From the NCBI RefSeq assembly GCF_002177135.1, contig NZ_MWPH01000001.1, positions 930,001-994,000 of the forward strand: DNA of 64,000 nt. Direction: 5' to 3'. The notes beneath the pieces are model-generated. The model did not search any database. It was not told the origin of the DNA and saw only the letters and a list, made by a program, of their open reading frames with translations. This document shows positions 1 through 64,000 of this stretch, in pieces; within the stretch, counting starts at the first letter, position 1; each line of letters begins with the position of its first letter. This DNA is from Natronolimnobius baerhuensis (GTDB lineage: Archaea; Halobacteriota; Halobacteria; Halobacteriales; Natrialbaceae). Both the position numbers and the translations under genes were made by a program.

Positions 1-920
1 GTCGCTTTCGAGCCCATGCTGCCGGAAACCCACTCCATCGTGGCGTTTTCTTCACAGATGGCGCGTTTGGTGTTCAGGTTGAACGTGTTCTTCGACCAGT
101 TCTGCACGGTCGAGTACTGGACGTGAGCGTCCTCGCCGACAAAGACCTCGACGCAGCCCGAGTGAAGGTTGTGGGCACCGTATTTTGGTGCGGAACAGCC
201 CTCAATGTAGTGGACTTCCGAGCCTTCCTCGGCGACGATGAGCGTGTGCTCGAACTGCCCCATCCCTTCCGAGTTCATCCGGAAGTACGCTTGGACCGGC
301 ATCTCGACGGTGACGTCCTCGGGAATGTAGACGAACGATCCACCGGACCAGACGGCACCGTGGAGTGCAGCGAACTTGTTGTCGCTTGGGGGCACACAGG
401 TCGTCATGAAGTACTCCTTGACGAGTTCTGGGTGCTCTTTGACCGCGCGGTCCATATTCATGAAGACCACGCCTTTCTCCTCCCACTGTTCTTGCATGTT
501 CTGGTAGACGACCTCAGACTCGTACTGGGCACCAACACCCGAGAGGGCGTTCTTCTCGGCTTCCGGAATACCCAACTTGTCGAAGGTGTCTTTGATCTCG
601 TCTGGCAGCTCCGTCCAGTCATCGACGCCTTCGCGCTTGTCGACGTCCGGGCGGATGTAGGGAACGATCTCCTCGATATCCAGTTCGGTTAGATCCGGCT
701 GGCCGGGCCAGTCGGTCGGCATCGGCATGTTGTGATACTGCTTGAGCGCGCGGAGACGGCGCTCGAGCATCCACTCGGGCTCGTCTTTGTCCTCGGAGAT
801 CATGCGGATGACCTCTTCGGTTAGCCCCTTGCCGGATCTGACTGCGGAGTTCTCCTCCTTCTTGAACTCGAACCGGGCCTCAGTGTCTGTCTCTTTTAGG
901 TGGTCTTGATCGGAACTCAT
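1..920 (-). CDS. sufB: Fe-S cluster assembly protein SufB (C-terminus outside the window)
   Basis: SufB is the scaffold subunit of the cytosolic SufBCD complex, which builds Fe-S clusters with energy from the SufC ATPase. The reading frame starts at the ATG ending at 920 and runs off the left edge, leaving about 306 N-terminal residues. Typical SufB features are seen: the motif WSGGSFVYIPEDV, the stretch IEGCSAPKYGAHNLHSGCVEVF and the later NWSKNTFNLNTKRA, which belong to the beta-helix core. The gene lies 61 bases downstream of sufC on the same strand, the usual haloarchaeal sufC-sufB order; sufD would be expected next but lies outside the window. It is probably co-transcribed from the sufC promoter. 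Confidence 0.96.
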   Translation of the reverse strand, partial: MSSDQDHLKETDTEARFEFKKEENSAVRSGKGLTEEVIRMISEDKDEPEWMLERRLRALKQYHNMPMPTDWPGQPDLTELDIEEIVPYIRPDVDKREGVDDWTELPDEIKDTFDKLGIPEAEKNALSGVGAQYESEVVYQNMQEQWEEKGVVFMNMDRAVKEHPELVKEYFMTTCVPPSDNKFAALHGAVWSGGSFVYIPEDVTVEMPVQAYFRMNSEGMGQFEHTLIVAEEGSEVHYIEGCSAPKYGAHNLHSGCVEVFVGEDAHVQYSTVQNWSKNTFNLNTKRAICEENATMEWVSGSMGSKA

Positions 921-981
921 GATTTGTATGTAGTCGTGTTTACGGCTCTGGCGTTATTACGGTTGTTCTAGCCACAAACGG

Positions 982-1890
982 TTACGCGGTGCCGTAGACT
1001 TCGTCGCGGACCCAGTCGTACCCCTTATCCTCGAGTTCTTCGGCGAGTTCTGGACCGCCGCTTTTGGCGATCTGACCGTCGAGCATCACGTGGACGTGAT
1101 CCGGCTCGACGTAATCGAGGATGCGCTGGTAGTGGGTGATCTGAAGGACACCAGTGCCCTGCTCGTCGCGCAGCGCGTTGATGCCGTTCGAAACGTCCTG
1201 TAGGCGGTCGATGTCCAGCCCGGAGTCGATCTCGTCGAGCACGGCGACCGAGGGCTCGAGGATGGCTGCCTGAAGGACTTCGTTCTGTTTCTTCTCCCCA
1301 CCGGAGAAGCCGGCGTTGAGGTAGCGCTGGGCGAACTTCTCATCCATGTCCAGTTGTTCCATCTTCTCCTGGAGGATCTGCTGGAACTCGGCGACGCCAA
1401 CTTCGCCCTCGTCGACGTTGCCCTCCATGGGCGAGGTCTCGAAGCCGTCGTCTTCGTCGTCTTCGTCGATACCCTCGTCGTCCTCAAAGAGCTCTTCGCG
1501 CTCTTCGATCTTGGCGTTCAGTGCGGTTCGCAGGAAGTTCGTCATCGTGACGCCGTCGATCTCGGCGGGATACTGGAACGCGAGGAAGATACCGAGTGCC
1601 GCGCGCTCGTTTGGCTCGAGGTCGAGGAGGTCCCAGGTGCGCTGGTCCTCGTCGATCTCGATGTCCGCGCCGAACTCCTCGTCCTCGAGGTGAAGCAGTA
1701 CTTCACCGTCGGTGACCTCGTAGGCCGGGTGGCCAGCGATGACCTTGGCCGTCGTCGACTTCCCGGAGCCGTTTGGACCCATCAGGGCGTGAATTTCGCC
1801 CGACTCGACCTCGAGGGAAACACCCTCAAGAATCTTCTCGTCGCCCTCCGCCACTTCTGCGTGTAGGTTGCGTAGTTCGAGACGTGCCAT
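982..1890 (-). CDS. sufC: Fe-S cluster assembly ATPase SufC
   Basis: SufC is the ABC-type ATPase of the SufBCD complex. The 302-residue protein has the Walker A motif GPNGSGKST near residue 37, an ABC signature FSGGEKKQNEV and the Walker B stretch AVLDEIDSGLD. The ATG at 1890 is chosen because the protein then begins MARLELRNLHAEV, the usual SufC start; the frame stays open 52 codons further upstream, but that extension crosses the promoter. The family is normally about 250 residues. The extra length is an acidic insertion of some 40 residues before the signature motif, rich in Asp and Glu. It is the first gene of a sufC-sufB unit. Confidence 0.95.
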   Translation of the reverse strand: MARLELRNLHAEVAEGDEKILEGVSLEVESGEIHALMGPNGSGKSTTAKVIAGHPAYEVTDGEVLLHLEDEEFGADIEIDEDQRTWDLLDLEPNERAALGIFLAFQYPAEIDGVTMTNFLRTALNAKIEEREELFEDDEGIDEDDEDDGFETSPMEGNVDEGEVGVAEFQQILQEKMEQLDMDEKFAQRYLNAGFSGGEKKQNEVLQAAILEPSVAVLDEIDSGLDIDRLQDVSNGINALRDEQGTGVLQITHYQRILDYVEPDHVHVMLDGQIAKSGGPELAEELEDKGYDWVRDEVYGTA

Positions 1891-1937
1891 AGTACTCTGT
1901 CGTGTGAACGGTCGGTCGTTGGCCTGATAACGGTTTC

Positions 1938-1953
1938 GTATCCAATTGGATAC
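1938..1953. promoter_or_regulatory. Perfect 16-bp palindrome at the sufC transcription start (candidate operator)
   Basis: The sequence GTATCCAATTGGATAC is a perfect inverted repeat. It lies 48 bases upstream of the sufC ATG and about 26 bases downstream of the putative sufC TATA box, so it should cover the transcription start. A bound dimeric repressor there would block initiation. An iron, redox or Fe-S responsive regulator is an inference from the downstream genes; I cannot name the protein. Confidence 0.6.
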
Positions 1954-1970
1954 GGTCCCACAAGAGCAAA

Positions 1971-1980
1971 ATAAGTTTTC
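1971..1980 (-). promoter_or_regulatory. Putative sufC TATA box
   Basis: On the minus strand this reads GAAAACTTAT, an A/T island preceded by a purine-rich BRE-like stretch. The predicted start falls near 1948, giving sufC a leader of roughly 58 bases. Confidence 0.5.
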
Positions 1981-2086
1981 GAAAGGGAAAATCGAATTGC
2001 GGGATGGACCCGATTCAGTGTATATCCGAACGTGTTCGACAGGCACTCACAGACAAGTGTGGAACGTCACTCAGCGCATCGAGCGC

Positions 2087-4822
2087 TCACATGAAACTGT
2101 CGAGGCCTTTTTGCTCTTGACCGTTTTTGACTTCGTCCCACGAAACTCCGAGCGCCTCGAGAATGCGCTCGATTGGCCCTTTGAGCGTTTTCTCGAGCAT
2201 GGTGTCGTAGTCGACTTCGAACTCGGGTGGGATTTCGTCGTCGTACTCGAAACAGATGACGTCGGGGTCGCGCTTGAACGCCCCGTAGAGGTGATCCTGC
2301 TGGGGATCAAACCCTTCTTCGCTTTCCATCCGCCGGAAGAAGGCGGGGTCGACGCGCTTGAGGTAGAGTCGCTTGGGCTTGCTCCCGCGCTGGAAGTTCG
2401 TTCCCAACAACAGGTTCGCGTACTTCGCGCCCCGAACCTGGGCCGTGTCGGTATCGTAGTTGTCCAGTCGCTTGCCGATGCCACCTGGAATCGCGATGTT
2501 CTCGAGGCTAATGTCGCCGGCCTGGACGTCCTCGATGATGCCGTTGACGTACTCCTTGGCTCCTTCGACGTCACCCTCCTTGACGATCATCTCGATGACT
2601 CGGTGCTGGACTTCCTTGGTGATCGGAGCGATATCCGAACGCTGGTACTCGAAGCCGACGATGTCGACGGTGTCGACGTCTTTGCCTTCTTTCCAGGTGA
2701 TGTGGCCAGCGTAGCGTTTCTTCTTGCCAGCCTGGAAGAATCGCCGGTAGAGTTTCTCAAACTCGATCTGGAAGCGGTGCTCCTCTGCGTTCAGGTCCTC
2801 ACGCGCAAAGTCGTCGTACCGCCCGTTGATGTACTCCTCAATCTCGAACGATTGCTCGAGGGCGTCGTCTTTGGAGACGTCCGGGCCAAGCTCGAGCATA
2901 ACGGAGTCGGTGTCGCCGTAGGCGACGGTGTAGTCGAGTTCGTTTGCAGCGGTCTCGGTGAACTCGATCACATCGCGTCCGGTTGCAGTGATTGCGGACG
3001 CTGCCTCCTTGTCGTAGAGGCGGAACTGCTCCCAGCCCGACACCCCATACAGCGAGTTCATGATGACCTTCACGGCTCCCTGCTGGCGGTCATACTGCTC
3101 GTACTCGGGCGATCCAGGTTCGTGCTCGTTTCGCAGCGCTTTCTTTTCCTCGCGCTCAGCGAGCAGTTCCGTAATCATCGTCCGGTTCACACCGTCAGGT
3201 TCCTTCCGGAAGTGCGTCCCAGTGGGCGCTTCGTAGGTCTCGCCGTCGTACTCGTCGGGATCAACTCTCGTCTCTGGCGACGCGTTGATCGTCGTCATAC
3301 ACATCGGGTACAGCGACTTCAGGTCGAGGACAGTGACGTTTTCTTTGACGCCCGTAATCGGCTCGAAGACGGCCCCGCCCTCGTACTCCTCGCCCGCTTC
3401 CTGCTGGCCCTTCGAGGGCAGCGCGAACTCGCCGTAGGCCTGATGCAGGACGTACATGTCCACCGCATCGCCCGGCGTCGGCGCGTCCTCGAGTTTGCAG
3501 CCGACGAACGCGCGCACCTCATCCCAGAACGTGATGATGTGTTGCTGGCGGTCGAGTTCGACACAGAGTTCGACGTCCCGGAGGTTGTACTCGAGCAGTT
3601 GTGTCGGATCGTCCTCCCAGAGATCACCGATGTCGCCGGCGTAGCGCTCCTTGCCGACGCCGAGTTCGGCCTCGCCGACAGCGTCGAGTCGGTACGAGTC
3701 GAGTTCGGAGAACACCATTCGCTGGTAGCCATACAGCAGGTCGAAGACGACCCGGCCTTTGATGTCGGGACCGCCCCAGTTACTGCGCCAGACTTCGTCG
3801 ATGCGAGAGAGGCGGTCGATCTCGAGATCGTAGTCGTGGTGTGGTCCCTGCAACTCCTCGAGGCGGTCGAGGAAGTACGGCGCGTCGAAATCCTCGAAGT
3901 TCCAGCCGGTCATGACGTCCGGATCCGTCTCTCGGACGTAGTCGACGAAGGCCTCGAGCATGGCCTCTTCCGCGTCGAAGGCGCGGACCTCGTGGTCGAT
4001 TGCACCCTCGATTGGCTCGTAGTCGGTGATCTCCGCGGGGATCTCACCGTTGCCCCTCTCAGCCGCACAGACCCACATGACGTACTCGTCGCGGTAGGAG
4101 TCGTGGCTGGTCAGACAGACAATTGGCTCCTCGCCGTCTTCTGGGAAGCCGTGGCGGTCCTCGACTTCGATGTCGAACGTCAGAACGCGCGGGTCAGCGT
4201 CGACGTCGACGGCTTCAACCTCGGTGTGGGGAACGACGAGCGAATCGTCGTTAGCGCGTCGTTCCGGGACGCGAATGCCACTCTGGATATCCTTGTCGAT
4301 CAAAAACCGGTTCGGGAACAGGATGTCGGCCTCGTAGTGCTCGAAGTCATCACGGATTTGCCCAACGTCTCGAGGCGTCTGGCCGAAAATCTTCGTGAGG
4401 TCCTCGCCACGGATACTCTCGTAGGAGTCGCCGTTCTCGTCTTCCGTTTCGCTGTCGGTCAGGCGGTCGTACTGGTCTTCGGGCGGGCGCTCGAGTGTCT
4501 CCGTCGGCGCGTAGAAGTACGGTCGAAAGCCGACGACCTGGACGTGCTCGAGTTCGTTCTCGGCGGTACGACCGAAGACGTGCATGATGGGCCGTTCCTC
4601 GTCGCCGTAGCCCGCGATGGTGTAGTCGACCTGCATGACGGCGAGTTCGAGTTCGCCTTGTGCTTCGGGCAGCGTTTCCTCGAGAACGTCGATAACCTCC
4701 GCAGCGCTCGAGCCGCCGTTGCCGGCGACGTGGGCCGCTTCCTCGTCCGGCCGTGCTTGTGCGTCTGCGTCGTCGGCCGTCGTGGCAAACTCTGAAAGTC
4801 CGCTCTGACCCGCCTCAGTCAT
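2087..4822 (-). CDS. polB: DNA polymerase family B (PolB)
   Basis: This is the replicative or repair B-family DNA polymerase with a 3'-5' proofreading exonuclease. In the 911 residues the order is: exonuclease motif I (DIEVEDRHG, near 217), motif II (NFEDFDAPYFLDR, near 308), motif III (YNLRDVELC, near 412), polymerase motif A (DLKSLYP, near 500), motif B (KVIMNSLYG, near 583) and motif C (YGDTDSV, near 632). The C-terminus QKGLDSFM matches a PIP box for binding the PCNA clamp. All motifs are uninterrupted, so the inteins often found in haloarchaeal PolB are absent. The N-terminal 40 residues are acidic and probably disordered. It is monocistronic and probably leaderless. Confidence 0.97.
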   Translation of the reverse strand: MTEAGQSGLSEFATTADDADAQARPDEEAAHVAGNGGSSAAEVIDVLEETLPEAQGELELAVMQVDYTIAGYGDEERPIMHVFGRTAENELEHVQVVGFRPYFYAPTETLERPPEDQYDRLTDSETEDENGDSYESIRGEDLTKIFGQTPRDVGQIRDDFEHYEADILFPNRFLIDKDIQSGIRVPERRANDDSLVVPHTEVEAVDVDADPRVLTFDIEVEDRHGFPEDGEEPIVCLTSHDSYRDEYVMWVCAAERGNGEIPAEITDYEPIEGAIDHEVRAFDAEEAMLEAFVDYVRETDPDVMTGWNFEDFDAPYFLDRLEELQGPHHDYDLEIDRLSRIDEVWRSNWGGPDIKGRVVFDLLYGYQRMVFSELDSYRLDAVGEAELGVGKERYAGDIGDLWEDDPTQLLEYNLRDVELCVELDRQQHIITFWDEVRAFVGCKLEDAPTPGDAVDMYVLHQAYGEFALPSKGQQEAGEEYEGGAVFEPITGVKENVTVLDLKSLYPMCMTTINASPETRVDPDEYDGETYEAPTGTHFRKEPDGVNRTMITELLAEREEKKALRNEHEPGSPEYEQYDRQQGAVKVIMNSLYGVSGWEQFRLYDKEAASAITATGRDVIEFTETAANELDYTVAYGDTDSVMLELGPDVSKDDALEQSFEIEEYINGRYDDFAREDLNAEEHRFQIEFEKLYRRFFQAGKKKRYAGHITWKEGKDVDTVDIVGFEYQRSDIAPITKEVQHRVIEMIVKEGDVEGAKEYVNGIIEDVQAGDISLENIAIPGGIGKRLDNYDTDTAQVRGAKYANLLLGTNFQRGSKPKRLYLKRVDPAFFRRMESEEGFDPQQDHLYGAFKRDPDVICFEYDDEIPPEFEVDYDTMLEKTLKGPIERILEALGVSWDEVKNGQEQKGLDSFM

Positions 4823-4844
4823 GATATCGCAGTTGGAAACGGCT

Positions 4845-4855
4845 GGATAAAAACC
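4845..4855 (-). promoter_or_regulatory. polB TATA box (leaderless transcript)
   Basis: The minus strand reads GGTTTTTATCC. Its centre is about 27 bases upstream of the polB ATG at 4822, so transcription should begin at or next to the start codon. Confidence 0.5.
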
Positions 4856-4942
4856 CCTGCAATCCGCACTCGAGACAGCGGGAAATCTCGCCTAAAGTCG
4901 CGCCACCCAAAACTCCCCGCCAACCTTGCGGGAGCAACAAGA

Positions 4943-4981
4943 CATATAATGTGGTAACACATACCATAGTCATAGGTGATC
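4943..4981 (+). promoter_or_regulatory. TATA box and strong Shine-Dalgarno of the small gene at 4986
   Basis: CATATAATG at 4943-4951 is a TATA-like element. GGTGATC at 4975-4981 matches the anti-Shine-Dalgarno end of haloarchaeal 16S rRNA over seven bases and stands four bases before a TTG codon. It decides the start of the downstream gene, and the predicted transcript begins only a few bases before it. Confidence 0.5.
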
Positions 4982-4985
4982 GACG

Positions 4986-5162
4986 TTGTCAACCCGTATT
5001 TCTGATGACACGGCGGACGGGCGTGAACCGAGTAGTGAACCCGCAGGCGTCGAGACGATTGAATCCTACGAGATTGACGACGGTGTTGTCTTCTATGACG
5101 CGGAAAATCCCCTCGCCTGGGTGGAGACATCCAAGACGTTGACGCTCGAGGACGTCGTTTAA
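4986..5162 (+). CDS. Small conserved haloarchaeal protein (DUF7331-like), TTG start
   Basis: This 58-residue acidic protein contains GVETIESYEIDDGVVFYD followed by AENPLAWVETSKTLTL. I recall this pattern from a widespread small haloarchaeal family, probably DUF7331; the assignment is from memory. TTG at 4986 is the best start: an in-frame stop lies three codons upstream, no ATG precedes the conserved part, and a strong Shine-Dalgarno sits just before it. There is no signal peptide or membrane segment, so it is cytoplasmic. Function is unknown. It is divergent from polB and precedes two further small genes on the same strand. Confidence 0.75.
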   Translation: MSTRISDDTADGREPSSEPAGVETIESYEIDDGVVFYDAENPLAWVETSKTLTLEDVV

Positions 5163-5231
5163 TCGTTTCAACCGCGTTCGTCACGAATATGAACGCGAAT
5201 CCTTTTTGTGGCGCTCCACCACAGAGCTACT

Positions 5232-5792
5232 GTGGGAACCGACCGGTCCGATCACGACGCAGACGAGTCTGGCCCAGCCGATGGCTCGGACGGCGAGCGC
5301 GACGGCCTGTCGATTCCGAAAGTCGAGACGGAAGACGCCGGCTCGGGATTTGTGTCGGACCTCAAGTCGGATACCGAACTCGAGGCAGCCAGCATTCCCG
5401 ACATAACGGATCCAGACTCCCTCGAGCCAGAGTCAGACGTTGCAACCGAGTTCGAGGACGTCGACTTCTCGGAGATTCCCGACGACCTCCTCGAGACGTT
5501 CGTCGCGCTCGTGCTCGTGATCAACGGGGCCGTTCTCGCCGTTTCGCTTGGGGCGCTCTTTCTGATCTTCGACGGCTCGACAGACCGCGGTATCCCATTG
5601 CTGGTGATCGGCGTCGTCCTGTTCGGGTTCGCGTTCCGGCGATACAGGCAGTACCAGCGCTCGCGTGAGGCCGATGACGATGAGACCAATGAGGACACCG
5701 ACGAGCGCGAGGACGATACTGGTGACAGTGGCGAAAGGCCTTCAAGCGAGGTCGCCGAACAACGGGTACCGGACGACCCAGACTCATCATGA
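5232..5792 (+). CDS. Haloarchaeal membrane protein with two TM helices (DUF7322-like)
   Basis: The acidic N-terminal half, about 80 residues, contains the segment EFEDVDFSEIPDDLLETFVALVL. Two membrane helices follow (around FVALVLVINGAVLAVSLGAL and IPLLVIGVVLFGFAF), then a basic RRYRQYQRSR stop and an acidic tail, a layout suggesting both ends in the cytoplasm. The start is uncertain. GTG at 5232 is preferred because an A/T box at 5201-5207 would make it leaderless; an in-frame GTG at 5208 would add eight residues. The last codons overlap the next gene by four bases (ATGA), so the two are coupled. The family name is from memory; function is unknown. Confidence 0.75.
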   Translation: MGTDRSDHDADESGPADGSDGERDGLSIPKVETEDAGSGFVSDLKSDTELEAASIPDITDPDSLEPESDVATEFEDVDFSEIPDDLLETFVALVLVINGAVLAVSLGALFLIFDGSTDRGIPLLVIGVVLFGFAFRRYRQYQRSREADDDETNEDTDEREDDTGDSGERPSSEVAEQRVPDDPDSS

Positions 5793-6301
5793 AAACCGTC
5801 CAGGACGATACGGGAAAGCGGTACCTCTTGCTCAAACAGTCCACACAGGCCAGCCTCGTTCGTGACCCAGACACTGGAAACGAGTGCTACATCCAGAACG
5901 ACCGCCTCGAGTCGAGCGACGAGAGCACGTTCGAAACCCTCGCACAGACGATCTCGCCAGCCGTTCGAACGCTCCTGACAAACGTTCACGACGAGACGAC
6001 GTTGGGAATCCTCCTCGAACTCGAGGCGCGTGGCCCACTCTCCGTCCGAGCGCTGCTCGAAGCCGATACCTGCTGTGAGAGCGATCTGCACGGGCGATTG
6101 ACGGTCCTCTCGTCGGCAGACCTGATCGACGAAACAGCTGTCGGTGGCGAACGCGGCTATCGGCTGACTGAGGAGTGTACCACGGCACTGGAAGCAATTC
6201 GAACGCCTGCGGACAACCACGAGCGCGACACCGACGACGAAACGACCAGCGAGGCGGAAGCAACGACAATCTCGAATACACAGCCAGTACAGGATAGCTA
6301 A
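5789..6301 (+). CDS. Conserved haloarchaeal protein with winged-helix-like middle (DUF7346-like)
   Basis: The 170-residue protein starts MKTVQDDTGKRYLLLKQS, followed by SLVRDPDTGNECYI, a short beta-rich head typical of this haloarchaeal family. Residues about 55-125 look like a winged helix: helices around TLGILLELEARGPLSVRALLEA, then GRLTVLSSADLIDE and a basic wing ERGYRLTEE. That suggests a DNA-binding or sensor role, but a gene target is not visible. The C-terminal 35 residues are acidic and disordered. It overlaps the upstream membrane-protein gene by four bases, so a membrane-linked regulatory pair is possible. The DUF number is from memory. Confidence 0.75.
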   Translation: MKTVQDDTGKRYLLLKQSTQASLVRDPDTGNECYIQNDRLESSDESTFETLAQTISPAVRTLLTNVHDETTLGILLELEARGPLSVRALLEADTCCESDLHGRLTVLSSADLIDETAVGGERGYRLTEECTTALEAIRTPADNHERDTDDETTSEAEATTISNTQPVQDS

Positions 6302-6362
6302 CCGGCGTTTGCTTCTCATTCAGCGACGAGGACCTGCCCAAGCGACGCGTTTGCGCGAGTGA

Positions 6363-9032
6363 CTACTCCGCTGCGAGCAGGGCTGTCTCCGGCGGTTCAC
6401 CCTGTTCGAGTCGCGAGCGGTTCGACGTTGCATCTTTTTCGACGCGGACGAGTGAGTCGGCCGCACCGACGAGTTCCTCGTCGTGACTGACGACGACGAT
6501 CTGTTCGACGCCCAGTTTCCGCATCGACTCGACTAGCGAGACGAGTTGGGTAACGTGGCCCGAATCGAGGAACACGGTCGGCTCATCGAGAATCAACGGC
6601 GGCATCGGCGCAGTGCCCTCGACGCCTTCTGCAAGCAGGCGATAGATCGCACACCGCAGGCTGAGGTTAAACAGCGCCCGCTCGCCGCCGGAGAGTTGTT
6701 CGGGCTCGAGCGCTTCGCCGTCTTTCTGATAGACCGTCAGGCGATAGTCACCATCGAGTTCGATTGACGCGTAGGAGTCGTTCTGATAGACCAGTTCGAA
6801 CGTCTCGTTCAGCAGTCGCTCGAGCGTTTCGACGTTGCGTTGCCGAAGCTCTGTGCGCAACTCACCATAGGTCGTCTGGAGCGTTTCCGCTTCAGTATAG
6901 AGTGATTCGAGTTGCTCACAGCGGGCTTCGAGGTCCGAAAGTCGCTCGCGAAGCCGCTCGAGTTCCTCGAGTTCGTTCTCGACGGCACCAATTGCGTTCT
7001 GGATCTCGGTGCGTTTCTCCTCGAGTTCGTCGAGTTTGTCTCCAACCTGCTCGAGGTAGCTCTCGGCGGTTTGCTTGTCCGTCCGCGCCGTCTCGATGCG
7101 GCCGTCATCGAACTCGGACTCGAGGTCGCGTTTGCGCTCGCGTTTGCTCGAGAGCGTGTCGCGCCGTTCTTCGTTCAACTGGTGCCAGCTCTGGCGGCGC
7201 TCGCGCAGGGTTTCAATCTCGCGCGTGATGTCGTCATGTTCGTCGTCGATGTCCGCAATTCGGCGCAGCGACTCGAGTTCGGGTTTAATCTCAGCGCGCT
7301 CGCTGTTGATCTCGCCGAGTTCGGCGCGTTTGTCCTCGACCGTCTCCTCGAGGTCAGACACGGCCTCGCGTTTTTCGGCAGCCTCGGATTCGTACTCCTC
7401 GGCATCCTCGAGCAGTGTCTCGCGCTGCTCACGTCGCTCTGTGAGCGTGTCGCGTTTCTCCGTGAGCAACTGCTCGATATTCTCACGGTTTTCCTCGAGT
7501 CGCTCGACACGGCGCTCGGCGTCGCGGAGGTCTGCCAGTCGCTCGAGTCGGTCATCGAGGTCCTCGCGGTCGGCCTCGAGTTCCGCGAGCCGTTCCTCGA
7601 TAGTCGTCAGTTCCTCGCGTTTGTCATCAAGAACGTCGACGTGTGGTGACTCCTCGACTGGCTGGCCACATTCTGGACACTTGCCTTCCTCGAGCAGGCG
7701 CTCGCCCTCATCGATTGCGTTTTCGACGGTTTTGCGTTCTGCAGTACTCTCGTTGATCTCGTCGGTCAACTCCTCGCGGCGCTGCTCGAGTTCCTCGCGT
7801 TTGTCGGCTGCCTCACCGAACGCAATCGGCGCGTCGTCGAACTTCGCTCGAGTCGTCGCAATCTCGTCAGCGAGTTCCTCGAGGTCGCCCTCACGGTCTT
7901 CGATAGCCGCGCTGTCGTCCTCGAGTCGGTCCTCGAGCGTGGACGCCTTTTCACGGGCTGTCTCAGCCTGTTCCTCGAGATCGGCAGCCGCGTCGCGAAG
8001 ACGGTCAAGTTCGCCGTTGGTTTCCGTAATCGCGACGCGGACCTCCTCGAGATCGTCTCGAAGGTCGTCATCGCGCGCCTCGAGTGTCTCGATCCGTGCA
8101 TCGACTGTCGTTTCTTCCAGATCGACCGCGGACAGCAGTTCCTCGCGTTCGTCTTCGAGGGCTTCACGCTCTGTCTCAAGGTCTCGAATCCGGTCTTTCG
8201 CCTCGTTGCGTTGCTGTTCGGTCTCGGAAATTTTCGCACGGAGTTCCTCGAGTTCGTCCGCGAGATCGGAAATCTCTGCTTGGGTTTCGGTATGGCGCTC
8301 GAGGACGTCTTCGGCGGTCTCGAGTGTCTCCTGTGCTTGGTCGCGCTGGGTTTCAAAGTGCTCGAGTTCCTCGTTGATCTCGGTTCGGCGCGACTCGAGA
8401 CCGTTCAGGCGCTCGTGGAGGTCTTTGTCCTCCTTGCGCTGGACTTGCGTGCGGACGTCATCGACGACCTCGCGCTGGCCGTCGAGTACCGACTTGACGC
8501 CGAGTCGAGCCTTGCTCGCGCGTTCGCGGTACTCCTCGAGTGCTCCCAACTGGAGGAGGTCGTCGATCATGTCCTGGCGGTCACTCGGCGAGGCGTGGAT
8601 GAGTTTGTTGACCTCGCCCTGTCGGACGTAGGCGCAGTTGACGAACGCCTCGGCGTCCATGCGTAGCAGTTCGGTCACCTCGTGGCGCACGTCACGTGCA
8701 CCCTCGATAGTTTCTGCAGGCGTCTCGAGGACACATTTCGTCGTCGTCGCCCGATCTCCGCGTAGTTTGAGGTGGCGTTCGATGTGATAGTCGCGGCCGT
8801 CGTGGGTGAACCAGAGTTCAATTTCGGTTTCGTCTTCGCCGGTCGTAATCACGTCATCGAGCGTGCGGTCGTCGAGCGCTTTCGAGCCATACAGGGCGAA
8901 GAAGGTGGCCTCGAGTAGCGACGATTTGCCGCTGCCGTTGACACCGTGGACGACGGTGACGCCGCGCTCGAGTGAGAGGTCGGCGTCGCCGTAGCACTTG
9001 AAGTTCTGCAGGCGGACGCGGTCGACTCTCAT
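6363..9032 (-). CDS. rad50: DNA double-strand break repair ATPase Rad50
   Basis: Rad50 is the SMC-like ATPase of the Mre11-Rad50 complex, which tethers and processes DNA ends. The 889 residues show the Walker A motif GVNGSGKSS (30-38), then two long coiled-coil arms flanking the zinc hook CPEC (near 451-454), the ABC signature LSGGERALFN (near 778) and the Walker B motif LILDEPTVFLD (near 811), followed by a D-loop and a switch His in VVSHDEEL. The arms are very rich in Glu, Arg and Leu. The start overlaps the mre11 stop by four bases, indicating translational coupling. The C-terminal tail after the core is short and variable. Confidence 0.96.
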   Translation of the reverse strand: MRVDRVRLQNFKCYGDADLSLERGVTVVHGVNGSGKSSLLEATFFALYGSKALDDRTLDDVITTGEDETEIELWFTHDGRDYHIERHLKLRGDRATTTKCVLETPAETIEGARDVRHEVTELLRMDAEAFVNCAYVRQGEVNKLIHASPSDRQDMIDDLLQLGALEEYRERASKARLGVKSVLDGQREVVDDVRTQVQRKEDKDLHERLNGLESRRTEINEELEHFETQRDQAQETLETAEDVLERHTETQAEISDLADELEELRAKISETEQQRNEAKDRIRDLETEREALEDEREELLSAVDLEETTVDARIETLEARDDDLRDDLEEVRVAITETNGELDRLRDAAADLEEQAETAREKASTLEDRLEDDSAAIEDREGDLEELADEIATTRAKFDDAPIAFGEAADKREELEQRREELTDEINESTAERKTVENAIDEGERLLEEGKCPECGQPVEESPHVDVLDDKREELTTIEERLAELEADREDLDDRLERLADLRDAERRVERLEENRENIEQLLTEKRDTLTERREQRETLLEDAEEYESEAAEKREAVSDLEETVEDKRAELGEINSERAEIKPELESLRRIADIDDEHDDITREIETLRERRQSWHQLNEERRDTLSSKRERKRDLESEFDDGRIETARTDKQTAESYLEQVGDKLDELEEKRTEIQNAIGAVENELEELERLRERLSDLEARCEQLESLYTEAETLQTTYGELRTELRQRNVETLERLLNETFELVYQNDSYASIELDGDYRLTVYQKDGEALEPEQLSGGERALFNLSLRCAIYRLLAEGVEGTAPMPPLILDEPTVFLDSGHVTQLVSLVESMRKLGVEQIVVVSHDEELVGAADSLVRVEKDATSNRSRLEQGEPPETALLAAE

Positions 9033-10474
9033 GCGAAATCACCCAGTGAGGCGTCCTCGTCGGTCGACTGTGGCGTGGTTTGCTCACGCTCCGTGGTTGA
9101 CTCGACGGAGTCAGCAGACTCGGTGGACTCGGCGGATTCGGAACCGTCGGACGAGTCGTCTGCAGTGGCCGTTTCAGGTTCACCAGTCGGTTGGTCGGTT
9201 TCGGCTGTCTGTGTCTCCTCACTCGTCTGTTTGGCAGCCGTCTGTTCATCCGCAGTTTCCTCAGCCGGTTCAGTTGCACTCGAGAGCTGATCTGCAACCG
9301 TCGTCACGTCCTCGTCGTCGGGACTGCGAGCCGGTGCAGGGTCGAACGCAGACTGGTCGTCCTCGAGGAGGTCGCGGACGCGGCGTTCGACTGACTCGCG
9401 GACGTTCGAGTCAACGAGGTCGCCGTCGCGAACCGTCTTGTCGATCTCGAGGGCGGCGTTGCTGAGTCCCAGTTCGCGAACCCGTTCACGGACAGCGTCG
9501 TCAGGGTCTGCAAAACTTACTGAGACGTCGTCGTCTTCGTCCGGCAGGTCGCGTCGGTCGTTGACACGGGCGACGAGCGCCCCGCGGTCGATTGCCAGTT
9601 CCTCGACAGCGGCGGGAGTGACTGGCCGTCCGTCGCCCTCGATTGTGATGATGACGACCGACTCTTCCACCTCGTACTCGCGGACGCGCTCTTGGACGCG
9701 GTCGATTCCCTCGCCATCCTCGAGATCGACGTCGACGAACTCGAAGTCGCGGGTGTCGGTGAGTGCGCGGCGGCTGATGGCGACTGCGTCGCCCTCGTCG
9801 TTGTCGGTTTCGAAGGTGACGAGATTGTAGCCTCGATCCTCGCGTTCGCTGGCGCTCGCGCGTTCGGTCGACCCGCAGTAAGTGACCCAGGTGTCCTGTA
9901 CCTCGGCAGTGTCGGGTTTGTGATTGTCTCCGAGCAAGACGGCGTCGAACTCGACTGTCGATTCGGAGAGAAGGCGCTCGGTATCCCAGTCGGCGTGGGC
10001 GAAGGGCTCGAACAGGCCGTGACTGACGAGCGTTGCGTGGTCGGCCTCATCAGGCACGGAGGAAAACTCGTACTCGAGATCCTCGCGTCTCGAGCGCGGG
10101 ACGAAATCGAGGCCGTATAGGGCGACGTCGCCGATGACCTCGGGTTGCGGGCCAAGTCGCGTTGCAAGGCCGAGATCCGAAAACAGATCGAGCCACTGTG
10201 CGTCGCGTTTCCCCTCGTGATTGCCGACGACGGCGAGGAAGGGAATATCGGCTTTCTCGAGCGTTCGCAGAATCTCGACGGTGCCTTGCAGATCGACCAG
10301 TCCCGGCCGTCGGTCGTGAAAGAGATCGCCCGCGTGGACGACGGCGTCGACATCGTCCGCGACGGCGTCCTCGGCGACGCGCCGGAAGGCGGCGAGAAAG
10401 TCGTCTCGTCTCGCGGGCGAATTGTACTGTTGGTACCCGATGTGGGTATCGCCCGTGTGGATAACCCGCGTCAT
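9029..10474 (-). CDS. mre11: DNA double-strand break repair nuclease Mre11
   Basis: Mre11 is the Mn-dependent nuclease partner of Rad50. The 481-residue protein carries the calcineurin-type phosphoesterase motifs: GDTH (D9, H11), AGDLFHDRR (D50), GNHE (N85, H86), VSHGL and LGDNHK. A long Ser/Thr/Glu/Asp-rich linker, about residues 370-470, precedes a short conserved end ASLGDFA. Haloarchaeal Mre11 proteins often carry such tails. The gene is first in the mre11-rad50 operon, with a four-base overlap. A TATA box (minus strand CCTTTAGGCC, 10495-10504) centred 26 bases before the ATG predicts a leaderless transcript. Confidence 0.95.
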   Translation of the reverse strand: MTRVIHTGDTHIGYQQYNSPARRDDFLAAFRRVAEDAVADDVDAVVHAGDLFHDRRPGLVDLQGTVEILRTLEKADIPFLAVVGNHEGKRDAQWLDLFSDLGLATRLGPQPEVIGDVALYGLDFVPRSRREDLEYEFSSVPDEADHATLVSHGLFEPFAHADWDTERLLSESTVEFDAVLLGDNHKPDTAEVQDTWVTYCGSTERASASEREDRGYNLVTFETDNDEGDAVAISRRALTDTRDFEFVDVDLEDGEGIDRVQERVREYEVEESVVIITIEGDGRPVTPAAVEELAIDRGALVARVNDRRDLPDEDDDVSVSFADPDDAVRERVRELGLSNAALEIDKTVRDGDLVDSNVRESVERRVRDLLEDDQSAFDPAPARSPDDEDVTTVADQLSSATEPAEETADEQTAAKQTSEETQTAETDQPTGEPETATADDSSDGSESAESTESADSVESTTEREQTTPQSTDEDASLGDFA

Positions 10475-10601
10475 TGCCGGTCATTGGCGCGTGGGGCCTA
10501 AAGGGGTTCCGCGACCGGAGTGAAAGTAAATCTGAGACGTTTACAGCGCCGTTCGCTCGCGAGCGAGAACGGAACGCAAAGAGCAGAACAGAGAGACGCG
10601 G

Positions 10602-10871
10602 TTACGATTCGATATCGAGCGTGTACAGGCGCTTTCGCGCATCCGAGAACGAAAACCGAGAGTCGATCACGTTCTCTTCCTCGAGACGATTCAGCGCGTA
10701 GCGGACGGTTCGGGAGGGAAGCAGCGTTTCGTCTGCGATCTGCTGTTGGGTCATCGTGTCGTTGTACTCGAGGACTTTCGCGACGAGTTTCGCACTCGGT
10801 GGGAGGTCGCGGACGTCATCCCAGCTACCCCTATCGTCAGCCTCCTGTCGGATCGACTCTGAAGCGCTCAT
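10602..10871 (-). CDS. Small winged-helix transcriptional regulator (MarR/TrmB-like)
   Basis: The 89-residue protein is essentially one winged-helix domain: LPPSAKLVAKVLEYNDTM, the helix-turn-helix TQQQIADETLLPSRTVRYALNRL and the wing EENVIDSRFSFSDARKRLYTL. A conserved W and a DLPPSAKLV lead-in are typical of short haloarchaeal MarR-like regulators. ATG at 10871 is preferred over TTG at 10874; an A/T box near 10900 makes the transcript leaderless. It sits alone between mre11 and pan, divergent from pan with a 121-base shared regulatory region. A role in controlling pan or itself is inference. Confidence 0.85.
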   Translation of the reverse strand: MSASESIRQEADDRGSWDDVRDLPPSAKLVAKVLEYNDTMTQQQIADETLLPSRTVRYALNRLEEENVIDSRFSFSDARKRLYTLDIES

Positions 10872-10938
10872 CAACTACCCATATCGAATACAAGGTGATA
10901 ATATTTTCTGTTTCGTCTAATGCTTAGGAGTTATATCT

Positions 10939-10957
10939 GTCGGGAAAGTGTCCCGAC
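10939..10957. promoter_or_regulatory. Inverted repeat downstream of the pan TATA box (candidate operator)
   Basis: GTCGGGA and TCCCGAC form perfect 7-bp arms around AAGTG. A TATA-like TTATAT lies at 10931-10936, so the repeat falls between the TATA box and the predicted start near 10960. It could be a repressor site or a hairpin at the 5' end; position favours protein binding. Confidence 0.45.
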
Positions 10958-10992
10958 CCGAAGCCTCTTATGAACCAGCCCCTAAAGCAACG

Positions 10993-12213
10993 ATGATGAC
11001 CGACACTGTGGACGACGTCGACCTCCCATACGAAGAGGACGAGGCGTCCCAACAGGAGAAGATCCAGACGCTCGAGGACCGGCTGGAGGACCTCGAGTCG
11101 CAAAACGAGGAGATGCGTGACAAACTCCTCGATGCGAACGCCGAGAACAACAAATACCAGCAGAAACTCGAGCGACTGACCCACGAGAACAAGAAACTTA
11201 AGCAGTCGCCGCTGTTCGTCGCCACCGTCCAGGAACTAACGGACGAAGGCGTCATTATCAAACAGCACGGAAACAACCAGGAGGCCCTGACCGAGGTCAC
11301 CGACGAGATGCGCGACGATCTCGAGCCAGACGCACGAGTCGCCGTCAACAACTCGCTTTCTATCGTCAAGACCCTCTCGGGCGACACCGACGTGCGCGCT
11401 CGCGTGATGGAAGTCACCGAGAGCCCCGAAGTGAGCTACGAGGATATCGGCGGCCTCGAAGAACAGATGCAGGAAGTTCGTGAGACCGTCGAAATGCCAC
11501 TCGAGAATCCCGAGATGTTCGACGATGTCGGGATTGACCCGCCAAGTGGTGTCCTTCTCTACGGGCCGCCGGGCACCGGCAAGACGATGCTTGCCAAGGC
11601 CGTCGCGAACCAGACGAACGCGACGTTCATCAAGATGGCCGGCTCCGAACTCGTCCACAAGTTCATCGGGGAAGGCGCAAAGCTCGTCCGCGACCTGTTC
11701 AAGGTCGCCCGCGAGCACGAACCTGCTGTTCTCTTCATCGACGAAATCGACGCCATCGCTGCCAAGCGAACGGAGTCCAAAACGTCAGGAGACGCCGAGG
11801 TCCAGCGCACCATGATGCAACTGCTCTCGGAAATGGACGGCTTCGAGGACCGAGGCGATATCCGCATTATTGCGGCAACGAACCGCTTCGACATGCTCGA
11901 CCGCGCAATTTTGCGCCCGGGCCGATTCGACCGCCTCATCGAAGTGCCAAAGCCAAACCAGGAAGGTCGCGAGATTATCTTCGAGATCCACACGCGCGGG
12001 ATGAACGTCGCCGACGACGTCGAATTCGCCGAACTGGCCGAGGAGGCCACCGAAGCCTCCGGTGCCGACGTGAAAGCGATCTGTACGGAAGCCGGGATGT
12101 TTGCCATCCGCGACGACCGAACCGAGATCACGATGGACGACTTCCGGAACGCCTGGGACAAAGTTCAGGCTGAATCCGACGAGACCGACGACGTCTCGAA
12201 GACGTTCGCCTGA
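10993..12213 (+). CDS. pan: Proteasome-activating nucleotidase PAN
   Basis: PAN is the hexameric AAA ATPase that unfolds substrates for the archaeal 20S proteasome. From the ATG at 10993 the protein has 406 residues: an N-terminal coiled coil (EKIQTLEDRLEDLESQ onward) and an OB-like domain (SPLFVATVQEL onward), Walker A GPPGTGKT, Walker B LFIDEIDAIA, sensor I ATNR, the arginine-finger region RPGRFDR and a C-terminal helical domain. The proteasome-docking tail ends KTFA, so Phe replaces the usual penultimate Tyr of the HbYX motif. ATG codons at 10993 and 10996 are both possible; an upstream GTG at 10948 would overlap the promoter repeat. It is monocistronic. Confidence 0.95.
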   Translation: MMTDTVDDVDLPYEEDEASQQEKIQTLEDRLEDLESQNEEMRDKLLDANAENNKYQQKLERLTHENKKLKQSPLFVATVQELTDEGVIIKQHGNNQEALTEVTDEMRDDLEPDARVAVNNSLSIVKTLSGDTDVRARVMEVTESPEVSYEDIGGLEEQMQEVRETVEMPLENPEMFDDVGIDPPSGVLLYGPPGTGKTMLAKAVANQTNATFIKMAGSELVHKFIGEGAKLVRDLFKVAREHEPAVLFIDEIDAIAAKRTESKTSGDAEVQRTMMQLLSEMDGFEDRGDIRIIAATNRFDMLDRAILRPGRFDRLIEVPKPNQEGREIIFEIHTRGMNVADDVEFAELAEEATEASGADVKAICTEAGMFAIRDDRTEITMDDFRNAWDKVQAESDETDDVSKTFA

Positions 12214-12324
12214 GACAGCAGTTCTCGAGTTCTTCTCCTTCGACGCGAGTATGCAGTTGGCTGCTGCGTAGGTACGACCGCCCTCGAGCGAACCCACCGA
12301 CTTTCACCTGCTCGAGAGCAGTGC

Positions 12325-12462
12325 CTACAGCGCCGCAAAAATGAGCCACGGAACGACGAACAGTGCGACAGTCAACACGGCGAGAATCAGCAAATAGCCG
12401 GTGACGGTGCCTGCAGCGGTGATCCAGGACGGATGCTCGAACTCGCGCACATCGAGTGCCAT
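12325..12462 (-). CDS. Small single-pass membrane protein
   Basis: A 45-residue protein starting MALDVREFEHPSWITAAGT with one long hydrophobic segment (VTGYLLILAVLTVALFVVPW). The charged head before the helix suggests a cytoplasmic N-terminus. The frame extends upstream, but the ATG at 12462 gives a sensible short protein, and the upstream part has poor codon use. It lies between the pan and Nudix genes, reading away from pan on the minus strand. I do not recognise a named family; similar short one-helix proteins are common in haloarchaea. Function unknown. Confidence 0.6.
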   Translation of the reverse strand: MALDVREFEHPSWITAAGTVTGYLLILAVLTVALFVVPWLIFAAL

Positions 12463-12520
12463 ACACACACTCTCCGGCGGCACCAGCATAAACGTACGGG
12501 ATGTTGAGAGTTGAACCAGG

Positions 12521-13018
12521 TCACTCTCGCAGATACGGTCGGAACAGTTCGTCGTCGTGAAGATTGTCTGGAAGCGTTCTGAACCACTGTGCCGCGCGAA
12601 TTTCGCCCGCTTCGACACCCAGTTGAGCAGGATCGGAAATCGTCCCGGTCGCCGCTGCATCAAAGACGACGAACTGCGTGGATACCTGCGTTGCTGGGTC
12701 AGCCCTCGAGATGTACGTCTGATTGATTACGAGAATGCAGTCATGGATGGCCGCCTCGAGTCCGGTTTCTTCGCGCACTTCCCGTTTCGCGGCTGCTGCA
12801 AGGTCTTCGCCCGGTTCGACCGCACCGCCAGGGACGATCCAGCCGTTCGACCAACTGTTTTTGACGAGTGCGATTCGGCCGGCAGAATCGGTGACGCGTG
12901 CCGCGGCAGTGAGTCCGGTCCCCTCGAGTGCCCAGTCTCGGTACGCCTGTATGTCTGCCGGGGGCACACGAATTGTCTGGGTCTCTCGTGGTGCGTCCAG
13001 TGCCAGTGGGGGATCCAT
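12521..13018 (-). CDS. Nudix hydrolase
   Basis: This 165-residue cytoplasmic enzyme should hydrolyse a nucleoside diphosphate linked to another group. It contains a complete Nudix box: [23 protein letters not shown], with the metal-binding REVREE residues intact. The N-terminal 40 residues ([20 protein letters not shown]) form a lead-in often seen in haloarchaeal members. Nothing in the sequence fixes the substrate: no ADP-ribose or MutT-specific signature is clear. An A/T box near 13047 (minus strand CTTTTATGTG) predicts a leaderless transcript. It is divergent from guaA, which starts 113 bases away, without a shared pathway link that I can see. Confidence 0.9.
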
Positions 13019-13131
13019 TCTCGGCGTTGGTTCACACTATCAACACATAAAAGACGCGACGTGTGTGGTGACAATTGCCCAGAGATTGCGTTCCGGACCG
13101 TTTTTACCGAGTGACTCACTAGGAACGCTCA

Positions 13132-13686
13132 ATGACGAAAATCGTCGTGGTGGACAACCACGGGCAGTTTACGCACTTAGAGCGCCGGGCGCTTCGCGAT
13201 CTCGGCGTCGAAACCGAACTGGTCGACAACGACACCGCCCCTGAAGACGTCGACGCTGACGGCGTTGTCCTCTCTGGTGGCCCCGACATGGACCGGATCG
13301 GGACGTCCGCTGACTATCTCGAGGCCGACGTCCCCGTTCTGGGAATTTGTCTCGGGATGCAACTCATCGCCGAAGAACTGGGCGGTCGCGTCGGCGGCGG
13401 CGAGTACGGCGGTTACGCCGACGTCACGGTCGAAATCGTCGACAGCGACGACCCGCTGACTGGCTCCTTGCACCCCGAAACGCGTGTCTGGGCGAGTCAC
13501 GCAGACGAGGTCAAAGAGCTCCCAGAGGGCTTCGAACTCACCGGGAAAAGCGACGTCTGCGATGTTGAGGCGATGAGTAACACCGACCGCGATATTTACG
13601 GCGTCCAGTGGCACCCCGAAGTCGCCCACACCGAGGAGGGTGACGAGATCTTCGAGAACTTCATCGGCATCTGCGAGTCGCAGTAA
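13132..13686 (+). CDS. guaA: GMP synthase, glutamine amidotransferase subunit
   Basis: This is the class I glutaminase subunit (GuaAa) of archaeal two-subunit GMP synthase, supplying ammonia for XMP to GMP. The 184-residue protein has the nucleophile elbow GICLGMQ (C73), and the catalytic His and Glu in QWHPEVAHT near residue 162. It lacks the ATP pyrophosphatase domain, which in archaea is a separate gene not seen here. A TATA box GTTTTTACC (13100-13108), centred 27 bases before the ATG, predicts a leaderless message. No neighbour on the same strand is functionally related. Confidence 0.93.
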   Translation: MTKIVVVDNHGQFTHLERRALRDLGVETELVDNDTAPEDVDADGVVLSGGPDMDRIGTSADYLEADVPVLGICLGMQLIAEELGGRVGGGEYGGYADVTVEIVDSDDPLTGSLHPETRVWASHADEVKELPEGFELTGKSDVCDVEAMSNTDRDIYGVQWHPEVAHTEEGDEIFENFIGICESQ

Positions 13687-13719
13687 CGCAGTGTCGGTTG
13701 TCTGGGTTCTTCTCACAAG

Positions 13720-13803
13720 TATAGTAGCCACTGCAAGTCAATGCACACCTGATCGACAGATAGCTCGGCGATCAGTGTGTAAATAGTTGCAGTTGTTACT
13801 ATA
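13720..13803. repeat. MITE-like palindromic element
   Basis: An 84-base element whose two halves form long imperfect inverted repeats: 36 bases (13720-13755) against 35 bases (13769-13803), with a 13-base loop. Both ends begin TATAGTA and share ACTGCAA and CTGATCG blocks. If the outer TATA is a target duplication, the inverted repeat proper starts GTAGCCACTGCAA. There is no coding capacity. It looks like a miniature inverted-repeat element or the fused ends of an insertion sequence; I see no second copy in the window. Confidence 0.55.
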
Positions 13804-13816
13804 TTACAGCGCCCTG

Positions 13817-13904
13817 CTCGAGTCGGTTATCCGTCCGATAGGTACGTCCGTTGTCCCCCATCGTCGAGAGTCACAACTCTCGGGACTGAGTGCACCGACT
13901 CGAG
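13817..13904. repeat. Nested inverted repeats (possible RNA structure)
   Basis: CTCGAGTCGGT at 13817-13827 pairs perfectly with ACCGACTCGAG at 13894-13904. Inside lies a second perfect hairpin, CGAGAGT-CACA-ACTCTCG (13865-13882). There is no coding frame. It could be part of a structured RNA, or chance given how frequent CTCGAG is in this genome. Confidence 0.3.
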
Positions 13905-13957
13905 CGAGCTAACATCGATGTCACGTGGTATCTTTCGTGTCGCCAAACAGCTATGTA

Positions 13958-13979
13958 GTTACCTGACGAACCAGGTAAC
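13958..13979. promoter_or_regulatory. Candidate HxlR-type operator before the NmrA gene
   Basis: GTTACCTG and CAGGTAAC are perfect 8-bp arms around a 6-base spacer, ending four bases before an ATG. GTTAC/GTAAC half-sites are, from memory, typical of HxlR-family winged-helix regulators, which often control NAD(P)-binding NmrA genes. No regulator gene is adjacent. Confidence 0.45.
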
Positions 13980-13982
13980 GTA

Positions 13983-14066
13983 ATGAAACCAGAGACCGAA
14001 GCAACCGTCCGAATCGACGATCACACTACGACCACCACACTCACCGCCGTCCCAGAGGTGAACTAA
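13983..14066 (+). CDS. Possible 27-residue leader peptide upstream of the NmrA gene
   Basis: An ATG directly after the operator opens a 27-codon frame beginning MKPETEATVRIDD and ending one base before the next start codon. It is rich in Thr (seven in the second half). A Shine-Dalgarno for the next gene, GAGGTGA at 14055-14061, lies inside its last codons, so translation could be coupled. No membrane or metal motif is present. It may be a real small protein, a regulatory leader, or an untranslated leader with chance coding capacity. Confidence 0.35.
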   Translation: MKPETEATVRIDDHTTTTTLTAVPEVN

Positions 14067-14067
14067 C

Positions 14068-14973
14068 ATGGCCACGAGCGTACTCGTCACCGGCGCAACC
14101 GGCAACCAGGGTGGCAGCGTCGTCGACCACCTCCTCGAGTCTGACACCGACTTTGACGTCTACGGACTCACGCGCGACGCCTCGAGTGACACCGCCGAAT
14201 CGCTGGCAGATCGCGGTGTGACGATGGTTGAAGGCGACCTGGACGAACCGGATACATTCGCGCCACACGTCGCTGACGTTGATACTGTCTTCGCTGTCAC
14301 CAACTTCTGGACGGTCGGCTACGACCAGCAGGTCCAGCAAGGAAAGAACATCGCCGACGTTGCGAGCGAGGAAGGCGTTGACCAGCTCGTCTTCAGCGGC
14401 GTCGGCAGCCACTGGGAAGACACCGGCGTCCCGCACTTCGATTCGGCCGACGAAATCGAACGCCACGCCCAGAGTCTCGACCTGCCGCTGACGACACTTG
14501 GCCCCGTCTTCTTCTTCCAGAATCTCGAGGCGTTCGCCGAGGACGTCGTCGAAGACGGCCAACTCGCCTTGCCACTCGAGGAGGGCGTCTCGTTGCAGAT
14601 GATCGACGTCGACGATGTGGGACATGCGGCCGCGGTCGCCCTCGAGAACCCCGACGAGTTCATCGGTGAACGAATCGAACTCGCGGGCGACGAAGCAACG
14701 CTCGCCGAGACGGCCGACGTGCTCTCAGAAGTCACCGGCCAGGACGTCGACCCCGTTCACGTCCCCATCGAAGACGCCTACGACTCCTTCGGCGAGGAGT
14801 TTACCGTCATGTGCGAGTGGTTCAACGAGGTCGGCTACAGCGCCGATGTCGACGCCCTCGAGGAGCAATTTGGGTTCGAGTTCACCGATCTCGAGGCCTA
14901 CCTCCGTAAGAACGGCTGGGAGGACAAAGACGGCATGGCCTCGGTTCCGGGCTGGGTCAAAGCGATGCAGTAG
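14068..14973 (+). CDS. NmrA-like NAD(P)-binding protein
   Basis: An atypical short-chain dehydrogenase family protein of 301 residues. The Rossmann motif GATGNQGG (residues 8-15) binds NAD(P), with SLADRGVTMVEGDLDEP and TNFWTVGYDQQVQQGKN after it, the latter a hallmark of the HSCARG/NmrA group. The catalytic Tyr-Lys pair of true dehydrogenases is not obvious, so a redox-sensing or quinone-reductase role is more likely. The gene follows a palindrome resembling HxlR sites, suggesting control by electrophiles or redox state; that part is inference. The start has a good Shine-Dalgarno seven bases upstream. Confidence 0.9.
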   Translation: MATSVLVTGATGNQGGSVVDHLLESDTDFDVYGLTRDASSDTAESLADRGVTMVEGDLDEPDTFAPHVADVDTVFAVTNFWTVGYDQQVQQGKNIADVASEEGVDQLVFSGVGSHWEDTGVPHFDSADEIERHAQSLDLPLTTLGPVFFFQNLEAFAEDVVEDGQLALPLEEGVSLQMIDVDDVGHAAAVALENPDEFIGERIELAGDEATLAETADVLSEVTGQDVDPVHVPIEDAYDSFGEEFTVMCEWFNEVGYSADVDALEEQFGFEFTDLEAYLRKNGWEDKDGMASVPGWVKAMQ

Positions 14974-15079
14974 CTGAACCAGTTCGTCACTGACCGAAGA
15001 TCGACCCATCACGTCTGCAGTACCAAAGAGGCACAGATGCCACTCGAGAACAGACGGACTGCGAAAAAGCGGTCGACGA

Positions 15080-15334
15080 TTACTCGCCGAACAGGTCGTC
15101 GACGGCTTCTCGCGCTGTAAGCGCGGCGTCGTCAGCGACCTGTTCCGGGTCAGGGGCGTCGGCCGTTTCGGGTGCGTTGAGATAGACGTCAACCTCGAGG
15201 ACGCCGTCTTCGAACGAGACGGTTACGTCGAGGTCACGCACCGCTGATTGTTTGTACTGCGAGAAGACGTAGCCTTCCGCAGCGTCGGACGCTGTCTGGA
15301 CGATCTCCTCAGCAGTCGGTTCGCCGGTCGACAT
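15080..15334 (-). CDS. DUF3194 family protein
   Basis: An 84-residue archaeal protein with the family pattern: a helical N-terminus (TAEEIVQTASDAAEGYVFSQ), a central beta hairpin (VRDLDVTVSFEDGVLEVDVYL) and a C-terminal helix (DDAALTAREAVDDLFGE). In archaea this gene is commonly found immediately after prefoldin beta. Here its ATG directly follows the prefoldin stop with no gap, so the two are co-transcribed. Its molecular role is unknown; a link with prefoldin or co-translational folding is suggested only by gene order. It is cytoplasmic, with no cysteines or metal motifs. Confidence 0.88.
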   Translation of the reverse strand: MSTGEPTAEEIVQTASDAAEGYVFSQYKQSAVRDLDVTVSFEDGVLEVDVYLNAPETADAPDPEQVADDAALTAREAVDDLFGE

Positions 15335-15730
15335 TTATGCGCCGCCAGCGCCTGGGCCGCCTGGGCCGGCTGGACCGCCCATGCCGCCGCCGCCGAGCAG
15401 TTCCTCGAGTTCGCCCTGCAGGCTCTCGAATTGCTCTTGTACGCGGTCTTCTTGCTTTTCGAGGGTCTCGAGACGGATCTCGAGCGTGTCGACTTTCTCC
15501 TCGAGGTCGTCTGCTGCTGTGTCGTAGTCCGTTTCGACGAGCAGTTCGCCGACGTTTCGATACATCGGGGTGTCCTCGTCGATGGTATCGAGTTCGTCGA
15601 GGGCGTTTTCGGCCTCGGTGAGGCTCGATTCGGCTTCCTGCTTCTGGACGGCGACTTCCTGGGCGGTTTCCTGCAGGTCCTGAAGCTGTTCGATTTTCTC
15701 TTGTGCCTCTGGCGGCAGATTGCCTTGCAT
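15335..15730 (-). CDS. pfdB: Prefoldin beta subunit
   Basis: Prefoldin beta pairs with alpha in a jellyfish-shaped hexamer (alpha2 beta4) that passes unfolded proteins to the thermosome. The 131-residue protein shows the expected two coiled-coil helices ([20 protein letters not shown] and [18 protein letters not shown]) joined by the beta hairpin [17 protein letters not shown]. The C-terminus is an unusual Gly/Pro-rich tail ([19 protein letters not shown]), seen in many haloarchaeal copies. The divergent neighbour at 15977 carries a similar Gly-rich segment. The following DUF3194 gene starts immediately after the stop. Confidence 0.94.
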
Positions 15731-15976
15731 ATCTCGACCGTCGCCCTCCGCACTGATAAAGCCAAGCTTTGTCGTTCGTCAGCAGACTGTCTTCGGGGTG
15801 GTATCTGTGTACGGCGGACGCGAGCGAACGGCCTCGAGGCGGGAACGCGGCGCGGTTGCGATGTTCGATGCGTGTACTGAATGAAGTAAGTGAAATGAAC
15901 CGAGAGAGGTGGACTCGCCGGGCGTTGAATCGAAAACATGGCAATCCTTTTCCGCAGTCGCACAGAATCGGAGGGT

Positions 15977-16351
15977 ATGACGGACGAAAACGACCCAGCC
16001 GAGAACGGCGATGCTAACGGTGACGCTGAGGAAGAAAAATCGTTCCGCGAGCGCGTCGAGGAAATCCGCGAAAAGCGCGCGGAAGAAGGCGAGGGTGAGG
16101 GCGAGCCACCCGAGAGTCCGTTCGGTGGCGGCGGTGGCGGTCCCGGCGGAATGGGTGGCGGCGGTAATCCCTTCGCACAGATGATGGGCGGCATGATGGG
16201 CGGTGGCCCCGGTGGCCCAGGCGGCCCAGGCGGACGCGGTGGCGAGGAGAGCAACGAGGAACTCGTCCGCGAAGTTCGCCAGATGCGCGACGAAATGCGC
16301 GACCAGACCCGCGCGCTCAAGCGCATCGCCGACGCCCTCGAGGACAACTAA
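15977..16351 (+). CDS. Gly-rich haloarchaeal protein with C-terminal helix
   Basis: A 124-residue protein in three parts: a charged helical head (SFRERVEEIREKRAEEGEGEG), a Gly/Met/Pro-rich middle of about 45 residues (repeats of GGGG, MMGG and GPGG), and a C-terminal amphipathic helix (ELVREVRQMRDEMRDQTRALKRIADALED) likely to dimerise. The ATG at 15977 is chosen; 13 more upstream codons are open but are Arg/Ser-rich and unlike the rest. I know this only as a conserved haloarchaeal hypothetical. The resemblance of its Gly-rich part to the divergent prefoldin tail may mean a shared partner. Confidence 0.75.
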   Translation: MTDENDPAENGDANGDAEEEKSFRERVEEIREKRAEEGEGEGEPPESPFGGGGGGPGGMGGGGNPFAQMMGGMMGGGPGGPGGPGGRGGEESNEELVREVRQMRDEMRDQTRALKRIADALEDN

Positions 16352-16451
16352 CCCATACTGTTCGTCGACTCCGACGCCGAGTCGGCGACACTGACGTTAT
16401 TCGTTTTGCTGCGCGTAGTATTTGAGACGAGAGTGGTGTCGCTGTCCGCTC

Positions 16452-17366
16452 TCAGTACTTCGTTTCGTCTGTCCGCGTCGGCTCTGTCTCAGACTCTGTC
16501 TCTGGCCGATCACTCTCACTGCGTCCGATAGCTGGAATCGATGGTCTGTGGCCCTCGAGCCAGGCCGAAAGCGACCAGCGGCCGACGAGTGTGCCGGCGA
16601 GTGCGACGCTGATGTAGGCGAGTCCGACCCCGGCGACGACGTCGATTACCCAATGAATGCCAAGGTACATTGTCGAGATGGCAACGGAGACGCCGAGGAC
16701 GGTGGCAACGAGGAACCACTTGGGATAGACATCGCGCGTGCGGTAGGCAAGAAAGGTCACGGTCGCTGCAAGTGAGGTGTGCAGCGATGGGAAGACGTTC
16801 GTGTTGCGGTTGACCTGCCGGGTGAGATGCTGGTACTGTGGGTACGTATCGTACAGCAGTGCCTCGACGAGTTCGGGCATCATGTTTCGTGGCCCGTAGG
16901 CGATGATGAACGTATAGCAAATCAGCCCAAGGATGTAGTTCAGTGCATACGCCGCCAACAGCTCTCGTGCTGGTCGCGTATTCGAGAGTGCGAAGTACGC
17001 AATAACGGGAAACACGAGCAAGAAAACGTAGCCATAGATGTAGATAAACGAGAAGTACGCGGTGATTTCGGGCGTCGAGTATGACTGGAGCCAGAGAATG
17101 AACTGCCCCTCAATGTCGTAGATGGCCCACGTAATGTTCCACTCGACAAAGCGAAGCCACGAGAAATCAGGGCCGTACTGTCTGGCAACGCTGTTGAACA
17201 ACAACACTGCCGCGAGAAAGGCTGCAATCGGGGTAATCGCGCGTACTCGGCTTCGCCACTCCGTGAGCGTCTCCCGAAGTCGATAGCGCCCAACGAACAG
17301 GCCAATCGAGACGCAGGTCATGACTGTGACGACAACGGCCAGTTGCACAAGCACCTGAACTAACAT
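16452..17366 (-). CDS. PAP2/AUR1-like membrane phosphatase or phosphotransferase
   Basis: A 304-residue membrane protein with about six helices and the PAP2 superfamily catalytic motifs FPSLHTSLA and YLGIHWVIDVVAG, each with its His. The spacing and the PSLH form resemble the AUR1/inositol phosphorylceramide-synthase branch more than soluble phosphatases, so a lipid head-group transfer is possible. The first helix (VLVQLAVVVTVMTCVSIGLFV) is followed by a basic loop; the C-terminal 40 residues are hydrophilic and acidic. The start codon overlaps the stop of the upstream solute-binding protein gene by one base, so the two are translationally coupled although no shared pathway is obvious. Confidence 0.88.
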   Translation of the reverse strand: MLVQVLVQLAVVVTVMTCVSIGLFVGRYRLRETLTEWRSRVRAITPIAAFLAAVLLFNSVARQYGPDFSWLRFVEWNITWAIYDIEGQFILWLQSYSTPEITAYFSFIYIYGYVFLLVFPVIAYFALSNTRPARELLAAYALNYILGLICYTFIIAYGPRNMMPELVEALLYDTYPQYQHLTRQVNRNTNVFPSLHTSLAATVTFLAYRTRDVYPKWFLVATVLGVSVAISTMYLGIHWVIDVVAGVGLAYISVALAGTLVGRWSLSAWLEGHRPSIPAIGRSESDRPETESETEPTRTDETKY

Positions 17367-19288
17367 TAGTCTCTCACCCGCAGATTCCCATCTGTATCGT
17401 AGCTGAAGCCTGCGTCCTCGAACAGGGTGCGTGCGGTGCTTGCCTCAATCTCGCCGTCCGTTCCGACGAACGGCGTTTCCGGATCGTTGCCATCCCACGC
17501 GAGCGACTCGGGCGTCCACTCGTCGGTCACGGGCGTCGCAATCGGGCGAGCGTGACCATCGAAGACCGATTCGACCAGCCACTCTTTGTCGATCAATCGC
17601 GCAACCGCCCGCCGGAAGTTCGGGTTGCCAAACGGCGCTCGCCGACTGTTGAATCCAAGGTGATAGAACGACCACGAGGCCGACTCGAGGACGGCCACAT
17701 CGTCTGCGGTGTCTTCGAGGACGTCATCAACAACGTAGCTCTCGAGGGGGGTTGTCGTCACGTCTGCGTCGCCGTCTGCGACGAGCGCGATTGCGGAGGT
17801 ACTTCGCGGGTCGATCTGGATGCGGAACTCATCGACGGTCGGTTCGGGGAGGTCAACATCCTCTCGGAGCGTGAAGTGATCGTCAAAGCGCTCGAACGTA
17901 ACGTGTTCGCGGTCGGTTCGGCTCTCAAATTCGAACGGGCCGCTGCCGACCGGCGGGACGTTGTCCGTGATGAGTGCATCGGTCGTTCCCGGGGCGACGT
18001 GGACGCCCGGAACGCTTGGGGAACTCGTGCGCTCACGCCAGATGTGCTCGGGAAGAATTGGGACAGTGAGTGCGCGCTCGCCAACGTTCTGGCTGGTCGA
18101 AACCGTCACCTCGAGGCGGTAGTCGTCGGCGTCGTCCAGTGCAACCGAGTCGATAGCATCGACTCGACCGCGGTAGCGAGGGGTGGGTGCTGGTGCGCCA
18201 TCAGCACCAAGCGTCGTATCTGCCAGGAACTCGTAGGTGAACGCGACGTCTGTGGCGGTGACGGGTTCGCCGTCGTGGAACAGACAGTCCTCGCGCAACT
18301 CGATTGTCATGGTGTCGTCGTCCCACTCCCAATTGGCGGCAAGCCAAGGGATGAGGTCAGTAGTCTGGTCGTCCACGTCAGTATCGTTGTCTGGGTCCGC
18401 AGCTGTCGACTCCGTCACGGCCGTCTCGTCGTCGGCGACCGCTGCGGCCGCGTCGGAGTCGAGTGCGTGCGTCTCGAAATTTGTCGCCGATTCGACAGCG
18501 AGCGAATCGTAGACGAGATCGACGACTGTCCCGCGGTTCCGATACTCCACCGAGAGGGGGTTGAGATTCTGTGACGGGCGGGCGTCCGTATGTGCTGCCC
18601 GGAGTTCGAACGCCTCATCGTCGGTATCCGCAGTCGTCTCGAGGCCCAGATAGCCCAGTGCGGTCGTCGGGTGACGGTCGTCCGCCCCCCAGCCATCGAT
18701 GCGGTCGGTTCTGGCGACTCGATACTCGGTCGGCACGCAGATTGGAATGAACGGCTGTTCGGTCGCGACCGCCTCGAGTGAATCTGTCACGGCCTCGGCG
18801 CGCTCGTCATCGGTAGCACTGCGTTGGGCCTCGAGGCGCTCGTCGACGAAGAGATTCGTAAATCCGAATGGGTTCTGCCAACCTGCTTCCTCGGCGAACT
18901 GTGAGTGAAGCGTTTCATAGAGAAAGGCTGGGTCGGCGTCGCCGGGATGTTCGCCGACGTAGATGTCGTAGTCGTGGGTGAGCAAAATTGACCGGCGAAA
19001 CTCCTCGTCAGCGCGCATATCAATCGAAACGTCGATTCCTGCCGTCTCGAGGACGTCTCTGATTGCTCGAGAGAGTTGGATGCTTTCGCGGTCGCCGTCG
19101 GCAGGGACGGTCGTAATCGTCAGGGAGAGTGGATCGTAGCCGTCGCGGTTGACCGCGCTTCGAAACTGGCGAATACAGCCGCTGGTCGAGACAGTAAGGC
19201 CGGCGGTCGCCGAAAGCATTGCGCGGCGGCTCAGTGAACTGGAACCAGAGTCGTCGGCCTCGGATGTAAGTGCGGATGGTGTGGGCAT
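17366..19288 (-). CDS. ABC transporter substrate-binding lipoprotein (SBP_bac_5, peptide/nickel type)
   Basis: An extracytoplasmic solute receptor of 640 residues, longer than the usual 520-560. The N-terminus carries a twin-arginine signal (SRRAMLSATAGL, RR at 21-22) and a lipobox with C38, so it should be exported folded and lipid-anchored. Family motifs include LNPLSVEYRN and ALTVPILPEHIWRE, and a region around LESASWSFYHLGFNSRRAPF. An acidic insertion of about 45 residues (near 280-325) separates the two halves. No permease or ATPase gene is near, so it is an orphan receptor or serves a distant transporter. Its stop overlaps the start of the PAP2 gene. Confidence 0.9.
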   Translation of the reverse strand: MPTPSALTSEADDSGSSSLSRRAMLSATAGLTVSTSGCIRQFRSAVNRDGYDPLSLTITTVPADGDRESIQLSRAIRDVLETAGIDVSIDMRADEEFRRSILLTHDYDIYVGEHPGDADPAFLYETLHSQFAEEAGWQNPFGFTNLFVDERLEAQRSATDDERAEAVTDSLEAVATEQPFIPICVPTEYRVARTDRIDGWGADDRHPTTALGYLGLETTADTDDEAFELRAAHTDARPSQNLNPLSVEYRNRGTVVDLVYDSLAVESATNFETHALDSDAAAAVADDETAVTESTAADPDNDTDVDDQTTDLIPWLAANWEWDDDTMTIELREDCLFHDGEPVTATDVAFTYEFLADTTLGADGAPAPTPRYRGRVDAIDSVALDDADDYRLEVTVSTSQNVGERALTVPILPEHIWRERTSSPSVPGVHVAPGTTDALITDNVPPVGSGPFEFESRTDREHVTFERFDDHFTLREDVDLPEPTVDEFRIQIDPRSTSAIALVADGDADVTTTPLESYVVDDVLEDTADDVAVLESASWSFYHLGFNSRRAPFGNPNFRRAVARLIDKEWLVESVFDGHARPIATPVTDEWTPESLAWDGNDPETPFVGTDGEIEASTARTLFEDAGFSYDTDGNLRVRD

Positions 19289-19511
19289 AGCGAGTGAGCG
19301 ATGGAGATGAGGGCAACAGATGCGTGCTGTACTCGAGCAGTTTCGAGGGCAGCGACTTCGAGTTGCTACAGTGTTTGCGACCGGCGATATAACAGTATTG
19401 TGTTCGTACCCGATTCGTCAAACGCGTGTGACTATTGTGAATCGGCTCGCGTGAGACGACAGCCCGCAGTGGAACACAACATCAATAGGGAAACCCACCA
19501 AACCAAACGCC

Positions 19512-19790
19512 ATGACGATTGCCGCCGAGCGGATCGAACGCCTTCATGACCTCGCGAAAGCGGCAGCAGCAGACGGTGACGACGACCGAGCGCGGTACTA
19601 CGTTCGACTCGCCCGGCGTGTCGCAGAGCGAAATCGGCTCACACTGCCTCGAGCGTTTCGACGCTTTACCTGTGATCGCTGTGACGTGTACCTCCGTCCC
19701 GGAAAAAACGCCCGCGTCAGACTGCAAGACGGTCACGTCGTCATCACCTGTGACTGTGGTGCGCACGCTCGGTACCCATACGATAACTGA
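19512..19790 (+). CDS. rnp4: Ribonuclease P protein component 4
   Basis: This is the Rpr2/Rpp21 homologue, a protein subunit of archaeal RNase P that helps mature tRNA 5' ends. The 92-residue protein has the expected helical N-terminus (AAERIERLHDLAKAAAADGDD followed by RARYYVRLARRVAERNRL) and a zinc ribbon: CDRCDVYL and, 26 residues later, CDCGAHARY. The domain length matches the family. It opens a three-gene cluster with a CRM/YhbY RNA-binding protein and a MscS channel. The 68-base gap before the next gene allows co-transcription. Confidence 0.95.
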   Translation: MTIAAERIERLHDLAKAAAADGDDDRARYYVRLARRVAERNRLTLPRAFRRFTCDRCDVYLRPGKNARVRLQDGHVVITCDCGAHARYPYDN

Positions 19791-19858
19791 GACAATAGAT
19801 AGCAACGCTGGCGACTGATTCGCGAAGATTCAACTGTCTCCCGTTCATACTCGTGGCC

Positions 19859-20113
19859 ATGGATATTGATAAACAGGACCTGTCGAAACAGATACACGAA
19901 CTCGATGTAACCGTCTGGGTCGGTAAAAGCGGCATCGAATCTGTCGTCGACGAACTCAATGATCAACTCTCGAGTACGAATCTGGTGAAAGTCAAGTTCC
20001 TGCGAGCCGCTCGAGCGGGGAGTTCCACGGAGGAGAAAGCAGCCGACCTCGCTGATCACGTCAACGGTGAGGTCGTCGAAACGCGCGGCCACACCGCTGT
20101 TATCTATCGATGA
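19859..20113 (+). CDS. YhbY/CRM-domain RNA-binding protein
   Basis: The 84-residue protein is a single CRM domain: DIDKQDLSKQIHELDVTVWVGKSGI, the loop with GKSG corresponding to the conserved GxxG, then NLVKVKFLRAAR and ADHVNGEVVETRGHTAVIYR. CRM domains bind structured RNA, as in bacterial YhbY on pre-50S particles. ATG at 19859 is used; a GTG two codons earlier is in frame. It follows rnp4 and overlaps mscS by four bases. The link with RNase P suggests tRNA or rRNA maturation, which is inference from gene order. Confidence 0.9.
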   Translation: MDIDKQDLSKQIHELDVTVWVGKSGIESVVDELNDQLSSTNLVKVKFLRAARAGSSTEEKAADLADHVNGEVVETRGHTAVIYR

Positions 20114-21060
20114 GTGGCGGGTCGATAGGGCCGGCAGTCGGAAGCGGGTTCTTGCAAGCGAGTGAGCAGGCCGACGAGTTGGGGCCAATCGGTCAGGGAC
20201 TCGATTCCGTACTCGGAGACGCAGCGCTCGCAGCGAGCATCGCAGGCGTCGTTCGGTTCGCCGCCGCGTTCGTTGCGATCTGGCTGATCGGCCGGCTCCT
20301 CATCGTGCCACTGGTCGGGCGGACGTTCGACCGACGCGAGTTGGATACACACGCCCAGAAGCCGCTGTTGAAGATTACGAAACTCGGCATGTTGTTCGTG
20401 GCTGTTTCGGTCGCGTTCGGCTTCGGTGGCTACGGCAACTTCCTCGTCTCGATGGCCGGGATTGCCGCAGCCGGGGCACTTGCCCTCGGACTGGCGCTGC
20501 AGAACGTCATCTCGAACTTCGTCGCCGGCGTGTTCATCTTCACGGACCGTCCGTTCAAAATCGGCGACTGGATCGAGTGGGACGGCGGCGAGTACGCCGG
20601 CACCGTCGAGGACATCAGCCTCCGCGTCACGCGCGTTCGAACCTTCGATAACGAACTGCTGACCGTGCCGAACTCGGCGCTCACCGAAGACACGATCAAA
20701 AATCCCGTCGACGCGGATAAGCTTCGGATGAAGTTCGTCTTCGGTATCGGCTACGACGACGACATCCAGCAGGCGACGGACATCATCATCGACGAGGCCG
20801 AACGTCACCCGGACATTATGAACGAACCCGGCCCAAGCGTCCGGCTGACCGAACTCAACGACTCCGACGTTGGGCTCCAGTCACGGTTCTGGATCGCGAC
20901 TCCCTCGAGATCGGATTTCGTCCGCATCAAAGGCGAGTACGTCACTGACGTCAAGCGGCGCTTCGACGAAGAAGGGATTGACATCCCGTATCCCGTCCAC
21001 ACGCTCGAGGGCGGCCTCGCACTCGAGGGCTCATCGACCGTCGCCCAGCCAGCAGAATAA
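20110..21060 (+). CDS. mscS: MscS-family small-conductance mechanosensitive channel
   Basis: A 316-residue inner-membrane channel that releases solutes on hypo-osmotic shock. Three or four helices are seen: around VVRFAAAFVAIWLIGRLL, LGMLFVAVSVAFGFGG and the pore-lining MAGIAAAGALALGLALQNV with the family's Gly/Ala face. The beta domain has the hallmark IGDWIEWDGGEYAGTVEDI, then RTFDNELLTVPNS, and an alpha/beta C-terminal domain follows. The length matches MscS. Its ATG overlaps the stop of the CRM-domain gene (ATGA), an odd coupling between an RNA-binding protein and an osmotic valve. Confidence 0.93.
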   Translation: MSGGSIGPAVGSGFLQASEQADELGPIGQGLDSVLGDAALAASIAGVVRFAAAFVAIWLIGRLLIVPLVGRTFDRRELDTHAQKPLLKITKLGMLFVAVSVAFGFGGYGNFLVSMAGIAAAGALALGLALQNVISNFVAGVFIFTDRPFKIGDWIEWDGGEYAGTVEDISLRVTRVRTFDNELLTVPNSALTEDTIKNPVDADKLRMKFVFGIGYDDDIQQATDIIIDEAERHPDIMNEPGPSVRLTELNDSDVGLQSRFWIATPSRSDFVRIKGEYVTDVKRRFDEEGIDIPYPVHTLEGGLALEGSSTVAQPAE

Positions 21061-21092
21061 GCGCTCTCGGGCCGACTATCCCGACTCTCTCC

Positions 21093-21902
21093 TTACTCGA
21101 GTTCGTAGACATCGACGTCATCCGGCGGTTCGAACTCAAAGGTCTCTTCCTCGAGGCCAGAATTGAACGTCACTGACTCGAAGCCCTCGGTGATTCGATA
21201 CTCCGAGCCATCGTCTCGCTCCCAGACGACTGCTTCCTTGAGCGGATAGTTATACTCCGCATCGAGCCACACCGTATGTGACACGGTTCGGAGTTCGTCT
21301 TCGTCCTCGTAGTCGACTGTCTCGAGTGCGAAGACGTACGTCGAATCGCCGACGAGGACTGACACGCCAGTCTCGACGGACTCGTTTTTCGGCTCGAGGT
21401 CGAGAACGTGTGCCTCTCGGTCTGCAATTTGGTCCGTGCCTCCGTACTCGAGATCGTAGCGCTCGCGTTCCGTCTCAGCCATCGTTGCTCGTTCTGTGCG
21501 AATCTCGTTGTCGTCGTACGGCGCGCCCTCGGGAACGTAGCGATCAGCCTGCTCTCCGTCAGGATAGTACCACCAGCGCGTTGTGTCGTTTGAGATGAAC
21601 ACTGGCGTCGGCTGGTCCGTCGCCGTTGACTCGAGCGTTTCTGTCCGAGAATCAGTGTAGGGCCGTTCCTGAATCCGCTCACGCTCGGACAGCGTCTGAT
21701 TGTAGCCTCCCCACTCGCCCGTGACGACGCCATCGACGTCCTCGAGGGCGTCATCGTAGACGAAAATCCCCTCGAAGAGCGCTTCAGGGTCAGGATCCGC
21801 TTCTGAGCCAGGGTCGTCGCTCGAGGGAACGGTGACGCAGCCGCTGACAAGTGCCATCAGGATGAGGACACCACAAAGCGCCGCGACTCGTCGCGTTGTC
21901 AT
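21093..21902 (-). CDS. LolA-like lipoprotein
   Basis: A 269-residue exported lipoprotein: the signal MTTRRVAALCGVLILMALVSGC ends in a lipobox Cys (C22), followed by an acidic linker. The rest has the pattern of LolA/LppX-type proteins, with alternating beta strands around TRWWYYPDGEQADRYV, AHVLDLEPKNES and TVWLDAEYNYPLKEAVVWE. In haloarchaea these occur as membrane-anchored lipid or lipoprotein carriers of unknown cargo; true Lol partners are absent. The minus-strand A/T run near 21930 can act as TATA box. It ends 32 bases beyond the convergent mscS gene. Confidence 0.8.
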   Translation of the reverse strand: MTTRRVAALCGVLILMALVSGCVTVPSSDDPGSEADPDPEALFEGIFVYDDALEDVDGVVTGEWGGYNQTLSERERIQERPYTDSRTETLESTATDQPTPVFISNDTTRWWYYPDGEQADRYVPEGAPYDDNEIRTERATMAETERERYDLEYGGTDQIADREAHVLDLEPKNESVETGVSVLVGDSTYVFALETVDYEDEDELRTVSHTVWLDAEYNYPLKEAVVWERDDGSEYRITEGFESVTFNSGLEEETFEFEPPDDVDVYELE

Positions 21903-22032
21903 TACCCAACGTACATCTGAGTGTCCTTCTAAGTTTTTCTATCCAAAGACAACTCACAAACGACTCAAAACGAAGCGCAGATCCTCGAGAGAACGAGTGC
22001 GCCAGCGTCGAAAATGAACGGAGTGATCCGTA

Positions 22033-22346
22033 TGAGTGTGGAGGCCGCGATTGCCCGGCGTTCCGGCCGGGGGAATCCCGGTTGCCTTCTCCACCCCGCG
22101 ACCCCTCGAGCGACAGGTGTCCGACGGTCCACTGCTCGCTTCCGCGCCTGATGGGCTGTCGCCGACTAACCACGATGGGGCGTCCCTGCGGACGGCCATC
22201 GTAGACCGCTGTCCCCGACGGACGAGGCTTCTATGTTGGCTCCCGAGGCCCCGGCCGGTCTGACCGGACGCCTGCGGTATTTGGTCCCCGCTAATGACCA
22301 TAGCGCGGGTAGTGAGCAGGGCCAAACTGCCCGACCTATCCACTCA
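22033..22346 (-). ncRNA. ffs: Signal recognition particle RNA (7S RNA)
   Basis: The minus strand encodes about 314 nt matching archaeal SRP RNA. The domain IV apex is clear: AGGCGCGGAAGCGAGCAG, with GGAA tetraloop and the conserved AGCAG bulge strand that bind SRP54 (around 22120-22140). The 5' region TAGGTCGGGCAGTTTGGCCC matches the Alu-domain start of haloarchaeal 7S RNA. The two ends pair: TGAGTGG near 22346 with CCACACTCA near 22033, closing helix 1. The exact termini are estimates from this pairing. No competing coding frame in this stretch looks real. It sits between a lipoprotein and a DUF2270 gene. Confidence 0.9.
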
Positions 22347-22362
22347 CTCGTAGGCGGTTGCA

Positions 22363-22373
22363 CCTTAAGGGCC
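22363..22373 (-). promoter_or_regulatory. Putative SRP RNA promoter
   Basis: The minus strand reads GGCCCTTAAGG; the A/T core TTAA is centred about 22 bases upstream of the estimated RNA 5' end, close to the archaeal TATA distance. Confidence 0.4.
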
Positions 22374-22472
22374 TTTCGCCTCTCCAATCGCCCGACGGCG
22401 CGAGGGGAGTTCGGATTCGGCCGGCAACTGCTCGACAGTGTTTGACGGCCTCTCTCGATGACGGGGGTGCCG

Positions 22473-23168
22473 TCACTCGATATCGCCGTGGTCCGCGCCA
22501 CCGGATTCGCCGCGCTCTTTCGAACTCAGTGGGACGGCGAGGACGACCAAGACCGCGTAATAGCCTCCCACGATACCAACCACGAGGACGCCATTGATCC
22601 CTGGCAAGGCAGCGCTCTCGAGGAAGGGATCGTCCGGGTTGAACGCCCAGAGGTGAAAAATCCACGCGAGCCCCATCACTCCCAGCAAGGGCAAGTAGAC
22701 GCGACGCAACCGGTGGCTGAACGCGCCGCGGTAGCTGATTTTGGGTGAGGGCTCGCGATAGTCGCGACTCAATTCCGCACGCCAGGCGTCGTGTTCGACG
22801 CCCTGGGAGGGATCAAGCGCATTCGCGAAGAGATTCTCCTGAAGCACCCGGACGCGCGACCGCCACATGTCGTAATCGCGAAATCGTCGGGCCTCAATGA
22901 ACAGGAAGACGGTTCCCATCATGATGCCAGCGAGGATCACTGCGTGGGAGACCTCACCAGAGAAGGCATAGGCAACGATGGCGGACATCACCGTTACCGC
23001 CCAGTTGGTCGTCGTGTCGAGTCGATCCCGCCAGCCGACGGTTCGTTCCATCTCGCCGCGATACAGGTGAGCCGCGACGGAGCCGAGGCCGGTGCTCTCA
23101 TCGACCATCTCGCGACCGATCTCTTTTTGTTCGTCTGCCTCAGGATCGAACTCCGACTCCTCAGCCAT
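22473..23168 (-). CDS. DUF2270 membrane protein
   Basis: A 231-residue integral membrane protein of the DUF2270 family. Four helices are visible: TNWAVTVMSAIVAYAFSG, HAVILAGIMMGTVFLFIEARR, LPLLGVMGLAWIFHLWAF and VLVVGIVGGYYAVLVVLAVPL. Between helices 2 and 3 lies the conserved hydrophilic stretch RDYDMWRSRVRVLQENLFANAL. ATG at 23168 is preferred because it gives the acidic MAEESEFDPEADEQKEIG head; a longer frame to 23207 adds 13 residues without clear support. It is monocistronic. Function is unknown. The strong conservation of the RRxRDYDxWRxRxR loop suggests a cytoplasmic binding surface. Confidence 0.88.
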   Translation of the reverse strand: MAEESEFDPEADEQKEIGREMVDESTGLGSVAAHLYRGEMERTVGWRDRLDTTTNWAVTVMSAIVAYAFSGEVSHAVILAGIMMGTVFLFIEARRFRDYDMWRSRVRVLQENLFANALDPSQGVEHDAWRAELSRDYREPSPKISYRGAFSHRLRRVYLPLLGVMGLAWIFHLWAFNPDDPFLESAALPGINGVLVVGIVGGYYAVLVVLAVPLSSKERGESGGADHGDIE

Positions 23169-23263
23169 ACAGGAACTGACACGTCGTGTATGCATTGTCC
23201 TTTCCATCAGCCGGATCGCGTGACCATCCGGATAGAGACAGTATTACACCACAAACGAGACTC

Positions 23264-24895
23264 TCAACGAGAGTCACTTGCAGACGTCTCGCCGTATCGC
23301 TCTCGAAACTGACTGATCTGTTCGTCGGTCCCTGTAAGAACCAGCTGATTGTCCGCGTCGAAGCGCACACCATCAACTGCGGAGTGAAACTCGGTATCGC
23401 GCTCGAGGGCGATGACAGTACAGCCCGTTTCTGCCGCAATCGCTTCCGTCGAAATCGTCTCGCCAACGAGGGCGGGTGCGTCCACCTCGAGCAGTTGCAG
23501 TGGCTCCTCTAAGGTCATTACCTCGCGGTCGAACACCCGGAGCGTAATCATCCGCCCGGCGACGTTTGGCAACGCGAGGACGTAGTCTGCACCAGCTGTG
23601 CGCAAGGCATCGACGGTATCAGCGGTCCTCGCCCCAGCGATAATCTCGAGGTCACCGTTGAGTGCGCGGGCAGTCAGCGTCGCCACAATCGTCGCAGTGT
23701 CGTCCTCGAGTGCGACAACGCACGTGTTGGCGTCTTTGAGTCCGGCCTCGAGAAGTGTCTCCTCGTCGGCGGCGTCTTCGCCCGTCGAATTGACGACGGA
23801 GTGGTCTAAGCCAGCGCGCTCGAGCGTCCCGGATGCAGTCGTCCCGACCAGTTCGGAACCCAGGACGACGACCGGATCGCCGCTTGCCTGATACGACCGG
23901 CCAATCGAACTAGTGTGGTCGCCGACCGCCTCGAGTTCTGCGTCGGTTCCAGCGACGAGCAAAGCGGTGTTCTCGTCGACTGCGACTTCGTCCGAAAGCG
24001 AGGTGACGAAATCGCCACGAACCCACGCCCCGAGGATCGTCGCACCGTCGGCCTCGAGTCGACGAGTCGCTGCGAGCGAGTCACCGAAGAGGTCAGCGTC
24101 GGGATCGACGTGAAACTCCGCGACATCGAACGCCGAGCCACGCTCGAGATTGGTAAGATCGGTACTGAGGACGGTTCGAACGCGGTCGCCGAGTGCCTTT
24201 CCGAGGCGATGTCTCGGCGACAACACCTCGTCAACGCCGGCGTACCGAAAGTATCTGGCATCGGCCGGATCGGAGACGAGTGGCAACACCGTTGCATCCG
24301 GGTCGCGGGCTTCGATGGCCAGTACCGTTCGAAACTGCTCGCGCTCGGTCGCGTCCACGACGACTGCGAGCGCGTCCTCGAGGAAGGCAGCCTCGAGCGT
24401 CTCCTCGGCTGCCGGCTCGCCGTACAGCACCTGAAAGTCGTCCTCGTGAAGTTCCTGTGCGCGATTTTCGTCTCCCTCGAGAATGACGTACGGCGTCCCG
24501 CTGGTCTCGAGTTCCTCGACGAGCGTATCACAGAGGGCGGTGTAGCCGACAATGATGACGTGCTCCGAAAGGTGGTCGATCTGTTCCGGGGGCGTCGGCT
24601 GGACCAGCGTCTCGAGCCAGGGAACGACGAACTGCGGAATCGCGACGACGATGTAAGCGATGCCGGTGATCTGGATCAACAGGATGAGCGCGGTCATCTC
24701 GAGGGTTTCCCAGGGGGCGTCCTGGCCGTAGCCCGCTGTCGTCATCGATTGGACGACGACCTCGAGTGCCTGATACCACGTGCGCGATTCGCCCTCGTAG
24801 ACGGCCATCCCCCACTGATAGGTGAGCGAGTAGACGCCGATCAAGAGGAGTAACGAGGCGACGTAGATCACGAGGCGCTTCTGGAGTAGAGCCAC
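23264..24895 (-). CDS. Potassium channel with two RCK (TrkA-N) domains
   Basis: A 543-residue ion channel of the two-helix type. TM1 is IYVASLLLLIGVYSL; the pore helix and filter are QSMTTAGYGQ (T53-G57), and TM2 is LILLIQITGIAYIVVAIPQF. Two regulatory Rossmann domains follow: RCK1 (VIIVGYTALCDTLVEEL, from about 112) and RCK2 (VVVLGSELVGTTASGTL, from about 320), and an RCK_C domain at the end. The filter reads TAGYG, close to the K+ signature TVGYG. The first glycine motif of each RCK is degenerate (GYTALC, GSELVG), so NAD binding may be weak. It is likely gated by ligand and helps salt-in osmotic balance. Confidence 0.9.
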   Translation of the reverse strand: MALLQKRLVIYVASLLLLIGVYSLTYQWGMAVYEGESRTWYQALEVVVQSMTTAGYGQDAPWETLEMTALILLIQITGIAYIVVAIPQFVVPWLETLVQPTPPEQIDHLSEHVIIVGYTALCDTLVEELETSGTPYVILEGDENRAQELHEDDFQVLYGEPAAEETLEAAFLEDALAVVVDATEREQFRTVLAIEARDPDATVLPLVSDPADARYFRYAGVDEVLSPRHRLGKALGDRVRTVLSTDLTNLERGSAFDVAEFHVDPDADLFGDSLAATRRLEADGATILGAWVRGDFVTSLSDEVAVDENTALLVAGTDAELEAVGDHTSSIGRSYQASGDPVVVLGSELVGTTASGTLERAGLDHSVVNSTGEDAADEETLLEAGLKDANTCVVALEDDTATIVATLTARALNGDLEIIAGARTADTVDALRTAGADYVLALPNVAGRMITLRVFDREVMTLEEPLQLLEVDAPALVGETISTEAIAAETGCTVIALERDTEFHSAVDGVRFDADNQLVLTGTDEQISQFRERYGETSASDSR

Positions 24896-25106
24896 GCCTC
24901 ACCACCGACCGGCCGTGGCCGCCCGTGACACAGCAGTAGTTGGATCACTCATAGGCAGTGTGTCACCGACCTCCCGCATTGTTCTTGGCCGCGCACACGA
25001 TGCTAGCCAACTCGTCGCTGCCGTGACTGGCGGACACACCAGTAGATTCAGACACAAACCACTGCGGAGGAAAAGGCCCATTACAACGCCGATACACGTA
25101 TGTGGT

Positions 25107-25439
25107 ATGGGACTTGGCAGCACTGCAAAGAAGATTCAGGGTATCTCCGACCGCGCCGAAGCGATGTACAAACAGGTCCAGCAACTCCAACAGCGGATCA
25201 TCGGCCTCGAGGAGGAGATGGACGATACGCACGAGACAGTCAAGCGAATCGACCATCAACTCAGCGACCAGCGCGAACTCTTGCTCGCAATCGCCGACGA
25301 GCACGATCTCGACGGCGAGGAAATCCTCGCAGACGCCGCTATCGACGACGCAGAACTCGATGCCGACAATGGCGACGACAGTACCGACGGCGACGACACT
25401 GACGACGCCGAACCCGCGAGCGCAGACGCCGCGGAGTAA
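25107..25439 (+). CDS. DUF5798 family protein
   Basis: A 110-residue protein starting MGLGSTAKKIQGISDRAEAM, as typical of this haloarchaeal family, then a long coiled coil with three arms (YKQVQQLQQRIIGLEEEMDDT, HETVKRIDHQLSDQRELLLA). The tail of about 35 residues is Asp/Ala-rich and disordered. ATG at 25107 is chosen; the open frame continues 64 codons upstream but with Arg/Thr-rich composition. It is cytoplasmic and probably oligomeric. Function is unknown. It is a single-gene unit upstream of cysteine synthase. Confidence 0.85.
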   Translation: MGLGSTAKKIQGISDRAEAMYKQVQQLQQRIIGLEEEMDDTHETVKRIDHQLSDQRELLLAIADEHDLDGEEILADAAIDDAELDADNGDDSTDGDDTDDAEPASADAAE

Positions 25440-25532
25440 CCCTCGAGCACTCTGCGAGTTTTTCCGAGAACGAGTAGCGCCTGCTGCAATCAACGACAAA
25501 CACTAACAGCAGTGGCAACATTTGCCAGCACG

Positions 25533-26513
25533 ATGACGACCCACGAGCAGCCGTTGGAGTCGGTGCTCGAGACAATCGGCCGGACGCCCCTCGTTCGGCT
25601 CCAGAATTCTCCTGCAGGTGTTCCAGTCTACGCAAAACTCGAGTCGTTCAACCCGGGCGCGAGCGTGAAAGACCGCATCGGGCGATACATGCTCGAACGC
25701 ATGCTCGAGCGCGGCGATATCGATGCGGGCGGCACCGTCGTCGAGCCAACGGCTGGGAACACGGGAATCGGGTTCGCCATTGCCGCCGAGCAACTTGGTC
25801 TCGAGGCCGTCTTCGTCGTCCCCGAGCGATTCAGCGTCGAAAAGCAACAGCTCATGTCGGCACTGGGCGCACAGGTCATCAACACGCCCACAGCGGACGG
25901 CATGGGTGGCGCAATCGAGCGGGCACACGACCTGGCTGACGAACTCGAGAACGCCGTCGTCCCACAGCAGTTCTCGAACCCACTGAATACCGAGGCCCAC
26001 TACGAGACGACGGCCCCCGAAATCTACGACGCACTCGAGGGCGAGGTCGGGGCCATCGTCGCCGGGTGTGGCACTGCCGGGACGCTCATGGGACTCGCCG
26101 AGTACGCGAGAGAGCAGGACCCGAAGACGCATATCGTCGCTGTCGAACCCGACGGCTCGCTGTATGGCAGTCTGGTGGGCGACGACCGCGAGGAAGCCAA
26201 CTACAAAACCGAAGGCATCGGGACGCACGACCCAGCGACAAACGACCTGTTCGACCCCTCGCTCGTCGACGACATCGATGCTGTTGCCGACGAGGACGCC
26301 CACGCAGAACTGCGCCGACTCGCCCGCGAGGAAGGCCACCTCGTCGCCTCGAGTGCCGGCGCTGCAAGCGTCGCCGCGACACGCGTTGCAGAGCGCATCG
26401 CTGCAGGCGACCTCGAGACACCACACGAGTCGGTCGTGACCGTCTTTCCGGACTCGAGCGAGCGGTATCTCTCGAAAGGAATCTATCGCTCGTTCGAAGA
26501 ATGGGAGTCCTGA
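25533..26513 (+). CDS. cysK: Cysteine synthase family protein (PLP-dependent)
   Basis: This enzyme makes cysteine from O-acetyl- or O-phosphoserine and sulfide. From the ATG at 25533 the protein has 326 residues; K46 in NPGASVKDRIG is the PLP lysine, and TAGNTGIG binds substrate carboxylate. GCGTAGTLMG contacts the PLP phosphate, and the C-terminal SSAGAASVAA completes the fold. The C-terminus is the short CysK type, without the CBS domain of cystathionine beta-synthase. A GTG at 25512 would add seven residues. A GCCCGTGACGGGC hairpin right after the stop (26515-26527) may aid termination. Confidence 0.92.
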   Translation: MTTHEQPLESVLETIGRTPLVRLQNSPAGVPVYAKLESFNPGASVKDRIGRYMLERMLERGDIDAGGTVVEPTAGNTGIGFAIAAEQLGLEAVFVVPERFSVEKQQLMSALGAQVINTPTADGMGGAIERAHDLADELENAVVPQQFSNPLNTEAHYETTAPEIYDALEGEVGAIVAGCGTAGTLMGLAEYAREQDPKTHIVAVEPDGSLYGSLVGDDREEANYKTEGIGTHDPATNDLFDPSLVDDIDAVADEDAHAELRRLAREEGHLVASSAGAASVAATRVAERIAAGDLETPHESVVTVFPDSSERYLSKGIYRSFEEWES

Positions 26514-26514
26514 C

Positions 26515-26527
26515 GCCCGTGACGGGC
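26515..26527 (+). terminator. Short hairpin after cysK
   Basis: GCCCG-TGA-CGGGC lies immediately after the stop codon, followed by TAGTT. It is short and lacks a long T tract, so the terminator role is tentative. Confidence 0.3.
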
Positions 26528-26666
26528 TAGTTACACGCAAGTGCAACAATCTGGGTCGTGAGAACGGCCATGTGTGATCACTGAGACTGTGGCTCTCGTC
26601 TGCAAGGGCACGTCTGCAACGGCTCGAGGGTTCCAACCGGCTGTATTTGTGCTTCGGTCCTGGTCG

Positions 26667-26858
26667 TTATCCCGGCGAGGACTGATGGAGAGTCGTTGCA
26701 TCGACAATATCTAATCCGTCGTCGCGTTCGGCCTCCCAGACCCGCAATACGAGATGTGCCTTGCAGTGGTGTTCAACGAGTTCAATGCCCGTTTTCCGGT
26801 TCCTGAGGACGAGTTGGCAGGTCCCGTCGTTTGAACACTTCCCAGACCGGTCACACAT
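26667..26858 (-). CDS. Small zinc-finger-like protein
   Basis: A 63-residue protein beginning MCDRSGKCSNDGTCQLVLRN. Cysteines at C2, C8 and C14 together with EHHCKAHL (His-His-Cys-x-x-His) could bind zinc. A conserved-looking hydrophobic strand LVLRVWEAERDDG follows. The ATG at 26858 places the first Cys right after Met; a GTG at 26873 would add five residues. I do not recognise a named family, but haloarchaea have many such mini-proteins, some needed for biofilm or stress adaptation. It is a single gene, convergent with cysK. Confidence 0.6.
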   Translation of the reverse strand: MCDRSGKCSNDGTCQLVLRNRKTGIELVEHHCKAHLVLRVWEAERDDGLDIVDATTLHQSSPG

Positions 26859-26931
26859 GGGTACTGATGCCACATACTCCCGTGGCAGATAAGTCTCTGT
26901 CGGTGGTTGCGGATTTTCTGAGAATCCGTTT

Positions 26932-27348
26932 TCAGGCGACGAGTCTACGATGTTCGACCTTCATGCAACGATCCTGTACGACCTCGCGTCCCGACTCGAG
27001 AACCCGCTCGGCCGCCGTCTCGTCTCGAATCCCCAACTGCGTCCAGACCGCCCTCACATCGTCGCGCTCGAGAACCTGTTCGACGATGTCGCTCACCTCC
27101 TCACTCGGACGGAACACACAGACGACGTCGATCTCGTCGTCGACTACCACAAGTGAATCCGGAACCGAGCGGCCGAAAATCTCGTCCGCAAACGGATTGA
27201 CCGGAATCACGTCGTAGCCACGCTCGTGGAGATACGCCGGCACGTCGTGGGCGGCTTTCCCGGGCGTACTCGAACAGCCGACGACGGCAATCGTCTCGGA
27301 CTCGAGAATCGAACGAATTTCAGCATCGGAGGTTACTGACTCGGTCAT
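26932..27348 (-). CDS. CoA-binding domain protein (YccU-like)
   Basis: A 138-residue protein consisting of one Rossmann CoA-binding domain: IAVVGCSSTPGKAAHDVPAYL, then GYDVIPVNPFADEIFGRSVPDSL, VDVVCVFRPSEEV and the closing VWTQLGIRDETAAERVLESGREVVQDRCMKVEHRRL. This matches the small YccU/YneT-type proteins closely in length. CoA or a related nucleotide is the presumed ligand; no enzymatic activity is established. ATG at 27348 is preferred over an upstream GTG-type extension, which adds Pro-rich residues. A single-gene unit. Confidence 0.9.
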   Translation of the reverse strand: MTESVTSDAEIRSILESETIAVVGCSSTPGKAAHDVPAYLHERGYDVIPVNPFADEIFGRSVPDSLVVVDDEIDVVCVFRPSEEVSDIVEQVLERDDVRAVWTQLGIRDETAAERVLESGREVVQDRCMKVEHRRLVA

Positions 27349-27416
27349 AGGCGGCCCTACGGGATACTGGCGTAAATGTGCCATGCCACCGCAGACTGCC
27401 TCTCGACCTGCCAGCG

Positions 27417-28040
27417 TTAGGACGTGAGTCCAGCCGTCCGAATCTCTGGTTCAGCGCCACCCTCTTGAATCTCGACGATGCCATCGAATAGCTGCTTGAG
27501 TGTGTTCATCGTCTGATCGTCGTGAGCCGTCGAATCAATCACGTACACTCCAAGTGCGTCAGCACTCTGAATCCGGCCGGTAAAGACGTGCAAGAACCGG
27601 AAGACGGTCTGTAAGTCCGAATACATCAACAGCGTCGACACCGAATGCAAGAGCACGCGATTCTCGGTGACACCACGCGTCTCGTAGAACTCCTGAAGAA
27701 ACTCAGAGAGTTTGATTCCGATACCGGTCATATCAACCGGCGAGGACGCGTACTTGATTCGTGGATCGTCTTCGACAGTGCCGATACCGCGCTGTTTCGT
27801 CACACAGTCGACGATCCCGATTGTCGAGTCCTTGAGGGAGACATCCTCATCGAATTGCTCGAGGACTTTGTCGGCACTATCTTTCGTCGTTACAACGATG
27901 GAACCGTTGCCGCGGGATGCGCCGCTCGTCAGGATATCGTACGCGATCTGGCGCTTGCCTGTCATGGGTGGGCCCGCGACCAGCACGTTCGTCCCTGGGT
28001 CAATTTCGACGTCAGGGAGGACATCTACGAGGTCATACAT
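27417..28040 (-). CDS. RecA-fold (RAD55/KaiC-like) ATPase homologue with degenerate P-loop
   Basis: A 207-residue RecA-superfamily protein of the short haloarchaeal RAD55/GvpD-like group. The P-loop is GPPMTGKR (23-30): the lysine is kept, but the Ser/Thr after it that normally coordinates magnesium is Arg. The Walker B strand region (NRVLLHSVSTLLMYSD) lacks the usual aspartate after the hydrophobic run. It is therefore probably a nucleotide-sensing or inactive regulator, not an active recombinase. Family members sit near transcriptional and light or gas-vesicle regulators; none is adjacent here. A 17-base palindrome covers its probable transcription start. Confidence 0.8.
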   Translation of the reverse strand: MYDLVDVLPDVEIDPGTNVLVAGPPMTGKRQIAYDILTSGASRGNGSIVVTTKDSADKVLEQFDEDVSLKDSTIGIVDCVTKQRGIGTVEDDPRIKYASSPVDMTGIGIKLSEFLQEFYETRGVTENRVLLHSVSTLLMYSDLQTVFRFLHVFTGRIQSADALGVYVIDSTAHDDQTMNTLKQLFDGIVEIQEGGAEPEIRTAGLTS

Positions 28041-28105
28041 ACCAAGTGTTCACATCCATCGTCTGTCGTAGTGGCGACAACTGCGCGCACCGCTGTCTCC
28101 TCGGC

Positions 28106-28122
28106 GTATGCTATGAGCATAC
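28106..28122. promoter_or_regulatory. Inverted repeat at the transcription start of the RecA-like gene
   Basis: GTATGCT-ATG-AGCATAC has perfect 7-bp arms. The minus-strand TATA box GTCTATAAAC (28131-28140) lies just upstream, so the palindrome sits at the predicted start near 28109, a repressor-like position. Confidence 0.45.
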
Positions 28123-28130
28123 AGAAACCA

Positions 28131-28140
28131 GTTTATAGAC
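28131..28140 (-). promoter_or_regulatory. TATA box of the RecA-like gene
   Basis: The minus strand reads GTCTATAAAC, one of the clearest TATA boxes in the window. The predicted leader before the ATG at 28040 is about 70 bases. The rest of 28141-28312 shows no gene. Confidence 0.5.
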
Positions 28141-28312
28141 CTTTTGATTAGTTATGCTCTCTATTGGTGATTGTACTCGGTTGAGCGGGATCACAACGGC
28201 ATTTCAGTGAGTACCAGAGACCGACCAGTACCGAGGTGTGCAGCCTCGTTCGGTCGACCCACTGTCGCTCGTGCTGCCCGGCGAGGTGACGAGTGCCGTT
28301 CACTGGTGCAGT

Positions 28313-29164
28313 CTAGATCCCGCCGATCTCGAGTGCGCCACGGCCGATGATAAACGCCAGAGCAGCAAGGAACATCCCGTACTTGAGATGTGTTTGGCTG
28401 GCTGTCGGGTCCTCGAAACTCTCGTAGGCGGCATAGAACATCAACAGCGCCGCAGGGAAGACAATCACCAGATACGCGACGCCGAAGTAGTCGAGTGCAT
28501 AGGGGAGCGGGCTTGCAATCACTGCGATAACGAGCAAGCCGGCTGCAACGACCAGTGCACGCCGTTCTCCGATTGCGATTGGCAGCGTGTTCAGCCCCTC
28601 GGCTCGATCACCGTCGATATCCTCGACGTCTTTGATGATTTCTCGAGTGAGTGTTGCCGTTGCCGCCAACACTGCAAGGACAATCGCTGGCCCGATTTCG
28701 CCGACTGCAGCTCCACCGAAGAGAAATGTACTTCCGACGAGATACGCGACCAGCGCATTTCCAACGCCCGGCAACCCCTTGAAGAACTCCGTGTACGCGA
28801 GCAGCGCAAGCAGATTAATCACCGCAATCGCAATCGCTGCCCAGGGTAGCGTCACCGCGAGCACAACCGCAGCCCCAAAGAGAGCGAAACTGAACGCAAG
28901 TGCCCCACGCGGACTGACCGCACCGCGAGGAATCGCTCGCTCGGGCTGATTGATCTGATCGATCTCTCGGTCGAAGTAATCGTTGATCGCGTTGCCACCA
29001 CCGACTGCCAACCCTGTGGCTGCAACCGCCGCTGCAACCTCGAGGTGATTGTCGAGGACCCCACCGGCAACGAACGCCCCAATAAAAGTCAATACACTTG
29101 CCGCGATCACGTTCCCCGGTCGCGTCAACTCGAGTAGCCCCCGAATCGTTTCCCCGACTGCCAT
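28313..29164 (-). CDS. ubiA: Geranylgeranylglycerol-phosphate geranylgeranyltransferase (UbiA family)
   Basis: DGGGP synthase attaches the second geranylgeranyl chain to the glycerophosphate backbone of archaeal membrane lipids. The 283-residue membrane protein has the UbiA Asp-rich motifs: NAINDYFDREID (first, near 60) and DVEDIDGDRAEGLNTL (second, near 187), with R/K in the loops, and eight or nine helices. The sequence between (RPGNVIAASVLTFIGAF, RAIPRGAVSPR) is typical of archaeal DGGGP synthases. It is monocistronic, downstream of the DUF7511-like gene on the same strand. Confidence 0.93.
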   Translation of the reverse strand: MAVGETIRGLLELTRPGNVIAASVLTFIGAFVAGGVLDNHLEVAAAVAATGLAVGGGNAINDYFDREIDQINQPERAIPRGAVSPRGALAFSFALFGAAVVLAVTLPWAAIAIAVINLLALLAYTEFFKGLPGVGNALVAYLVGSTFLFGGAAVGEIGPAIVLAVLAATATLTREIIKDVEDIDGDRAEGLNTLPIAIGERRALVVAAGLLVIAVIASPLPYALDYFGVAYLVIVFPAALLMFYAAYESFEDPTASQTHLKYGMFLAALAFIIGRGALEIGGI

Positions 29165-29223
29165 TGGCGAACGTGCTCAGGCAGGCGGGTTAAACGGTAC
29201 GGTCCACGACAGCACTCGCGGCG

Positions 29224-29400
29224 TTATCGCCACTCCTCGAGGTCACAGAGTAGCTCACCCTCAACGGAGAGCCACCTCGTCACCCGGTCTTCACCCGTCG
29301 CATCAGTTGGCACAGCCGTCCAACACTCCGCATCGTCAGTCAGCAACTCGAGCGGTTCATCACCAGACTCGTCCGGCACGGGGGTGTCGTGTACCGTCAT
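29224..29400 (-). CDS. Small acidic haloarchaeal protein (DUF7511-like)
   Basis: A 58-residue protein: MTVHDTPVPDESGDEPLELL, then TDDAECWTAVPTDATGEDRV and TRWLSVEGELLCDLEEWR. The block CWTAVPxDAxGEDRVTRWLS is, from memory, the signature of a haloarchaeal family (DUF7511). ATG at 29400 gives the known start; 12 further upstream codons are open. There are two Cys but no metal motif. Expected to be cytoplasmic; function unknown. It lies between ubiA and tRNA-Arg. Confidence 0.7.
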   Translation of the reverse strand: MTVHDTPVPDESGDEPLELLTDDAECWTAVPTDATGEDRVTRWLSVEGELLCDLEEWR

Positions 29401-29553
29401 TACTTGGTGATAGGTGCCCGCCATATAGGCCCCCATCGCTAGTTTTCACGGCGCGGGAAGGAACGCAACCACAGGTCGAGGACCGCTCGAGGTGGCCCAA
29501 AACCGGGAGACAGTCTGCGTGTCGATGCCTGTCGGATGAGGTGAAAATCGAGT

Positions 29554-29563
29554 CACTTATACG
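29554..29563 (+). promoter_or_regulatory. Putative tRNA-Arg promoter
   Basis: CACTTATACG is an A/T box centred about 29 bases before the tRNA 5' end, close to the archaeal TATA spacing. Confidence 0.4.
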
Positions 29564-29587
29564 GACCCATCGGATACGATTGGATGC

Positions 29588-29662
29588 GGGCGCTTAGCTC
29601 AGTCTGGACAGAGTACTTGGCTTCGGACCAAGCTGTCGCGGGTTCAAATCCTGCAGCGCCCA
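29588..29662 (+). tRNA. tRNA-Arg (anticodon TCG)
   Basis: A full cloverleaf can be drawn: acceptor GGGCGCT/AGCGCCC, D arm GCTC...GAG(T), anticodon stem CTTGG/CCAAG with loop CTTCGGA (anticodon TCG, reading CGA), T arm GCGGG-TTCAAAT-CCTGC, discriminator A. CCA is not encoded. No intron. No integrase or attachment-site duplicate follows it. Confidence 0.95.
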
Positions 29663-29827
29663 CTCACAGACGACTCGGTTTTCAACTAAAACTACTTCCA
29701 CCATAGAGACGTTCGTCCGTCTGTTTTCGGCGGATACGGTGGTCGGGATTCGGGGGTCGAAATCTGATCCCAACCCGGCCCGGATTGCGGACCCGTCACG
29801 TCGTGCGATTCGTCGCACCAACACGGG

Positions 29828-30064
29828 GTGGTCGGTGTGACGGTCGCTCCGTGGCCGTCGACTGGGAGCGGATCGACGTGTCTTCACTGTGAACGGCACG
29901 TTTCGGACCGCTTCGGCCGTGTTTACGGCGATAATCAGAACCGAGTTCACCGTTGCTCGAACTGCGATTCGTACCGGCGACTGACTCGAGGCACCATCTG
30001 TACCGACGTCAACGACCATCACTTCGTTGACGAATCATCCAACCCGCTCCCGATGAAGCACTGA
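29828..30064 (+). CDS. Small zinc-ribbon protein (DUF7563-like)
   Basis: A 78-residue protein with a clear zinc ribbon: C18-L-H-C21 and C43-S-N-C46, with HVSDRFGRVYGDNQNRVH between them. The pattern, including FGRVYGDN, recalls the haloarchaeal DUF7563 family (name from memory). The tail continues ICTDVNDHHFVDESSNPLPM. The start is uncertain: GTG at 29828 or GTG at 29837; the first 15 residues are poorly conserved in style. Such small CxxC proteins may bind RNA or act as protein adaptors. It lies between tRNA-Arg and the CoA-disulfide reductase gene. Confidence 0.65.
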   Translation: MVGVTVAPWPSTGSGSTCLHCERHVSDRFGRVYGDNQNRVHRCSNCDSYRRLTRGTICTDVNDHHFVDESSNPLPMKH

Positions 30065-30085
30065 TAGCACCCCGCCCTCGCCCAT

Positions 30086-30094
30086 CGTTTATCC
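30086..30094 (+). promoter_or_regulatory. TATA box of the CoA-disulfide reductase gene
   Basis: CGTTTATCC is centred 28 bases before the ATG at 30118, predicting a leaderless transcript. Confidence 0.45.
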
Positions 30095-30117
30095 TCGCCA
30101 ACCACGAACGAACAGCT

Positions 30118-31533
30118 ATGTCCGAGACGTTCGTCATCGTTGGCGGAGACGCAGCCGGGATGTCAGCAGCGAGCAAAGCCAAACGCGAGGATCCAGACCT
30201 CGAGGTGGTCGTCTTCGAGAAAGGCGAGTGGGTCTCCTACGGTGCCTGTGGGCTGCCCTACTACGTCAAAGGCGAGATACAGTCACTCGAGGACCTCGTC
30301 TCGGTGACGCCCGAGGAGTTTCGAGAGGAGCGAGACATTGACCTGCGGACTGGTCACGAGGTGACTGAGATTGATCCTGACGCCAAAACTGTGACTGCCG
30401 TGTCGGAGGGCAGCACACTCGAGCAGGCGTACGATTACTTGCTGATCGCAACTGGGGCGGCGGCCGTCACGCCACCAATCGACGGCGTTGATCTCGAGGG
30501 AGTCTACACGCTGGGGTCGATGAGCGACGGCAAGGAACTGCGCGAATACGTCGCTCGAGCGCGGTCGAACGAGTCGTTTCAGCAGCCTGATCGTGGGCCG
30601 GCGTGCCAGTATCTCGAGGACTGTTCGGGACCGGTCGGGATCGTTGGCGGCGGCTACATCGGAATCGAGATGGCTGAAGCGCTGGCAGCGAATGATTTCG
30701 AGGTGCACCTCTTTCAACGCGGCGAGCGTGTTTTGAACGGGTTTAGCGAGGCAACGAGTGAGGCTGTTGCTGAGCACCTCCGCGAGCAGGACGTGGCGCT
30801 TTCGGTCGGGTCCGAAGTGGTAGAAGTCGCCGGAAGCGAGCGCGTCGAGGAAGTGGTCACTGAGGACGACCGAGTCCCGGTCGAGATGGTGTTGCTCGGA
30901 ACCGGCGTCCGTCCCCGGACGAACCTTGCCAAGGACGCGGGACTCGAGTGCGGCGAAACCGGTGCGATTGCCACTGACGCCTACTGTGAGACCACTGTTT
31001 CAGACGTGTACGCGGCCGGCGATTGCGCCGAGGCGACCCACACAGTGACCGGCGAGCCAGCGTACGTCCCGCTTGCGCTGACGGCGAACCGACACGGTCG
31101 CGCAGTCGGCCAGACGGTCGCCGGGCGACCAACCGACGGCGGCGATATCACCGGGACAGCAGCAGTCAAAGCGTTCGATCTCGAAGCGGCTCGGACCGGG
31201 ATTTTAGATCACGAGCGCGCCACAGAGGCTGGGTTCGATCCTATCACGAAGACGATCAACGCGAACTCGCGGGCAGGCTACTATCCCGAGGATGGGACAG
31301 TCACTGTGACGCTCACTGCCGACCTCGAAACCGGTCGAGTGATTGGCGCGAGTCTCGTCAGCGAGTACGGCGAAGGGGCCGTCCACCGCAGCCACGCACT
31401 CGTCGCCACACTCGAGGAGGACGCGACTGTCTTCGATCTCGAGAACTACGACCTTGCGTATGCGCCGCCGTTTAACACGACGTGGGATCCCGTACTCGTC
31501 GCTGCAAAGGTGCTCGCCGGCGACCTTCACTGA
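30118..31533 (+). CDS. CoA-disulfide reductase / FAD-dependent NAD(P)H oxidoreductase
   Basis: A 471-residue flavoprotein of the single-cysteine disulfide reductase family. It has an N-terminal FAD motif (IVGGDAAGMSAASKA), the redox cysteine C44 in SYGACGLPYY, an NAD(P)H-binding motif (GIVGGGYIGIEMAEAL, near 180), the second FAD motif TTVSDVYAAGDCAE and a C-terminal dimerisation domain with Tyr-rich end. This is the arrangement of CoA-disulfide reductase and NADH oxidase; the former is likely in archaea, which use CoA as a thiol. A lone cysteine excludes glutathione-reductase chemistry. The 3' end overlaps the convergent usp gene by seven bases. Confidence 0.9.
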   Translation: MSETFVIVGGDAAGMSAASKAKREDPDLEVVVFEKGEWVSYGACGLPYYVKGEIQSLEDLVSVTPEEFREERDIDLRTGHEVTEIDPDAKTVTAVSEGSTLEQAYDYLLIATGAAAVTPPIDGVDLEGVYTLGSMSDGKELREYVARARSNESFQQPDRGPACQYLEDCSGPVGIVGGGYIGIEMAEALAANDFEVHLFQRGERVLNGFSEATSEAVAEHLREQDVALSVGSEVVEVAGSERVEEVVTEDDRVPVEMVLLGTGVRPRTNLAKDAGLECGETGAIATDAYCETTVSDVYAAGDCAEATHTVTGEPAYVPLALTANRHGRAVGQTVAGRPTDGGDITGTAAVKAFDLEAARTGILDHERATEAGFDPITKTINANSRAGYYPEDGTVTVTLTADLETGRVIGASLVSEYGEGAVHRSHALVATLEEDATVFDLENYDLAYAPPFNTTWDPVLVAAKVLAGDLH

Positions 31534-31952
31534 GATGTCTCGACGACGAGAACCGGCCGCTCGGCGTGTCTGAGCGTGGCGTCGACGGTACTCCCGAGTA
31601 GTGCACCCGTAAACGCTGAGCGTCCGCGAGCACCGATCACGATCACATCCGCATCGATCTCGGCTGCGTATGCTCGGATCTCTTCGTGAGGGACGCCCGT
31701 CCGAATGGCTGTGTCGACATCGATGTCTGCCGCCATCGACTCGAGTTCTGAAAGTGTGGCTTCAGCACGCTCGCGTTGGCGCTCGGTGGCTTCCGTCGGG
31801 TCGACAATTGCGTTGTCGTATGCCGTTCGACTCTCGAGTACGGCCAAGCCGAAGAGTGGTGCCTCGAGTTGGCGAGCGAGGCCGAGTGCGTGCTCGACGG
31901 CGGTCGTGGCCCCATCACTGCCATCGGTTGCGACGAGAATTGACTCGTACAT
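31527..31952 (-). CDS. Universal stress protein UspA family
   Basis: A 141-residue single Usp domain: ILVATDGSDGATTAVEHALGLA at the start, and the ATP-binding motif GARGRSAFTGALLGSTVDATL near the end. The motif G-x2-G-x9-G-S/T is complete, so it belongs to the ATP-binding subgroup. Haloarchaea carry many such paralogues; roles include stress survival and docking onto transporters. It is a single-gene unit whose last codons overlap those of the convergent CoA-disulfide reductase. The divergent region upstream contains a strong hairpin. Confidence 0.92.
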   Translation of the reverse strand: MYESILVATDGSDGATTAVEHALGLARQLEAPLFGLAVLESRTAYDNAIVDPTEATERQRERAEATLSELESMAADIDVDTAIRTGVPHEEIRAYAAEIDADVIVIGARGRSAFTGALLGSTVDATLRHAERPVLVVETSQ

Positions 31953-32019
31953 ACCTGTTCCTGGCGTGCCAGCGACAAAGCCCTAGTCCTGCTTGTGATA
32001 CTGTTGGACAGAACTATTT

Positions 32020-32083
32020 GAAGATCGGTCGCTCCACTGCGGCCGTCTCCGAGGGCGACGGCCGCGAATTCGCGACCGGCTTC
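32020..32083. other. Strong multi-stem hairpin between usp and a small membrane-protein gene
   Basis: A nested stem: GAAG/CTTC at the base, CGGTCGC (32026-32032) with GCGACCG (32072-32078), an internal loop (TCCACT opposite GAATTC), then GCGGCCGTC (32039-32047) with GACGGCCGC (32057-32065) around a nine-base apical loop. All stems are perfect. The layout, stem-pocket-stem, is like an H/ACA guide RNA, but an ACA box at the right distance is not evident. An A/T box upstream at 32013-32019 could start transcription on the plus strand. Confidence 0.4.
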
Positions 32084-32134
32084 TCACTGACTTCTGTCCG
32101 ACAGTATGACGCTTTCGGCTGGAAAACTCGTAGC

Positions 32135-32142
32135 ACTATATG
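32135..32142 (+). promoter_or_regulatory. TATA box of the small membrane-protein gene
   Basis: ACTATATG is centred 26 bases before the ATG at 32165, predicting a leaderless transcript. Confidence 0.5.
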
Positions 32143-32164
32143 TCCGTACTTCTCACGGGACAGT

Positions 32165-32380
32165 ATGGAAGAGGAAGTTCCGGTGCGACGGCGCGACCTG
32201 ATCGCGCTGGTTGTTCTCTCGCTCGGCGGTGGTATCGCACTCGCATCGTGGATGCTGTCCCCACAGCTGTCACCGCAGTTTTTCAATGCAACCTTGGTTG
32301 CGACGATGTTGCTCGCGTTTTTCCTGTTTATCCCAGTGATGGGCGCACGCCTTTTTCTCGAGGACAGAAACAAGGAGTGA
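32165..32380 (+). CDS. Small membrane protein with two TM helices
   Basis: A 71-residue protein: MEEEVPVRRRDLIALVVLSL starts the first helix (IALVVLSLGGGIALASWML), then a short external loop and a second helix (ATLVATMLLAFFLFIPVMGA) ending with RLFLEDRNKE. The basic RRR before helix 1 and the charged tail put both ends in the cytoplasm. The ATG at 32165 lies 26 bases after a TATA box, which supports the start. No family is recognised. It converges on the acidic four-gene cluster, with seven bases between stops. Confidence 0.7.
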   Translation: MEEEVPVRRRDLIALVVLSLGGGIALASWMLSPQLSPQFFNATLVATMLLAFFLFIPVMGARLFLEDRNKE

Positions 32381-32386
32381 CCGCCA

Positions 32387-33280
32387 CTATCGGTCCGGCA
32401 TCGTCGAAAACCGTGCCGTCCCTTTCATATCCGCACGCTCCGATGGTGGCGGTGCCATCGTCGAATGTCGAGTGCCGTCCCCGCCAGCGCTGCTTCCCTG
32501 CTCACCACCGAGGTCCGCCTCGAGGTCTGGCTCGAGCAGGCCATCGTCTTCTTCATCACTGTCAGACGCGTGCTCCTCGTCATCAGCCTCGTCAGCGTCA
32601 CTCTCGTCTGTATCGGAGAGTCCCGACTGGACTGCCTCGAGTCCCTCCTGGAGGGACCCAATGTCCTCGCTGAACGCGCTCAGTGAGGACTCCATCGACG
32701 AGCGAAGTTGCTCCGTCAACTCGGATGTGGTATCGGACTCGTCCGTCTCCTCGCGTTCGCTGTCATCCGTCTCCTTGTGTTCGGTTTTGTCAATCTCGCT
32801 GTCATCACTCTCCTCGTGTTCACCGTCGTCGGCCTCGCTGTCGTCAGTCTCGCTTTCGCTCACGTCACTGTCGGCCGTCTCATCCTCACCGGCGTCGTAG
32901 TCATCTGTGCCATTTCCGATCCCGTCACGAAGTGTCTCGAGTGCCCCATCGAGGTCAGCAGCGTCGTGGTCGGCGAATTTCGCGAGTCGAAGCAGTTGCT
33001 GGAGTCTGGCAACAGCCGCTGACTCTCCCTTTGCAATCGCCTCGGGAATCGACGACGCGGTGCTCCCGTCGGGAAGCGTATCCAACTCGAGTGCTTCGAG
33101 GAGGTCTTCCGGATCGGCCGACTCGAGGAGATCACTGGCATCGTCGGCTGCCTCGAGAAGCGCGGCCGACTCCGTCTCTGTTTCCTCACCTGACTGCTCG
33201 CCGGACGGAAGCAGCGACTCGCGCTCGCCTGATGCACGATCCAGTACGTCCGTAATCTCCTCGTGAAGGTCCTCGCTCAT
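32387..33280 (-). CDS. Highly acidic protein, fourth gene of the acidic cluster
   Basis: A 297-residue protein, last of four same-strand acidic genes. The N-terminal 125 residues are helical and less extreme (DLHEEITDVLDRASGER; LLEAADDASDLLESADPEDLLEALELD; AVARLQQLLRLAKFADHDAADLDGALETL). A Glu/Asp/Ser/Thr-rich stretch follows (about 130-185), then a helix TSELTEQLRSSMESSLSAFSEDIGSLQEGLEAVQSG and another acidic tail. A His/Met-containing end closes it. No signal peptide, Cys or membrane helix. Composition is far more acidic than the neighbouring housekeeping genes. Function unknown; it should act with the three upstream products. Confidence 0.75.
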   Translation of the reverse strand: MSEDLHEEITDVLDRASGERESLLPSGEQSGEETETESAALLEAADDASDLLESADPEDLLEALELDTLPDGSTASSIPEAIAKGESAAVARLQQLLRLAKFADHDAADLDGALETLRDGIGNGTDDYDAGEDETADSDVSESETDDSEADDGEHEESDDSEIDKTEHKETDDSEREETDESDTTSELTEQLRSSMESSLSAFSEDIGSLQEGLEAVQSGLSDTDESDADEADDEEHASDSDEEDDGLLEPDLEADLGGEQGSSAGGDGTRHSTMAPPPSERADMKGTARFSTMPDR

Positions 33281-33386
33281 AGCTGTCTCTTCGGCATCCT
33301 CGCGGGTTAGTTATGTGCCGGGGTGCGCAGGGACGGCCCCGCCCGATCTGGACTCTCTCCCTCGAGACACGAGGCGCGACGCTTGA

Positions 33387-34259
33387 CTACTCGGCTTCTG
33401 ACTCCGCTTTGTCGTTATCGTCGCTTTCGGTTTCGTCACTGCTATCGCGTTGTGTCTCCTGTTCATCGTCAGACTCCGACTCCGTCTCGCCGTCCGAAAC
33501 TGTCTCGATAATCTCGTCGGTCATTTCATCGCGGCTCAGATTCGCCTTCACACCGACGTCTTTTGCAACTGACTGGAGATCCTCATAGGACATCAGCCCA
33601 AGGAAATCCTCGAGCGTGTCTCGGCGCAGCCCCTCGAGATCGTCTGCGTCCGCCCCCGAGTCGTCACCGGCCGCTTCGTCGCCCTCGTCTGTTGTCTTCC
33701 CGTCATCTGCTGTGTCTTCGTCAGCCGACTCCTCTGTCTCGTCCGTTTCGTCATCGGCCGACTCATCCTTGGCCTCATCGTCCGTCTCGGCAGATTCGTC
33801 GGATTCGTCGGACTCGCCGGACTCACCAATTTCGAGTTCTTGATCGAGGGCCTCCTCGAGAAGGCCATCGTCGTCATCCTCATCACCAGTCGCGGCCGCT
33901 GCCAGCGAAGCGATAGAGTCGCCGACGTTGCTGTCAGTGACTGCGTTACTGACGCCCGCCTGAACTGCGCGTCCGACATCGGACCGTAACGACTCAGGGA
34001 CGTCCACAGAGTCCTCGTCCGACTCATCGCTGTCATCGCTTGCAGCGACTCGCTCGGTCATCGTCTCGTGAATCTCGCGGCCAATCGACGCACCGAGTTC
34101 CCGACCGACCTGTTCGCCGAGTTGCCGGCCAACTGCCGCGCCGAGGTCACCACCGTCGAGTTCGTCCTCGAGACTGCCATCGCCAAGCAGGTTCGAAACG
34201 CTGAGTTGGTTGCTGACCTCCTCGGTGATGATTTCTTTCAGTCCCTGTGTCTCACTCAT
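33387..34259 (-). CDS. Acidic protein with hydrophobic-Gly repeat and SAP-like C-terminal motif (third gene)
   Basis: A 290-residue protein. Residues about 39-62 are six tandem four-residue units of the form hydrophobic-Gly-x-x (LGAA, VGRQ, LGEQ, VGRE, LGAS, IGRE), a glycine zipper with charged faces. A linker and an acidic Ser/Asp/Glu stretch (about 125-200) follow. Near 205-245 there is a compact pair of helices, LEDFLGLMSYEDLQSVAKDVG then LSRDEMTDEIIETV, which resembles SAP/HeH DNA-binding motifs. The end is acidic. ATG at 34259 is supported by GAGGTG eight bases upstream. The gene is 47 codon-free bases downstream of the second cluster gene (34316). Confidence 0.75.
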   Translation of the reverse strand: MSETQGLKEIITEEVSNQLSVSNLLGDGSLEDELDGGDLGAAVGRQLGEQVGRELGASIGREIHETMTERVAASDDSDESDEDSVDVPESLRSDVGRAVQAGVSNAVTDSNVGDSIASLAAAATGDEDDDDGLLEEALDQELEIGESGESDESDESAETDDEAKDESADDETDETEESADEDTADDGKTTDEGDEAAGDDSGADADDLEGLRRDTLEDFLGLMSYEDLQSVAKDVGVKANLSRDEMTDEIIETVSDGETESESDDEQETQRDSSDETESDDNDKAESEAE

Positions 34260-34315
34260 CGTGTCCACCTCGAGGGACAGGCACTCGAGTTACAGTGATG
34301 CAGGCGCTCATAGAG

Positions 34316-34939
34316 TTACTCCTCCTCAGAATCATCCGTCTCATTGTCGGCGTCTGTGGATTCACTCGCTTCCGCCTCGTTTTCGTCGTTCGTTCCTTCG
34401 TCAGCCTCTGACTCGTCTGTCTCCGCGTCCGTCTCATCGTCCGCAGCCGACTCATCGTCTGCACTGCCTTCGTCGTCCGTCCCTTCCCCATCCGACTCGT
34501 CCGCATCGTCCGCGCTGTCTTTCTCACTCTCATCTTCCTCGCCTTCGTCATCCTCGTCTTCAGTTGCGTCCTCCTCGTCTCCGTCTTCGTCGTCTTCGCT
34601 GTCTTCGCTCTCTTCTTCCTCAGAATCGTCGGCCTCGCTCTCATCTCCCTCTTCTTCACCGTCCTCGAGTTCAGGGTCACCAGCACCCAGCAACTCCTCG
34701 AGTGCAACCTCGCCGACGGTCCGACCCAGTTTCTCGCCGATTTTTCGGCCGAGGACAGCACCAATCAGCCCGCCAAGCGCTTCGCCGAGTGGCTGCTCGT
34801 CGTTGATCTCGTCTTCCCACTCGGTTCCCTCGACGAGGTCGGCGATGTCGATATTTTCGGTAATCGCTTCGTAGTCGATTCGATCCGCCAGTGCGTCTAT
34901 ACTCGAGTCGTCAGAACTCGTTGCAGTATCGTCACTCAT
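34316..34939 (-). CDS. Acidic protein with seven-unit hydrophobic-Gly repeat (second gene)
   Basis: A 207-residue protein. After an acidic head comes YEAITENIDIADLVEGTEW, then seven perfect four-residue units (residues 51-78: LGEA, LGGL, IGAV, LGRK, IGEK, LGRT, VGEV) and the helix ALEELLGAG. From about residue 88 to the end the chain is almost only Glu, Asp, Ser, Ala and Thr (low complexity). The unit pattern is shared with the next gene in the cluster, so the two probably arose from a common module. Its ATG overlaps the stop of the first gene (four bases), indicating coupling. No known family. Confidence 0.78.
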   Translation of the reverse strand: MSDDTATSSDDSSIDALADRIDYEAITENIDIADLVEGTEWEDEINDEQPLGEALGGLIGAVLGRKIGEKLGRTVGEVALEELLGAGDPELEDGEEEGDESEADDSEEEESEDSEDDEDGDEEDATEDEDDEGEEDESEKDSADDADESDGEGTDDEGSADDESAADDETDAETDESEADEGTNDENEAEASESTDADNETDDSEEE

Positions 34940-36162
34940 GATTGGGCCTCCGCCTGCTCAGCGTCAGATTGGTCGCTCGACTGGTCACCAGCCTGTTTCT
35001 CTGCCTGTTCGATCAACGCCCGTATACTTTCGCGGACGATTGTTGCGATGAGATCCTCGATTGGCAAGTTGGGAATCAACCCAATGAGTTTCTCTTTCAC
35101 CCAACTTGCAGCCGATGCGATACCAGATCGAACTCGCCCGATTACGCCCGCAATTCGGCCGCGTTCGTCGGATTCTGAGTCCTCCTCGCTCTCCGGTTCG
35201 GCTGTCTCGTCTGTGCTCTCTTCTGACTCTGTCTCCGCCTCGTCCTCCTCGTCAGCCTCCTCGGCCTCCGCTTCACCCTCATCGCCACCACCGAGAAGCT
35301 CAGCCGGCTTACTCGCAAGCGACCGAAGGAACTCGAGTGGCTTGCTCACCAACGATTTGAGGAACTTAGCTGGTTTGCTCACCAACGATTTGAGGAACTT
35401 AGCTGGTTTGCTCACCAACGATTTGAGAAGTTTGGCTGGCTTGCTTGCGAGTGCGCCTAGTTTGCTTTTCGCTCCCTCGAACAGCGACTGAAGCACCTCT
35501 TTAGGTTTTCCGAGCAGTGATTTTACCTTCTTCAGAAGGGCACTCGGCCCATCGAGCAGCCCTGAAACTGCCGAGAGCAAGTTCCCAAGCAGATTGTTCT
35601 CACCCGGGCGCGCAGACACATCCAGTGAAACCGGATTGAGGTTCACCTCGAGTCCGAGCAAATCGAGGTACAGCCCATCGAGGTCGAGATGCAAGACGCC
35701 ACTCGCGTCATCGTCGTCGTAGACGTCCTCTGCACCCTGGTCGTGGCCACCTTCCGTAGCATCTGCTTCGTCCTCTTCGTCTTCCTCGTCATCGTCGTTC
35801 CCTTCGCTCTCGGATTCCGACTCCGACTCTGGTTCGGATTCCGACTCTTGCTCTGACTCGTTGCTCTCATCGCCACTGTCTTCCGAGTCGCTCTCACCCG
35901 AGGACTCATCCGTGTCCGCCGCTGAATCCGACTCATCGGCTTCGGGTTCGTCATCACTCTCCGATGCCTCCGCGTCGCTCTCGGCTGTCTCCGCTTCCGT
36001 CTCGGAGTCATCACCTGTTTCTTCCGCCGTTGCCTGACCACCATCGGTCAGCACTCGGCGTACTGATTCTTCCATCCCGTCTTGGTCATGAGAAACACTC
36101 GAGGAACCACCGCCCACTCTTGATTCCAGAGTGTCCTCAGAGCCGTGATCTTCTCGGCTCAT
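34936..36162 (-). CDS. Acidic protein with conserved Leu/Gly/Asn motif and Lys-rich 11-residue repeats (first gene)
   Basis: A 408-residue protein, first of the four-gene cluster. Residues 45-153 are a Glu/Ser/Asp low-complexity region. Residues 156-205 form a hydrophobic motif, GVLHLDLDGLYLDLLGLEVN then LDVSARPGENNLLGNLL, that I recall in otherwise unrelated bacterial and haloarchaeal hypotheticals. Residues 207-293 are eight 11-residue units with consensus SKPAKFLKSLV, the only strongly basic part. A second acidic block follows (294-333), then amphipathic helices to 388. No signal peptide. ATG at 36162 is used, but a TATA-like GGATATAACG at 36165-36174 would start transcription within the gene, so M30 is a possible true start. 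Confidence 0.8.
   Translation of the reverse strand: MSREDHGSEDTLESRVGGGSSSVSHDQDGMEESVRRVLTDGGQATAEETGDDSETEAETAESDAEASESDDEPEADESDSAADTDESSGESDSEDSGDESNESEQESESEPESESESESEGNDDDEEDEEDEADATEGGHDQGAEDVYDDDDASGVLHLDLDGLYLDLLGLEVNLNPVSLDVSARPGENNLLGNLLSAVSGLLDGPSALLKKVKSLLGKPKEVLQSLFEGAKSKLGALASKPAKLLKSLVSKPAKFLKSLVSKPAKFLKSLVSKPLEFLRSLASKPAELLGGGDEGEAEAEEADEEDEAETESEESTDETAEPESEEDSESDERGRIAGVIGRVRSGIASAASWVKEKLIGLIPNLPIEDLIATIVRESIRALIEQAEKQAGDQSSDQSDAEQAEAQS
35311..35442. repeat. 33-bp tandem repeat inside the first acidic-cluster gene
   Basis: Four consecutive 33-base units coding 11-residue repeats. The units at 35344-35376 and 35377-35409 are identical; the flanking ones (35311-35343, 35410-35442) diverge at several positions. 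Identity at DNA level points to recent duplication or ongoing copy-number change. Confidence 0.85.
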
Positions 36163-36298
36163 TCGTTATATCCGGACAAACAGACCAGCGGCAGCGTTGT
36201 GGTGATTTGCCTTGCGTGTGCGTTCGTACATCTATCTGCAACTGCCTAGACTGGCGACCTAGACCCACGCTGCGCGGAGGTGGCGAAACACGTCTCTG
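36163..36298. other. Upstream region of the acidic cluster
   Basis: This 136-base gap between cobB and the first acidic gene holds the presumed cluster promoter. A TATA-like GGATATAACG (minus strand) lies only about ten bases before the ATG at 36162; a second, weaker A/T stretch lies near 36205. No coding frame is credible here. Confidence 0.35.
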
Positions 36299-37612
36299 TC
36301 AGTAATCCACTCGCTCGAGCAAGGTATCAAACGCCCCACTTTCGGGATGCACGTGGGTGTACGTGCCGAGTGAGTTGTATTCGGTCAGGCCATCGTGGTC
36401 GCCGTCAATGCCATCGCCGCGGACGGTTTCGAACGCGAATCGGGCATCGCTATCGACAGCGGCGCTCGAGTAGTGAAACTCGTGTCCGTGCACGCGCTCG
36501 CCGGACGCAGCGGTGAGCGTGCTGTCTGTGGCCTCGAGTTCGACGTGATCGAGGGCCTGGTAGCGCTCGTGCATCGTCACGTCTGCGGGCAGTATGCCGG
36601 CCATTTCGTAGCACTCGCCGTCGGCCGTGGTCAGCGACTGACTCATCGCCATCAGGCCGCCACACTCTCCAAGGACGGGGAGTCCGTCGCTCGCACGCTG
36701 GCCGAGTTCGGCGAGCGTGCCGGCCGACTCGAGCGCGTCGGCGTGGAGTTCGGGGTAGCCGCCGGGAAGGTAGACCGCATCGCAATCGGGGACTGGATCA
36801 CCCGCAACTGGCGAGAACGTGGTGAGCGTCGCACGCTCGCGGAATCGCTCAAGTGTCGCCGGATACCGGAAACAGAAGGCAGCGTCACTGGCGACGGCGA
36901 TTCGTGCGTCGACATCCTCAGGTGCTGTCCGCTCGGGCGACACACTCGGTGCGCGTGGCTCGTTCGCAACCGCGGCCAGTCGCTCGACCTCGAGTGCGTC
37001 CGTGACTTCGCGGAGTGCGTCGATGGAGACCGGCGTCTCCTCGCCCATCTCGAGGCCGAGGTGACGGTCCGGTATCTCGAGGTCGGGTGTCGGCGGAATC
37101 CGGCCGAAGTACTCGAGGCTGTTCGGCATGGCATCGCGGATTCCCTGCTCATGACGGCCGCCGTGGGCGCGCTGGGCAATGATCCCCGCAACCTCGAGAT
37201 CCCGACCGATTTCGTCGGCGTAGGTTTGAAACCCGAGTGCGGTCGCCGCGACGCTTTCCATGCCGGCGCTGGCGTCGACGACGAGCACAACAGGGAGGTC
37301 GAGTGCCTCAGCGACCATCGCCGTACTCGAGCCGTCGCCGTCGTACAGCCCCATGACGCCCTCGACGACGCAGATGTCGCCCTCGCCGCGGTGGTAGTTG
37401 CGCCGGACACCGTCCTCGCCACAGAGCCACAGATCGAGTGTTCGCGAGGGCCGGTCCGTGACCGCCTCGTGATGGCTCGGATCGATGAAATCGGGTCCTG
37501 CTTTGGCGGGTTGGACGCCGTGGCCAGCGTCCTCGAGTGCCTGACAGATTGCAAGCGTCGCGACGGTTTTGCCGACGCCGGAGCTGACGCCGCCGATCAC
37601 GAGCCCGTTCAC
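36299..37612 (-). CDS. cbiA: Cobyrinic acid a,c-diamide synthase
   Basis: This enzyme amidates the a and c side chains of cobyrinate with glutamine and ATP, a step of cobalamin synthesis and salvage. The 437-residue protein has the P-loop GVSSGVGKT (8-16), the family's KAGPDFIDPSHH, the ligand segment GVMGLYDG, and a C-terminal glutaminase domain with nucleophile VLGECGGLM (near 318) and the YSSAAVDS and YTHVHPESG region with the active His. Length is normal. No other cobalamin gene is adjacent. The gene is monocistronic, reading toward the acidic cluster on the same strand. Confidence 0.93.
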   Translation of the reverse strand: MNGLVIGGVSSGVGKTVATLAICQALEDAGHGVQPAKAGPDFIDPSHHEAVTDRPSRTLDLWLCGEDGVRRNYHRGEGDICVVEGVMGLYDGDGSSTAMVAEALDLPVVLVVDASAGMESVAATALGFQTYADEIGRDLEVAGIIAQRAHGGRHEQGIRDAMPNSLEYFGRIPPTPDLEIPDRHLGLEMGEETPVSIDALREVTDALEVERLAAVANEPRAPSVSPERTAPEDVDARIAVASDAAFCFRYPATLERFRERATLTTFSPVAGDPVPDCDAVYLPGGYPELHADALESAGTLAELGQRASDGLPVLGECGGLMAMSQSLTTADGECYEMAGILPADVTMHERYQALDHVELEATDSTLTAASGERVHGHEFHYSSAAVDSDARFAFETVRGDGIDGDHDGLTEYNSLGTYTHVHPESGAFDTLLERVDY

Positions 37613-37801
37613 GTCGGTCGCCTCCAGTCTCGATAGTTTGTCTGCCGTCCGCCTGTGAAACGCAGTCGCATTCGTATCCTCGAGTCTGTCGCTGCGGTCT
37701 TGAATGCGTTGGTGGCGTGTTGCGTCCGTGCAGGGTCGACAGAACGGACGCAGATCGCCGACGGACTTACCCGCTCGCGTCAGTTACGACGCGTCGAACC
37801 G

Positions 37802-37981
37802 ATGACCGACGATCACGACTCCGAGACGGATCCAGATGTCGAGTACCACCTCCGAGAAGCACTGCAACACCTGGGGGCGGCGAGTGAGGCTGATGATCTC
37901 CGAAAGACGAACGCCGTTGCACTCGAGGACGTGTCGCGGACGGTTTCGTCGGTGCTTCGGGAGTACGAACACGACGAATGA
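37802..37981 (+). CDS. Small haloarchaeal helical protein
   Basis: A 59-residue protein beginning MTDDHDSETDPDVEYHLREA, followed by LQHLGAASEADDLRKTNAVA and EDVSRTVSSVLREYEHDE. It is predicted to be two helices with an acidic N-terminus, without Cys or membrane segment. The ATG at 37802 is the first after an upstream Arg/Ser-rich open frame that looks non-coding. I recognise no named family, although similar short helical proteins are common in haloarchaea. It is divergent from cbiA and converges on the cupin gene. Confidence 0.65.
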   Translation: MTDDHDSETDPDVEYHLREALQHLGAASEADDLRKTNAVALEDVSRTVSSVLREYEHDE

Positions 37982-38069
37982 CGTATCGCAGGGCAAACCT
38001 CGAGCATTCTGGCTGTAGAAGAACGAGAACAAGAGCGGAGACGCTGTACTCGAGCGAGGACCGTGCCGG

Positions 38070-38447
38070 TTACCCAGCGAAGCCGGTCAGGAGCCATTCG
38101 CCGTCGTCGTCATCATCGTCACCGATACTCGGGGCGCTGACGAGCACGAACGCGCTTTCGTCGTCGCCGTTTCTGATCTGACGGGTCGATTCCGGCGGGA
38201 TCCAGAGCGCATCGCCTGTTTCCATCGCAATCGGTTCGCCGTCGATGATAACCGTCGCATCGCCTTCGATCAGCACGTAGACCTCCTCGTGATCGTTGTC
38301 GGTGTGGTCGTGTGGCTTGCTCTTCCAGCCGGGATCACACCGTGCAACCGTCACCCCCACGTGCTCGGTCTCGAGCGGATCGGACAGAAAGTGCATCGCA
38401 CTCGAGACCTGCTCGACGTCTTCGTAGTTCACCTTCCGATAGGACAT
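38070..38447 (-). CDS. Cupin-domain protein
   Basis: A 125-residue single cupin: RCDPGWKSKPHDHTDNDHEEVYVLIEG carries the first metal-binding motif (H-x-H-x-E type, with HDH, H and EE), and VIIDGEPIAMETGDALWIPP with TRQIRNG and the second motif region. The C-terminus is acidic (IGDDDDDDGEW) and ends LLTGFAG. Metal ion and substrate cannot be told from sequence; small haloarchaeal cupins include isomerases, dioxygenases and sensors. ATG at 38447 gives the conserved MSYRKVNYEDVEQV start. Single gene. Confidence 0.88.
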   Translation of the reverse strand: MSYRKVNYEDVEQVSSAMHFLSDPLETEHVGVTVARCDPGWKSKPHDHTDNDHEEVYVLIEGDATVIIDGEPIAMETGDALWIPPESTRQIRNGDDESAFVLVSAPSIGDDDDDDGEWLLTGFAG

Positions 38448-38617
38448 ATGTGAGTTCTTGGAGAGATATGGATAAAACAATACTGATCGGTGAGACGGAC
38501 TGCTGTCACTGTGTACCGCCGTACTCGGCGGACGGGTCCTGAGTGCGGCGGTACTGACTGACAGTAGACCGTCTGAAACACTGGCGAAAATGACGACACT
38601 GTGGGGTCAGGTTCAAC

Positions 38618-40153
38618 TCACTCCTCTGAGGTCGTAATATCGGCAGAGAGCCCCTGTGCCATCTCGATCTCCCTCGAGTTGTTGATCGTCCAGGCGGTGC
38701 GCTCGGTGACGGCTTCGATTGCCTCGCGGGCGCTCGGATAGCCATTACCCGACTTTTTGACACCCCCGAAAGGCAACTGCACTTCCGCGCCGATACACGG
38801 CAGATTGCCGTAGGCCAGTCCGAGGTCGGCACGATCACGGAACCGATTGATCTGGCGGTAGTCCTCCGAGATGATTGCCCCCGCGAGGCCGTAGGGCGTG
38901 TCGTTGTGTATCTCGAGTGCCCGGTCGATGTCGCCATCGTACTCGAGCAGGGCGACGTGCGGGCCGAAACACTCCTCTTCCAGACAGCGCAGGTCGGTGT
39001 CGTACTCGAGTTCGTAGACGAAGGGGCCGACCCAGTGGCCCTCACTATGGCCGTCTGGAATTTCGGACTCCTCGAGTTCGAAGCGGTCGACGAGCACCTC
39101 TGCGCCTTCCTCGCGAGCGAGGTCGTTGTGCCGCCGTATTTTCTCGACGTGCTCGGCCTCGATTGCCGGTCCCATGAACGTCGACTCCTCGAGTGGGTCG
39201 CCGACTGCAACGTCTTCAGCGAGGTCGACGAATCGGTCTGTGAACTCGTCGTAGACATCCGTGTGGACGATCAGGCGCTCGGAGGAGACACAGCGCTGGC
39301 CGGTCGTCTTGAAACTCGACATGATCGCGGAGTGGACAGCGGTGTCCAGGTCTGCCTTCTCGGTGATGACGATCCCGTTCTTGCCGCCCATCTCGCAGGC
39401 CGCAAGTTTGCCGGGTTCGCCGCCGACCTTGCTCGCGATTTCCTGACCGACTTCCGCAGAGCCAGTAAAGAGGACGGTGTCGACTCGTCCGTCTTCGGTG
39501 ATCGCCGCGCCGGCGTCGCCAAAGCCCTGGATCATGTTGAAGACGCCGTCGGGGATGCCCGAGTCAGCCATCATCTCGGCGATGATCTGGCCGCACCAGG
39601 GCGTCTGTTCGGCGGGCTTCCAGACGACGGTGTTTCCCTCGACCAGGGCGATTGCCATATGCCAGAACGGAATCGCGACGGGGAAGTTCCACGGCGTGAT
39701 ACAACCGATGACGCCGCGGGGTTTCCGGCGCATGTAGGCGTCCTTGCTCGCGACTTCGGAAGGCACCACGTCGCCGTGTGGATGCCGGGCGTTGCCCGCC
39801 GCCCACTCGACCATGTGCCAGGCTTCGGTCACGTCGGCTTTCCCCTCTGAAATCTCTTTGCCGCACTCTTTGGTGACGATTGCGCCTAACTCCTCGTGTC
39901 TGTCGCGTAGTTCGTGGTAGATCTCCCAGAGGTACTCTGCCCGGTCGATGTAGGACAGTTCGCGCCACTCCTCGAAGGCGTCTTCAGCGGCCTCGAGTGC
40001 GGCGTCGACGTCGTCGGCCGTCCCGCGCTGGAACGTTGCTAGCGACTCGCCGGTCGCAGGGTTCTGGCTCTCGAACGTCTCAGACCCGTGTCCCGCCGTC
40101 CAGTCGCCATTGATATAGTGGCCGTACACCTCGTCGGTGTCAGTCTCTCCCAT
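38618..40153 (-). CDS. Aldehyde dehydrogenase family protein
   Basis: A 511-residue NAD(P)-dependent aldehyde dehydrogenase that oxidises an aldehyde to the acid. Typical motifs are seen: TPWNFPVAIPFWHMA, NTVVWKPAEQTP, the cofactor loop FTGSAEVGQEIA, the general base Glu in CEMGGKNG and the catalytic Cys in TTGQRCVSSERL. EECFGPHVALLEYD and the end FGGVKKSGNGYPS also match. EMGGKN and the TTGQRC context are like the ALDH7 semialdehyde group, so an amino-acid-derived semialdehyde is one possible substrate. ATG at 40153 starts MGETDTDEVYGHYING; an open upstream extension of 16 codons is not supported. Confidence 0.93.
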   Translation of the reverse strand: MGETDTDEVYGHYINGDWTAGHGSETFESQNPATGESLATFQRGTADDVDAALEAAEDAFEEWRELSYIDRAEYLWEIYHELRDRHEELGAIVTKECGKEISEGKADVTEAWHMVEWAAGNARHPHGDVVPSEVASKDAYMRRKPRGVIGCITPWNFPVAIPFWHMAIALVEGNTVVWKPAEQTPWCGQIIAEMMADSGIPDGVFNMIQGFGDAGAAITEDGRVDTVLFTGSAEVGQEIASKVGGEPGKLAACEMGGKNGIVITEKADLDTAVHSAIMSSFKTTGQRCVSSERLIVHTDVYDEFTDRFVDLAEDVAVGDPLEESTFMGPAIEAEHVEKIRRHNDLAREEGAEVLVDRFELEESEIPDGHSEGHWVGPFVYELEYDTDLRCLEEECFGPHVALLEYDGDIDRALEIHNDTPYGLAGAIISEDYRQINRFRDRADLGLAYGNLPCIGAEVQLPFGGVKKSGNGYPSAREAIEAVTERTAWTINNSREIEMAQGLSADITTSEE

Positions 40154-40248
40154 ACTCGAAGGGACAACGAAGGACGTGAAAACCTTAGTGGTAGTCCACA
40201 CGTCCGTGAAATCGTCGGACAGATCTGGTGGTGAACGGATAGAGTAGA

Positions 40249-41163
40249 CTACATTCGTACAGAAAGTGACGACAACTGATCCGCCTGTTGGACCACCGGG
40301 ATGACGACGACGAGCGCGGTCGCAAGCCCAACAAGGCCGGCACCGGTCGTCACCAACTCGAGCGGTCCTGCGAGTGCGACAAGGAGTGGCCCCATCGCGA
40401 GCGCCCCAGCGCTACCACGACGGATCAGCGAGCGACCGCGTTGTCCCTCCGCTCGAGATACTAGCTCTCGGCTGAGCATCACGAGTTGCCACCCGGCAAA
40501 GGCACCCAACGATCCGGCGAGTAAGAACAGCGCGTCTCGAGTACCATCACTCGTCACGAAAAAGAACGCACAGAAGCCGATGCCGAGTGCGAACGCGATT
40601 GTCGGACGATCAGAAAACTCCCGCTCGAGGAGCACCCACGCAGCCCCAAGAAGCGCGAATCCGACGAGAACGCCGACGACGACGTCGACGAGGTAGTGGA
40701 CGCCGAGTGCGACCCGGGTAAACGAGACCAGCGCGACGAGCGCGCCGGCGAGCGCGTAGCGACGGCGGGCCGTCCCGACCGACAACACCGTTGCCAGCCC
40801 GACGTAGACGACCGTCGTGTTGACTGCGTGCCCGCTCGGGAAGCCGTAGCCGCCGGCTGTCGCCGTTGCCTCGTACAGCGGCTGAACGAGTTGGGGAAGC
40901 ACTGCCGGCTCGAGCAGTGGCTGTTTGGGCCGCGGCAGGCCGAACACTTCCTTGAGTCCTTTGTACAGTCCCATCCCGGCGAGCGTGACGCCGGCAACGG
41001 TCGCCACGTCGTCTCGCTCCCGCGCGTCGAACCAGTACAGCGCCGTCAGCACGAGCACGAGAAACCAGATGTCGCCCAACTGCGTCAGGAGGGCAAAGAC
41101 GACGGCCAGCCAGTCAGGAATCGACCCCTGGATCAGGTCGAACTCGCCGATGCCACGTGCCAT
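40249..41163 (-). CDS. PAP2-family membrane phosphatase
   Basis: A 304-residue membrane protein with the three PAP2 phosphatase motifs: KGLKEVFGLPRPKQ, GFPSGHAV and SFTRVALGVHYLVDVVVG. The first and third motifs supply the phosphate-binding Lys, Arg and His; the PSGH His is the likely nucleophile or acid-base. There are eight to ten helices, so the last third extends beyond the basic six-helix unit. It may dephosphorylate polyprenyl diphosphate or phosphatidic acid. This is a different branch from the AUR1-like protein at 16452. Single gene, 95 bases before the aldehyde dehydrogenase start, same strand. Confidence 0.9.
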   Translation of the reverse strand: MARGIGEFDLIQGSIPDWLAVVFALLTQLGDIWFLVLVLTALYWFDARERDDVATVAGVTLAGMGLYKGLKEVFGLPRPKQPLLEPAVLPQLVQPLYEATATAGGYGFPSGHAVNTTVVYVGLATVLSVGTARRRYALAGALVALVSFTRVALGVHYLVDVVVGVLVGFALLGAAWVLLEREFSDRPTIAFALGIGFCAFFFVTSDGTRDALFLLAGSLGAFAGWQLVMLSRELVSRAEGQRGRSLIRRGSAGALAMGPLLVALAGPLELVTTGAGLVGLATALVVVIPVVQQADQLSSLSVRM

Positions 41164-41269
41164 AGTCGCTATACGACGGTCATCACCGAAAACGCACTAC
41201 CTGAAACTGCACTCGAGGGGGTGACGGACTCGAGCAGAATGTTGGACTCGAGTAGTATGTCGACTCGAG

Positions 41270-41725
41270 TCAGCGGGTGTCGGTTTCGGTCTCTCGCTCT
41301 CGGTTGGTCGTGGCCTCGTGCTGGTCAGAAACGTCCGTTTCAGCCTGATTAGGCCCGGAATCTGCCGAAAGGTGTTCCCTGGCAGCGTCGACGGTCTCCG
41401 TCTCGAGCAGCCGTTCGGCGCGTCGCTCGAACTCCGGGTCGGTGAGTTCACCACGTGCGTAGCGTTCGCGCAGCGTCTCGAGGGCGTCTGCGGTGTCGTC
41501 CTGTTGTGCGTCCGTTTGCGAGCGATTCCGTGCCTGCTCATGACTCGCTGCAGTCGATTCCTCCTGTGGACTGAACTGCGCTGCCACGACGAACGACACT
41601 GCAATCGTTACAATGATTGTCGCCATCATGAATGCGCTCCAGAACGCACCGAGAAGAAGGCTAAAGGTAACCATCGGAAAACCAAGAACCAGCGCGAACA
41701 GGCCTGCTCTGACTCCGTCGTCCAT
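41270..41725 (-). CDS. SHOCT-domain membrane protein
   Basis: A 151-residue protein: two adjacent helices (GLFALVLGFPMVTFSLLLGAFW and AFMMATIIVTIAVSFVVAAQF) followed by a soluble part with the SHOCT signature TLRERYARGELTDPEFERRAERLL. The tail is acidic and disordered. SHOCT domains are short C-terminal helical pairs, often after membrane segments, thought to support oligomerisation. ATG at 41725 is preferred; a TTG at 41773 would add 16 residues. Haloarchaea have numerous such proteins of unknown function. Single gene. Confidence 0.85.
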   Translation of the reverse strand: MDDGVRAGLFALVLGFPMVTFSLLLGAFWSAFMMATIIVTIAVSFVVAAQFSPQEESTAASHEQARNRSQTDAQQDDTADALETLRERYARGELTDPEFERRAERLLETETVDAAREHLSADSGPNQAETDVSDQHEATTNRERETETDTR

Positions 41726-41801
41726 CTGTGTATTGCTCGAGTACGGAGCGACGTTGTGTAAATCTTTCGACAACAGCTGTGGCGTGAGCGAGCAGAGACG
41801 G

Positions 41802-42608
41802 CTACTGGCTCAGATCCGCCATTTTCTCGAGTTCGCTGCGCAGTTGCGTCGAGTCGAACTCGTGGTCGGGCCGCAGGCGGACGAAGTCAAGGAATCGCCG
41901 CGCCGAGAGCAGTTCCGCAGAGTTGTAGACGCTCGAGGCAGCCTGCACTGCGTTTCGAGGGCCGATTCGGGGCTCGAGGACGGCGAGCGCACAGGCCAGA
42001 TCGTAGGCCGTCGTCTCGGCGACGCGGTCTTCGTGGACGCTCGTGGCGTCGATAAAGTAGAGTTCGCCGTCACAGAGCAGGATGTTCTCGCCCCGCAAAT
42101 CGCCGTGGGCGAGGCCGTGATCGTGAAGCGCCGCGAGCATTTCGAACAGTTCGCTGGCGCGGTCGGCGACGACGCGATCCGAGACGGTGCCGAACGATTC
42201 GAACTCGGGCAGATACTCGAGGACGAGCACGCCGAGGCCGTTGACTTCGAAGGCTTCGATTGGGCGGGGCGCGTTGACGCCGATTTCGCGCATCCGCTGG
42301 GTGGCGTCGTACTCGTGTTCGACCATTTCACGCGGGGTATCGAAGCGGTCGAAGAAGCCGCCGGTGCCGGCCGAGACTGCGCCGACGTTTCGGCCGGTGG
42401 TCAGCAGGGCGTGGACGAGCGCGTTCTGTCGGGAGACAATCTTGACGAACCACGTATCGTCGATCACACAGGGCGTCGAGAGCCAGTTGTCCGCCTCGAG
42501 AAATTCGACGCGGACACACTCGCGGTCGTGTCGGTCCGCCAGCGTGTGGATGACGCGCTCGATACGGTCCCACTCGACCGTGCCTCTGGCGAGCTGGCGG
42601 ATATCCAT
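41802..42608 (-). CDS. RIO-like serine/threonine kinase
   Basis: A 268-residue protein with a compact kinase fold: lysine in WFVKIVSR (K56), Glu region near HEYDATQRMREIG, a hinge VLVLEYLPEF, the catalytic loop HGDLRGENILL (D170, N175) and the metal-binding FIDATSVHED (D187 in place of the DFG). These features match RIO/Bud32-like atypical kinases, not the Hanks family. Unlike Rio1 and Rio2, it lacks a winged-helix head and is shorter; KEOPS Bud32 differs by its conserved C-terminal basic tail. ATG at 42608 is used. Substrates are unknown. Divergent from the large membrane protein gene. Confidence 0.8.
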   Translation of the reverse strand: MDIRQLARGTVEWDRIERVIHTLADRHDRECVRVEFLEADNWLSTPCVIDDTWFVKIVSRQNALVHALLTTGRNVGAVSAGTGGFFDRFDTPREMVEHEYDATQRMREIGVNAPRPIEAFEVNGLGVLVLEYLPEFESFGTVSDRVVADRASELFEMLAALHDHGLAHGDLRGENILLCDGELYFIDATSVHEDRVAETTAYDLACALAVLEPRIGPRNAVQAASSVYNSAELLSARRFLDFVRLRPDHEFDSTQLRSELEKMADLSQ

Positions 42609-42764
42609 GTAGCGGGTACAACGGGGTTCGTGGTTAAATGCGTCTCGAAGTATTGTCAGCGAGCGAGAGAAACCGTGTGGGAGGGACACGCTGGCGAGCG
42701 CCGTTCAGGAGCAAGAAACGACCCAAACAGTATTTCATCGTGGCAATCAACAGGTCATATAAGA

Positions 42765-43940
42765 ATGGATGCTGTCGACGACCTCAGTGACGCGATTGAC
42801 GCGACACGAGAGTTACTAGTGCCGGTGCAGGTTGGATTGTGGCTCAAACTCGCTATCGTCGTCTTCTTCATCGGTGGTGGTCTCGGGATGAGCGGCGGCG
42901 TCCCCGCCGGAGATGTCGGCCCAGTAGCCGACGAGACAACGGTCCAGACACCGATTGACGAGATTCCTGATGAGGTTATTGCACTCGCTGCAGGCCTCGT
43001 AGCCATCGCACTCGTGCTGTGGCTCATCTACAGTGTCATCAGTGCGATCATGGAGTTCGTTTTCATCGAATCGCTTCGCTCGAGAACGGTCCAGGTGCGG
43101 CGGTATATGGGCCAGAATATCTGGCGCGGGCTGCGACTGCTTGGCTTTCGCTTCGTTGTCGGTGCGATTGCCCTCGGGATCGTCGCCATCCCGGCACTGA
43201 GTGTCGCGCTCGAGGCAGAGTCGGTCGCTGGTGCCCTCGAGTCGCTGCTTCCGTTCGTGTTGCTCGCGATTCCCGTCTATTTCATCTATGCCATCCTGAT
43301 GCGGTTTACCTCGGAGTTCGTCGCGCCGGTAATGTTGCTCGAGGAGCGCGGCGTCCTCTCTGCGTGGCGTCGATTCTGGCCGACGCTGACGGGCAATCTC
43401 GGCCAGTTTGCTGTCTATCTCGTCCTGGTCTGGATCCTGCAGTTCGTGATCAACTTCGCCGCGGGATTCGTGATTCTGTTCGGTGTGATCGCGATTGCGA
43501 TTCCGTTCATTATCCTCGCAGTCCTGGCGACGATGCTCGGTGAGATTGGTCTCTGGATTGCGGGAGCCCTCGCCGTGATCGCGCTCGCGTTGGTGGTGCT
43601 GTTCGTCTCGCTCGTCCAGATGCCGATCCGGACGTACTTCCAGTACTACGCGCTGTTACTGCTTGGTGACCGAAACACGGACCTCGACCTGATTTCGGAC
43701 CTGCGAGCGACCATCCGTGCTGATGCGGCCGGCCAGGGCGGCAACGGCGGTCGAAACGGTCCACCAGGGACAGCCGGACCGAACGGTGATAGCCGAAACG
43801 GACCTGATGGCAACCACTGGGACGAGTCCGACGACGACACGCCGCTCTGGGACCAGTCTGAGGACTCGAGTGACTGGGATTCCCAGGATGATCGGGACCG
43901 AACTGATCGCGACGAGAGCGACGACGACCGCGGCTGGTAA
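42765..43940 (+). CDS. Haloarchaeal membrane protein (DUF7544/DUF4013-like), acidic tail
   Basis: A 391-residue protein: about six or seven membrane helices (for example WLKLAIVVFFIGGGLGMS, VIALAAGLVAIALVLWLIY, VVGAIALGIVAIPALSVAL, FAVYLVLVWILQFVINFAAG, VILFGVIAIAIPFIILAVL, VIALALVVLFVSLVQMP) with EFVFIESLRSRTVQVRRY between the early ones. The C-terminal 75 residues are hydrophilic, Gly/Asn/Pro-rich then Asp/Ser-rich. The helix pattern and FWPTLTGNLGQF resemble a broad family of haloarchaeal multi-spanning proteins; the DUF number is from memory. ATG at 42765 is the first Met of a clear coding region. No transport motif seen. Confidence 0.82.
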   Translation: MDAVDDLSDAIDATRELLVPVQVGLWLKLAIVVFFIGGGLGMSGGVPAGDVGPVADETTVQTPIDEIPDEVIALAAGLVAIALVLWLIYSVISAIMEFVFIESLRSRTVQVRRYMGQNIWRGLRLLGFRFVVGAIALGIVAIPALSVALEAESVAGALESLLPFVLLAIPVYFIYAILMRFTSEFVAPVMLLEERGVLSAWRRFWPTLTGNLGQFAVYLVLVWILQFVINFAAGFVILFGVIAIAIPFIILAVLATMLGEIGLWIAGALAVIALALVVLFVSLVQMPIRTYFQYYALLLLGDRNTDLDLISDLRATIRADAAGQGGNGGRNGPPGTAGPNGDSRNGPDGNHWDESDDDTPLWDQSEDSSDWDSQDDRDRTDRDESDDDRGW

Positions 43941-44020
43941 CGTCCGAACAGCCACACTACGTCTCTGCTATCCGTGCGACCCGGCGGTGCGTTTATTCAC
44001 TCTGCCGGCAAGTATTGCGT

Positions 44021-45202
44021 ATGGCCTTCGAGTTGTCCGACGAACACCGGATGATCCAGGAGACCGTCAGGGACTTCTGTGAACGCGAAATCGAGCCGAT
44101 AGCACAGGAGATCGAAGACGAACACCGGTTTCCCGAAGAAATCTTCGATCAACTGGCCGCACTCGACATGCTCGGCGTCCCCATCAGCGAGGAGTACGGC
44201 GGACTGGGCGGCGATACGCTCATGTACGCCCTCGTCGCGGAGGAACTGGGACGCGTCTCCGGGTCGATTGGGCTCTCCTACGTCGCACACACCTCGCTGG
44301 CGTCGAAACCACTCGAGCAGTTCGGCACTGACGAGCAGAAAGAACGCTGGCTCCGCCCACTCGCAGAAGGCGAATACCTCGGCGGCTGGGCGCTAACTGA
44401 ACCCGAGAGTGGGTCAGACGCCTCGAGTATGAATACGACGGCGACGAGAGGGTCGGCCGCGGAGGGCTCAGACATCGACGCGTCCGAAGACGGTGACGAA
44501 TGGATTCTCAACGGCACCAAGCAGTTCATCACGAACGCGAGCGAGGCTGGCTCGATTCTCGTCAAAGCCGTCACTGAACCCGACGCGGGCTACGACGGTA
44601 TCTCGACGTTTATCGTCGACCCACGCGAAGACGACGGGTTCGAGGTCACGACAACCTGGGACAAGATGGGACTCAATGCGTCACCGACCTGCGAAATTCG
44701 CTTCGATGACGTCCGCTTGCCCGCAGCCCGCCTGCTGGGTGAGGAAGGCGAGGGCTGGGAGCAGACCAAACAGACACTCGATGGCGGCCGGATTTCGATT
44801 GCCGCGCTTTCGACGGGACTCGCACAGGGTGCTTACGAGCACGCGAAAGCGTACAGCCAGGAGCGCGAACAGTTTGGACAGCCGATTTCGGAGTTCGACG
44901 CTATTCGAGACAAAATCGTCGACATGCACCGGAAAACCGAGCGCGCCCGATTGCTCACCCACCGCGCTGCGCGGCTGTACGACGCGGGCGAACCAGTGAC
45001 GAGAGAGTCAGCGCTGGCAAAACTCGACGCCAGCGAGGCTGCCCGTGAGGTCGCCGAAGACGCTGTCCAGGTCCTCGGTGGCTACGGCTACACAACCGAT
45101 TTCGCCCCGCAACGGTTCTACCGAGACGCCAAACTCATGGAAATAGGCGAAGGAACGAGCGAAATCCAACATCTCGTGATCGGTCGAGAACTCGGTCTTT
45201 AA
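44021..45202 (+). CDS. Acyl-CoA dehydrogenase
   Basis: A 393-residue FAD-dependent dehydrogenase that forms an enoyl-CoA in the first step of fatty-acid or branched-chain acyl-CoA breakdown. It has the FAD-binding stretch [17 protein letters not shown], the region [17 protein letters not shown], and, near the end, [17 protein letters not shown] with GEGTSEIQ, where the Glu before GTSE sits at the catalytic-base position. A low-complexity insertion of about 15 residues ([19 protein letters not shown]) lies between the two FAD motifs. ATG at 44021 is preferred over TTG at 44015. Electrons go to ETF, not encoded nearby. Confidence 0.94.
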
Positions 45203-45236
45203 GAGGACCGAGCCGACAGCGTACACATCGACGCTC

Positions 45237-45458
45237 ATGTTCACGCTCGTTGCACTCATCGTCGGACTCATGTTCATCGTCTTCGGTCTCGCCGGTGTTC
45301 ACTACGCCCCAGCCGTCGTCAAGGCACAAGACCGACTCGAGGTCGCGCTGTTCGACTCTGACGAACTCGAGGAGGACGAACGCGTGAAGATCACGAAAGG
45401 AACTGCCGCCGTCATCACGTTCGTTGGCTTCGGACTCATCGTCTACGGACTGGTGTAA
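45237..45458 (+). CDS. Small membrane protein with two TM helices
   Basis: A 73-residue protein: N-terminal helix MFTLVALIVGLMFIVFGLAG, a central acidic segment KAQDRLEVALFDSDELEEDE, and a C-terminal helix TAAVITFVGFGLIVYGLV. The topology leaves the acidic loop on one membrane side. It lies 34 bases after the acyl-CoA dehydrogenase and could be co-transcribed. I do not recognise a family; length and layout recur in haloarchaea. Confidence 0.7.
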   Translation: MFTLVALIVGLMFIVFGLAGVHYAPAVVKAQDRLEVALFDSDELEEDERVKITKGTAAVITFVGFGLIVYGLV

Positions 45459-45504
45459 TTACACTCGCGTGACTCTCGAGTCGCGGCCAAGCACACTGTG
45501 AGGG

Positions 45505-46308
45505 CTACAGCGTGAGAAGCCCACCATCGTCATCGCCGTCGTCTTCTGCGTCATCGTCGCCGTCAGTTCCGTCGTCGTCTTCGGTGCCGTCGTCTTCGTC
45601 TGTGTCATCGCTCCCATCGCCGCCGTTTTCGTCCCCTTCGTCCGGTGCATCGTCCCCCGCAGCCGCCTCGAGGTCCTCGATAACGTGCTCTATTAGGTCG
45701 ATAACGTTGTCTTCTTCGCGCTGGCGGAGGTCCTGTGGATAGACACCAATCGTCACGACCAGATCGTCGCCGGCCTCGACGGCTTCGGTGACGTGTACGT
45801 CGACGTTGATATCCGCCCCGTCGAACTGCGCAGTTGCGGTAAACCGCGAGCGAGTCGTCGACTGCTCGAGAATCGTGATCGAGTCACTGCCGTCGGCTGA
45901 AATGTCGCCGATCTCGTCGTAGTTGTCCGCAATGAGTTCGACGAGTTCCTGTGCGTTCATCTCCTCGACGGGGTTGAACTCCATCCCGAGGAATCCGATT
46001 TTCGGTGTGGTGAGGACGGTGAACTGGGCTGCGCGTTGACGGCCGAGCGGAGCGATCTCGACTGCCTTTTCGTGGTCAGTCAGATAGTTCTCGGCGACGA
46101 CTGTCTCCGAAACGCCGCTAACGCCGACTGACTCCTCGATTGTGAGATCCTCCACTGCGACTTGTTCGTAGCCCGTTTCCTCGCGAACAGCCTGCTCGAC
46201 GCCGGCTGGCGCTGCGCTGTGTTCGGCCATGCCGACCGCACCGAGACACCCAGCGAGACTTGCGAGTCCACCAGCACCGACCCCTGCGAGCAGCGTTCGA
46301 CGATCCAT
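45505..46308 (-). CDS. DUF6517 family Tat lipoprotein
   Basis: A 267-residue exported lipoprotein. The N-terminus MDRRTLLAGVGAGGLASLAGC has a twin-arginine pair (R3-R4), a hydrophobic core and a lipobox Cys (C21). The mature part has the DUF6517 pattern (ETGYEQVAVEDLTIEESVGV; VVAENYLTDHEKAVEI; LTTPKIGFLGMEFNP) and a helix QREEDNVIDLIEHVIEDLE. The last 45 residues are Asp/Glu/Gly-rich. Family function is unknown; many paralogues occur in haloarchaea. ATG at 46308 is preferred over the upstream one three codons earlier because it puts RR close to the start. Confidence 0.88.
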   Translation of the reverse strand: MDRRTLLAGVGAGGLASLAGCLGAVGMAEHSAAPAGVEQAVREETGYEQVAVEDLTIEESVGVSGVSETVVAENYLTDHEKAVEIAPLGRQRAAQFTVLTTPKIGFLGMEFNPVEEMNAQELVELIADNYDEIGDISADGSDSITILEQSTTRSRFTATAQFDGADINVDVHVTEAVEAGDDLVVTIGVYPQDLRQREEDNVIDLIEHVIEDLEAAAGDDAPDEGDENGGDGSDDTDEDDGTEDDDGTDGDDDAEDDGDDDGGLLTL

Positions 46309-46381
46309 AGCGCCCAATCTATAGTCGGTTCATATGAGTGTATTCGTTCCAGGTTAGTCTGTCAAACGAATACGTACTTGA

Positions 46382-46879
46382 CTAGCGACGGAACCACTCG
46401 CGCACTCTCGAGCGCGCGGGTGATGGAAGCACAGTCAGCGACCGACGACGATGAATGCGGGTGAGATGGCGGACAACGACGTAGCTGAGTGCAGATAGGA
46501 TGAGTGCGATAATCAGATTGCCAACCAGCAGTTGGCGAATCGCATCTCGAGCGACATCGGGCGAGACACTGGGGCTGTGAAGCGGACTTGTCCCGAGGAC
46601 CCAGCCGCCGAGTTGGAAACTCGAGACGTAGACGGCGGGTTTGATGAACGGGTTGAGGACGGCGATGGACGCAAAGAGCGCGGGCTTGCTGATCCACGAC
46701 CACAGCGACGTAAAGACGAAAAAGAGCCCGATTCCAAGCCCGCCTGTCGGCAGCGCGGTCACGAAAATACCAATCGAGAAACTGGCCCCGACCTGATGTG
46801 GCGTATGCTCCTCGCGGAACGCAGCCTCGAGTCTCTGCCGTGTGCGGTCGCGGTACAGTGCAAGTTGCTCGCGGACCAT
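46382..46879 (-). CDS. DUF2062 membrane protein
   Basis: A 165-residue membrane protein of the DUF2062 family: REQLALYRDRTRQRLEAAFREEHTP leads to FSIGIFVTALPTGGLGIGLFFVF, then LFASIAVLNPFIKPAVYVSSFQLGGWVLG and a final helix LLVGNLIIALILSALSYVVV. The conserved pattern (P-T-G-x-x-x-G, NP-x-x-K/T-P-x-Y) is visible. ATG at 46879 gives the usual start; the frame is open 19 codons more, but that stretch is Cys-rich and unlike the family. In bacteria DUF2062 can be fused to glycosyltransferases; here it stands alone. Confidence 0.85.
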   Translation of the reverse strand: MVREQLALYRDRTRQRLEAAFREEHTPHQVGASFSIGIFVTALPTGGLGIGLFFVFTSLWSWISKPALFASIAVLNPFIKPAVYVSSFQLGGWVLGTSPLHSPSVSPDVARDAIRQLLVGNLIIALILSALSYVVVRHLTRIHRRRSLTVLPSPARSRVREWFRR

Positions 46880-47045
46880 TCGAGTCGGCTCTGTCAGTCC
46901 GTCCGCACAGAGAGCGAAAAAGATTCCGAGACACACATTCTCGATTCAATCGCTAGTGACGTTTCCGGTGACGCTGACGTCCATCAGTTCCGGCATGTCC
47001 TCGACTGCTCCACACTCGCGTCAGAAATCCGGTACACCAGCCCGG

Positions 47046-49148
47046 TCAGTCGTCGTCCTCGAGCGCCGACGGCTCGTGGTCTGCGCTGAGTGAAGTGCGT
47101 TCGCCATCGCTCCCACCAGCAGCGGCTGACGTGCTCGTCTGTGAGTCCCAGAGATCGGCGTACGTCCCGGCTGCATCGATCAGTTCCTCGTGTGTCCCCG
47201 TCTCGATGACGTCGCCATCGTCCATGACGACGATTCGATCCGCATCCTGAATCGTCGAGAGTCGATGTGCAATGACGAACGCCGTCCGGTCGGCCGTGAG
47301 TTCGTCCAGATTCTGCTGGATCACCTGTTCCGTCTCGGTGTCGACGTCGCTCGTCGCCTCGTCCAGAACGATCACGTCGGGATCGTTGCAAATTGTCCGC
47401 GCAATCGAAACGCGCTGGCGCTGCCCGCCCGAGAGTTTGACCCCGCGTTCGCCGACCATTGTGTCGTAGCCCTCTGGAAGATCCTCGATAAAGTCGTCTG
47501 CGCCCGCCGCGACCGCCGCATCGCGGATTTGCTCATCGACCCGATCCGGCACCTCGTCGCCGTCGTCGGCCTCGAGAACAGTTCGGAACGTCTCGCCGTC
47601 ACCGTAGGCGATGTTCTCGCGGATCGTCCCGGAGAACATGTACGGATCCTGCTCGACGACGCCGATTCGATTCCGCAGCGTCTGCAGGTCGTACTCACGC
47701 ACATCGACGCCGTCGATTCGAACCGCACTCGAGTCGTCTGGGGAGTCGGACCAGCCGAGTTCTTCGTCCACGTCAGCGCTGCCAGCGCCACCAGCGTCGA
47801 CGTCGACACCGCCGTCCGCTCGCGTGTCGCTCTCGTGGCCGAACCCGCCGTCGACGTCGTAGAATCGTGGCACCAGCTTCAGGAGCGTCGATTTCCCCGA
47901 GCCGCTGGTTCCCGCAAAGCCAACCGTCTCTCCCGCGTCAACCTCGAGGTCGACCCCCTCGAGAATCTGCTCGCCGTCGTCGCTGTAGCTGAACTCGACG
48001 TTGTCAAACGAGACCTCGCCGGCGACGTGATCGGGTGCCGTCGCGTCCGGTGGCGACTGGATGTCGGAGTCAGTCGCGAGGATACCGAAGACGCGCTCGG
48101 CGCTGGATTTGGCCTTCTGGTAGTTGTTCGCGGTTTTCCCGATGCGGGTCATCGGGCCGTCGAGTTCCCGGAGGTACATGAAGAAGACGACGAACGTCCC
48201 GGCGGTTAGTCCGCCTGCGGTGACAACAGAGTAGCCACCGGCGACGAGAATCGAGACGAACATCGCGCCGACGAGTAGCCGAAGCGAGGCAAAAAACGCC
48301 TTTCGAACGGTGATCGCGCTGATCTTCTCGTCACGGTATCCCTCACTCTGTTCGGCGACGCGGCTGTTCTCGACGTCGTAGCGGTCGAACGATTTCACGA
48401 TTGCTGCCCCGCTGAGATTGTTCGACAGCCGTGTGTTGAGTTGGGCGACGCGTTCGCGGATACGCTTGTACTTCGGCTCGATCCACATGATGAATTTCGC
48501 CGTCGCAAGCGCGATGATCGGCACCGGGAGCAACACGAGCACGCCCAGCCACGGCGCGGTATAGAGCATGTAGCCACCAACCAGTCCAAAGATCATCGCA
48601 GCCTCCGTCAGCTGTCGAAGTTCGTTGTTGAAGAACTCCTCGAGGCGGTTGACGTCGCTGTTCAGGATGGCCATCATGCCGCCGGTCTGATGGTTGTTAA
48701 AGAACGACAGCGAGAGTTGTTGCATGTGGTCGTAGGTGTCAATTCGGAGGTCGTGTTGGATGTGCTGGGCCGTCGTCTGGAAGAAGTACCGCGAGAGATA
48801 GTGTGTGATCGCCTGAACGACGTATGCTCCGACGGTCAACGCGCCGAGATAATACAGCAGCGAGAGACGGTCACCGGTCTGTCCCTCTGGGATTGGCTCC
48901 GTCGGGACAAGCCCTGTCGCCGCAAGGAGTTGATCGACTCCGCCCGATTGCGTGATAACGAGGTCGATTGCCGCCGCGAGCATCAGCGCCGGAAACAGCC
49001 GCGCGGCACGGTTGATCATCGTCGAGACGAAGCCGATACACAGCGGTAGCCAGTACGGAATCGCATACTGGATTAGCTTCGCCATCGGGTTGCCGTCGAC
49101 TTCATCGCGAATTTCGTCGAAGCTCCCGTGTGGATCTGCGTCTGCCAT
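47046..49148 (-). CDS. ABC transporter, fused permease and ATPase (exporter type)
   Basis: A 700-residue half-transporter exporting lipid, drug or peptide. The N-terminal half has about six helices (from PYWLPLCIGFVSTMINRA onward) of the ABC exporter fold. The nucleotide-binding domain shows Walker A GTSGSGKST, Q-loop, signature LSGGQRQRV, Walker B VIVLDEATSDVD and H-loop IAHRLS. An acidic insertion of about 45 residues (DGGFGHESDTRADGGVDVDA then GSADVDEELGWSDSPDD) separates Walker A from VRIDGVDVREYD, longer than in most homologues. ATG at 49148 is preferred. It should work as a homodimer. Single gene; substrate unknown. Confidence 0.92.
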   Translation of the reverse strand: MADADPHGSFDEIRDEVDGNPMAKLIQYAIPYWLPLCIGFVSTMINRAARLFPALMLAAAIDLVITQSGGVDQLLAATGLVPTEPIPEGQTGDRLSLLYYLGALTVGAYVVQAITHYLSRYFFQTTAQHIQHDLRIDTYDHMQQLSLSFFNNHQTGGMMAILNSDVNRLEEFFNNELRQLTEAAMIFGLVGGYMLYTAPWLGVLVLLPVPIIALATAKFIMWIEPKYKRIRERVAQLNTRLSNNLSGAAIVKSFDRYDVENSRVAEQSEGYRDEKISAITVRKAFFASLRLLVGAMFVSILVAGGYSVVTAGGLTAGTFVVFFMYLRELDGPMTRIGKTANNYQKAKSSAERVFGILATDSDIQSPPDATAPDHVAGEVSFDNVEFSYSDDGEQILEGVDLEVDAGETVGFAGTSGSGKSTLLKLVPRFYDVDGGFGHESDTRADGGVDVDAGGAGSADVDEELGWSDSPDDSSAVRIDGVDVREYDLQTLRNRIGVVEQDPYMFSGTIRENIAYGDGETFRTVLEADDGDEVPDRVDEQIRDAAVAAGADDFIEDLPEGYDTMVGERGVKLSGGQRQRVSIARTICNDPDVIVLDEATSDVDTETEQVIQQNLDELTADRTAFVIAHRLSTIQDADRIVVMDDGDVIETGTHEELIDAAGTYADLWDSQTSTSAAAGGSDGERTSLSADHEPSALEDDD

Positions 49149-49334
49149 GTGTCGTAAGCGGGCTTCAGGTCTGGGCTCAAAAAATGACTCACAACCGGAA
49201 ACGATCACTTCCTCTCGCTCACAGCGAGAGTCAAGTTACAGAGAATCGAATCGCGAGACACCACTGACTGGCACTCGAGAACGGTCGCATACGTTTGATG
49301 TTCGGATCCGGGTCAGTTCCCGCCACGTTCGTAA

Positions 49335-50591
49335 TTACGGGAACGTGCCTGCTTCTTCGAACGCGTTTGCAACGCGCTCGATTGCAACGACGTAGGCAGC
49401 CGTTCGTGGATTGTCGAGGTCGTGTTCCTCGTAGCTCTCGACGAGTGCATCGAACGCCTCGACGATGATCGCCTCGAGTTCGTTGTTGACGCGCTCTTCG
49501 GTCCAGTAGAAGCGCTGGCGGTTCTGGACCCACTCGAAGTACGAGACCGTGACACCGCCGGCGTTAGCGAGAATGTCCGGGATAACAAAGCAGCCTTTGT
49601 CCTCGAGGACGCGATCCGCTTCGGGCGTCAGCGGGCCGTTTGCGGCTTCGGAAATAACATCGGCTGTGACGTCCTCGGCGAGGTCGCGGTTGATTGCGTT
49701 CTCGAGGGCGGCAGGAATCAACAGGTCGACATCGAGCGTGAGGACGTCCTCGTTCGTAATCTCCTCCTGACTTTCCTCGTAGCCGACGACACTGCCGGTT
49801 TCGTTCTTGTGGTGCTTGGCTGCGACAGGATCGAACCCATCTGGATTGTAAATCCCGCCGGAAGAGTCACTGGCGGCGATAACTGTTGCTCCCATTTCGT
49901 CGATCAGTTTCGCGGCGATCCAGCCGGCGTTGCCGTAGCCTTGCACGGCGACCGTCGCGCCTTCGAGGTCCTTCCCGAGATAATCAAAGGCCTCGCGAGC
50001 GGCGATAACCGTCGAGCGACCGGTTGCCTCGACGCGCCCTTCACTGCCGCCACTGGCGAGGTTTTTGCCCGTGATGACTCCTGGCTCGGTGGTGTTCTCG
50101 AGGTCCTCGTAGGTGTCTTTGATCCAGTTCATCTCCCGCTGGCCCGTGTTTACGTCAGGCGCGGGGATGTCACGGTCTTCACCGATCATCGGGCGCAGTT
50201 CCTTTGCGAACGTTCGGGTGAGACGCTCGAGTTCGCTCTCGGAGTACTCGGCCGGGTCGATGATGATGCCACCTTTGCCGCCGCCGAGTGGAATGTCGAC
50301 GATTGCAGTCTTGTAGGTCATCCAACCGGAGAGTGCTTTGACCTCATCGCGCGAGACGTGTGGGTGGTAGCGAATGCCCCCTTTGTACGGACCACGGTCG
50401 CCGTTGAACTGCGAGCGAAACGCCTTGAAACGCTCGAGTGTGCCATCGTCCTGTTCGACGGTGAGGTTCGTCTCGAGAACGCGCTCGGGGTGTTTGAGGC
50501 GCTCGATGACGTCGTCCTCGACATCGAGATGGGTCGCAGCCTCATCGACCTGTGATTGCAGACTTTCGAACGGATTTACGTCAGGAGCCAT
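49335..50591 (-). CDS. gdh: Glutamate dehydrogenase
   Basis: A 418-residue NAD(P)-dependent glutamate dehydrogenase of the hexameric GDH-I type, linking ammonia assimilation and glutamate breakdown to 2-oxoglutarate. It has the substrate loop [11 protein letters not shown], the catalytic region [10 protein letters not shown] with Lys, [17 protein letters not shown], and the Rossmann motif [17 protein letters not shown]. Cofactor preference is not clear from sequence. The 121 bases upstream are A/T-rich; minus-strand CACGTTTATTTTGG (50613-50626) is a likely TATA box. Single gene; the next gene upstream (HpcH type) is 121 bases away. Confidence 0.95.
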
Positions 50592-50712
50592 GTGAGTGGG
50601 TTACGAGGAAACCAAAATAAACGTGGCGAATACACCTCATAGTCATAAAATAACAATATAAGGTATATTCACTAGATTATATATTGTACACTATCTGTCG
50701 GCTCTCTCGAGA
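50592..50712. promoter_or_regulatory. A/T-rich region before gdh, after the aldolase gene
   Basis: About 121 bases unusually rich in A and T, including ATATAAGGTATATTC and TTATATATTG. The part near 50613-50626 should hold the gdh promoter; the rest probably contains the transcription stop of the aldolase gene (minus strand). Confidence 0.4.
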
Positions 50713-51582
50713 TTACCATACGGCTGCTGCGACGGCACGGTCTCGGATCTGCTGTGCTTGTGCGAGTAGTGGTGCATCGATCATTTCGCCATCGACCTCG
50801 AAGACGCCCTTACCGGCCACCTCGGCCTCGCGAGCCGCCGCGAGAACGCGTTTGGCCCACTCGCGGTCCGCAACGGATGGGGTAAAGCCGTCGTTGATCG
50901 GCCCGACCTGTGCGGGATGAATCGCCAGTTTTCCGTCGTAGCCGAGTTCGTTCGCGAAAGCCGTCTCCTCGCGTAGCGCCTGTTCGTCGTCGAAATCAGT
51001 CACGAGCGTATCGATGGCTGTACAGTCATGAACCGCTGCTGCGAGCACAACGCGTTCGCGTGCGTACAGAATCTCGGTTCCCTCAGCAGTCCGCGTCGCG
51101 CCAATATCGGCTGCGAGGTCTTCAGCACCGAAGACGAGCGCATCCGTCGCCGGAACCGCAGCGATTTCGGGTGCTGCAAGGACACCGCGTGCCTGCTCAA
51201 TGAGCGCAAAGATCGGACACGGGTAGTCAGCAGACTCGAGTGCAGTGGCGAGGTCACGGACAGCGTCGGGGTCGGCGACTTTCGGCAAGACGACGCTATC
51301 GAGTCGCAACTCGTTGGCGTCACCCACCCGCGCCGAAACGACCTGCTCGAGATCAGTCTCCCACTGGCTAGGCTCGGCGTTGACCCGCACACACACTTCG
51401 CAGTCCGGGTCGAACGATGGGTCAGTCAGGACGTCCCTGACTGCTGCTCTCGCATCGGCCTTCCGTGCGGGTGAGACGGCATCCTCGAGGTCAAAGACGA
51501 CTACGTCAGCGTCAGTTTGGACTGCCTTCCGAAGGAGTGCTGGCTGGTCGCCGGGTGAAAACAGGACGCTTCTGCGAGCCAT
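50713..51582 (-). CDS. HpcH/HpaI aldolase / citrate-lyase beta family protein
   Basis: A 289-residue TIM-barrel enzyme of the CitE-like family: RRSVLFSPGDQPALLRKAVQTDADVVVFDLEDAV, EVCVRVNAEPSQWE, the metal Glu/Asp region FGAEDLAADIGAT, and AIHPAQVGPINDGFTPS. These sequences match malyl- or citramalyl-CoA lyases and CitE-like proteins that cleave hydroxyacyl-CoA. Without the citrate-lyase alpha and gamma subunits, a CoA-ester lyase or hydrolase role is likelier. ATG at 51582 is used; an earlier GTG (51588) adds two residues. It may act in amino-acid or acyl-CoA breakdown. Confidence 0.88.
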   Translation of the reverse strand: MARRSVLFSPGDQPALLRKAVQTDADVVVFDLEDAVSPARKADARAAVRDVLTDPSFDPDCEVCVRVNAEPSQWETDLEQVVSARVGDANELRLDSVVLPKVADPDAVRDLATALESADYPCPIFALIEQARGVLAAPEIAAVPATDALVFGAEDLAADIGATRTAEGTEILYARERVVLAAAVHDCTAIDTLVTDFDDEQALREETAFANELGYDGKLAIHPAQVGPINDGFTPSVADREWAKRVLAAAREAEVAGKGVFEVDGEMIDAPLLAQAQQIRDRAVAAAVW

Positions 51583-51691
51583 AGTCACATATGAACGGCC
51601 GGCACTGTGAAACTATGGCAGAGACTGCTGGAGACGATGAGTGCCAGCGGCCCGACCGAACTGAGGGGTAGAACGTGTCGCCGACTGTCGT

Positions 51692-52207
51692 TCAGCGAGG
51701 GTATCGTTGCCGCACGAGGGTCGCCGACGAGAACTTGTCTGAAAAAGCGGTACGTTGCAAATGCCCAGACTCGAGAAACAGCCACAGCCGATCTCGAGGC
51801 GGCCTCGAGAGCGTCATCAACCCGGTGCCAGTGACGACAATTCCCTGCAGCGCTCGCACAGCGATAAACGACGCACTCGAGTCGACTGCGGGAAAGAGCG
51901 CATAGACCGCAATCCCCATGCCAAGGACAGTCAGAAGGACGTAGCGTTTGTCGAATCGGTCGCCAGCCCACGAGAGCGGAATAACAGCAATTGTCTGTGC
52001 AATGGTGTACCCGGACGTGTACAACCCGACGATGAGACCCGCACTGATCGTCAATCCAAGAACAGTCGTGTCACTCGGATTGAGGACGTTGATGTAGTAC
52101 GGTAACAGCGTTACGAGCGTGATAAAGCCAAACCCTTCTGCAAATCGCGACAGATAGAGTGTCCAAAACTGTAGCCGGTCCTCGTTCACTCTCGCCGGTT
52201 TCGTCAC
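51692..52207 (-). pseudogene. Truncated MFS transporter remnant
   Basis: The first about 132 codons encode the N-terminal four to five helices of a major facilitator: LSRFAEGFGFITLVTLLPYY, GLTISAGLIVGLYTSGYTIA, AGDRFDKRYVLLTVLGMGIAV (the A-loop motif GDRFDKR) and SSASFIAVRALQGIVVTGTG. After GLMTL the frame turns into Arg/Leu-rich sequence and stops, about 270 residues short of a full transporter. Neither shifted frame downstream (51589-51691) restores MFS sequence, so the rest is deleted rather than frameshifted. The protein would not transport. Confidence 0.7.
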
Positions 52208-52282
52208 CCGCTACATAGGTATTTCGAACCGAAATACGCCTCGAGTGAGTGGTCCAGAAAGAGACCGACATCCGTCGGTCGA

Positions 52283-52816
52283 TTACGTACTCGTCGGCGC
52301 GTTCTCGCCGAACTGCTCGCGCACTTTCTCAACTTTCGGCGCGGCATGCATCGTGCAGTAGGCATCGTTTGGATTCTTCTCGAAGTAGTCCTGATGATAC
52401 TCCTCCGCCTCGTAGAACTCCTCGAGTGGTTCGATCTCAGTCACGATTCCGTCGTACAGCCCATCGTTCTCGAGCGCTTCGACGAACTGGGTCGCAGTCT
52501 CGAGTTGGTCGCGGCCGTGGGTGTAAATCGCCGAGCGATACTGCGAGCCAACGTCAGGACCCTCTCGGTCTTTCGTCGTCGGGTCGTGAATCGTGAAAAA
52601 GACCTCGAGCAGGTCAGGATACGTGATCTCGTCCGTCTCGTACTCGAGCTGGACGACCTCGGCGTGGCCGGTCGACTCCGAACAGACTGCCTCGTAGGTC
52701 GGGTTTTCGACGTGGCCGCCGGCGTACCCAGAGGTGACAGCGTCGACGCCCTCGAGTTGCTTGAACGCGGCTTCGACACACCAGAAACATCCGCCGCCAA
52801 ACGTTGCGTGGGCCAT
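52283..52816 (-). CDS. msrA: Peptide-methionine (S)-S-oxide reductase MsrA
   Basis: MsrA repairs methionine-S-sulfoxide in proteins. The 177-residue protein has the catalytic GCFWCVE (C10, with C13 near), the substrate residues TSGYAGGHVENPTYEAVCSE, the core YETDEITYPDLLEVFF, DVGSQYRSAIY and the family's YHQDYFEKNPNDAYC. The length is normal. The recycling cysteine in NDAYCTMHA may reduce the sulfenic acid together with thioredoxin. Probably oxidative-stress related. It is monocistronic between the MFS remnant and the DapA-like gene. Confidence 0.95.
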   Translation of the reverse strand: MAHATFGGGCFWCVEAAFKQLEGVDAVTSGYAGGHVENPTYEAVCSESTGHAEVVQLEYETDEITYPDLLEVFFTIHDPTTKDREGPDVGSQYRSAIYTHGRDQLETATQFVEALENDGLYDGIVTEIEPLEEFYEAEEYHQDYFEKNPNDAYCTMHAAPKVEKVREQFGENAPTST

Positions 52817-52864
52817 ACCCGTCCTAGGAGGTGAGCGAGGAAAGGGGTGACGGATGGCGGCCTG

Positions 52865-53776
52865 TTAGATCAGATCGAGCGTCCGAAGCGTTCGCTCGAG
52901 TTGGACTTCTTCCCGGTCGCTCATGCGCTGGAGCGGCCGGCGCATCGGGCCGGGGTCGAACTCGACCTCGGGATGTAAGTCGAGTGCGGACTTCACGCCG
53001 CCGAGGTAGGGACCACGGTCGATTGCCTTCCAGATATCGAAGACGGTGCTCTGGAGTTCGCGAGCGCGTGCCTCTTCGCCGTCGATGTAGGACTCATACA
53101 GGTCGACAGTCAGTTCCGGAAAGACGTTCGAGACGGCACTAACGAGACCCGTACAGCCAATCTCGAGTTCAGCGAACAACAGCGAGTCGAGTCCAGCGAG
53201 GTATGTCAGGTCCGGATTCTGGTCGATAGCCTGGCCGAGCCATGCGACGTCACCACTCGAGTCTTTGACGCCGACGATGCCATCGATAGCAGCGATGCGG
53301 TCGAGCGTCTCTAACTCGAGTTTGTTGCCCATCCGCGCTGGGAAGTGGTAGATATACACCGGAATATCGACCGCGTCAACGACCCGCTCGTAGTGTTCGA
53401 CGATGGCCTCGCTATCGATTGGATAGTAGTAGGGAATCCCAACGACGACAGCGTCTGCACCGTGTTCCTCGGCATCTCGAGCATACGAGACGGTGTTTCG
53501 GGTACTCGGCGCGCTGACGCCGGCGATCACCGGCACCTCGTCGCCGACTTCCTCGACGACAGCACCGATGACCGCCGCGCGCTCGTCGGGTTTGAGCATC
53601 GGAAACTCGCCGTTCGTCCCGAGCGGGAACACCCCGTGAACACCGCGGTCAACGACGAATCGGGCGTGAGCCGCCGTCGCCTCGAGGTCGAGTTCTTCAT
53701 CGGCCGTATACGCCGTGATCGTCGGCGGAATGACACCGCGTATCGATACGTCGTGAGTCGGTCCTGTTGACGTCAT
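52865..53776 (-). CDS. DapA/NAL-family aldolase (class I)
   Basis: A 303-residue TIM-barrel aldolase that forms a Schiff base with its substrate. Visible residues: GTNGEFPM (carboxylate binding, near 53), the Tyr in YIYHFPARMGN (Y143), and the lysine of GVKDSSGD (K171). The YHFP motif with R after it resembles 2-keto-3-deoxygluconate aldolase and N-acetylneuraminate lyase more than dihydrodipicolinate synthase. No lysine-pathway gene is near. It may act in sugar-acid breakdown. The TATA-like GATTAATACGAT upstream (minus strand, near 53803) precedes the ATG at 53776 with the expected spacing. Confidence 0.9.
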   Translation of the reverse strand: MTSTGPTHDVSIRGVIPPTITAYTADEELDLEATAAHARFVVDRGVHGVFPLGTNGEFPMLKPDERAAVIGAVVEEVGDEVPVIAGVSAPSTRNTVSYARDAEEHGADAVVVGIPYYYPIDSEAIVEHYERVVDAVDIPVYIYHFPARMGNKLELETLDRIAAIDGIVGVKDSSGDVAWLGQAIDQNPDLTYLAGLDSLLFAELEIGCTGLVSAVSNVFPELTVDLYESYIDGEEARARELQSTVFDIWKAIDRGPYLGGVKSALDLHPEVEFDPGPMRRPLQRMSDREEVQLERTLRTLDLI

Positions 53777-53848
53777 CTGTCGAGACGGTCGCGGAAATAT
53801 CGTATTAATCTATCGCTATGTAGTCACCAAAATTAACTCGCATGTTCG

Positions 53849-54505
53849 TTATGAGTTCCAGACCAACAGCGCGCCGTCGTCGAGTCGCTCGAGTGTCTCG
53901 AGTTCGAGCGTCGGAAAGTTGGTGACGAACCCATCGCCGTCGGCCAGCGTCGGCGCGTCGCGGCCACCGATGATCGTCGGCCCGACGAACACGCGGAGTT
54001 CGTCAACCAGCCCGTTTTCGAACAGCGAAAAGATGAGTTCCCCGCCGCCTTCGACCATGATCTGCTCGAGGCCGGCGGCCTGGAGCGCCGCGAACGCGCG
54101 AAGGAGGTCGACACGGTCGTCGCCCGCGGTCACGAGTTCTGCGTGATCGGCGAGATCCATCCGTCGCCCGACAGGAGCGGCCTCGCTGACACAGACATAG
54201 GTTTCGGCCTCGTCTGTGAGCACAGCAGCATCGACTGGCGTGCGGGCTTTCGAGTCGATGACGACTCGAGCGGGTTGGGAGGACTGTCCATCTGTGCGAC
54301 GCTGCTCGCACAGCGCGTCATCTTTGACGGTGAGGCGTGGATCGTCCGCGAGAACGGTCCCGACGCCGACGACGACAGCATCGCGGTCTGCTCGCAGGCG
54401 GTCGACGCGGTCGAAATCCGACTCACCGCTGATCGAAATCTGTTCGCGGCGCCTCGAGGAGAGTTTTCCGTCCGCGCTCATGGCGGCGTTGACGACGACG
54501 TGCAT
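53849..54505 (-). CDS. arfC: 2,5-diamino-6-(ribosylamino)-4(3H)-pyrimidinone 5'-phosphate reductase
   Basis: An archaeal riboflavin and deazaflavin (F420) pathway enzyme that reduces the ribose side chain of the pyrimidine intermediate with NAD(P)H. The 218-residue protein is a single RibD-C/DHFR-like domain: MHVVVNAAMSADGKLSSRR, DFDRVDRLRADRDAVVVGVGTVLADDP, ARVVIDSKARTP, IMVEGGGELIFSLFENGLVDE and VGPTIIGG. It lacks the deaminase half of bacterial RibD, as expected. ATG at 54505 is preferred; the 21-codon extension upstream is Cys/Arg-rich. The opposite strand upstream holds an odd open frame. Confidence 0.9.
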   Translation of the reverse strand: MHVVVNAAMSADGKLSSRRREQISISGESDFDRVDRLRADRDAVVVGVGTVLADDPRLTVKDDALCEQRRTDGQSSQPARVVIDSKARTPVDAAVLTDEAETYVCVSEAAPVGRRMDLADHAELVTAGDDRVDLLRAFAALQAAGLEQIMVEGGGELIFSLFENGLVDELRVFVGPTIIGGRDAPTLADGDGFVTNFPTLELETLERLDDGALLVWNS

Positions 54506-54603
54506 ACGTCTGCTGTGTTGGCCGGCACAATGAACGCACCGCCCGCCGACGACTCGAGGTTGGGACATCGTCGCCCAGCACGGAAACGGGAAACACCTTC
54601 GAA

Positions 54604-54810
54604 TGTGGACACGAGAGCGCTACACATGCGACGCCACGCCTCCTCGCAACCCTCGGTAGTACACCGCAGGGGCGACTGGTTCGCATCCAGCACGCATACG
54701 GGTGGACTCCCGAAACGGTTCGCGTGACGCTGACCAACGGCCGCGACTCGACTGAGACCACGACCAGCGACGGAACGCGCTCGGCCGTGACTAGCGCCCG
54801 TTCTACGTGA
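54604..54810 (+). other. Open frame with coding-like codon use but no start codon
   Basis: Sixty-eight codons before a TGA read CGHESATHATPRLLATL, then STPQGRLVRIQHAYGWTPET and VRVTLTNGRDSTETT with Cys/His early. Third positions are strongly C/G, as in real genes here, and no in-frame stop occurs. Yet no ATG, GTG or TTG lies in frame for at least 30 codons upstream. An ATG in the next frame at 54628 would need a frameshift to enter it. It may be a decayed gene fragment. No family recognised. Confidence 0.3.
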
Positions 54811-54833
54811 ACTATTAACACGAATCGGCGAGT

Positions 54834-55061
54834 ATGACACGCATGAGTTGTCCGTATCTCGAGTATCGACAGAACGCAGACGGCCACTCGTTCGACACCG
54901 CTCGCGCGTACTGCATGGTGGCGAACCAGTTCGTCCAGCCAATGCGCGCTGACATCTGCGCCGACCGGTACGACCTCGCTCACGACCGCAACTGTGAGAT
55001 TTTCCTCGAGCACGCCGACTCGGAACGCAATGGCGATGCTACCGATGGAGAACCATCGTGA
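54834..55061 (+). CDS. Small four-cysteine protein, probably zinc-binding
   Basis: A 75-residue protein beginning MTRMSCPYLEYRQNADGHSF, then DTARAYCMVANQFVQPMRAD and ICADRYDLAHDRNCEIFLEH. Cysteines at 6, 27, 42 and 54 and nearby His residues could bind zinc or an iron centre. Similar proteins recur in haloarchaea, as I recall. An A/T box (AACTATTAAC, 54810-54819) is consistent with an almost leaderless transcript; either this ATG or that at 54843 may start it. Its stop overlaps the GTG of the BKACE gene, so the two are coupled. Confidence 0.75.
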   Translation: MTRMSCPYLEYRQNADGHSFDTARAYCMVANQFVQPMRADICADRYDLAHDRNCEIFLEHADSERNGDATDGEPS

Positions 55062-55900
55062 GTTACGACGACTATCTCGCGGGTGAGCCGATGATCATCA
55101 CAGCAGCGCTGACCGGCGGCGTTCACGGCAAAGAGGCGAATCCGAACCTGCCCGAGACGCCCGACGAAATCGGCCGAGCAGCCGCGGCAGTCGAGGCGGC
55201 CGGCGCATCGGTCGTCCACCTGCACGCACGGCAGCCGAACGGCGAGCGCACGTTCGCCACGGAACGGTTTCAGGAAATCGACGACGCTGTTCGGCGGCAC
55301 GCCGATGACATCATCATCCAGCACTCGACTGGCGGAACGGGCGTGCCGGACGCCGACCGCCACCTGCCGCTGCGGACGGAGCCAGCCCCAGAGATGGCCT
55401 CGCTTGACATGGGGCCGCTGAACCGCTACGACCACCTCACCAGCGAGAACACCCGCGGACTCGTCGACTCGCTGCACGCGGAGATGGTCGACCGCGACAT
55501 TAAGCCGGAACTCGAGGTGTTCAACGACGGCCACCTGAACGAGGTCCACGGGTTACTCGAGCGACGCAATCTCGCCGACCCCGTCTACGCGACGCTTATC
55601 TTCGGCACCGGCACGCTGACGCCGCCACGGCCGCGAAACTTCCTGAACGCCATTGACAACCTTCCCGACGGCGCACAGTTCAACACGCTCGGCTTCGGTC
55701 GCCACCAGCTTCCGTTTGCGACGATGGGGACGCTCTGTGGCGGTCACGTCCGGGTCGGACTCGAGGACAACGTCTACTATCGCCGAGGCGAACTCGCAAC
55801 GAGCAATGCCCAACTGGTCGAACGGGTCGTCCATCTTGCGGAAGAACTCGGTCGGGACGTGGCGACGCCGTCGACCGCGCGGGAGTGTCTGTCTCTTTGA
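55058..55900 (+). CDS. BKACE-family (DUF849) beta-keto acid cleavage enzyme
   Basis: A 280-residue TIM-barrel enzyme of the beta-keto acid cleavage family, which transfers an acyl group to acetyl-CoA with release of acetoacetate. ITAALTGGVHGKEANPNLPETPDEI, VHLHARQPNGERT (zinc-binding HLH) and STGGTGVPDADRH are family motifs, and GHVRVGLEDNVYY is the classic C-terminal one. The 3-keto-5-aminohexanoate branch is known from lysine fermentation, but other keto acids are possible; the substrate pocket cannot be read here. GTG start at 55058 overlaps the previous stop by four bases (GTGA). Confidence 0.92.
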   Translation: MSYDDYLAGEPMIITAALTGGVHGKEANPNLPETPDEIGRAAAAVEAAGASVVHLHARQPNGERTFATERFQEIDDAVRRHADDIIIQHSTGGTGVPDADRHLPLRTEPAPEMASLDMGPLNRYDHLTSENTRGLVDSLHAEMVDRDIKPELEVFNDGHLNEVHGLLERRNLADPVYATLIFGTGTLTPPRPRNFLNAIDNLPDGAQFNTLGFGRHQLPFATMGTLCGGHVRVGLEDNVYYRRGELATSNAQLVERVVHLAEELGRDVATPSTARECLSL

Positions 55901-55947
55901 TACGATAGGGAGCTGCGATAGGACCTCTCTCTCTCACGCCGTTGTTA

Positions 55948-56844
55948 TCATCCTGACGTACGCTCTCGCTCGATTGTCGTCACGTAGATTCCAACGAGCA
56001 CGACGAGTCCACCGGCCACTGTGATCGCGTCTGGAAGTTCCTCGAGCAAGACGAGCGCGAGTAGCGTTGCACCAAGCGGTTCGCCCAGCCAGGCGACGCT
56101 GACGACGACCGACTCGAGGTGTTTCAGGACCCAGTTGATCACCGTGTGCCCGAAGACGCCGGGGCCGATGGCCATGGCGAGAAAGAGCAACCACTCGCTG
56201 GTTGGATAGGCGACGTAGTCGTGGCCCTGTGCACCGACGAGGACGAACAGCGTGGCCGCACAGGCGGTGTAGACGACAGTAACGTACGGAAACAGGGAGA
56301 CGCGCTGGCGGATGGACCGTCCGGCGAGCACGTAGCCTGCGACGGTGACCGCACCGAGCAGTGCCAGCGCGTTGCCGTACATCGTGGCGTCTGCAAGGGG
56401 TGCTTGCCCGCTATCGCCGAGCGACATCGCGGCCGCACCAATAATGGCGACGACGATGCCGAACACAGTCGTCCGGGAAACGCGCTCGCCGAGGACCAGT
56501 ACCGCACCCAGTGCGACGAAGATTGGCTGCGTCTGGACGAGTGTCACGCTCGCAGCGACGCTCGTGTAGTTGAGACTCTCGAACCAGGCCGCGAAGTGGA
56601 CCGCCAGCGCAACGCCTGCGACGACTGCGAAGGCGAGATCGCTCCTCGAGAGTCGCCCGAACTCGTCGCGGTACCAGACGAGCGCAATGGGCGCGACGAT
56701 CGCCGTCGTAAACACCACCCGATAGAAGGCCGCAACCGAACTCGGCGCGTGACTCCAGCGAACCAAAATCGCGCTCGTGCTCGCGGCCAGAACCGCAAAC
56801 GCGAGCGCGGCGTACGGCGTCGTCTCGAGGTCGGTGCCACTCAC
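55948..56844 (-). CDS. EamA/DMT-family permease
   Basis: A 298-residue drug/metabolite exporter with two EamA repeats of five helices each. The first runs from LAFAVLAASTSAILVRWSHA to FGIVVAIIGAAAMSLG; the second from ALLGAVTVAGYVLAGRSI to AITVAGGLVVLVGIYVTTIE. Motifs VALAVHFAAWFESLNYTSV and WLGEPLGATLLALVLLEELP match the family. There is a short acidic head. Substrate is unknown; members export amino acids, purines or sugars. Single gene, convergent with the BKACE gene. Confidence 0.9.
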   Translation of the reverse strand: MSGTDLETTPYAALAFAVLAASTSAILVRWSHAPSSVAAFYRVVFTTAIVAPIALVWYRDEFGRLSRSDLAFAVVAGVALAVHFAAWFESLNYTSVAASVTLVQTQPIFVALGAVLVLGERVSRTTVFGIVVAIIGAAAMSLGDSGQAPLADATMYGNALALLGAVTVAGYVLAGRSIRQRVSLFPYVTVVYTACAATLFVLVGAQGHDYVAYPTSEWLLFLAMAIGPGVFGHTVINWVLKHLESVVVSVAWLGEPLGATLLALVLLEELPDAITVAGGLVVLVGIYVTTIERERTSG

Positions 56845-56902
56845 AACCGATCAAGGACGCGTCGGCTGCAAACGTGTTCCGAAATACGCCATCGAGTTTT
56901 GT

Positions 56903-57379
56903 CTACTCGAGTGCGGCTTTCGTCCGGCGGTGTCGTTCACGAAACATCGCCTCGAAGCCGATCATCGAAACTGGTGAGGTGAGGTCACCAACCGGCCCGA
57001 ACAGTTCGTATTCGACGTGATCGCGAAGGAGTGTCTCCTGGCCGTCCGCGAAGAACGTGTGCGTGTGACGCCAGGTATCAAAGGGACCGTCTGCCATTTC
57101 GTCGCGAAAGTACGCCGCGCCGTTCGTCCGTTCTCGAACCTGAATTACCGACGTCCAGTGCTGGCGCGGGCCGACGCCGAACGGCCGAAGCGACAGCGAA
57201 ATTTCCGATCCTGCCTCGAGGATGTTGGGATCTGCCTCGCCGTCAGGCCCAACAACCGATTCGACGTCCAATCCCAGCCAGTCAGGTGTCAGCATCTCGA
57301 GACCGGAGACATTCGAGTGAAACTTCCAGACGTCCTCGAGTGGTGCGTCGACTCGAGTTTCGCGCTCGTAGACGGGCAT
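56903..57379 (-). CDS. SRPBCC family protein
   Basis: A 158-residue START/Bet v 1-like domain: MPVYERETRVDAPLEDVWKFHS, the long C-terminal helix MIGFEAMFRERHRRTKAALE and internal strands SLSLRPFGVGPRQHWTSVIQ and YELFGPVGDLTSP. Such folds hold a hydrophobic ligand in a cavity; haloarchaeal members may be cyclases, lipid carriers or tRNA-hormone-like proteins. No catalytic residues stand out. ATG at 57379 is preferred over the GTG two codons upstream. Single gene. Confidence 0.88.
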   Translation of the reverse strand: MPVYERETRVDAPLEDVWKFHSNVSGLEMLTPDWLGLDVESVVGPDGEADPNILEAGSEISLSLRPFGVGPRQHWTSVIQVRERTNGAAYFRDEMADGPFDTWRHTHTFFADGQETLLRDHVEYELFGPVGDLTSPVSMIGFEAMFRERHRRTKAALE

Positions 57380-57710
57380 AGTCACTGGTATGGCCCCGAC
57401 AGTGAAAACTCTCCCTTCGAGTGGCTGTGCTGTGGGTGGGCTAGCCCAGCGTCAGTTTTCACGCTGAACGACGGGGCTATGCGTCGAGGAGTCGCGTTTC
57501 GCGTTGCTTACAGTACAGCAACAAGCGATTCGACAGGCCGGTGTGGCGGGGACCCATGAGATACCAAGTACCACGGCTTTCCGCGTGCAGGGACTGTCTT
57601 CGAATGGCCTCGGATCGCTTTGTGATCGATGTCTACACGCGGTACCACTCCGCGCCGGGATCCGGGGCCACAGAGTGACCGTCCACTCGAGTCCGAGACG
57701 CGACGCGTGC
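57380..57710. other. Gene-free stretch between SRPBCC and Lrp genes
   Basis: Some 330 bases with no convincing gene. A 40-codon plus-strand frame (57556-57678, MRYQVPRLSACRDCLRMASD...) has weak codon bias. The upstream signals of the SRPBCC gene (minus strand) should lie at its left end and the 3' end of the Lrp gene at its right. Confidence 0.4.
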
Positions 57711-58139
57711 TTATTTGAGGCGCTCCTGCAAAAACGACGGGTGAGCAGCGGTGACACCATCGATCTCGAGGAGTGTCGCAGAGATAAATTCCCCAAGCGA
57801 GTCACCGTCTTCAGCCCGGACTTCGGCCATCAGCATGTGATCGCCGCTGGAACTGTAGAGCGATTCGATTTCCTCGAGGTTCTTCAGCGTCTTGGTCGCC
57901 TCAACGTAGCGTTCGCTCGCGACATCGAGGCCGACGAGCGCAATCGTCTGACTCGAGAGTTTCTTCGGGTCTATCTCGGCCGAGTAGCCGACGATCACGC
58001 CATTGTCCTCGAGTTGATTGATGTATTTTCTGACCGTTGGCTTCGATACCCCAGCCCTGTCGGCGATCTCCGAATAGGAGGCCTGTGCATCCTCTTCTAA
58101 GACCTCGAGGATGCGATCTTCCGTTGCCTGCGTGCTCAT
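57711..58139 (-). CDS. Lrp/AsnC-family transcriptional regulator
   Basis: A 142-residue regulator: N-terminal winged helix-turn-helix (EVLEEDAQASYSEIADRAGV, SKPTVRKYINQLEDNGVI) and a C-terminal AsnC/RAM domain (IALVGLDVASERYVEATKTL, SSGDHMLMAEVRAEDGDSL) that binds amino acids and oligomerises. The length is typical. It is divergent from the membrane protein gene at 58206 with only 66 bases between starts. A near-perfect palindrome around GTATAC lies between them, a probable autoregulatory site. Likely controls the neighbour or itself; amino-acid ligand unknown. Confidence 0.93.
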   Translation of the reverse strand: MSTQATEDRILEVLEEDAQASYSEIADRAGVSKPTVRKYINQLEDNGVIVGYSAEIDPKKLSSQTIALVGLDVASERYVEATKTLKNLEEIESLYSSSGDHMLMAEVRAEDGDSLGEFISATLLEIDGVTAAHPSFLQERLK

Positions 58140-58171
58140 ACAGTACTGTTTTGCTCCGACGGGAAAATATC

Positions 58172-58185
58172 TTTTGTATACGAAA
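58172..58185. promoter_or_regulatory. Palindrome between the divergent lrp and membrane-protein promoters
   Basis: TTTTGTATACGAAA is symmetric in 12 of 14 positions around GTATAC. It overlaps the likely TATA box of the plus-strand gene (start 58206) and lies just upstream of the minus-strand TATA box (ATATTTTCCC, 58161-58170) of the Lrp gene. Confidence 0.45.
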
Positions 58186-58205
58186 ACGTTGGCTCACCGA
58201 TCCGT

Positions 58206-58586
58206 GTGCTGCAGCAATCGTCGGACTTATTCGCTCGCTGGCCGGACGCTGTGTACGGAATGGTCGATCCGAACTACATCAGCGGTGGCGTCTGGGTCCT
58301 CTGTGGAGCGCTGATTCTGTATCTCGGGACCTACAAGATCGGCCTACAAGGGCGTGCGGATCTGCACGCGAACTACGACGAGAGCGTCGATCCGGCCTTC
58401 GTCTCTCGCTGGGTTGGCGGGACGACCTTTCTAATGGGTACACTGGTTGTCGGCTACGGCATCCGAGAGATGCTGTATGGCTTCCATCCGTACGCACTGG
58501 CCATCCTCATCGTTGCCCTGCTCATCCTGAGTTACATCACGAAACTGTTCGCACGCGGCGTTGGGTATCGCGATACCCGCACCTGA
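58206..58586 (+). CDS. Membrane protein divergent from the Lrp gene
   Basis: A 126-residue protein with three helices: YISGGVWVLCGALILYLGTYK, VGGTTFLMGTLVVGYGIREML and YALAILIVALLILSYITKLFA. The hydrophilic middle LQGRADLHANYDESVDPAFVSR should be cytoplasmic. GTG at 58206 agrees with a TATA-like box 27 bases upstream; an internal ATG at 58260 is also possible. I recognise no named family. Its position next to an Lrp-type regulator suggests amino-acid-linked control. Confidence 0.72.
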   Translation: MLQQSSDLFARWPDAVYGMVDPNYISGGVWVLCGALILYLGTYKIGLQGRADLHANYDESVDPAFVSRWVGGTTFLMGTLVVGYGIREMLYGFHPYALAILIVALLILSYITKLFARGVGYRDTRT

Positions 58587-58712
58587 TCAACTCTTCATCG
58601 ACTCGAGTCAGCAGCCCGTTTCTGATTCACGCGGACACGTAGACGGCCGTCTCGAGGCCGAAGTGTGCGAAAAATGAATCGCTCCGCAAGTCCCGTAAGG
58701 GACGCTCGTGGG

Positions 58713-59648
58713 TTACTTGTGGCGCTCGAGTAGGTCGTAGCTGCGTTCCCACTCGGCGTCGTCGTCGAAGTAACGCTCTGCGAGCGGTTCGTCGGGCATT
58801 TCGCCGACGGCCTTCTTTTCCTGCTGGTAGGATGGGCGGTCGTCGTCGACGTAGTACCGACCAGTCAGGACGGTGCCCTCGTTGAGCACGTCCTCGGTCT
58901 CGCGCATGATCTCGGCGGCTTCCTCGCGGCTGTTGACATCGTGGTCGTAGTCGTCGGACTCTTGAATGTCAATGTATGGGACGTACTGTCGGGCGTCCTT
59001 GTTCCAGGTTGGACACTGGGTGAGGAAGTCGACGTGAGCGAAGCCGTCGTGTTCGATGGCTTCCTTGATGATCTCCTTTGCCTGATTCGGGTTGACCGCA
59101 GCGGTGCGGGCAACGTAGCTCGCGCCCGCGGTCAACGATTGGGACAGTGGCCGAATCGGCGTCTTCGCGCTGCCGGATGGCTGCGTTTTGGACTTGTGAC
59201 CCTTCGGGCTCGTTGGCGAGGTCTGGCCCTTCGTCAGGCCGAAGATCTCGTTGTTGAACACGATATAGGTCATGTCGTGGTTCTCACGAGCCGTGTGGAT
59301 GAAGTGGTTTCCACCGATGCCGTACCCGTCACCGTCACCGCCAGCGGCGATGACCTCGAGTTCCGGATTCGCGAGTTTGGCAGCACGAGCCACGGGCAGC
59401 GAGCGGCCGTGGATCGTGTGGAAGCCGTACGTGTCGAGGTAGCTGTTCAGTTTGCCCGAACAGCCGATTCCGGTAACGGTCAGCACCTCTTCAGGATTTT
59501 TGCCGGCTTCCGGGAGTGCCTGCTTGAGCGACTTCAGGACGCCGAAGTCGCCACAGCCAGGACACCAGGTCGGCTGTGGTTCGACACCGGGGGTGAACTC
59601 GTCCCGGTCGATCTCTCGTTCTTCACCGATTGCGTTGAATGCACTCAT
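58713..59648 (-). CDS. korB: 2-oxoacid:ferredoxin oxidoreductase, beta subunit
   Basis: The beta subunit binds thiamine diphosphate and, with alpha, converts a 2-oxoacid and CoA into acyl-CoA, passing electrons to ferredoxin. The 311-residue protein has CPGCGDFGV (TPP entrance), GIGCSGKLNSYLDTYGFHTIHGR, the TPP motif GGDGDGYGIGGNHF and YIVFNNEIFGLTKGQTSPTSP. Its partner alpha gene lies three bases upstream on the same strand. The pair resembles the two-subunit haloarchaeal pyruvate and 2-oxoglutarate enzymes; which substrate is not certain. Confidence 0.95.
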   Translation of the reverse strand: MSAFNAIGEEREIDRDEFTPGVEPQPTWCPGCGDFGVLKSLKQALPEAGKNPEEVLTVTGIGCSGKLNSYLDTYGFHTIHGRSLPVARAAKLANPELEVIAAGGDGDGYGIGGNHFIHTARENHDMTYIVFNNEIFGLTKGQTSPTSPKGHKSKTQPSGSAKTPIRPLSQSLTAGASYVARTAAVNPNQAKEIIKEAIEHDGFAHVDFLTQCPTWNKDARQYVPYIDIQESDDYDHDVNSREEAAEIMRETEDVLNEGTVLTGRYYVDDDRPSYQQEKKAVGEMPDEPLAERYFDDDAEWERSYDLLERHK

Positions 59649-59651
59649 TGG

Positions 59652-61556
59652 TTAGTCACCTGCAGCGGGTTCGATTCGTACCTGTGCGTCTGGCTGCTGG
59701 TCCTCCTCGGCAACGTTGACTTCGTAGCCCTCGACGACTTCGCCGGGCTCGAACGGGTTGCCGTTGAACTTCAGCAGACTGGTCATCTTATCGCCGTATC
59801 GGCCCAGTTCCTTCTGGATCAGTCCGCGGAACTGCCCGGTGGCGTTCATCTCGACGACCATCGCCTCGTCAACGCTCTCTAAGAACTCCGTGACCTCTTT
59901 CTCGGCGAACGGCATCATGTCGGAGACGCTGATCCCCTTGACCGAGTGGCCATCGTTGTTCAGGCGCTCGATAGCCTCTTCGACGGCACCCTGGGAGGAG
60001 CCCCAGGTGATGATGCCGTAGTCGGCCTCGTCGGGGCCGAAGTAGGTCTGGGTCGAGTCGCGTTCCTCGTCGAGTTCCGTCCGGATCGCCTCGAGTTTCT
60101 CGAGTCGGCGTTCCATCTGGGCGACGCGGTTGTCGGGGTCCTCGTTGATGTGACCGACAGGCGAGTGTTCGTTACCCGTCGCGAGGTAGCGACCGCCTTT
60201 CTGTCCGGGGATCGAGCGCGGTGAGACGCCGTCTTCGGCGTCCTCGTAGTTGAAGCGCTTGAACTTCCCGGAGTTGTCGTGGGCTGCCTCGCGCAGTTCG
60301 TCTTCGGTGAGTGTCGAGCCGAGGTCAGGCGAGACCTCGCGGTCGAAGAACTCGATGTCGACGTTTTTGTTCTCACCGGAGAGCTTCTGGTCGTAGATGA
60401 CGATTGCCGGAATCTGGTAGTCCCAGGCGATGTCGAACGCCAGTCGCGTCTGCTCGTAGGCCTCTTCGATGTTCCCTGGCGCGAAGACGACGCGCTGGGA
60501 GTCGGCCTGGCTCGTATAGAGGACGAACTCGAGGTCGGACTGCTCGGGTTTCGTCGGCAGGCCGGTCGATGGACCGGCACGCATGGATTCGATCAGGACG
60601 AGCGGCGTCTCGGTCATCTCTGCGAGACCGAGCGGTTCGCTCATCAGCGCGAATCCGCCACCGGAGGAGCCGGACATCGACTTGACACCGGCGTGGCTCG
60701 CACCGACTGCGAGTGCTGCGGCAGCGATTTCGTCTTCGACCTGCTCAGAGACCCCGCCCATGTCGGGGAAGTTCTGGCTGAGGATGGTGAAGACGTCCGT
60801 CCACGGTGTCATCGGATAGCCAGCGATGAATCGGCAGCCGGCGTCGATGGCACCGTAGGCGATTGCGTTCGAGCCCGACAGCAGCGCCTGCTCAGTGTCG
60901 TGGTCGCCCGTTGGCGCACGCAGGTCGTGTTCGAACTCGAAGTCTTCCTCGGTCATCTCGTAGGCGTCGTGCAGAATCTCGAGGTTTGCCTCGAGCACGT
61001 CGCCGCCCATCGCATCGGACATCAGGTCCTCGATGTGCTCGAGGTCGAGATCGAGCAGGGCTGCGGTGACACCGACACCAGCGGTGTTTCGCATGACTTC
61101 GCGGCCGTGTTCCTTGGCGAGGCCGCGCAGGTCGACCGGGTAGACGTGCCAGCCGTTCTCTTCGGCTCGCTCCTCTAAGTTGAGGTCAGCGACATCTTCG
61201 TCGCTGATGAGACCCGAGTCGTAGACGATGACACCGCCCTCGCGGAGTTCGTCTAAGTTCTCCGAGAGGGGCTTGATCTCTTCGTTGCCGTAGAAGGCCT
61301 CTTCCTGCGGATTCCGGGCGAATGAGTCGCCCAGTGAGAGCAGGAAGTTGTAGCCGTCTCCTCGTGACTGTACCTCCCGTTCTGCGGCACGGATCTCGAC
61401 GTATGTGTGGCCACCACGGATCCGGGATGGATAGTGGCGGTGTGTAAATACGTTGAGCCCCGAGCGCATTAGCGCCTTCGCGAAGTTCTGACTCGTCGAG
61501 TCGATCCCGTCTCCGGAACCGCCTGCGATTCGCCAGATGAGTTCGTCGTCGCTCAT
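59652..61556 (-). CDS. korA: 2-oxoacid:ferredoxin oxidoreductase, alpha subunit
   Basis: A 634-residue fused gamma-alpha chain: the N-terminal gamma-like domain (IWRIAGGSGDGIDSTSQNFA; RGGHTYVEIRAAE) binds CoA, and the alpha region (GNAIAYGAIDAGCRFIAGYPMTPWTD, with the P-T-P substrate motif) completes the active site; MSGSSGGGFALMSEPLGLAEMTETP and LEEAIERLNNDGHSVKG follow. Haloarchaeal ferredoxin-linked enzymes have this two-subunit form. ATG at 61556 is chosen; an upstream extension of 17 codons is unlikely. Minus-strand GGCTTTAGGT (61608-61617) is the likely TATA box for the korA-korB unit. Confidence 0.95.
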   Translation of the reverse strand: MSDDELIWRIAGGSGDGIDSTSQNFAKALMRSGLNVFTHRHYPSRIRGGHTYVEIRAAEREVQSRGDGYNFLLSLGDSFARNPQEEAFYGNEEIKPLSENLDELREGGVIVYDSGLISDEDVADLNLEERAEENGWHVYPVDLRGLAKEHGREVMRNTAGVGVTAALLDLDLEHIEDLMSDAMGGDVLEANLEILHDAYEMTEEDFEFEHDLRAPTGDHDTEQALLSGSNAIAYGAIDAGCRFIAGYPMTPWTDVFTILSQNFPDMGGVSEQVEDEIAAAALAVGASHAGVKSMSGSSGGGFALMSEPLGLAEMTETPLVLIESMRAGPSTGLPTKPEQSDLEFVLYTSQADSQRVVFAPGNIEEAYEQTRLAFDIAWDYQIPAIVIYDQKLSGENKNVDIEFFDREVSPDLGSTLTEDELREAAHDNSGKFKRFNYEDAEDGVSPRSIPGQKGGRYLATGNEHSPVGHINEDPDNRVAQMERRLEKLEAIRTELDEERDSTQTYFGPDEADYGIITWGSSQGAVEEAIERLNNDGHSVKGISVSDMMPFAEKEVTEFLESVDEAMVVEMNATGQFRGLIQKELGRYGDKMTSLLKFNGNPFEPGEVVEGYEVNVAEEDQQPDAQVRIEPAAGD

Positions 61557-61844
61557 AGGTAAATCAGTGGCCTGTGGGCCAACCGTAGCGGAATTTTGCC
61601 CCACCAAACCTAAAGCCTTTGCTATAGATTACCAAGGATCTTTCGTGAAGGATTGAGTGTGCCACAAAATAATCAAATGATTGATCATGGAACATTCGCC
61701 GCGAAAACACAGTACTGGCGGAACTGCCATGCCAGCGCAACTGACAGCACCACTGCATATCTAATGCTACATATAATATATCATGTGTGAATTATTGCAG
61801 TCGGTTCTATAACACTTTTTGCTGCTGGAATCGCGATCTTGTCT
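61557..61844. promoter_or_regulatory. Divergent promoter region between korA and the OsmC fusion
   Basis: These 288 bases contain no gene. The left part holds the korA TATA box (61608-61617, minus strand). The right part is A/T-rich (CATATAATATATCATG, 61771-61786), and TCTATAAC at 61806-61813 fits a TATA box for the plus-strand gene starting at 61845. Confidence 0.45.
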
Positions 61845-62573
61845 ATGAGCCACGTCCTGAGGATGGCCGCACTCGAGCCTGGAGCATCGTCCGGGACTCT
61901 CCTCGAGTGGCTGATCGATGAGGAAGACACAGTCACAGCCGCTGCCCCCATCGCAACCGTCGGTACTGCGGGCGCAACTGAGACTGTGATTTCGCCGGCA
62001 GAAGGCGTGTTTCGCCGACAGTTCGTCACGGCGGGCGAGTCCGTCCCGCCGGGAACCCCCATTGGGGTCGTCGCCGTCCCAGATGAGACCATCGACGACT
62101 GCGTGGCCGAGGCACAGCAAACGCTCGAGGATATAGACACCCACGCACGAGACACCAGCATGCCCAATCGGACCGTGACGGCCTCGACTGATGGCGGTCT
62201 CTCCGGGCAACTCGAGGCCGGATCGTTCGCGTGGCGATACGACGAACCCGCCGAGTACGGCGGTACGGAAACCGGGCCGACGCCGGTCGATATCTTCCTC
62301 GGCGGGCTCGCGGCGTGTCTCTCACTGAGCGTGCGGTATCAGGCCGACAAACGGGACGTCGCGATTGGAGAGATTGCTGTCACCACAACGGCAACGCCCG
62401 ATCACGGCCCCGTCGAGACGCTCGAGGCGACGATCCGACTCGAGACGGACGCCGACGACGAGACTGTCGACCACCTCGTCGATCTAGCGGAACGCGGCTG
62501 TCACGTCTCGCAGTTGCTTCGCGCAGAGTACGGGCCGACCATCAACTGGGAGCGGGGCGAAACAACGACTTAA
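61845..62573 (+). CDS. Lipoyl-like domain fused to OsmC domain
   Basis: A 242-residue protein joining two domains. The first 78 residues form a biotinyl/lipoyl-like hairpin (LLEWLIDEEDTVTAAAPIAT, ETVISPAEGVFRRQFVTAGE): it aligns with lipoyl domains at the T-D-K-A-T-V-E-I site, but the modified Lys is Gly43, so no cofactor can attach there. After a linker, an OsmC domain starts near 105: YGGTETGPTPVDIFLGGLAA, with the two conserved cysteines C158 (AACLSL) and C219 (ERGCHVS) of the peroxide-reducing family. OsmC enzymes reduce organic hydroperoxides using lipoyl proteins; here the fused domain may act as a dock or mimic. It converges with the PHP gene (four-base overlap). Confidence 0.85.
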   Translation: MSHVLRMAALEPGASSGTLLEWLIDEEDTVTAAAPIATVGTAGATETVISPAEGVFRRQFVTAGESVPPGTPIGVVAVPDETIDDCVAEAQQTLEDIDTHARDTSMPNRTVTASTDGGLSGQLEAGSFAWRYDEPAEYGGTETGPTPVDIFLGGLAACLSLSVRYQADKRDVAIGEIAVTTTATPDHGPVETLEATIRLETDADDETVDHLVDLAERGCHVSQLLRAEYGPTINWERGETTT

Positions 62574-63346
62574 GAGAGCGACGGCGGCTCGACGACCTCG
62601 AGATCAGTCTCGGCGACAAAGTCCGCGAGGAACTCTGCTCGCTTGCCGATCTCTGCCGGCTCGTGTGAGTCCGTCCCAACCGTCACCGACACGTCGTACT
62701 CCTGTAAGATCTCGAGAAAGGAGGGACCGGGATGGACGATTGCCGCGTCGGTGAGCGCGCGGCCAGCGTTGATTTCTGGTACAGTCCTCGAGTCGGCGAA
62801 CGCCTCGGCGACGCGGCGGTACTGCTCGGTCGTCGACCGGCCCCGCAGCGGCGGCGTACGCTCGAGGAGGTCCACGTGGGCTGCGACGTCGAACAGTTCC
62901 GACTCGACGAGTGCGACCAGATTGTCGAAATACTGCGTGACAATCTCGTCACGGTCGTCGTCAGAAAGCGCGGTGAAATTCGAGGCGTTCTGGACGTTCT
63001 GTTCGCCGATCTGATGGACGCTCCCGAGCGCGTAGTCGAAGTTCCCCTCCTCGAGAAACGAGCGAATCGCGGGTTCGTCGCGCGGAACGTAATCCATTTC
63101 GACGGCGTCGTAGATCTCGATTGGTGACTCCTCGCGGAGTTCATTGAGCGCCTGCCGGCGTCGCTCGTAGGTCAAATCCAGATTGAACCCGAGGAGCTGT
63201 CGTTCCTGTTGCGGAGCCACACGCGAGGCGACGTTGCAGTGGTCGGCAAAGCCGATTCCCTCGAGACCCGCATCTGCGGCTGCTCGAGCCATCCGGAACA
63301 GAAACTCGCCGTCGGAGTAGTTCGAGTGGGCGTGGAAACACTTCAT
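62570..63346 (-). CDS. PHP-domain phosphoesterase
   Basis: A 258-residue metal-dependent phosphoesterase: FHAHSNYSDG (metal ligands H5, H7), GIGFADHCNV, EMDYVPRDE, YALGSVHQIG, DVAAHVDLLER and VTVGTDSHEPAEIG together supply the nine His/Asp/Glu ligands of a trinuclear site. The closest types are histidinol-phosphatase (HisJ-like) and other PHP phosphatases; length fits. No histidine gene is next to it. The C-terminus overlaps the convergent lipoyl/OsmC gene by four bases. A role in histidine synthesis is possible but not shown. Confidence 0.87.
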   Translation of the reverse strand: MKCFHAHSNYSDGEFLFRMARAAADAGLEGIGFADHCNVASRVAPQQERQLLGFNLDLTYERRRQALNELREESPIEIYDAVEMDYVPRDEPAIRSFLEEGNFDYALGSVHQIGEQNVQNASNFTALSDDDRDEIVTQYFDNLVALVESELFDVAAHVDLLERTPPLRGRSTTEQYRRVAEAFADSRTVPEINAGRALTDAAIVHPGPSFLEILQEYDVSVTVGTDSHEPAEIGKRAEFLADFVAETDLEVVEPPSLS

Positions 63347-63408
63347 ACGTCCCGAACCAGCGTCGAGGTGTTAGGTGTTGTGTCGGGTTGTGCGTCTCGA
63401 GAGTGGGC

Positions 63409-64000
63409 TCACTCGTTCGCCGGGTTGCTCGGGTGATAGTCCGTATCGTACTTTCCGGGTTGATCGTCGACGCGGTCGGGGTTCATCCGACCCGACAGGA
63501 ACATGAAGTCGACGAGCGTCAGTGCGAGCATCGCCTCGACGACGGGGACGCCACGCGGCGGCAGGACCGGGTCGTGGCGGCCGATGACCTTCTCCTCTTT
63601 GAGTTCGCCCGTCTCCCAGTCTGCGGTCTGTTGGGTCTTCGGGATCGAGGTCGGCGCGTGCAGCGTGACTTCGCCGTAGATCGGCTCGCCGGAGCTGATA
63701 CCGCCCTGAATGCCGCCGTGGTCGTTCTCGACGGGAACCGGGGTGCCGTCGTCATCGAACTCCCAGTCATCGTTTCGGTCTTTGCCCGTCCACTCGGCGG
63801 CGTCGGTTCCGAGACCGAACTCGAAAGCCGTCGTCGCCGGCACGGCAATCATCGCCTGGCCGAGGCGGGCCGAGAGGGAATCAAATCGAGGCGCGCCGAG
63901 GCCGACCGGCACGCCCTGCGCTTCGAAGTAGATCGAACCGCCGATTGAGTCACCCTCTTCCTGATACGCAGCGATCAGCTCCTGCATTTCTTCGGCCGTC
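63409..64000 (-). CDS. aroC: Chorismate synthase (C-terminal part)
   Basis: Chorismate synthase removes phosphate from EPSP using reduced FMN, the last shared step to aromatic amino acids. The start lies beyond the right edge; about 196 C-terminal residues are present. Landmarks are GGSIYFEAQGVPVGLGAPRFDSL, FEFGLGTDAAEWTGKDRNDD, ENDHGGIQGGISSGEPI (FMN and substrate loop) and GRHDPVLPPRGVPVVEAMLALTLVDFMF. The sequence ends in a short polar tail. Direction matches the PHP gene (63-base gap), so co-transcription is possible. Confidence 0.95.
   Translation of the reverse strand, partial: TAEEMQELIAAYQEEGDSIGGSIYFEAQGVPVGLGAPRFDSLSARLGQAMIAVPATTAFEFGLGTDAAEWTGKDRNDDWEFDDDGTPVPVENDHGGIQGGISSGEPIYGEVTLHAPTSIPKTQQTADWETGELKEEKVIGRHDPVLPPRGVPVVEAMLALTLVDFMFLSGRMNPDRVDDQPGKYDTDYHPSNPANE

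Follow-up and report, generated by a model that had tools for sequence, protein, structure and literature searches.

Organisation of the four-gene locus

The window, i.e. the whole 64-kb stretch of Natronolimnobius baerhuensis DNA that was analysed, carries four consecutive genes on the minus strand, which we call P1 (34936..36162), P2 (34316..34939), P3 (33387..34259) and P4 (32387..33280). Their products have 408, 207, 290 and 297 residues, respectively; positions, strand and lengths all agreed with the initial annotation of this locus. We observed that P2, P3 and P4 are the top three genes of the window by acidity: Asp and Glu make up 46.9%, 34.8% and 32.7% of their residues (27.7% in P1), with a window median of 19.4% (62 genes). 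Among the relatives there were 82 intact P1-P2-P3-P4 runs, and the 4-base overlap of P1 and P2 (34936-34939) was present in 59 of the 82. Throughout the family of the window, the Natrialbaceae, where genes were called around the matches, the order P1-P2-P3-P4 is constant.

A conserved 32-bp element (consensus GTCGCAYACGCAAGGCCAACCACCACAACGCT; 36193..36224, minus strand) is located 30 bp upstream of the P1 start codon; such an element precedes P1 in at least 56 loci. In a PWM scan of ∼160 loci (threshold 12, with shuffled sequence scoring at most 6.9) every strong match preceded P1, one of them a mis-called P1, and the element was not found upstream of gas-vesicle (gvp) genes. We also looked for an element common to P1 and the gvpA and gvpF promoters and did not find one; a vague CTTGC/GTCGCA likeness can be seen by eye, from which we make no claim. 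The kept order and strand, the 4-base overlap and the single conserved upstream element bear out the initial suggestion that the four genes form an operon.

The acidic P1 protein is built of a core module, repeats of an amphipathic 11-mer, and hydrophobic helices at the C-terminus. Close to its N-terminus lies a peptide motif, RRVLTDGGQ (36034..36060), shared by most P1 relatives. The core module (SGVLHLDLDGLYLDLLGLEVNLNPVSLDVSARPGENNLLGNLLSAVSGLLDG, 52 aa; 35548..35703) has 16 invariant alignment columns and is predicted in the AF2 model to form short strands followed by a helix. Since the core also occurs in secreted proteins of Salipaludibacillus, it is not by itself specific to gas vesicles. 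The Lys-rich 11-mers, of the LVSKPAKFLKS type (35287..35517), show identities of 0.48 at lag 11 and 0.40 at lag 22 against a background of ∼0.1; their hydrophobicity has a period of 3.66, i.e. 11/3, and they are helical in the AF2 model. These repeats are present in most Natrialbaceae P1 proteins and absent in some members as well as outside the family, thus the universal function of P1 cannot lie in them. The C-terminal helix pair (34945..35160; AF2 helices, pLDDT ∼70–92) is conserved across families. The P1 model is weak overall (pLDDT 64, pTM 0.27), and a fold search with it gave no match.

P2 consists of a glycine-zipper domain and an acidic tail. Its conserved zipper (34712..34786) has a sub-threshold match to PF05433, Glycine zipper 2TM (E = 0.019; 15.3 bits, below the curated cut-off of 24.2). 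P3 is made of a glycine-zipper domain, an acidic linker and a SAP/Rho-N-like C-terminal domain; its zipper helix (34038..34154) corresponds to a predicted AF2 helix at residues 36–74 (pLDDT 73–86) with invariant G44, G48, G52 and G56. The zipper domains of the two proteins are homologous (profile comparison E = 1.9e-12). They resemble the families PF05433 and PF13488 in having GxxxG-type zippers, with P2 matching below threshold, but they differ in scoring below the curated cut-offs, in being fused to acidic tails (in P3 also to the SAP-like domain) and in that no signal peptide or lipobox is seen in the P2 and P3 sequences. Among the papers searched, none tied gas vesicles to a glycine zipper.

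The C-terminal domain of P3 (33480..33647) is predicted by AF2 as three helices, with pLDDT of 92–95 in most of the domain's 10-residue blocks and throughout residues 211–250. Its top Foldseek matches were the Rho N-terminus and the SAP domain, both non-significant (E above 6), and the match to the SAP-type family PF18953 reached 11.8 bits, below the curated cut-off of 26.3. The domain is like SAP/Rho-N helix-extension-helix domains in being predicted as small and helical and in its weak fold and Pfam matches, but it exceeds no curated cut-off, and nucleic-acid binding by P3 is putative. The SAP profile of P3 did not match the SAP-looking C-terminus of a GvpC-like protein in one genome of the family (G156), thus we only take note of the likeness between these two ends.

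The initial annotation had ascribed an ordered, non-acidic module, and no signal peptide, to each of the four proteins; we judged the latter from the sequence and likewise saw none. The modules are real: they are kept across many genera with the acidic stretches being variable, so they do not arise from chance composition. Other sub-threshold or low-complexity matches in Pfam and NCBIfam (DNA_pol_phi, SepX, PorH, CsdA) were set aside as compositional. We also considered a viral origin of the genes; a search for relatives in viral contigs yielded none that was confirmed.

P4 and the GvpI family

Comparison by hhalign together with a tree places P4 as a paralogue in the GvpI family. The N-terminal domain of P4 (32909..33169) is common to GvpI (profile E = 1.2e-13, score 85.7, with 20 column-shuffled control profiles scoring at most 13), and so is its C-terminal motif RHSTMAPPPSERADMKGTARFSTMPDR (32390..32470; profile E = 5e-8), whose counterpart in the GvpI of H. 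salinarum is KNPAAHSTMPPQ...HSTVPKTPKYS. The H. salinarum GvpI C-terminus, HSTMPPQ...HSTVP...YSDV...RLYGQRL, in turn matches the long proteins encoded in the GvpI slot of gvp clusters. These two ordered parts of P4, the N-terminal helical domain and the C-terminal STMP motif, are absent from the initial annotation.

In a tree built by a quick method P4 proteins formed one group (support 94) apart from GvpI, and genomes from several families carry both types. The slot between gvpH and gvpJ is filled by another GvpI gene and P4 sits after P3; for this reason we filed P4 as a GvpI paralogue and not as GvpI itself. The genome of the window thus has three GvpI relatives: the GvpI-slot gene on contig 4, P4, and a third one on contig 1. 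Judged from the profiles and the tree, P4 and GvpI are relatives that parted long ago.

The likeness extends to the N-terminal helical domain, which is that of the long GvpI-slot proteins, and to the STMP...STVP motif found in GvpI, that of H. salinarum included. Unlike GvpI, P4 makes up a separate old branch, belongs to another operon beside a GvpI-slot gene of the same genome, and lacks both the basic N-terminus seen in the GvpI of H. salinarum and the terminal YGxRF block. The GvpI of H. salinarum is a strongly basic protein, while both P4 and the long GvpI proteins are acidic. That the GvpI homologue of Natrialba and Haloterrigena is extended at its N-terminus had been noted earlier (PMC3403918). 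GvpI is known to bind GvpH, GvpF and GvpL, and its loss leads to very long vesicles (PMC7688916). The initial view that the four proteins have no described function holds for P1–P3, which have no Pfam or NCBIfam match above cut-off, but not for P4.

Distribution of the operon, gvp genes and GvpC

We searched 145 genomes of Halobacteria with the ordered parts of the proteins, omitting the acidic stretches. The P1 core was matched in 47 genomes and the P4 N-terminal domain in 43, largely the same genomes, and the two matches were mostly ∼2–3 kb apart. Genomes with a match to PF00741 (gvpA-type) were counted as gvp-positive (57 of 145). P1 and gvp occurred together in 47 genomes, gvp alone in 10 and neither in 88 (Fisher p = 1.3e-28); among 125 genomes of the family the respective numbers were 108, 4 and 13 (p = 1.6e-14), all these counts being not independent because the species share ancestry. 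No P1-bearing genome lacking PF00741 was found in either set. It was expected in the initial annotation that homologues scattered singly, or a match to a family of known role, would speak against its picture; the homologues are not scattered singly and the combination of modules is kept, but P4 does fit such a family.

Some of the gvp-free species belong to genera whose other species have both gvp and P1, so joint loss has occurred within genera. One gvp-free genome (G091), which has lost its gvp genes, still carries a broken remnant of P1 and P3 at the syntenic site. Two of the four gvp-only genomes of the family (G161 and G190) have kept P2-P3-P4; in G190 P1 is shortened and the end of P4 is frameshifted. 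The third, G156, carries a Halobacterium-type cluster, gvpA-gvpC-gvpN-gvpO, with GvpC instead of P1, and the fourth, G145, has neither P2-P3-P4 nor GvpC.

The operon is usually located far from gvp genes in the family, and in the genome of the window it is unlinked, with the gvp cluster being on another contig. In ∼16 loci of other lineages, from several families, we found P genes beside or inside gvp clusters. The order gvpA-gvpO-P1-P2-P3-P4 is contiguous in Natronosalvus hydrolyticus (L216), and all four P genes adjoin the gvp cluster in two Halohasta species (L233, L234) and in one further genome (G067, L065). In five loci the stretch between gvpH and gvpI holds P1 and a zipper gene (L071, L072, L192, L195, L205); in five others gvpO is followed by P1/P2 (L062, L063, L066, L227, L228).

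With the H. salinarum protein as query, GvpC was matched in none of the 47 P1-positive genomes vs 8 of the 10 gvp-positive genomes without P1 (p = 2.7e-8); this query missed G156, where a GvpC profile found the cluster copy with a modest score, thus absences determined with the single query may hide divergent copies. Strong GvpD matches in the class were limited to genomes of the GvpC type, and gvpE, where checked, was seen only in GvpC-type clusters. The gvp clusters fetched for the family have the layout O-N-A | F-G-H-I-J-K-L-M, some lacking N or H; with the exception of G156, gvpC, gvpD and gvpE were not found in them, and in the fetched clusters of P1-positive genomes the gvpC slot was empty of any gene. 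This pattern fits published clusters without gvpC/DE (PMC4390858, PMC3403918). Natrialba magadii, Natrinema pellirubrum, Halopiger, Haladaptatus and Natronobacterium have been reported to have clusters without gvpC/D/E and to be vesicle-negative for an unknown reason (PMC4390858). In three genomes (G069, G124 and G145) gvp genes are present, P1 is absent and no GvpC was detected, so neither of the two is strictly required.

We tried and rejected P1 as a GvpC homologue (hhalign E = 0.3); any replacement of GvpC by P1 would therefore be by analogy. The P1 operon is like GvpC in giving an acidic, repeat-bearing product in gvp-positive genomes, and the two never occurred together in the sampled genomes. 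P1 differs from GvpC in having no sequence homology to it, in a repeat of 11 residues vs 32–40, and in lacking the C-terminal zinc finger of GvpC.

Probable role of the operon in the gas-vesicle system

On these comparisons the P1–P4 operon almost certainly belongs to the gas-vesicle system. The best explanation overall, which we consider probable, is that P1–P4 make up an accessory module in a haloarchaeal gas-vesicle system that lacks GvpC, acting by a mechanism such as the one outlined below. It is supported by the strict inheritance of P1 together with gvp genes, by the position of P genes at gvp clusters in many lineages, by P4 being kin to GvpI, and by P1 and GvpC excluding each other. 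For the more specific proposal that P1–P3 work as a GvpC-like coat, by other folds, we see about even chances, by analogy with GvpC.

P1–P3 would attach to the outer face of the GvpA shell as it grows, or to its nucleation complex, and would supply the stiffening or shape control provided elsewhere by GvpC; it is the mutual exclusion with GvpC that suggests this putative attachment to, and stabilisation of, the shell. For this task P1 would use the hydrophobic core module, joined in most members of the Natrialbaceae by the 11/3-periodic Lys-rich amphipathic helices; P2 and P3 could oligomerise via their glycine zippers, with the acidic tails forming a salt-stable, repelling brush. P4 may join the accessory Gvp complex in the manner of GvpI and limit vesicle length. 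One could speculate that the Lys-rich repeats of P1 are the basic partner for acidic GvpI/P4 in Natrialbaceae. Among the points that count against the accessory-module reading, the upstream element of P1 was not found at gvp promoters, and several species of this kind were reported to be without vesicles (PMC4390858).

As GvpD, and GvpE where checked, track GvpC, the module might replace these regulators and not GvpC itself, with the SAP/Rho-N-like domain of P3 binding nucleic acid and the four proteins controlling gvp expression or translation. The confidently predicted P3 domain and the location of many operon members away from the structural genes are consistent with such control, but no nucleic-acid domain can be recognised in P1 or P2, the kin of P4 is an assembly protein, and several lineages carry P1 and the zipper gene within the accessory operon. 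Moreover, Haloquadratum walsbyi and Halorubrum vacuolatum were reported to lack gvpDE yet to have gvpC (PMC4390858), so the module is not needed for D/E to be lost; we consider regulator replacement unlikely. Similarly unlikely is a function in positioning, clustering or partitioning of vesicles, in which acidic brushes would space the vesicles and the SAP-like domain would tether them to the nucleoid or a scaffold. The two-part build of P3, in which an acidic linker joins the zipper to the SAP-like end, and acidic low-complexity stretches conserved in kind and not in sequence would suit this function; however, the operon has no ParA/MinD-like partner, and the exclusion of GvpC would need a separate reason.

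It is quite improbable that the GvpC-less clusters and P1–P4 build a related protein shell other than a buoyancy gas vesicle. Such a shell would agree with the vesicle-negative reports for several species whose clusters lack gvpC/DE (PMC4390858) and with the loss of gvpN in part of the P1-positive clusters, but GvpA and the F–M accessory set are intact, closely resembling their classical counterparts, and vesicles may simply need other inducing conditions. The initial annotation had pictured modules on charged brushes assembling on the surface of a membrane, lipid granule or nucleoid. The form of this assembly is plausible, but its surface is most likely the gas vesicle, given that gvp genes are present in every P1 genome, that relatives lie in or beside gvp clusters and that P4 is in the GvpI family. 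An assembly unrelated to gas vesicles would fit the apolipoprotein-like character of the 11/3 amphipathic helices (a weak PDB profile match to 2lem, E = 0.015), but it would not explain why the operon and gvp genes strictly occur together, are linked and are lost together, and we give it hardly any probability.

We therefore favour the accessory-module reading and regard P1–P4 as an overlooked gas-vesicle accessory operon and not an orphan surface assembly, with the inferred mechanism as given above. P1–P4 also offer new candidates for shell-binding proteins of gas vesicles that serve as ultrasound reporters and antigen carriers, which are usually engineered through GvpC. It was already known that these species are without gvpC/D/E and that several of them are reported as vesicle-negative; what is new is the missing part, P1–P4. 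An operon unlinked to the gvp cluster, present solely where there are gvp genes and never together with GvpC, suggests that the gvp inventory is incomplete. The four genes make the puzzle of the vesicle-negative species testable and offer a testable answer to the question of a GvpC substitute. It is conceivable, though we would put it somewhat below an even chance, that haloarchaeal vesicles have two alternative coats, the classical GvpC and the unrelated four-protein P1–P4 with its 11/3 amphipathic helices, glycine zippers and acidic brushes, and that the latter, located away from gvp genes in most Natrialbaceae and provided with its own promoter element, may be the switch that has been missing for vesicles to form in species which have long counted as vesicle-negative.

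Flanks of the operon and its decay in one genome

Directly beyond P4, the GvpI-family paralogue of the acidic-protein operon, lies a plus-strand ORF for a 71-aa membrane-protein-like product (window 32165–32380); such an ORF also adjoins the operon in several Natrialbaceae loci. Upstream of P1, a minus-strand element (window 36193–36224) has its end 30 bp from the P1 ATG; a clear TATA box is not evident at the customary spacing. The operon is in decay in the gvp-positive genome G190 (L252:4805–7198), where only 88 aa of P1 are left, the core being gone, and P4 carries a frameshift in its C-terminus.

Variation in gvp gene content

Vesicle enlargement in H. salinarum requires gvpN. This gene is missing from some P1-positive gvp clusters (loci L062, L063, L066, L071, L072, L146 and L155). 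The genome of the window has a third GvpI-family gene (L101:9923–10732; contig C1, about 69.9–70.7 kb), which adjoins a pdxS-like gene and otherwise stands alone; its 269-aa product carries the GvpI C-terminal motif. In the Natrialbaceae genome G156 (L256:10684–11934) the gvp cluster is of Halobacterium type and its GvpI is short and basic. The GvpC-like protein of this genome has a SAP-like-looking end where a zinc finger is usual; this likeness was not confirmed by the profile of the P3 C-terminal SAP/Rho-N-like domain.

The P1 core module outside haloarchaea

The 52-aa ordered core of P1 was also observed in Salipaludibacillus, in small proteins with a signal peptide (L225:5638–6225 and L229:5569–6159), for which Pfam and NCBIfam gave no family name. 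The P1 core is a mobile module without prior description.
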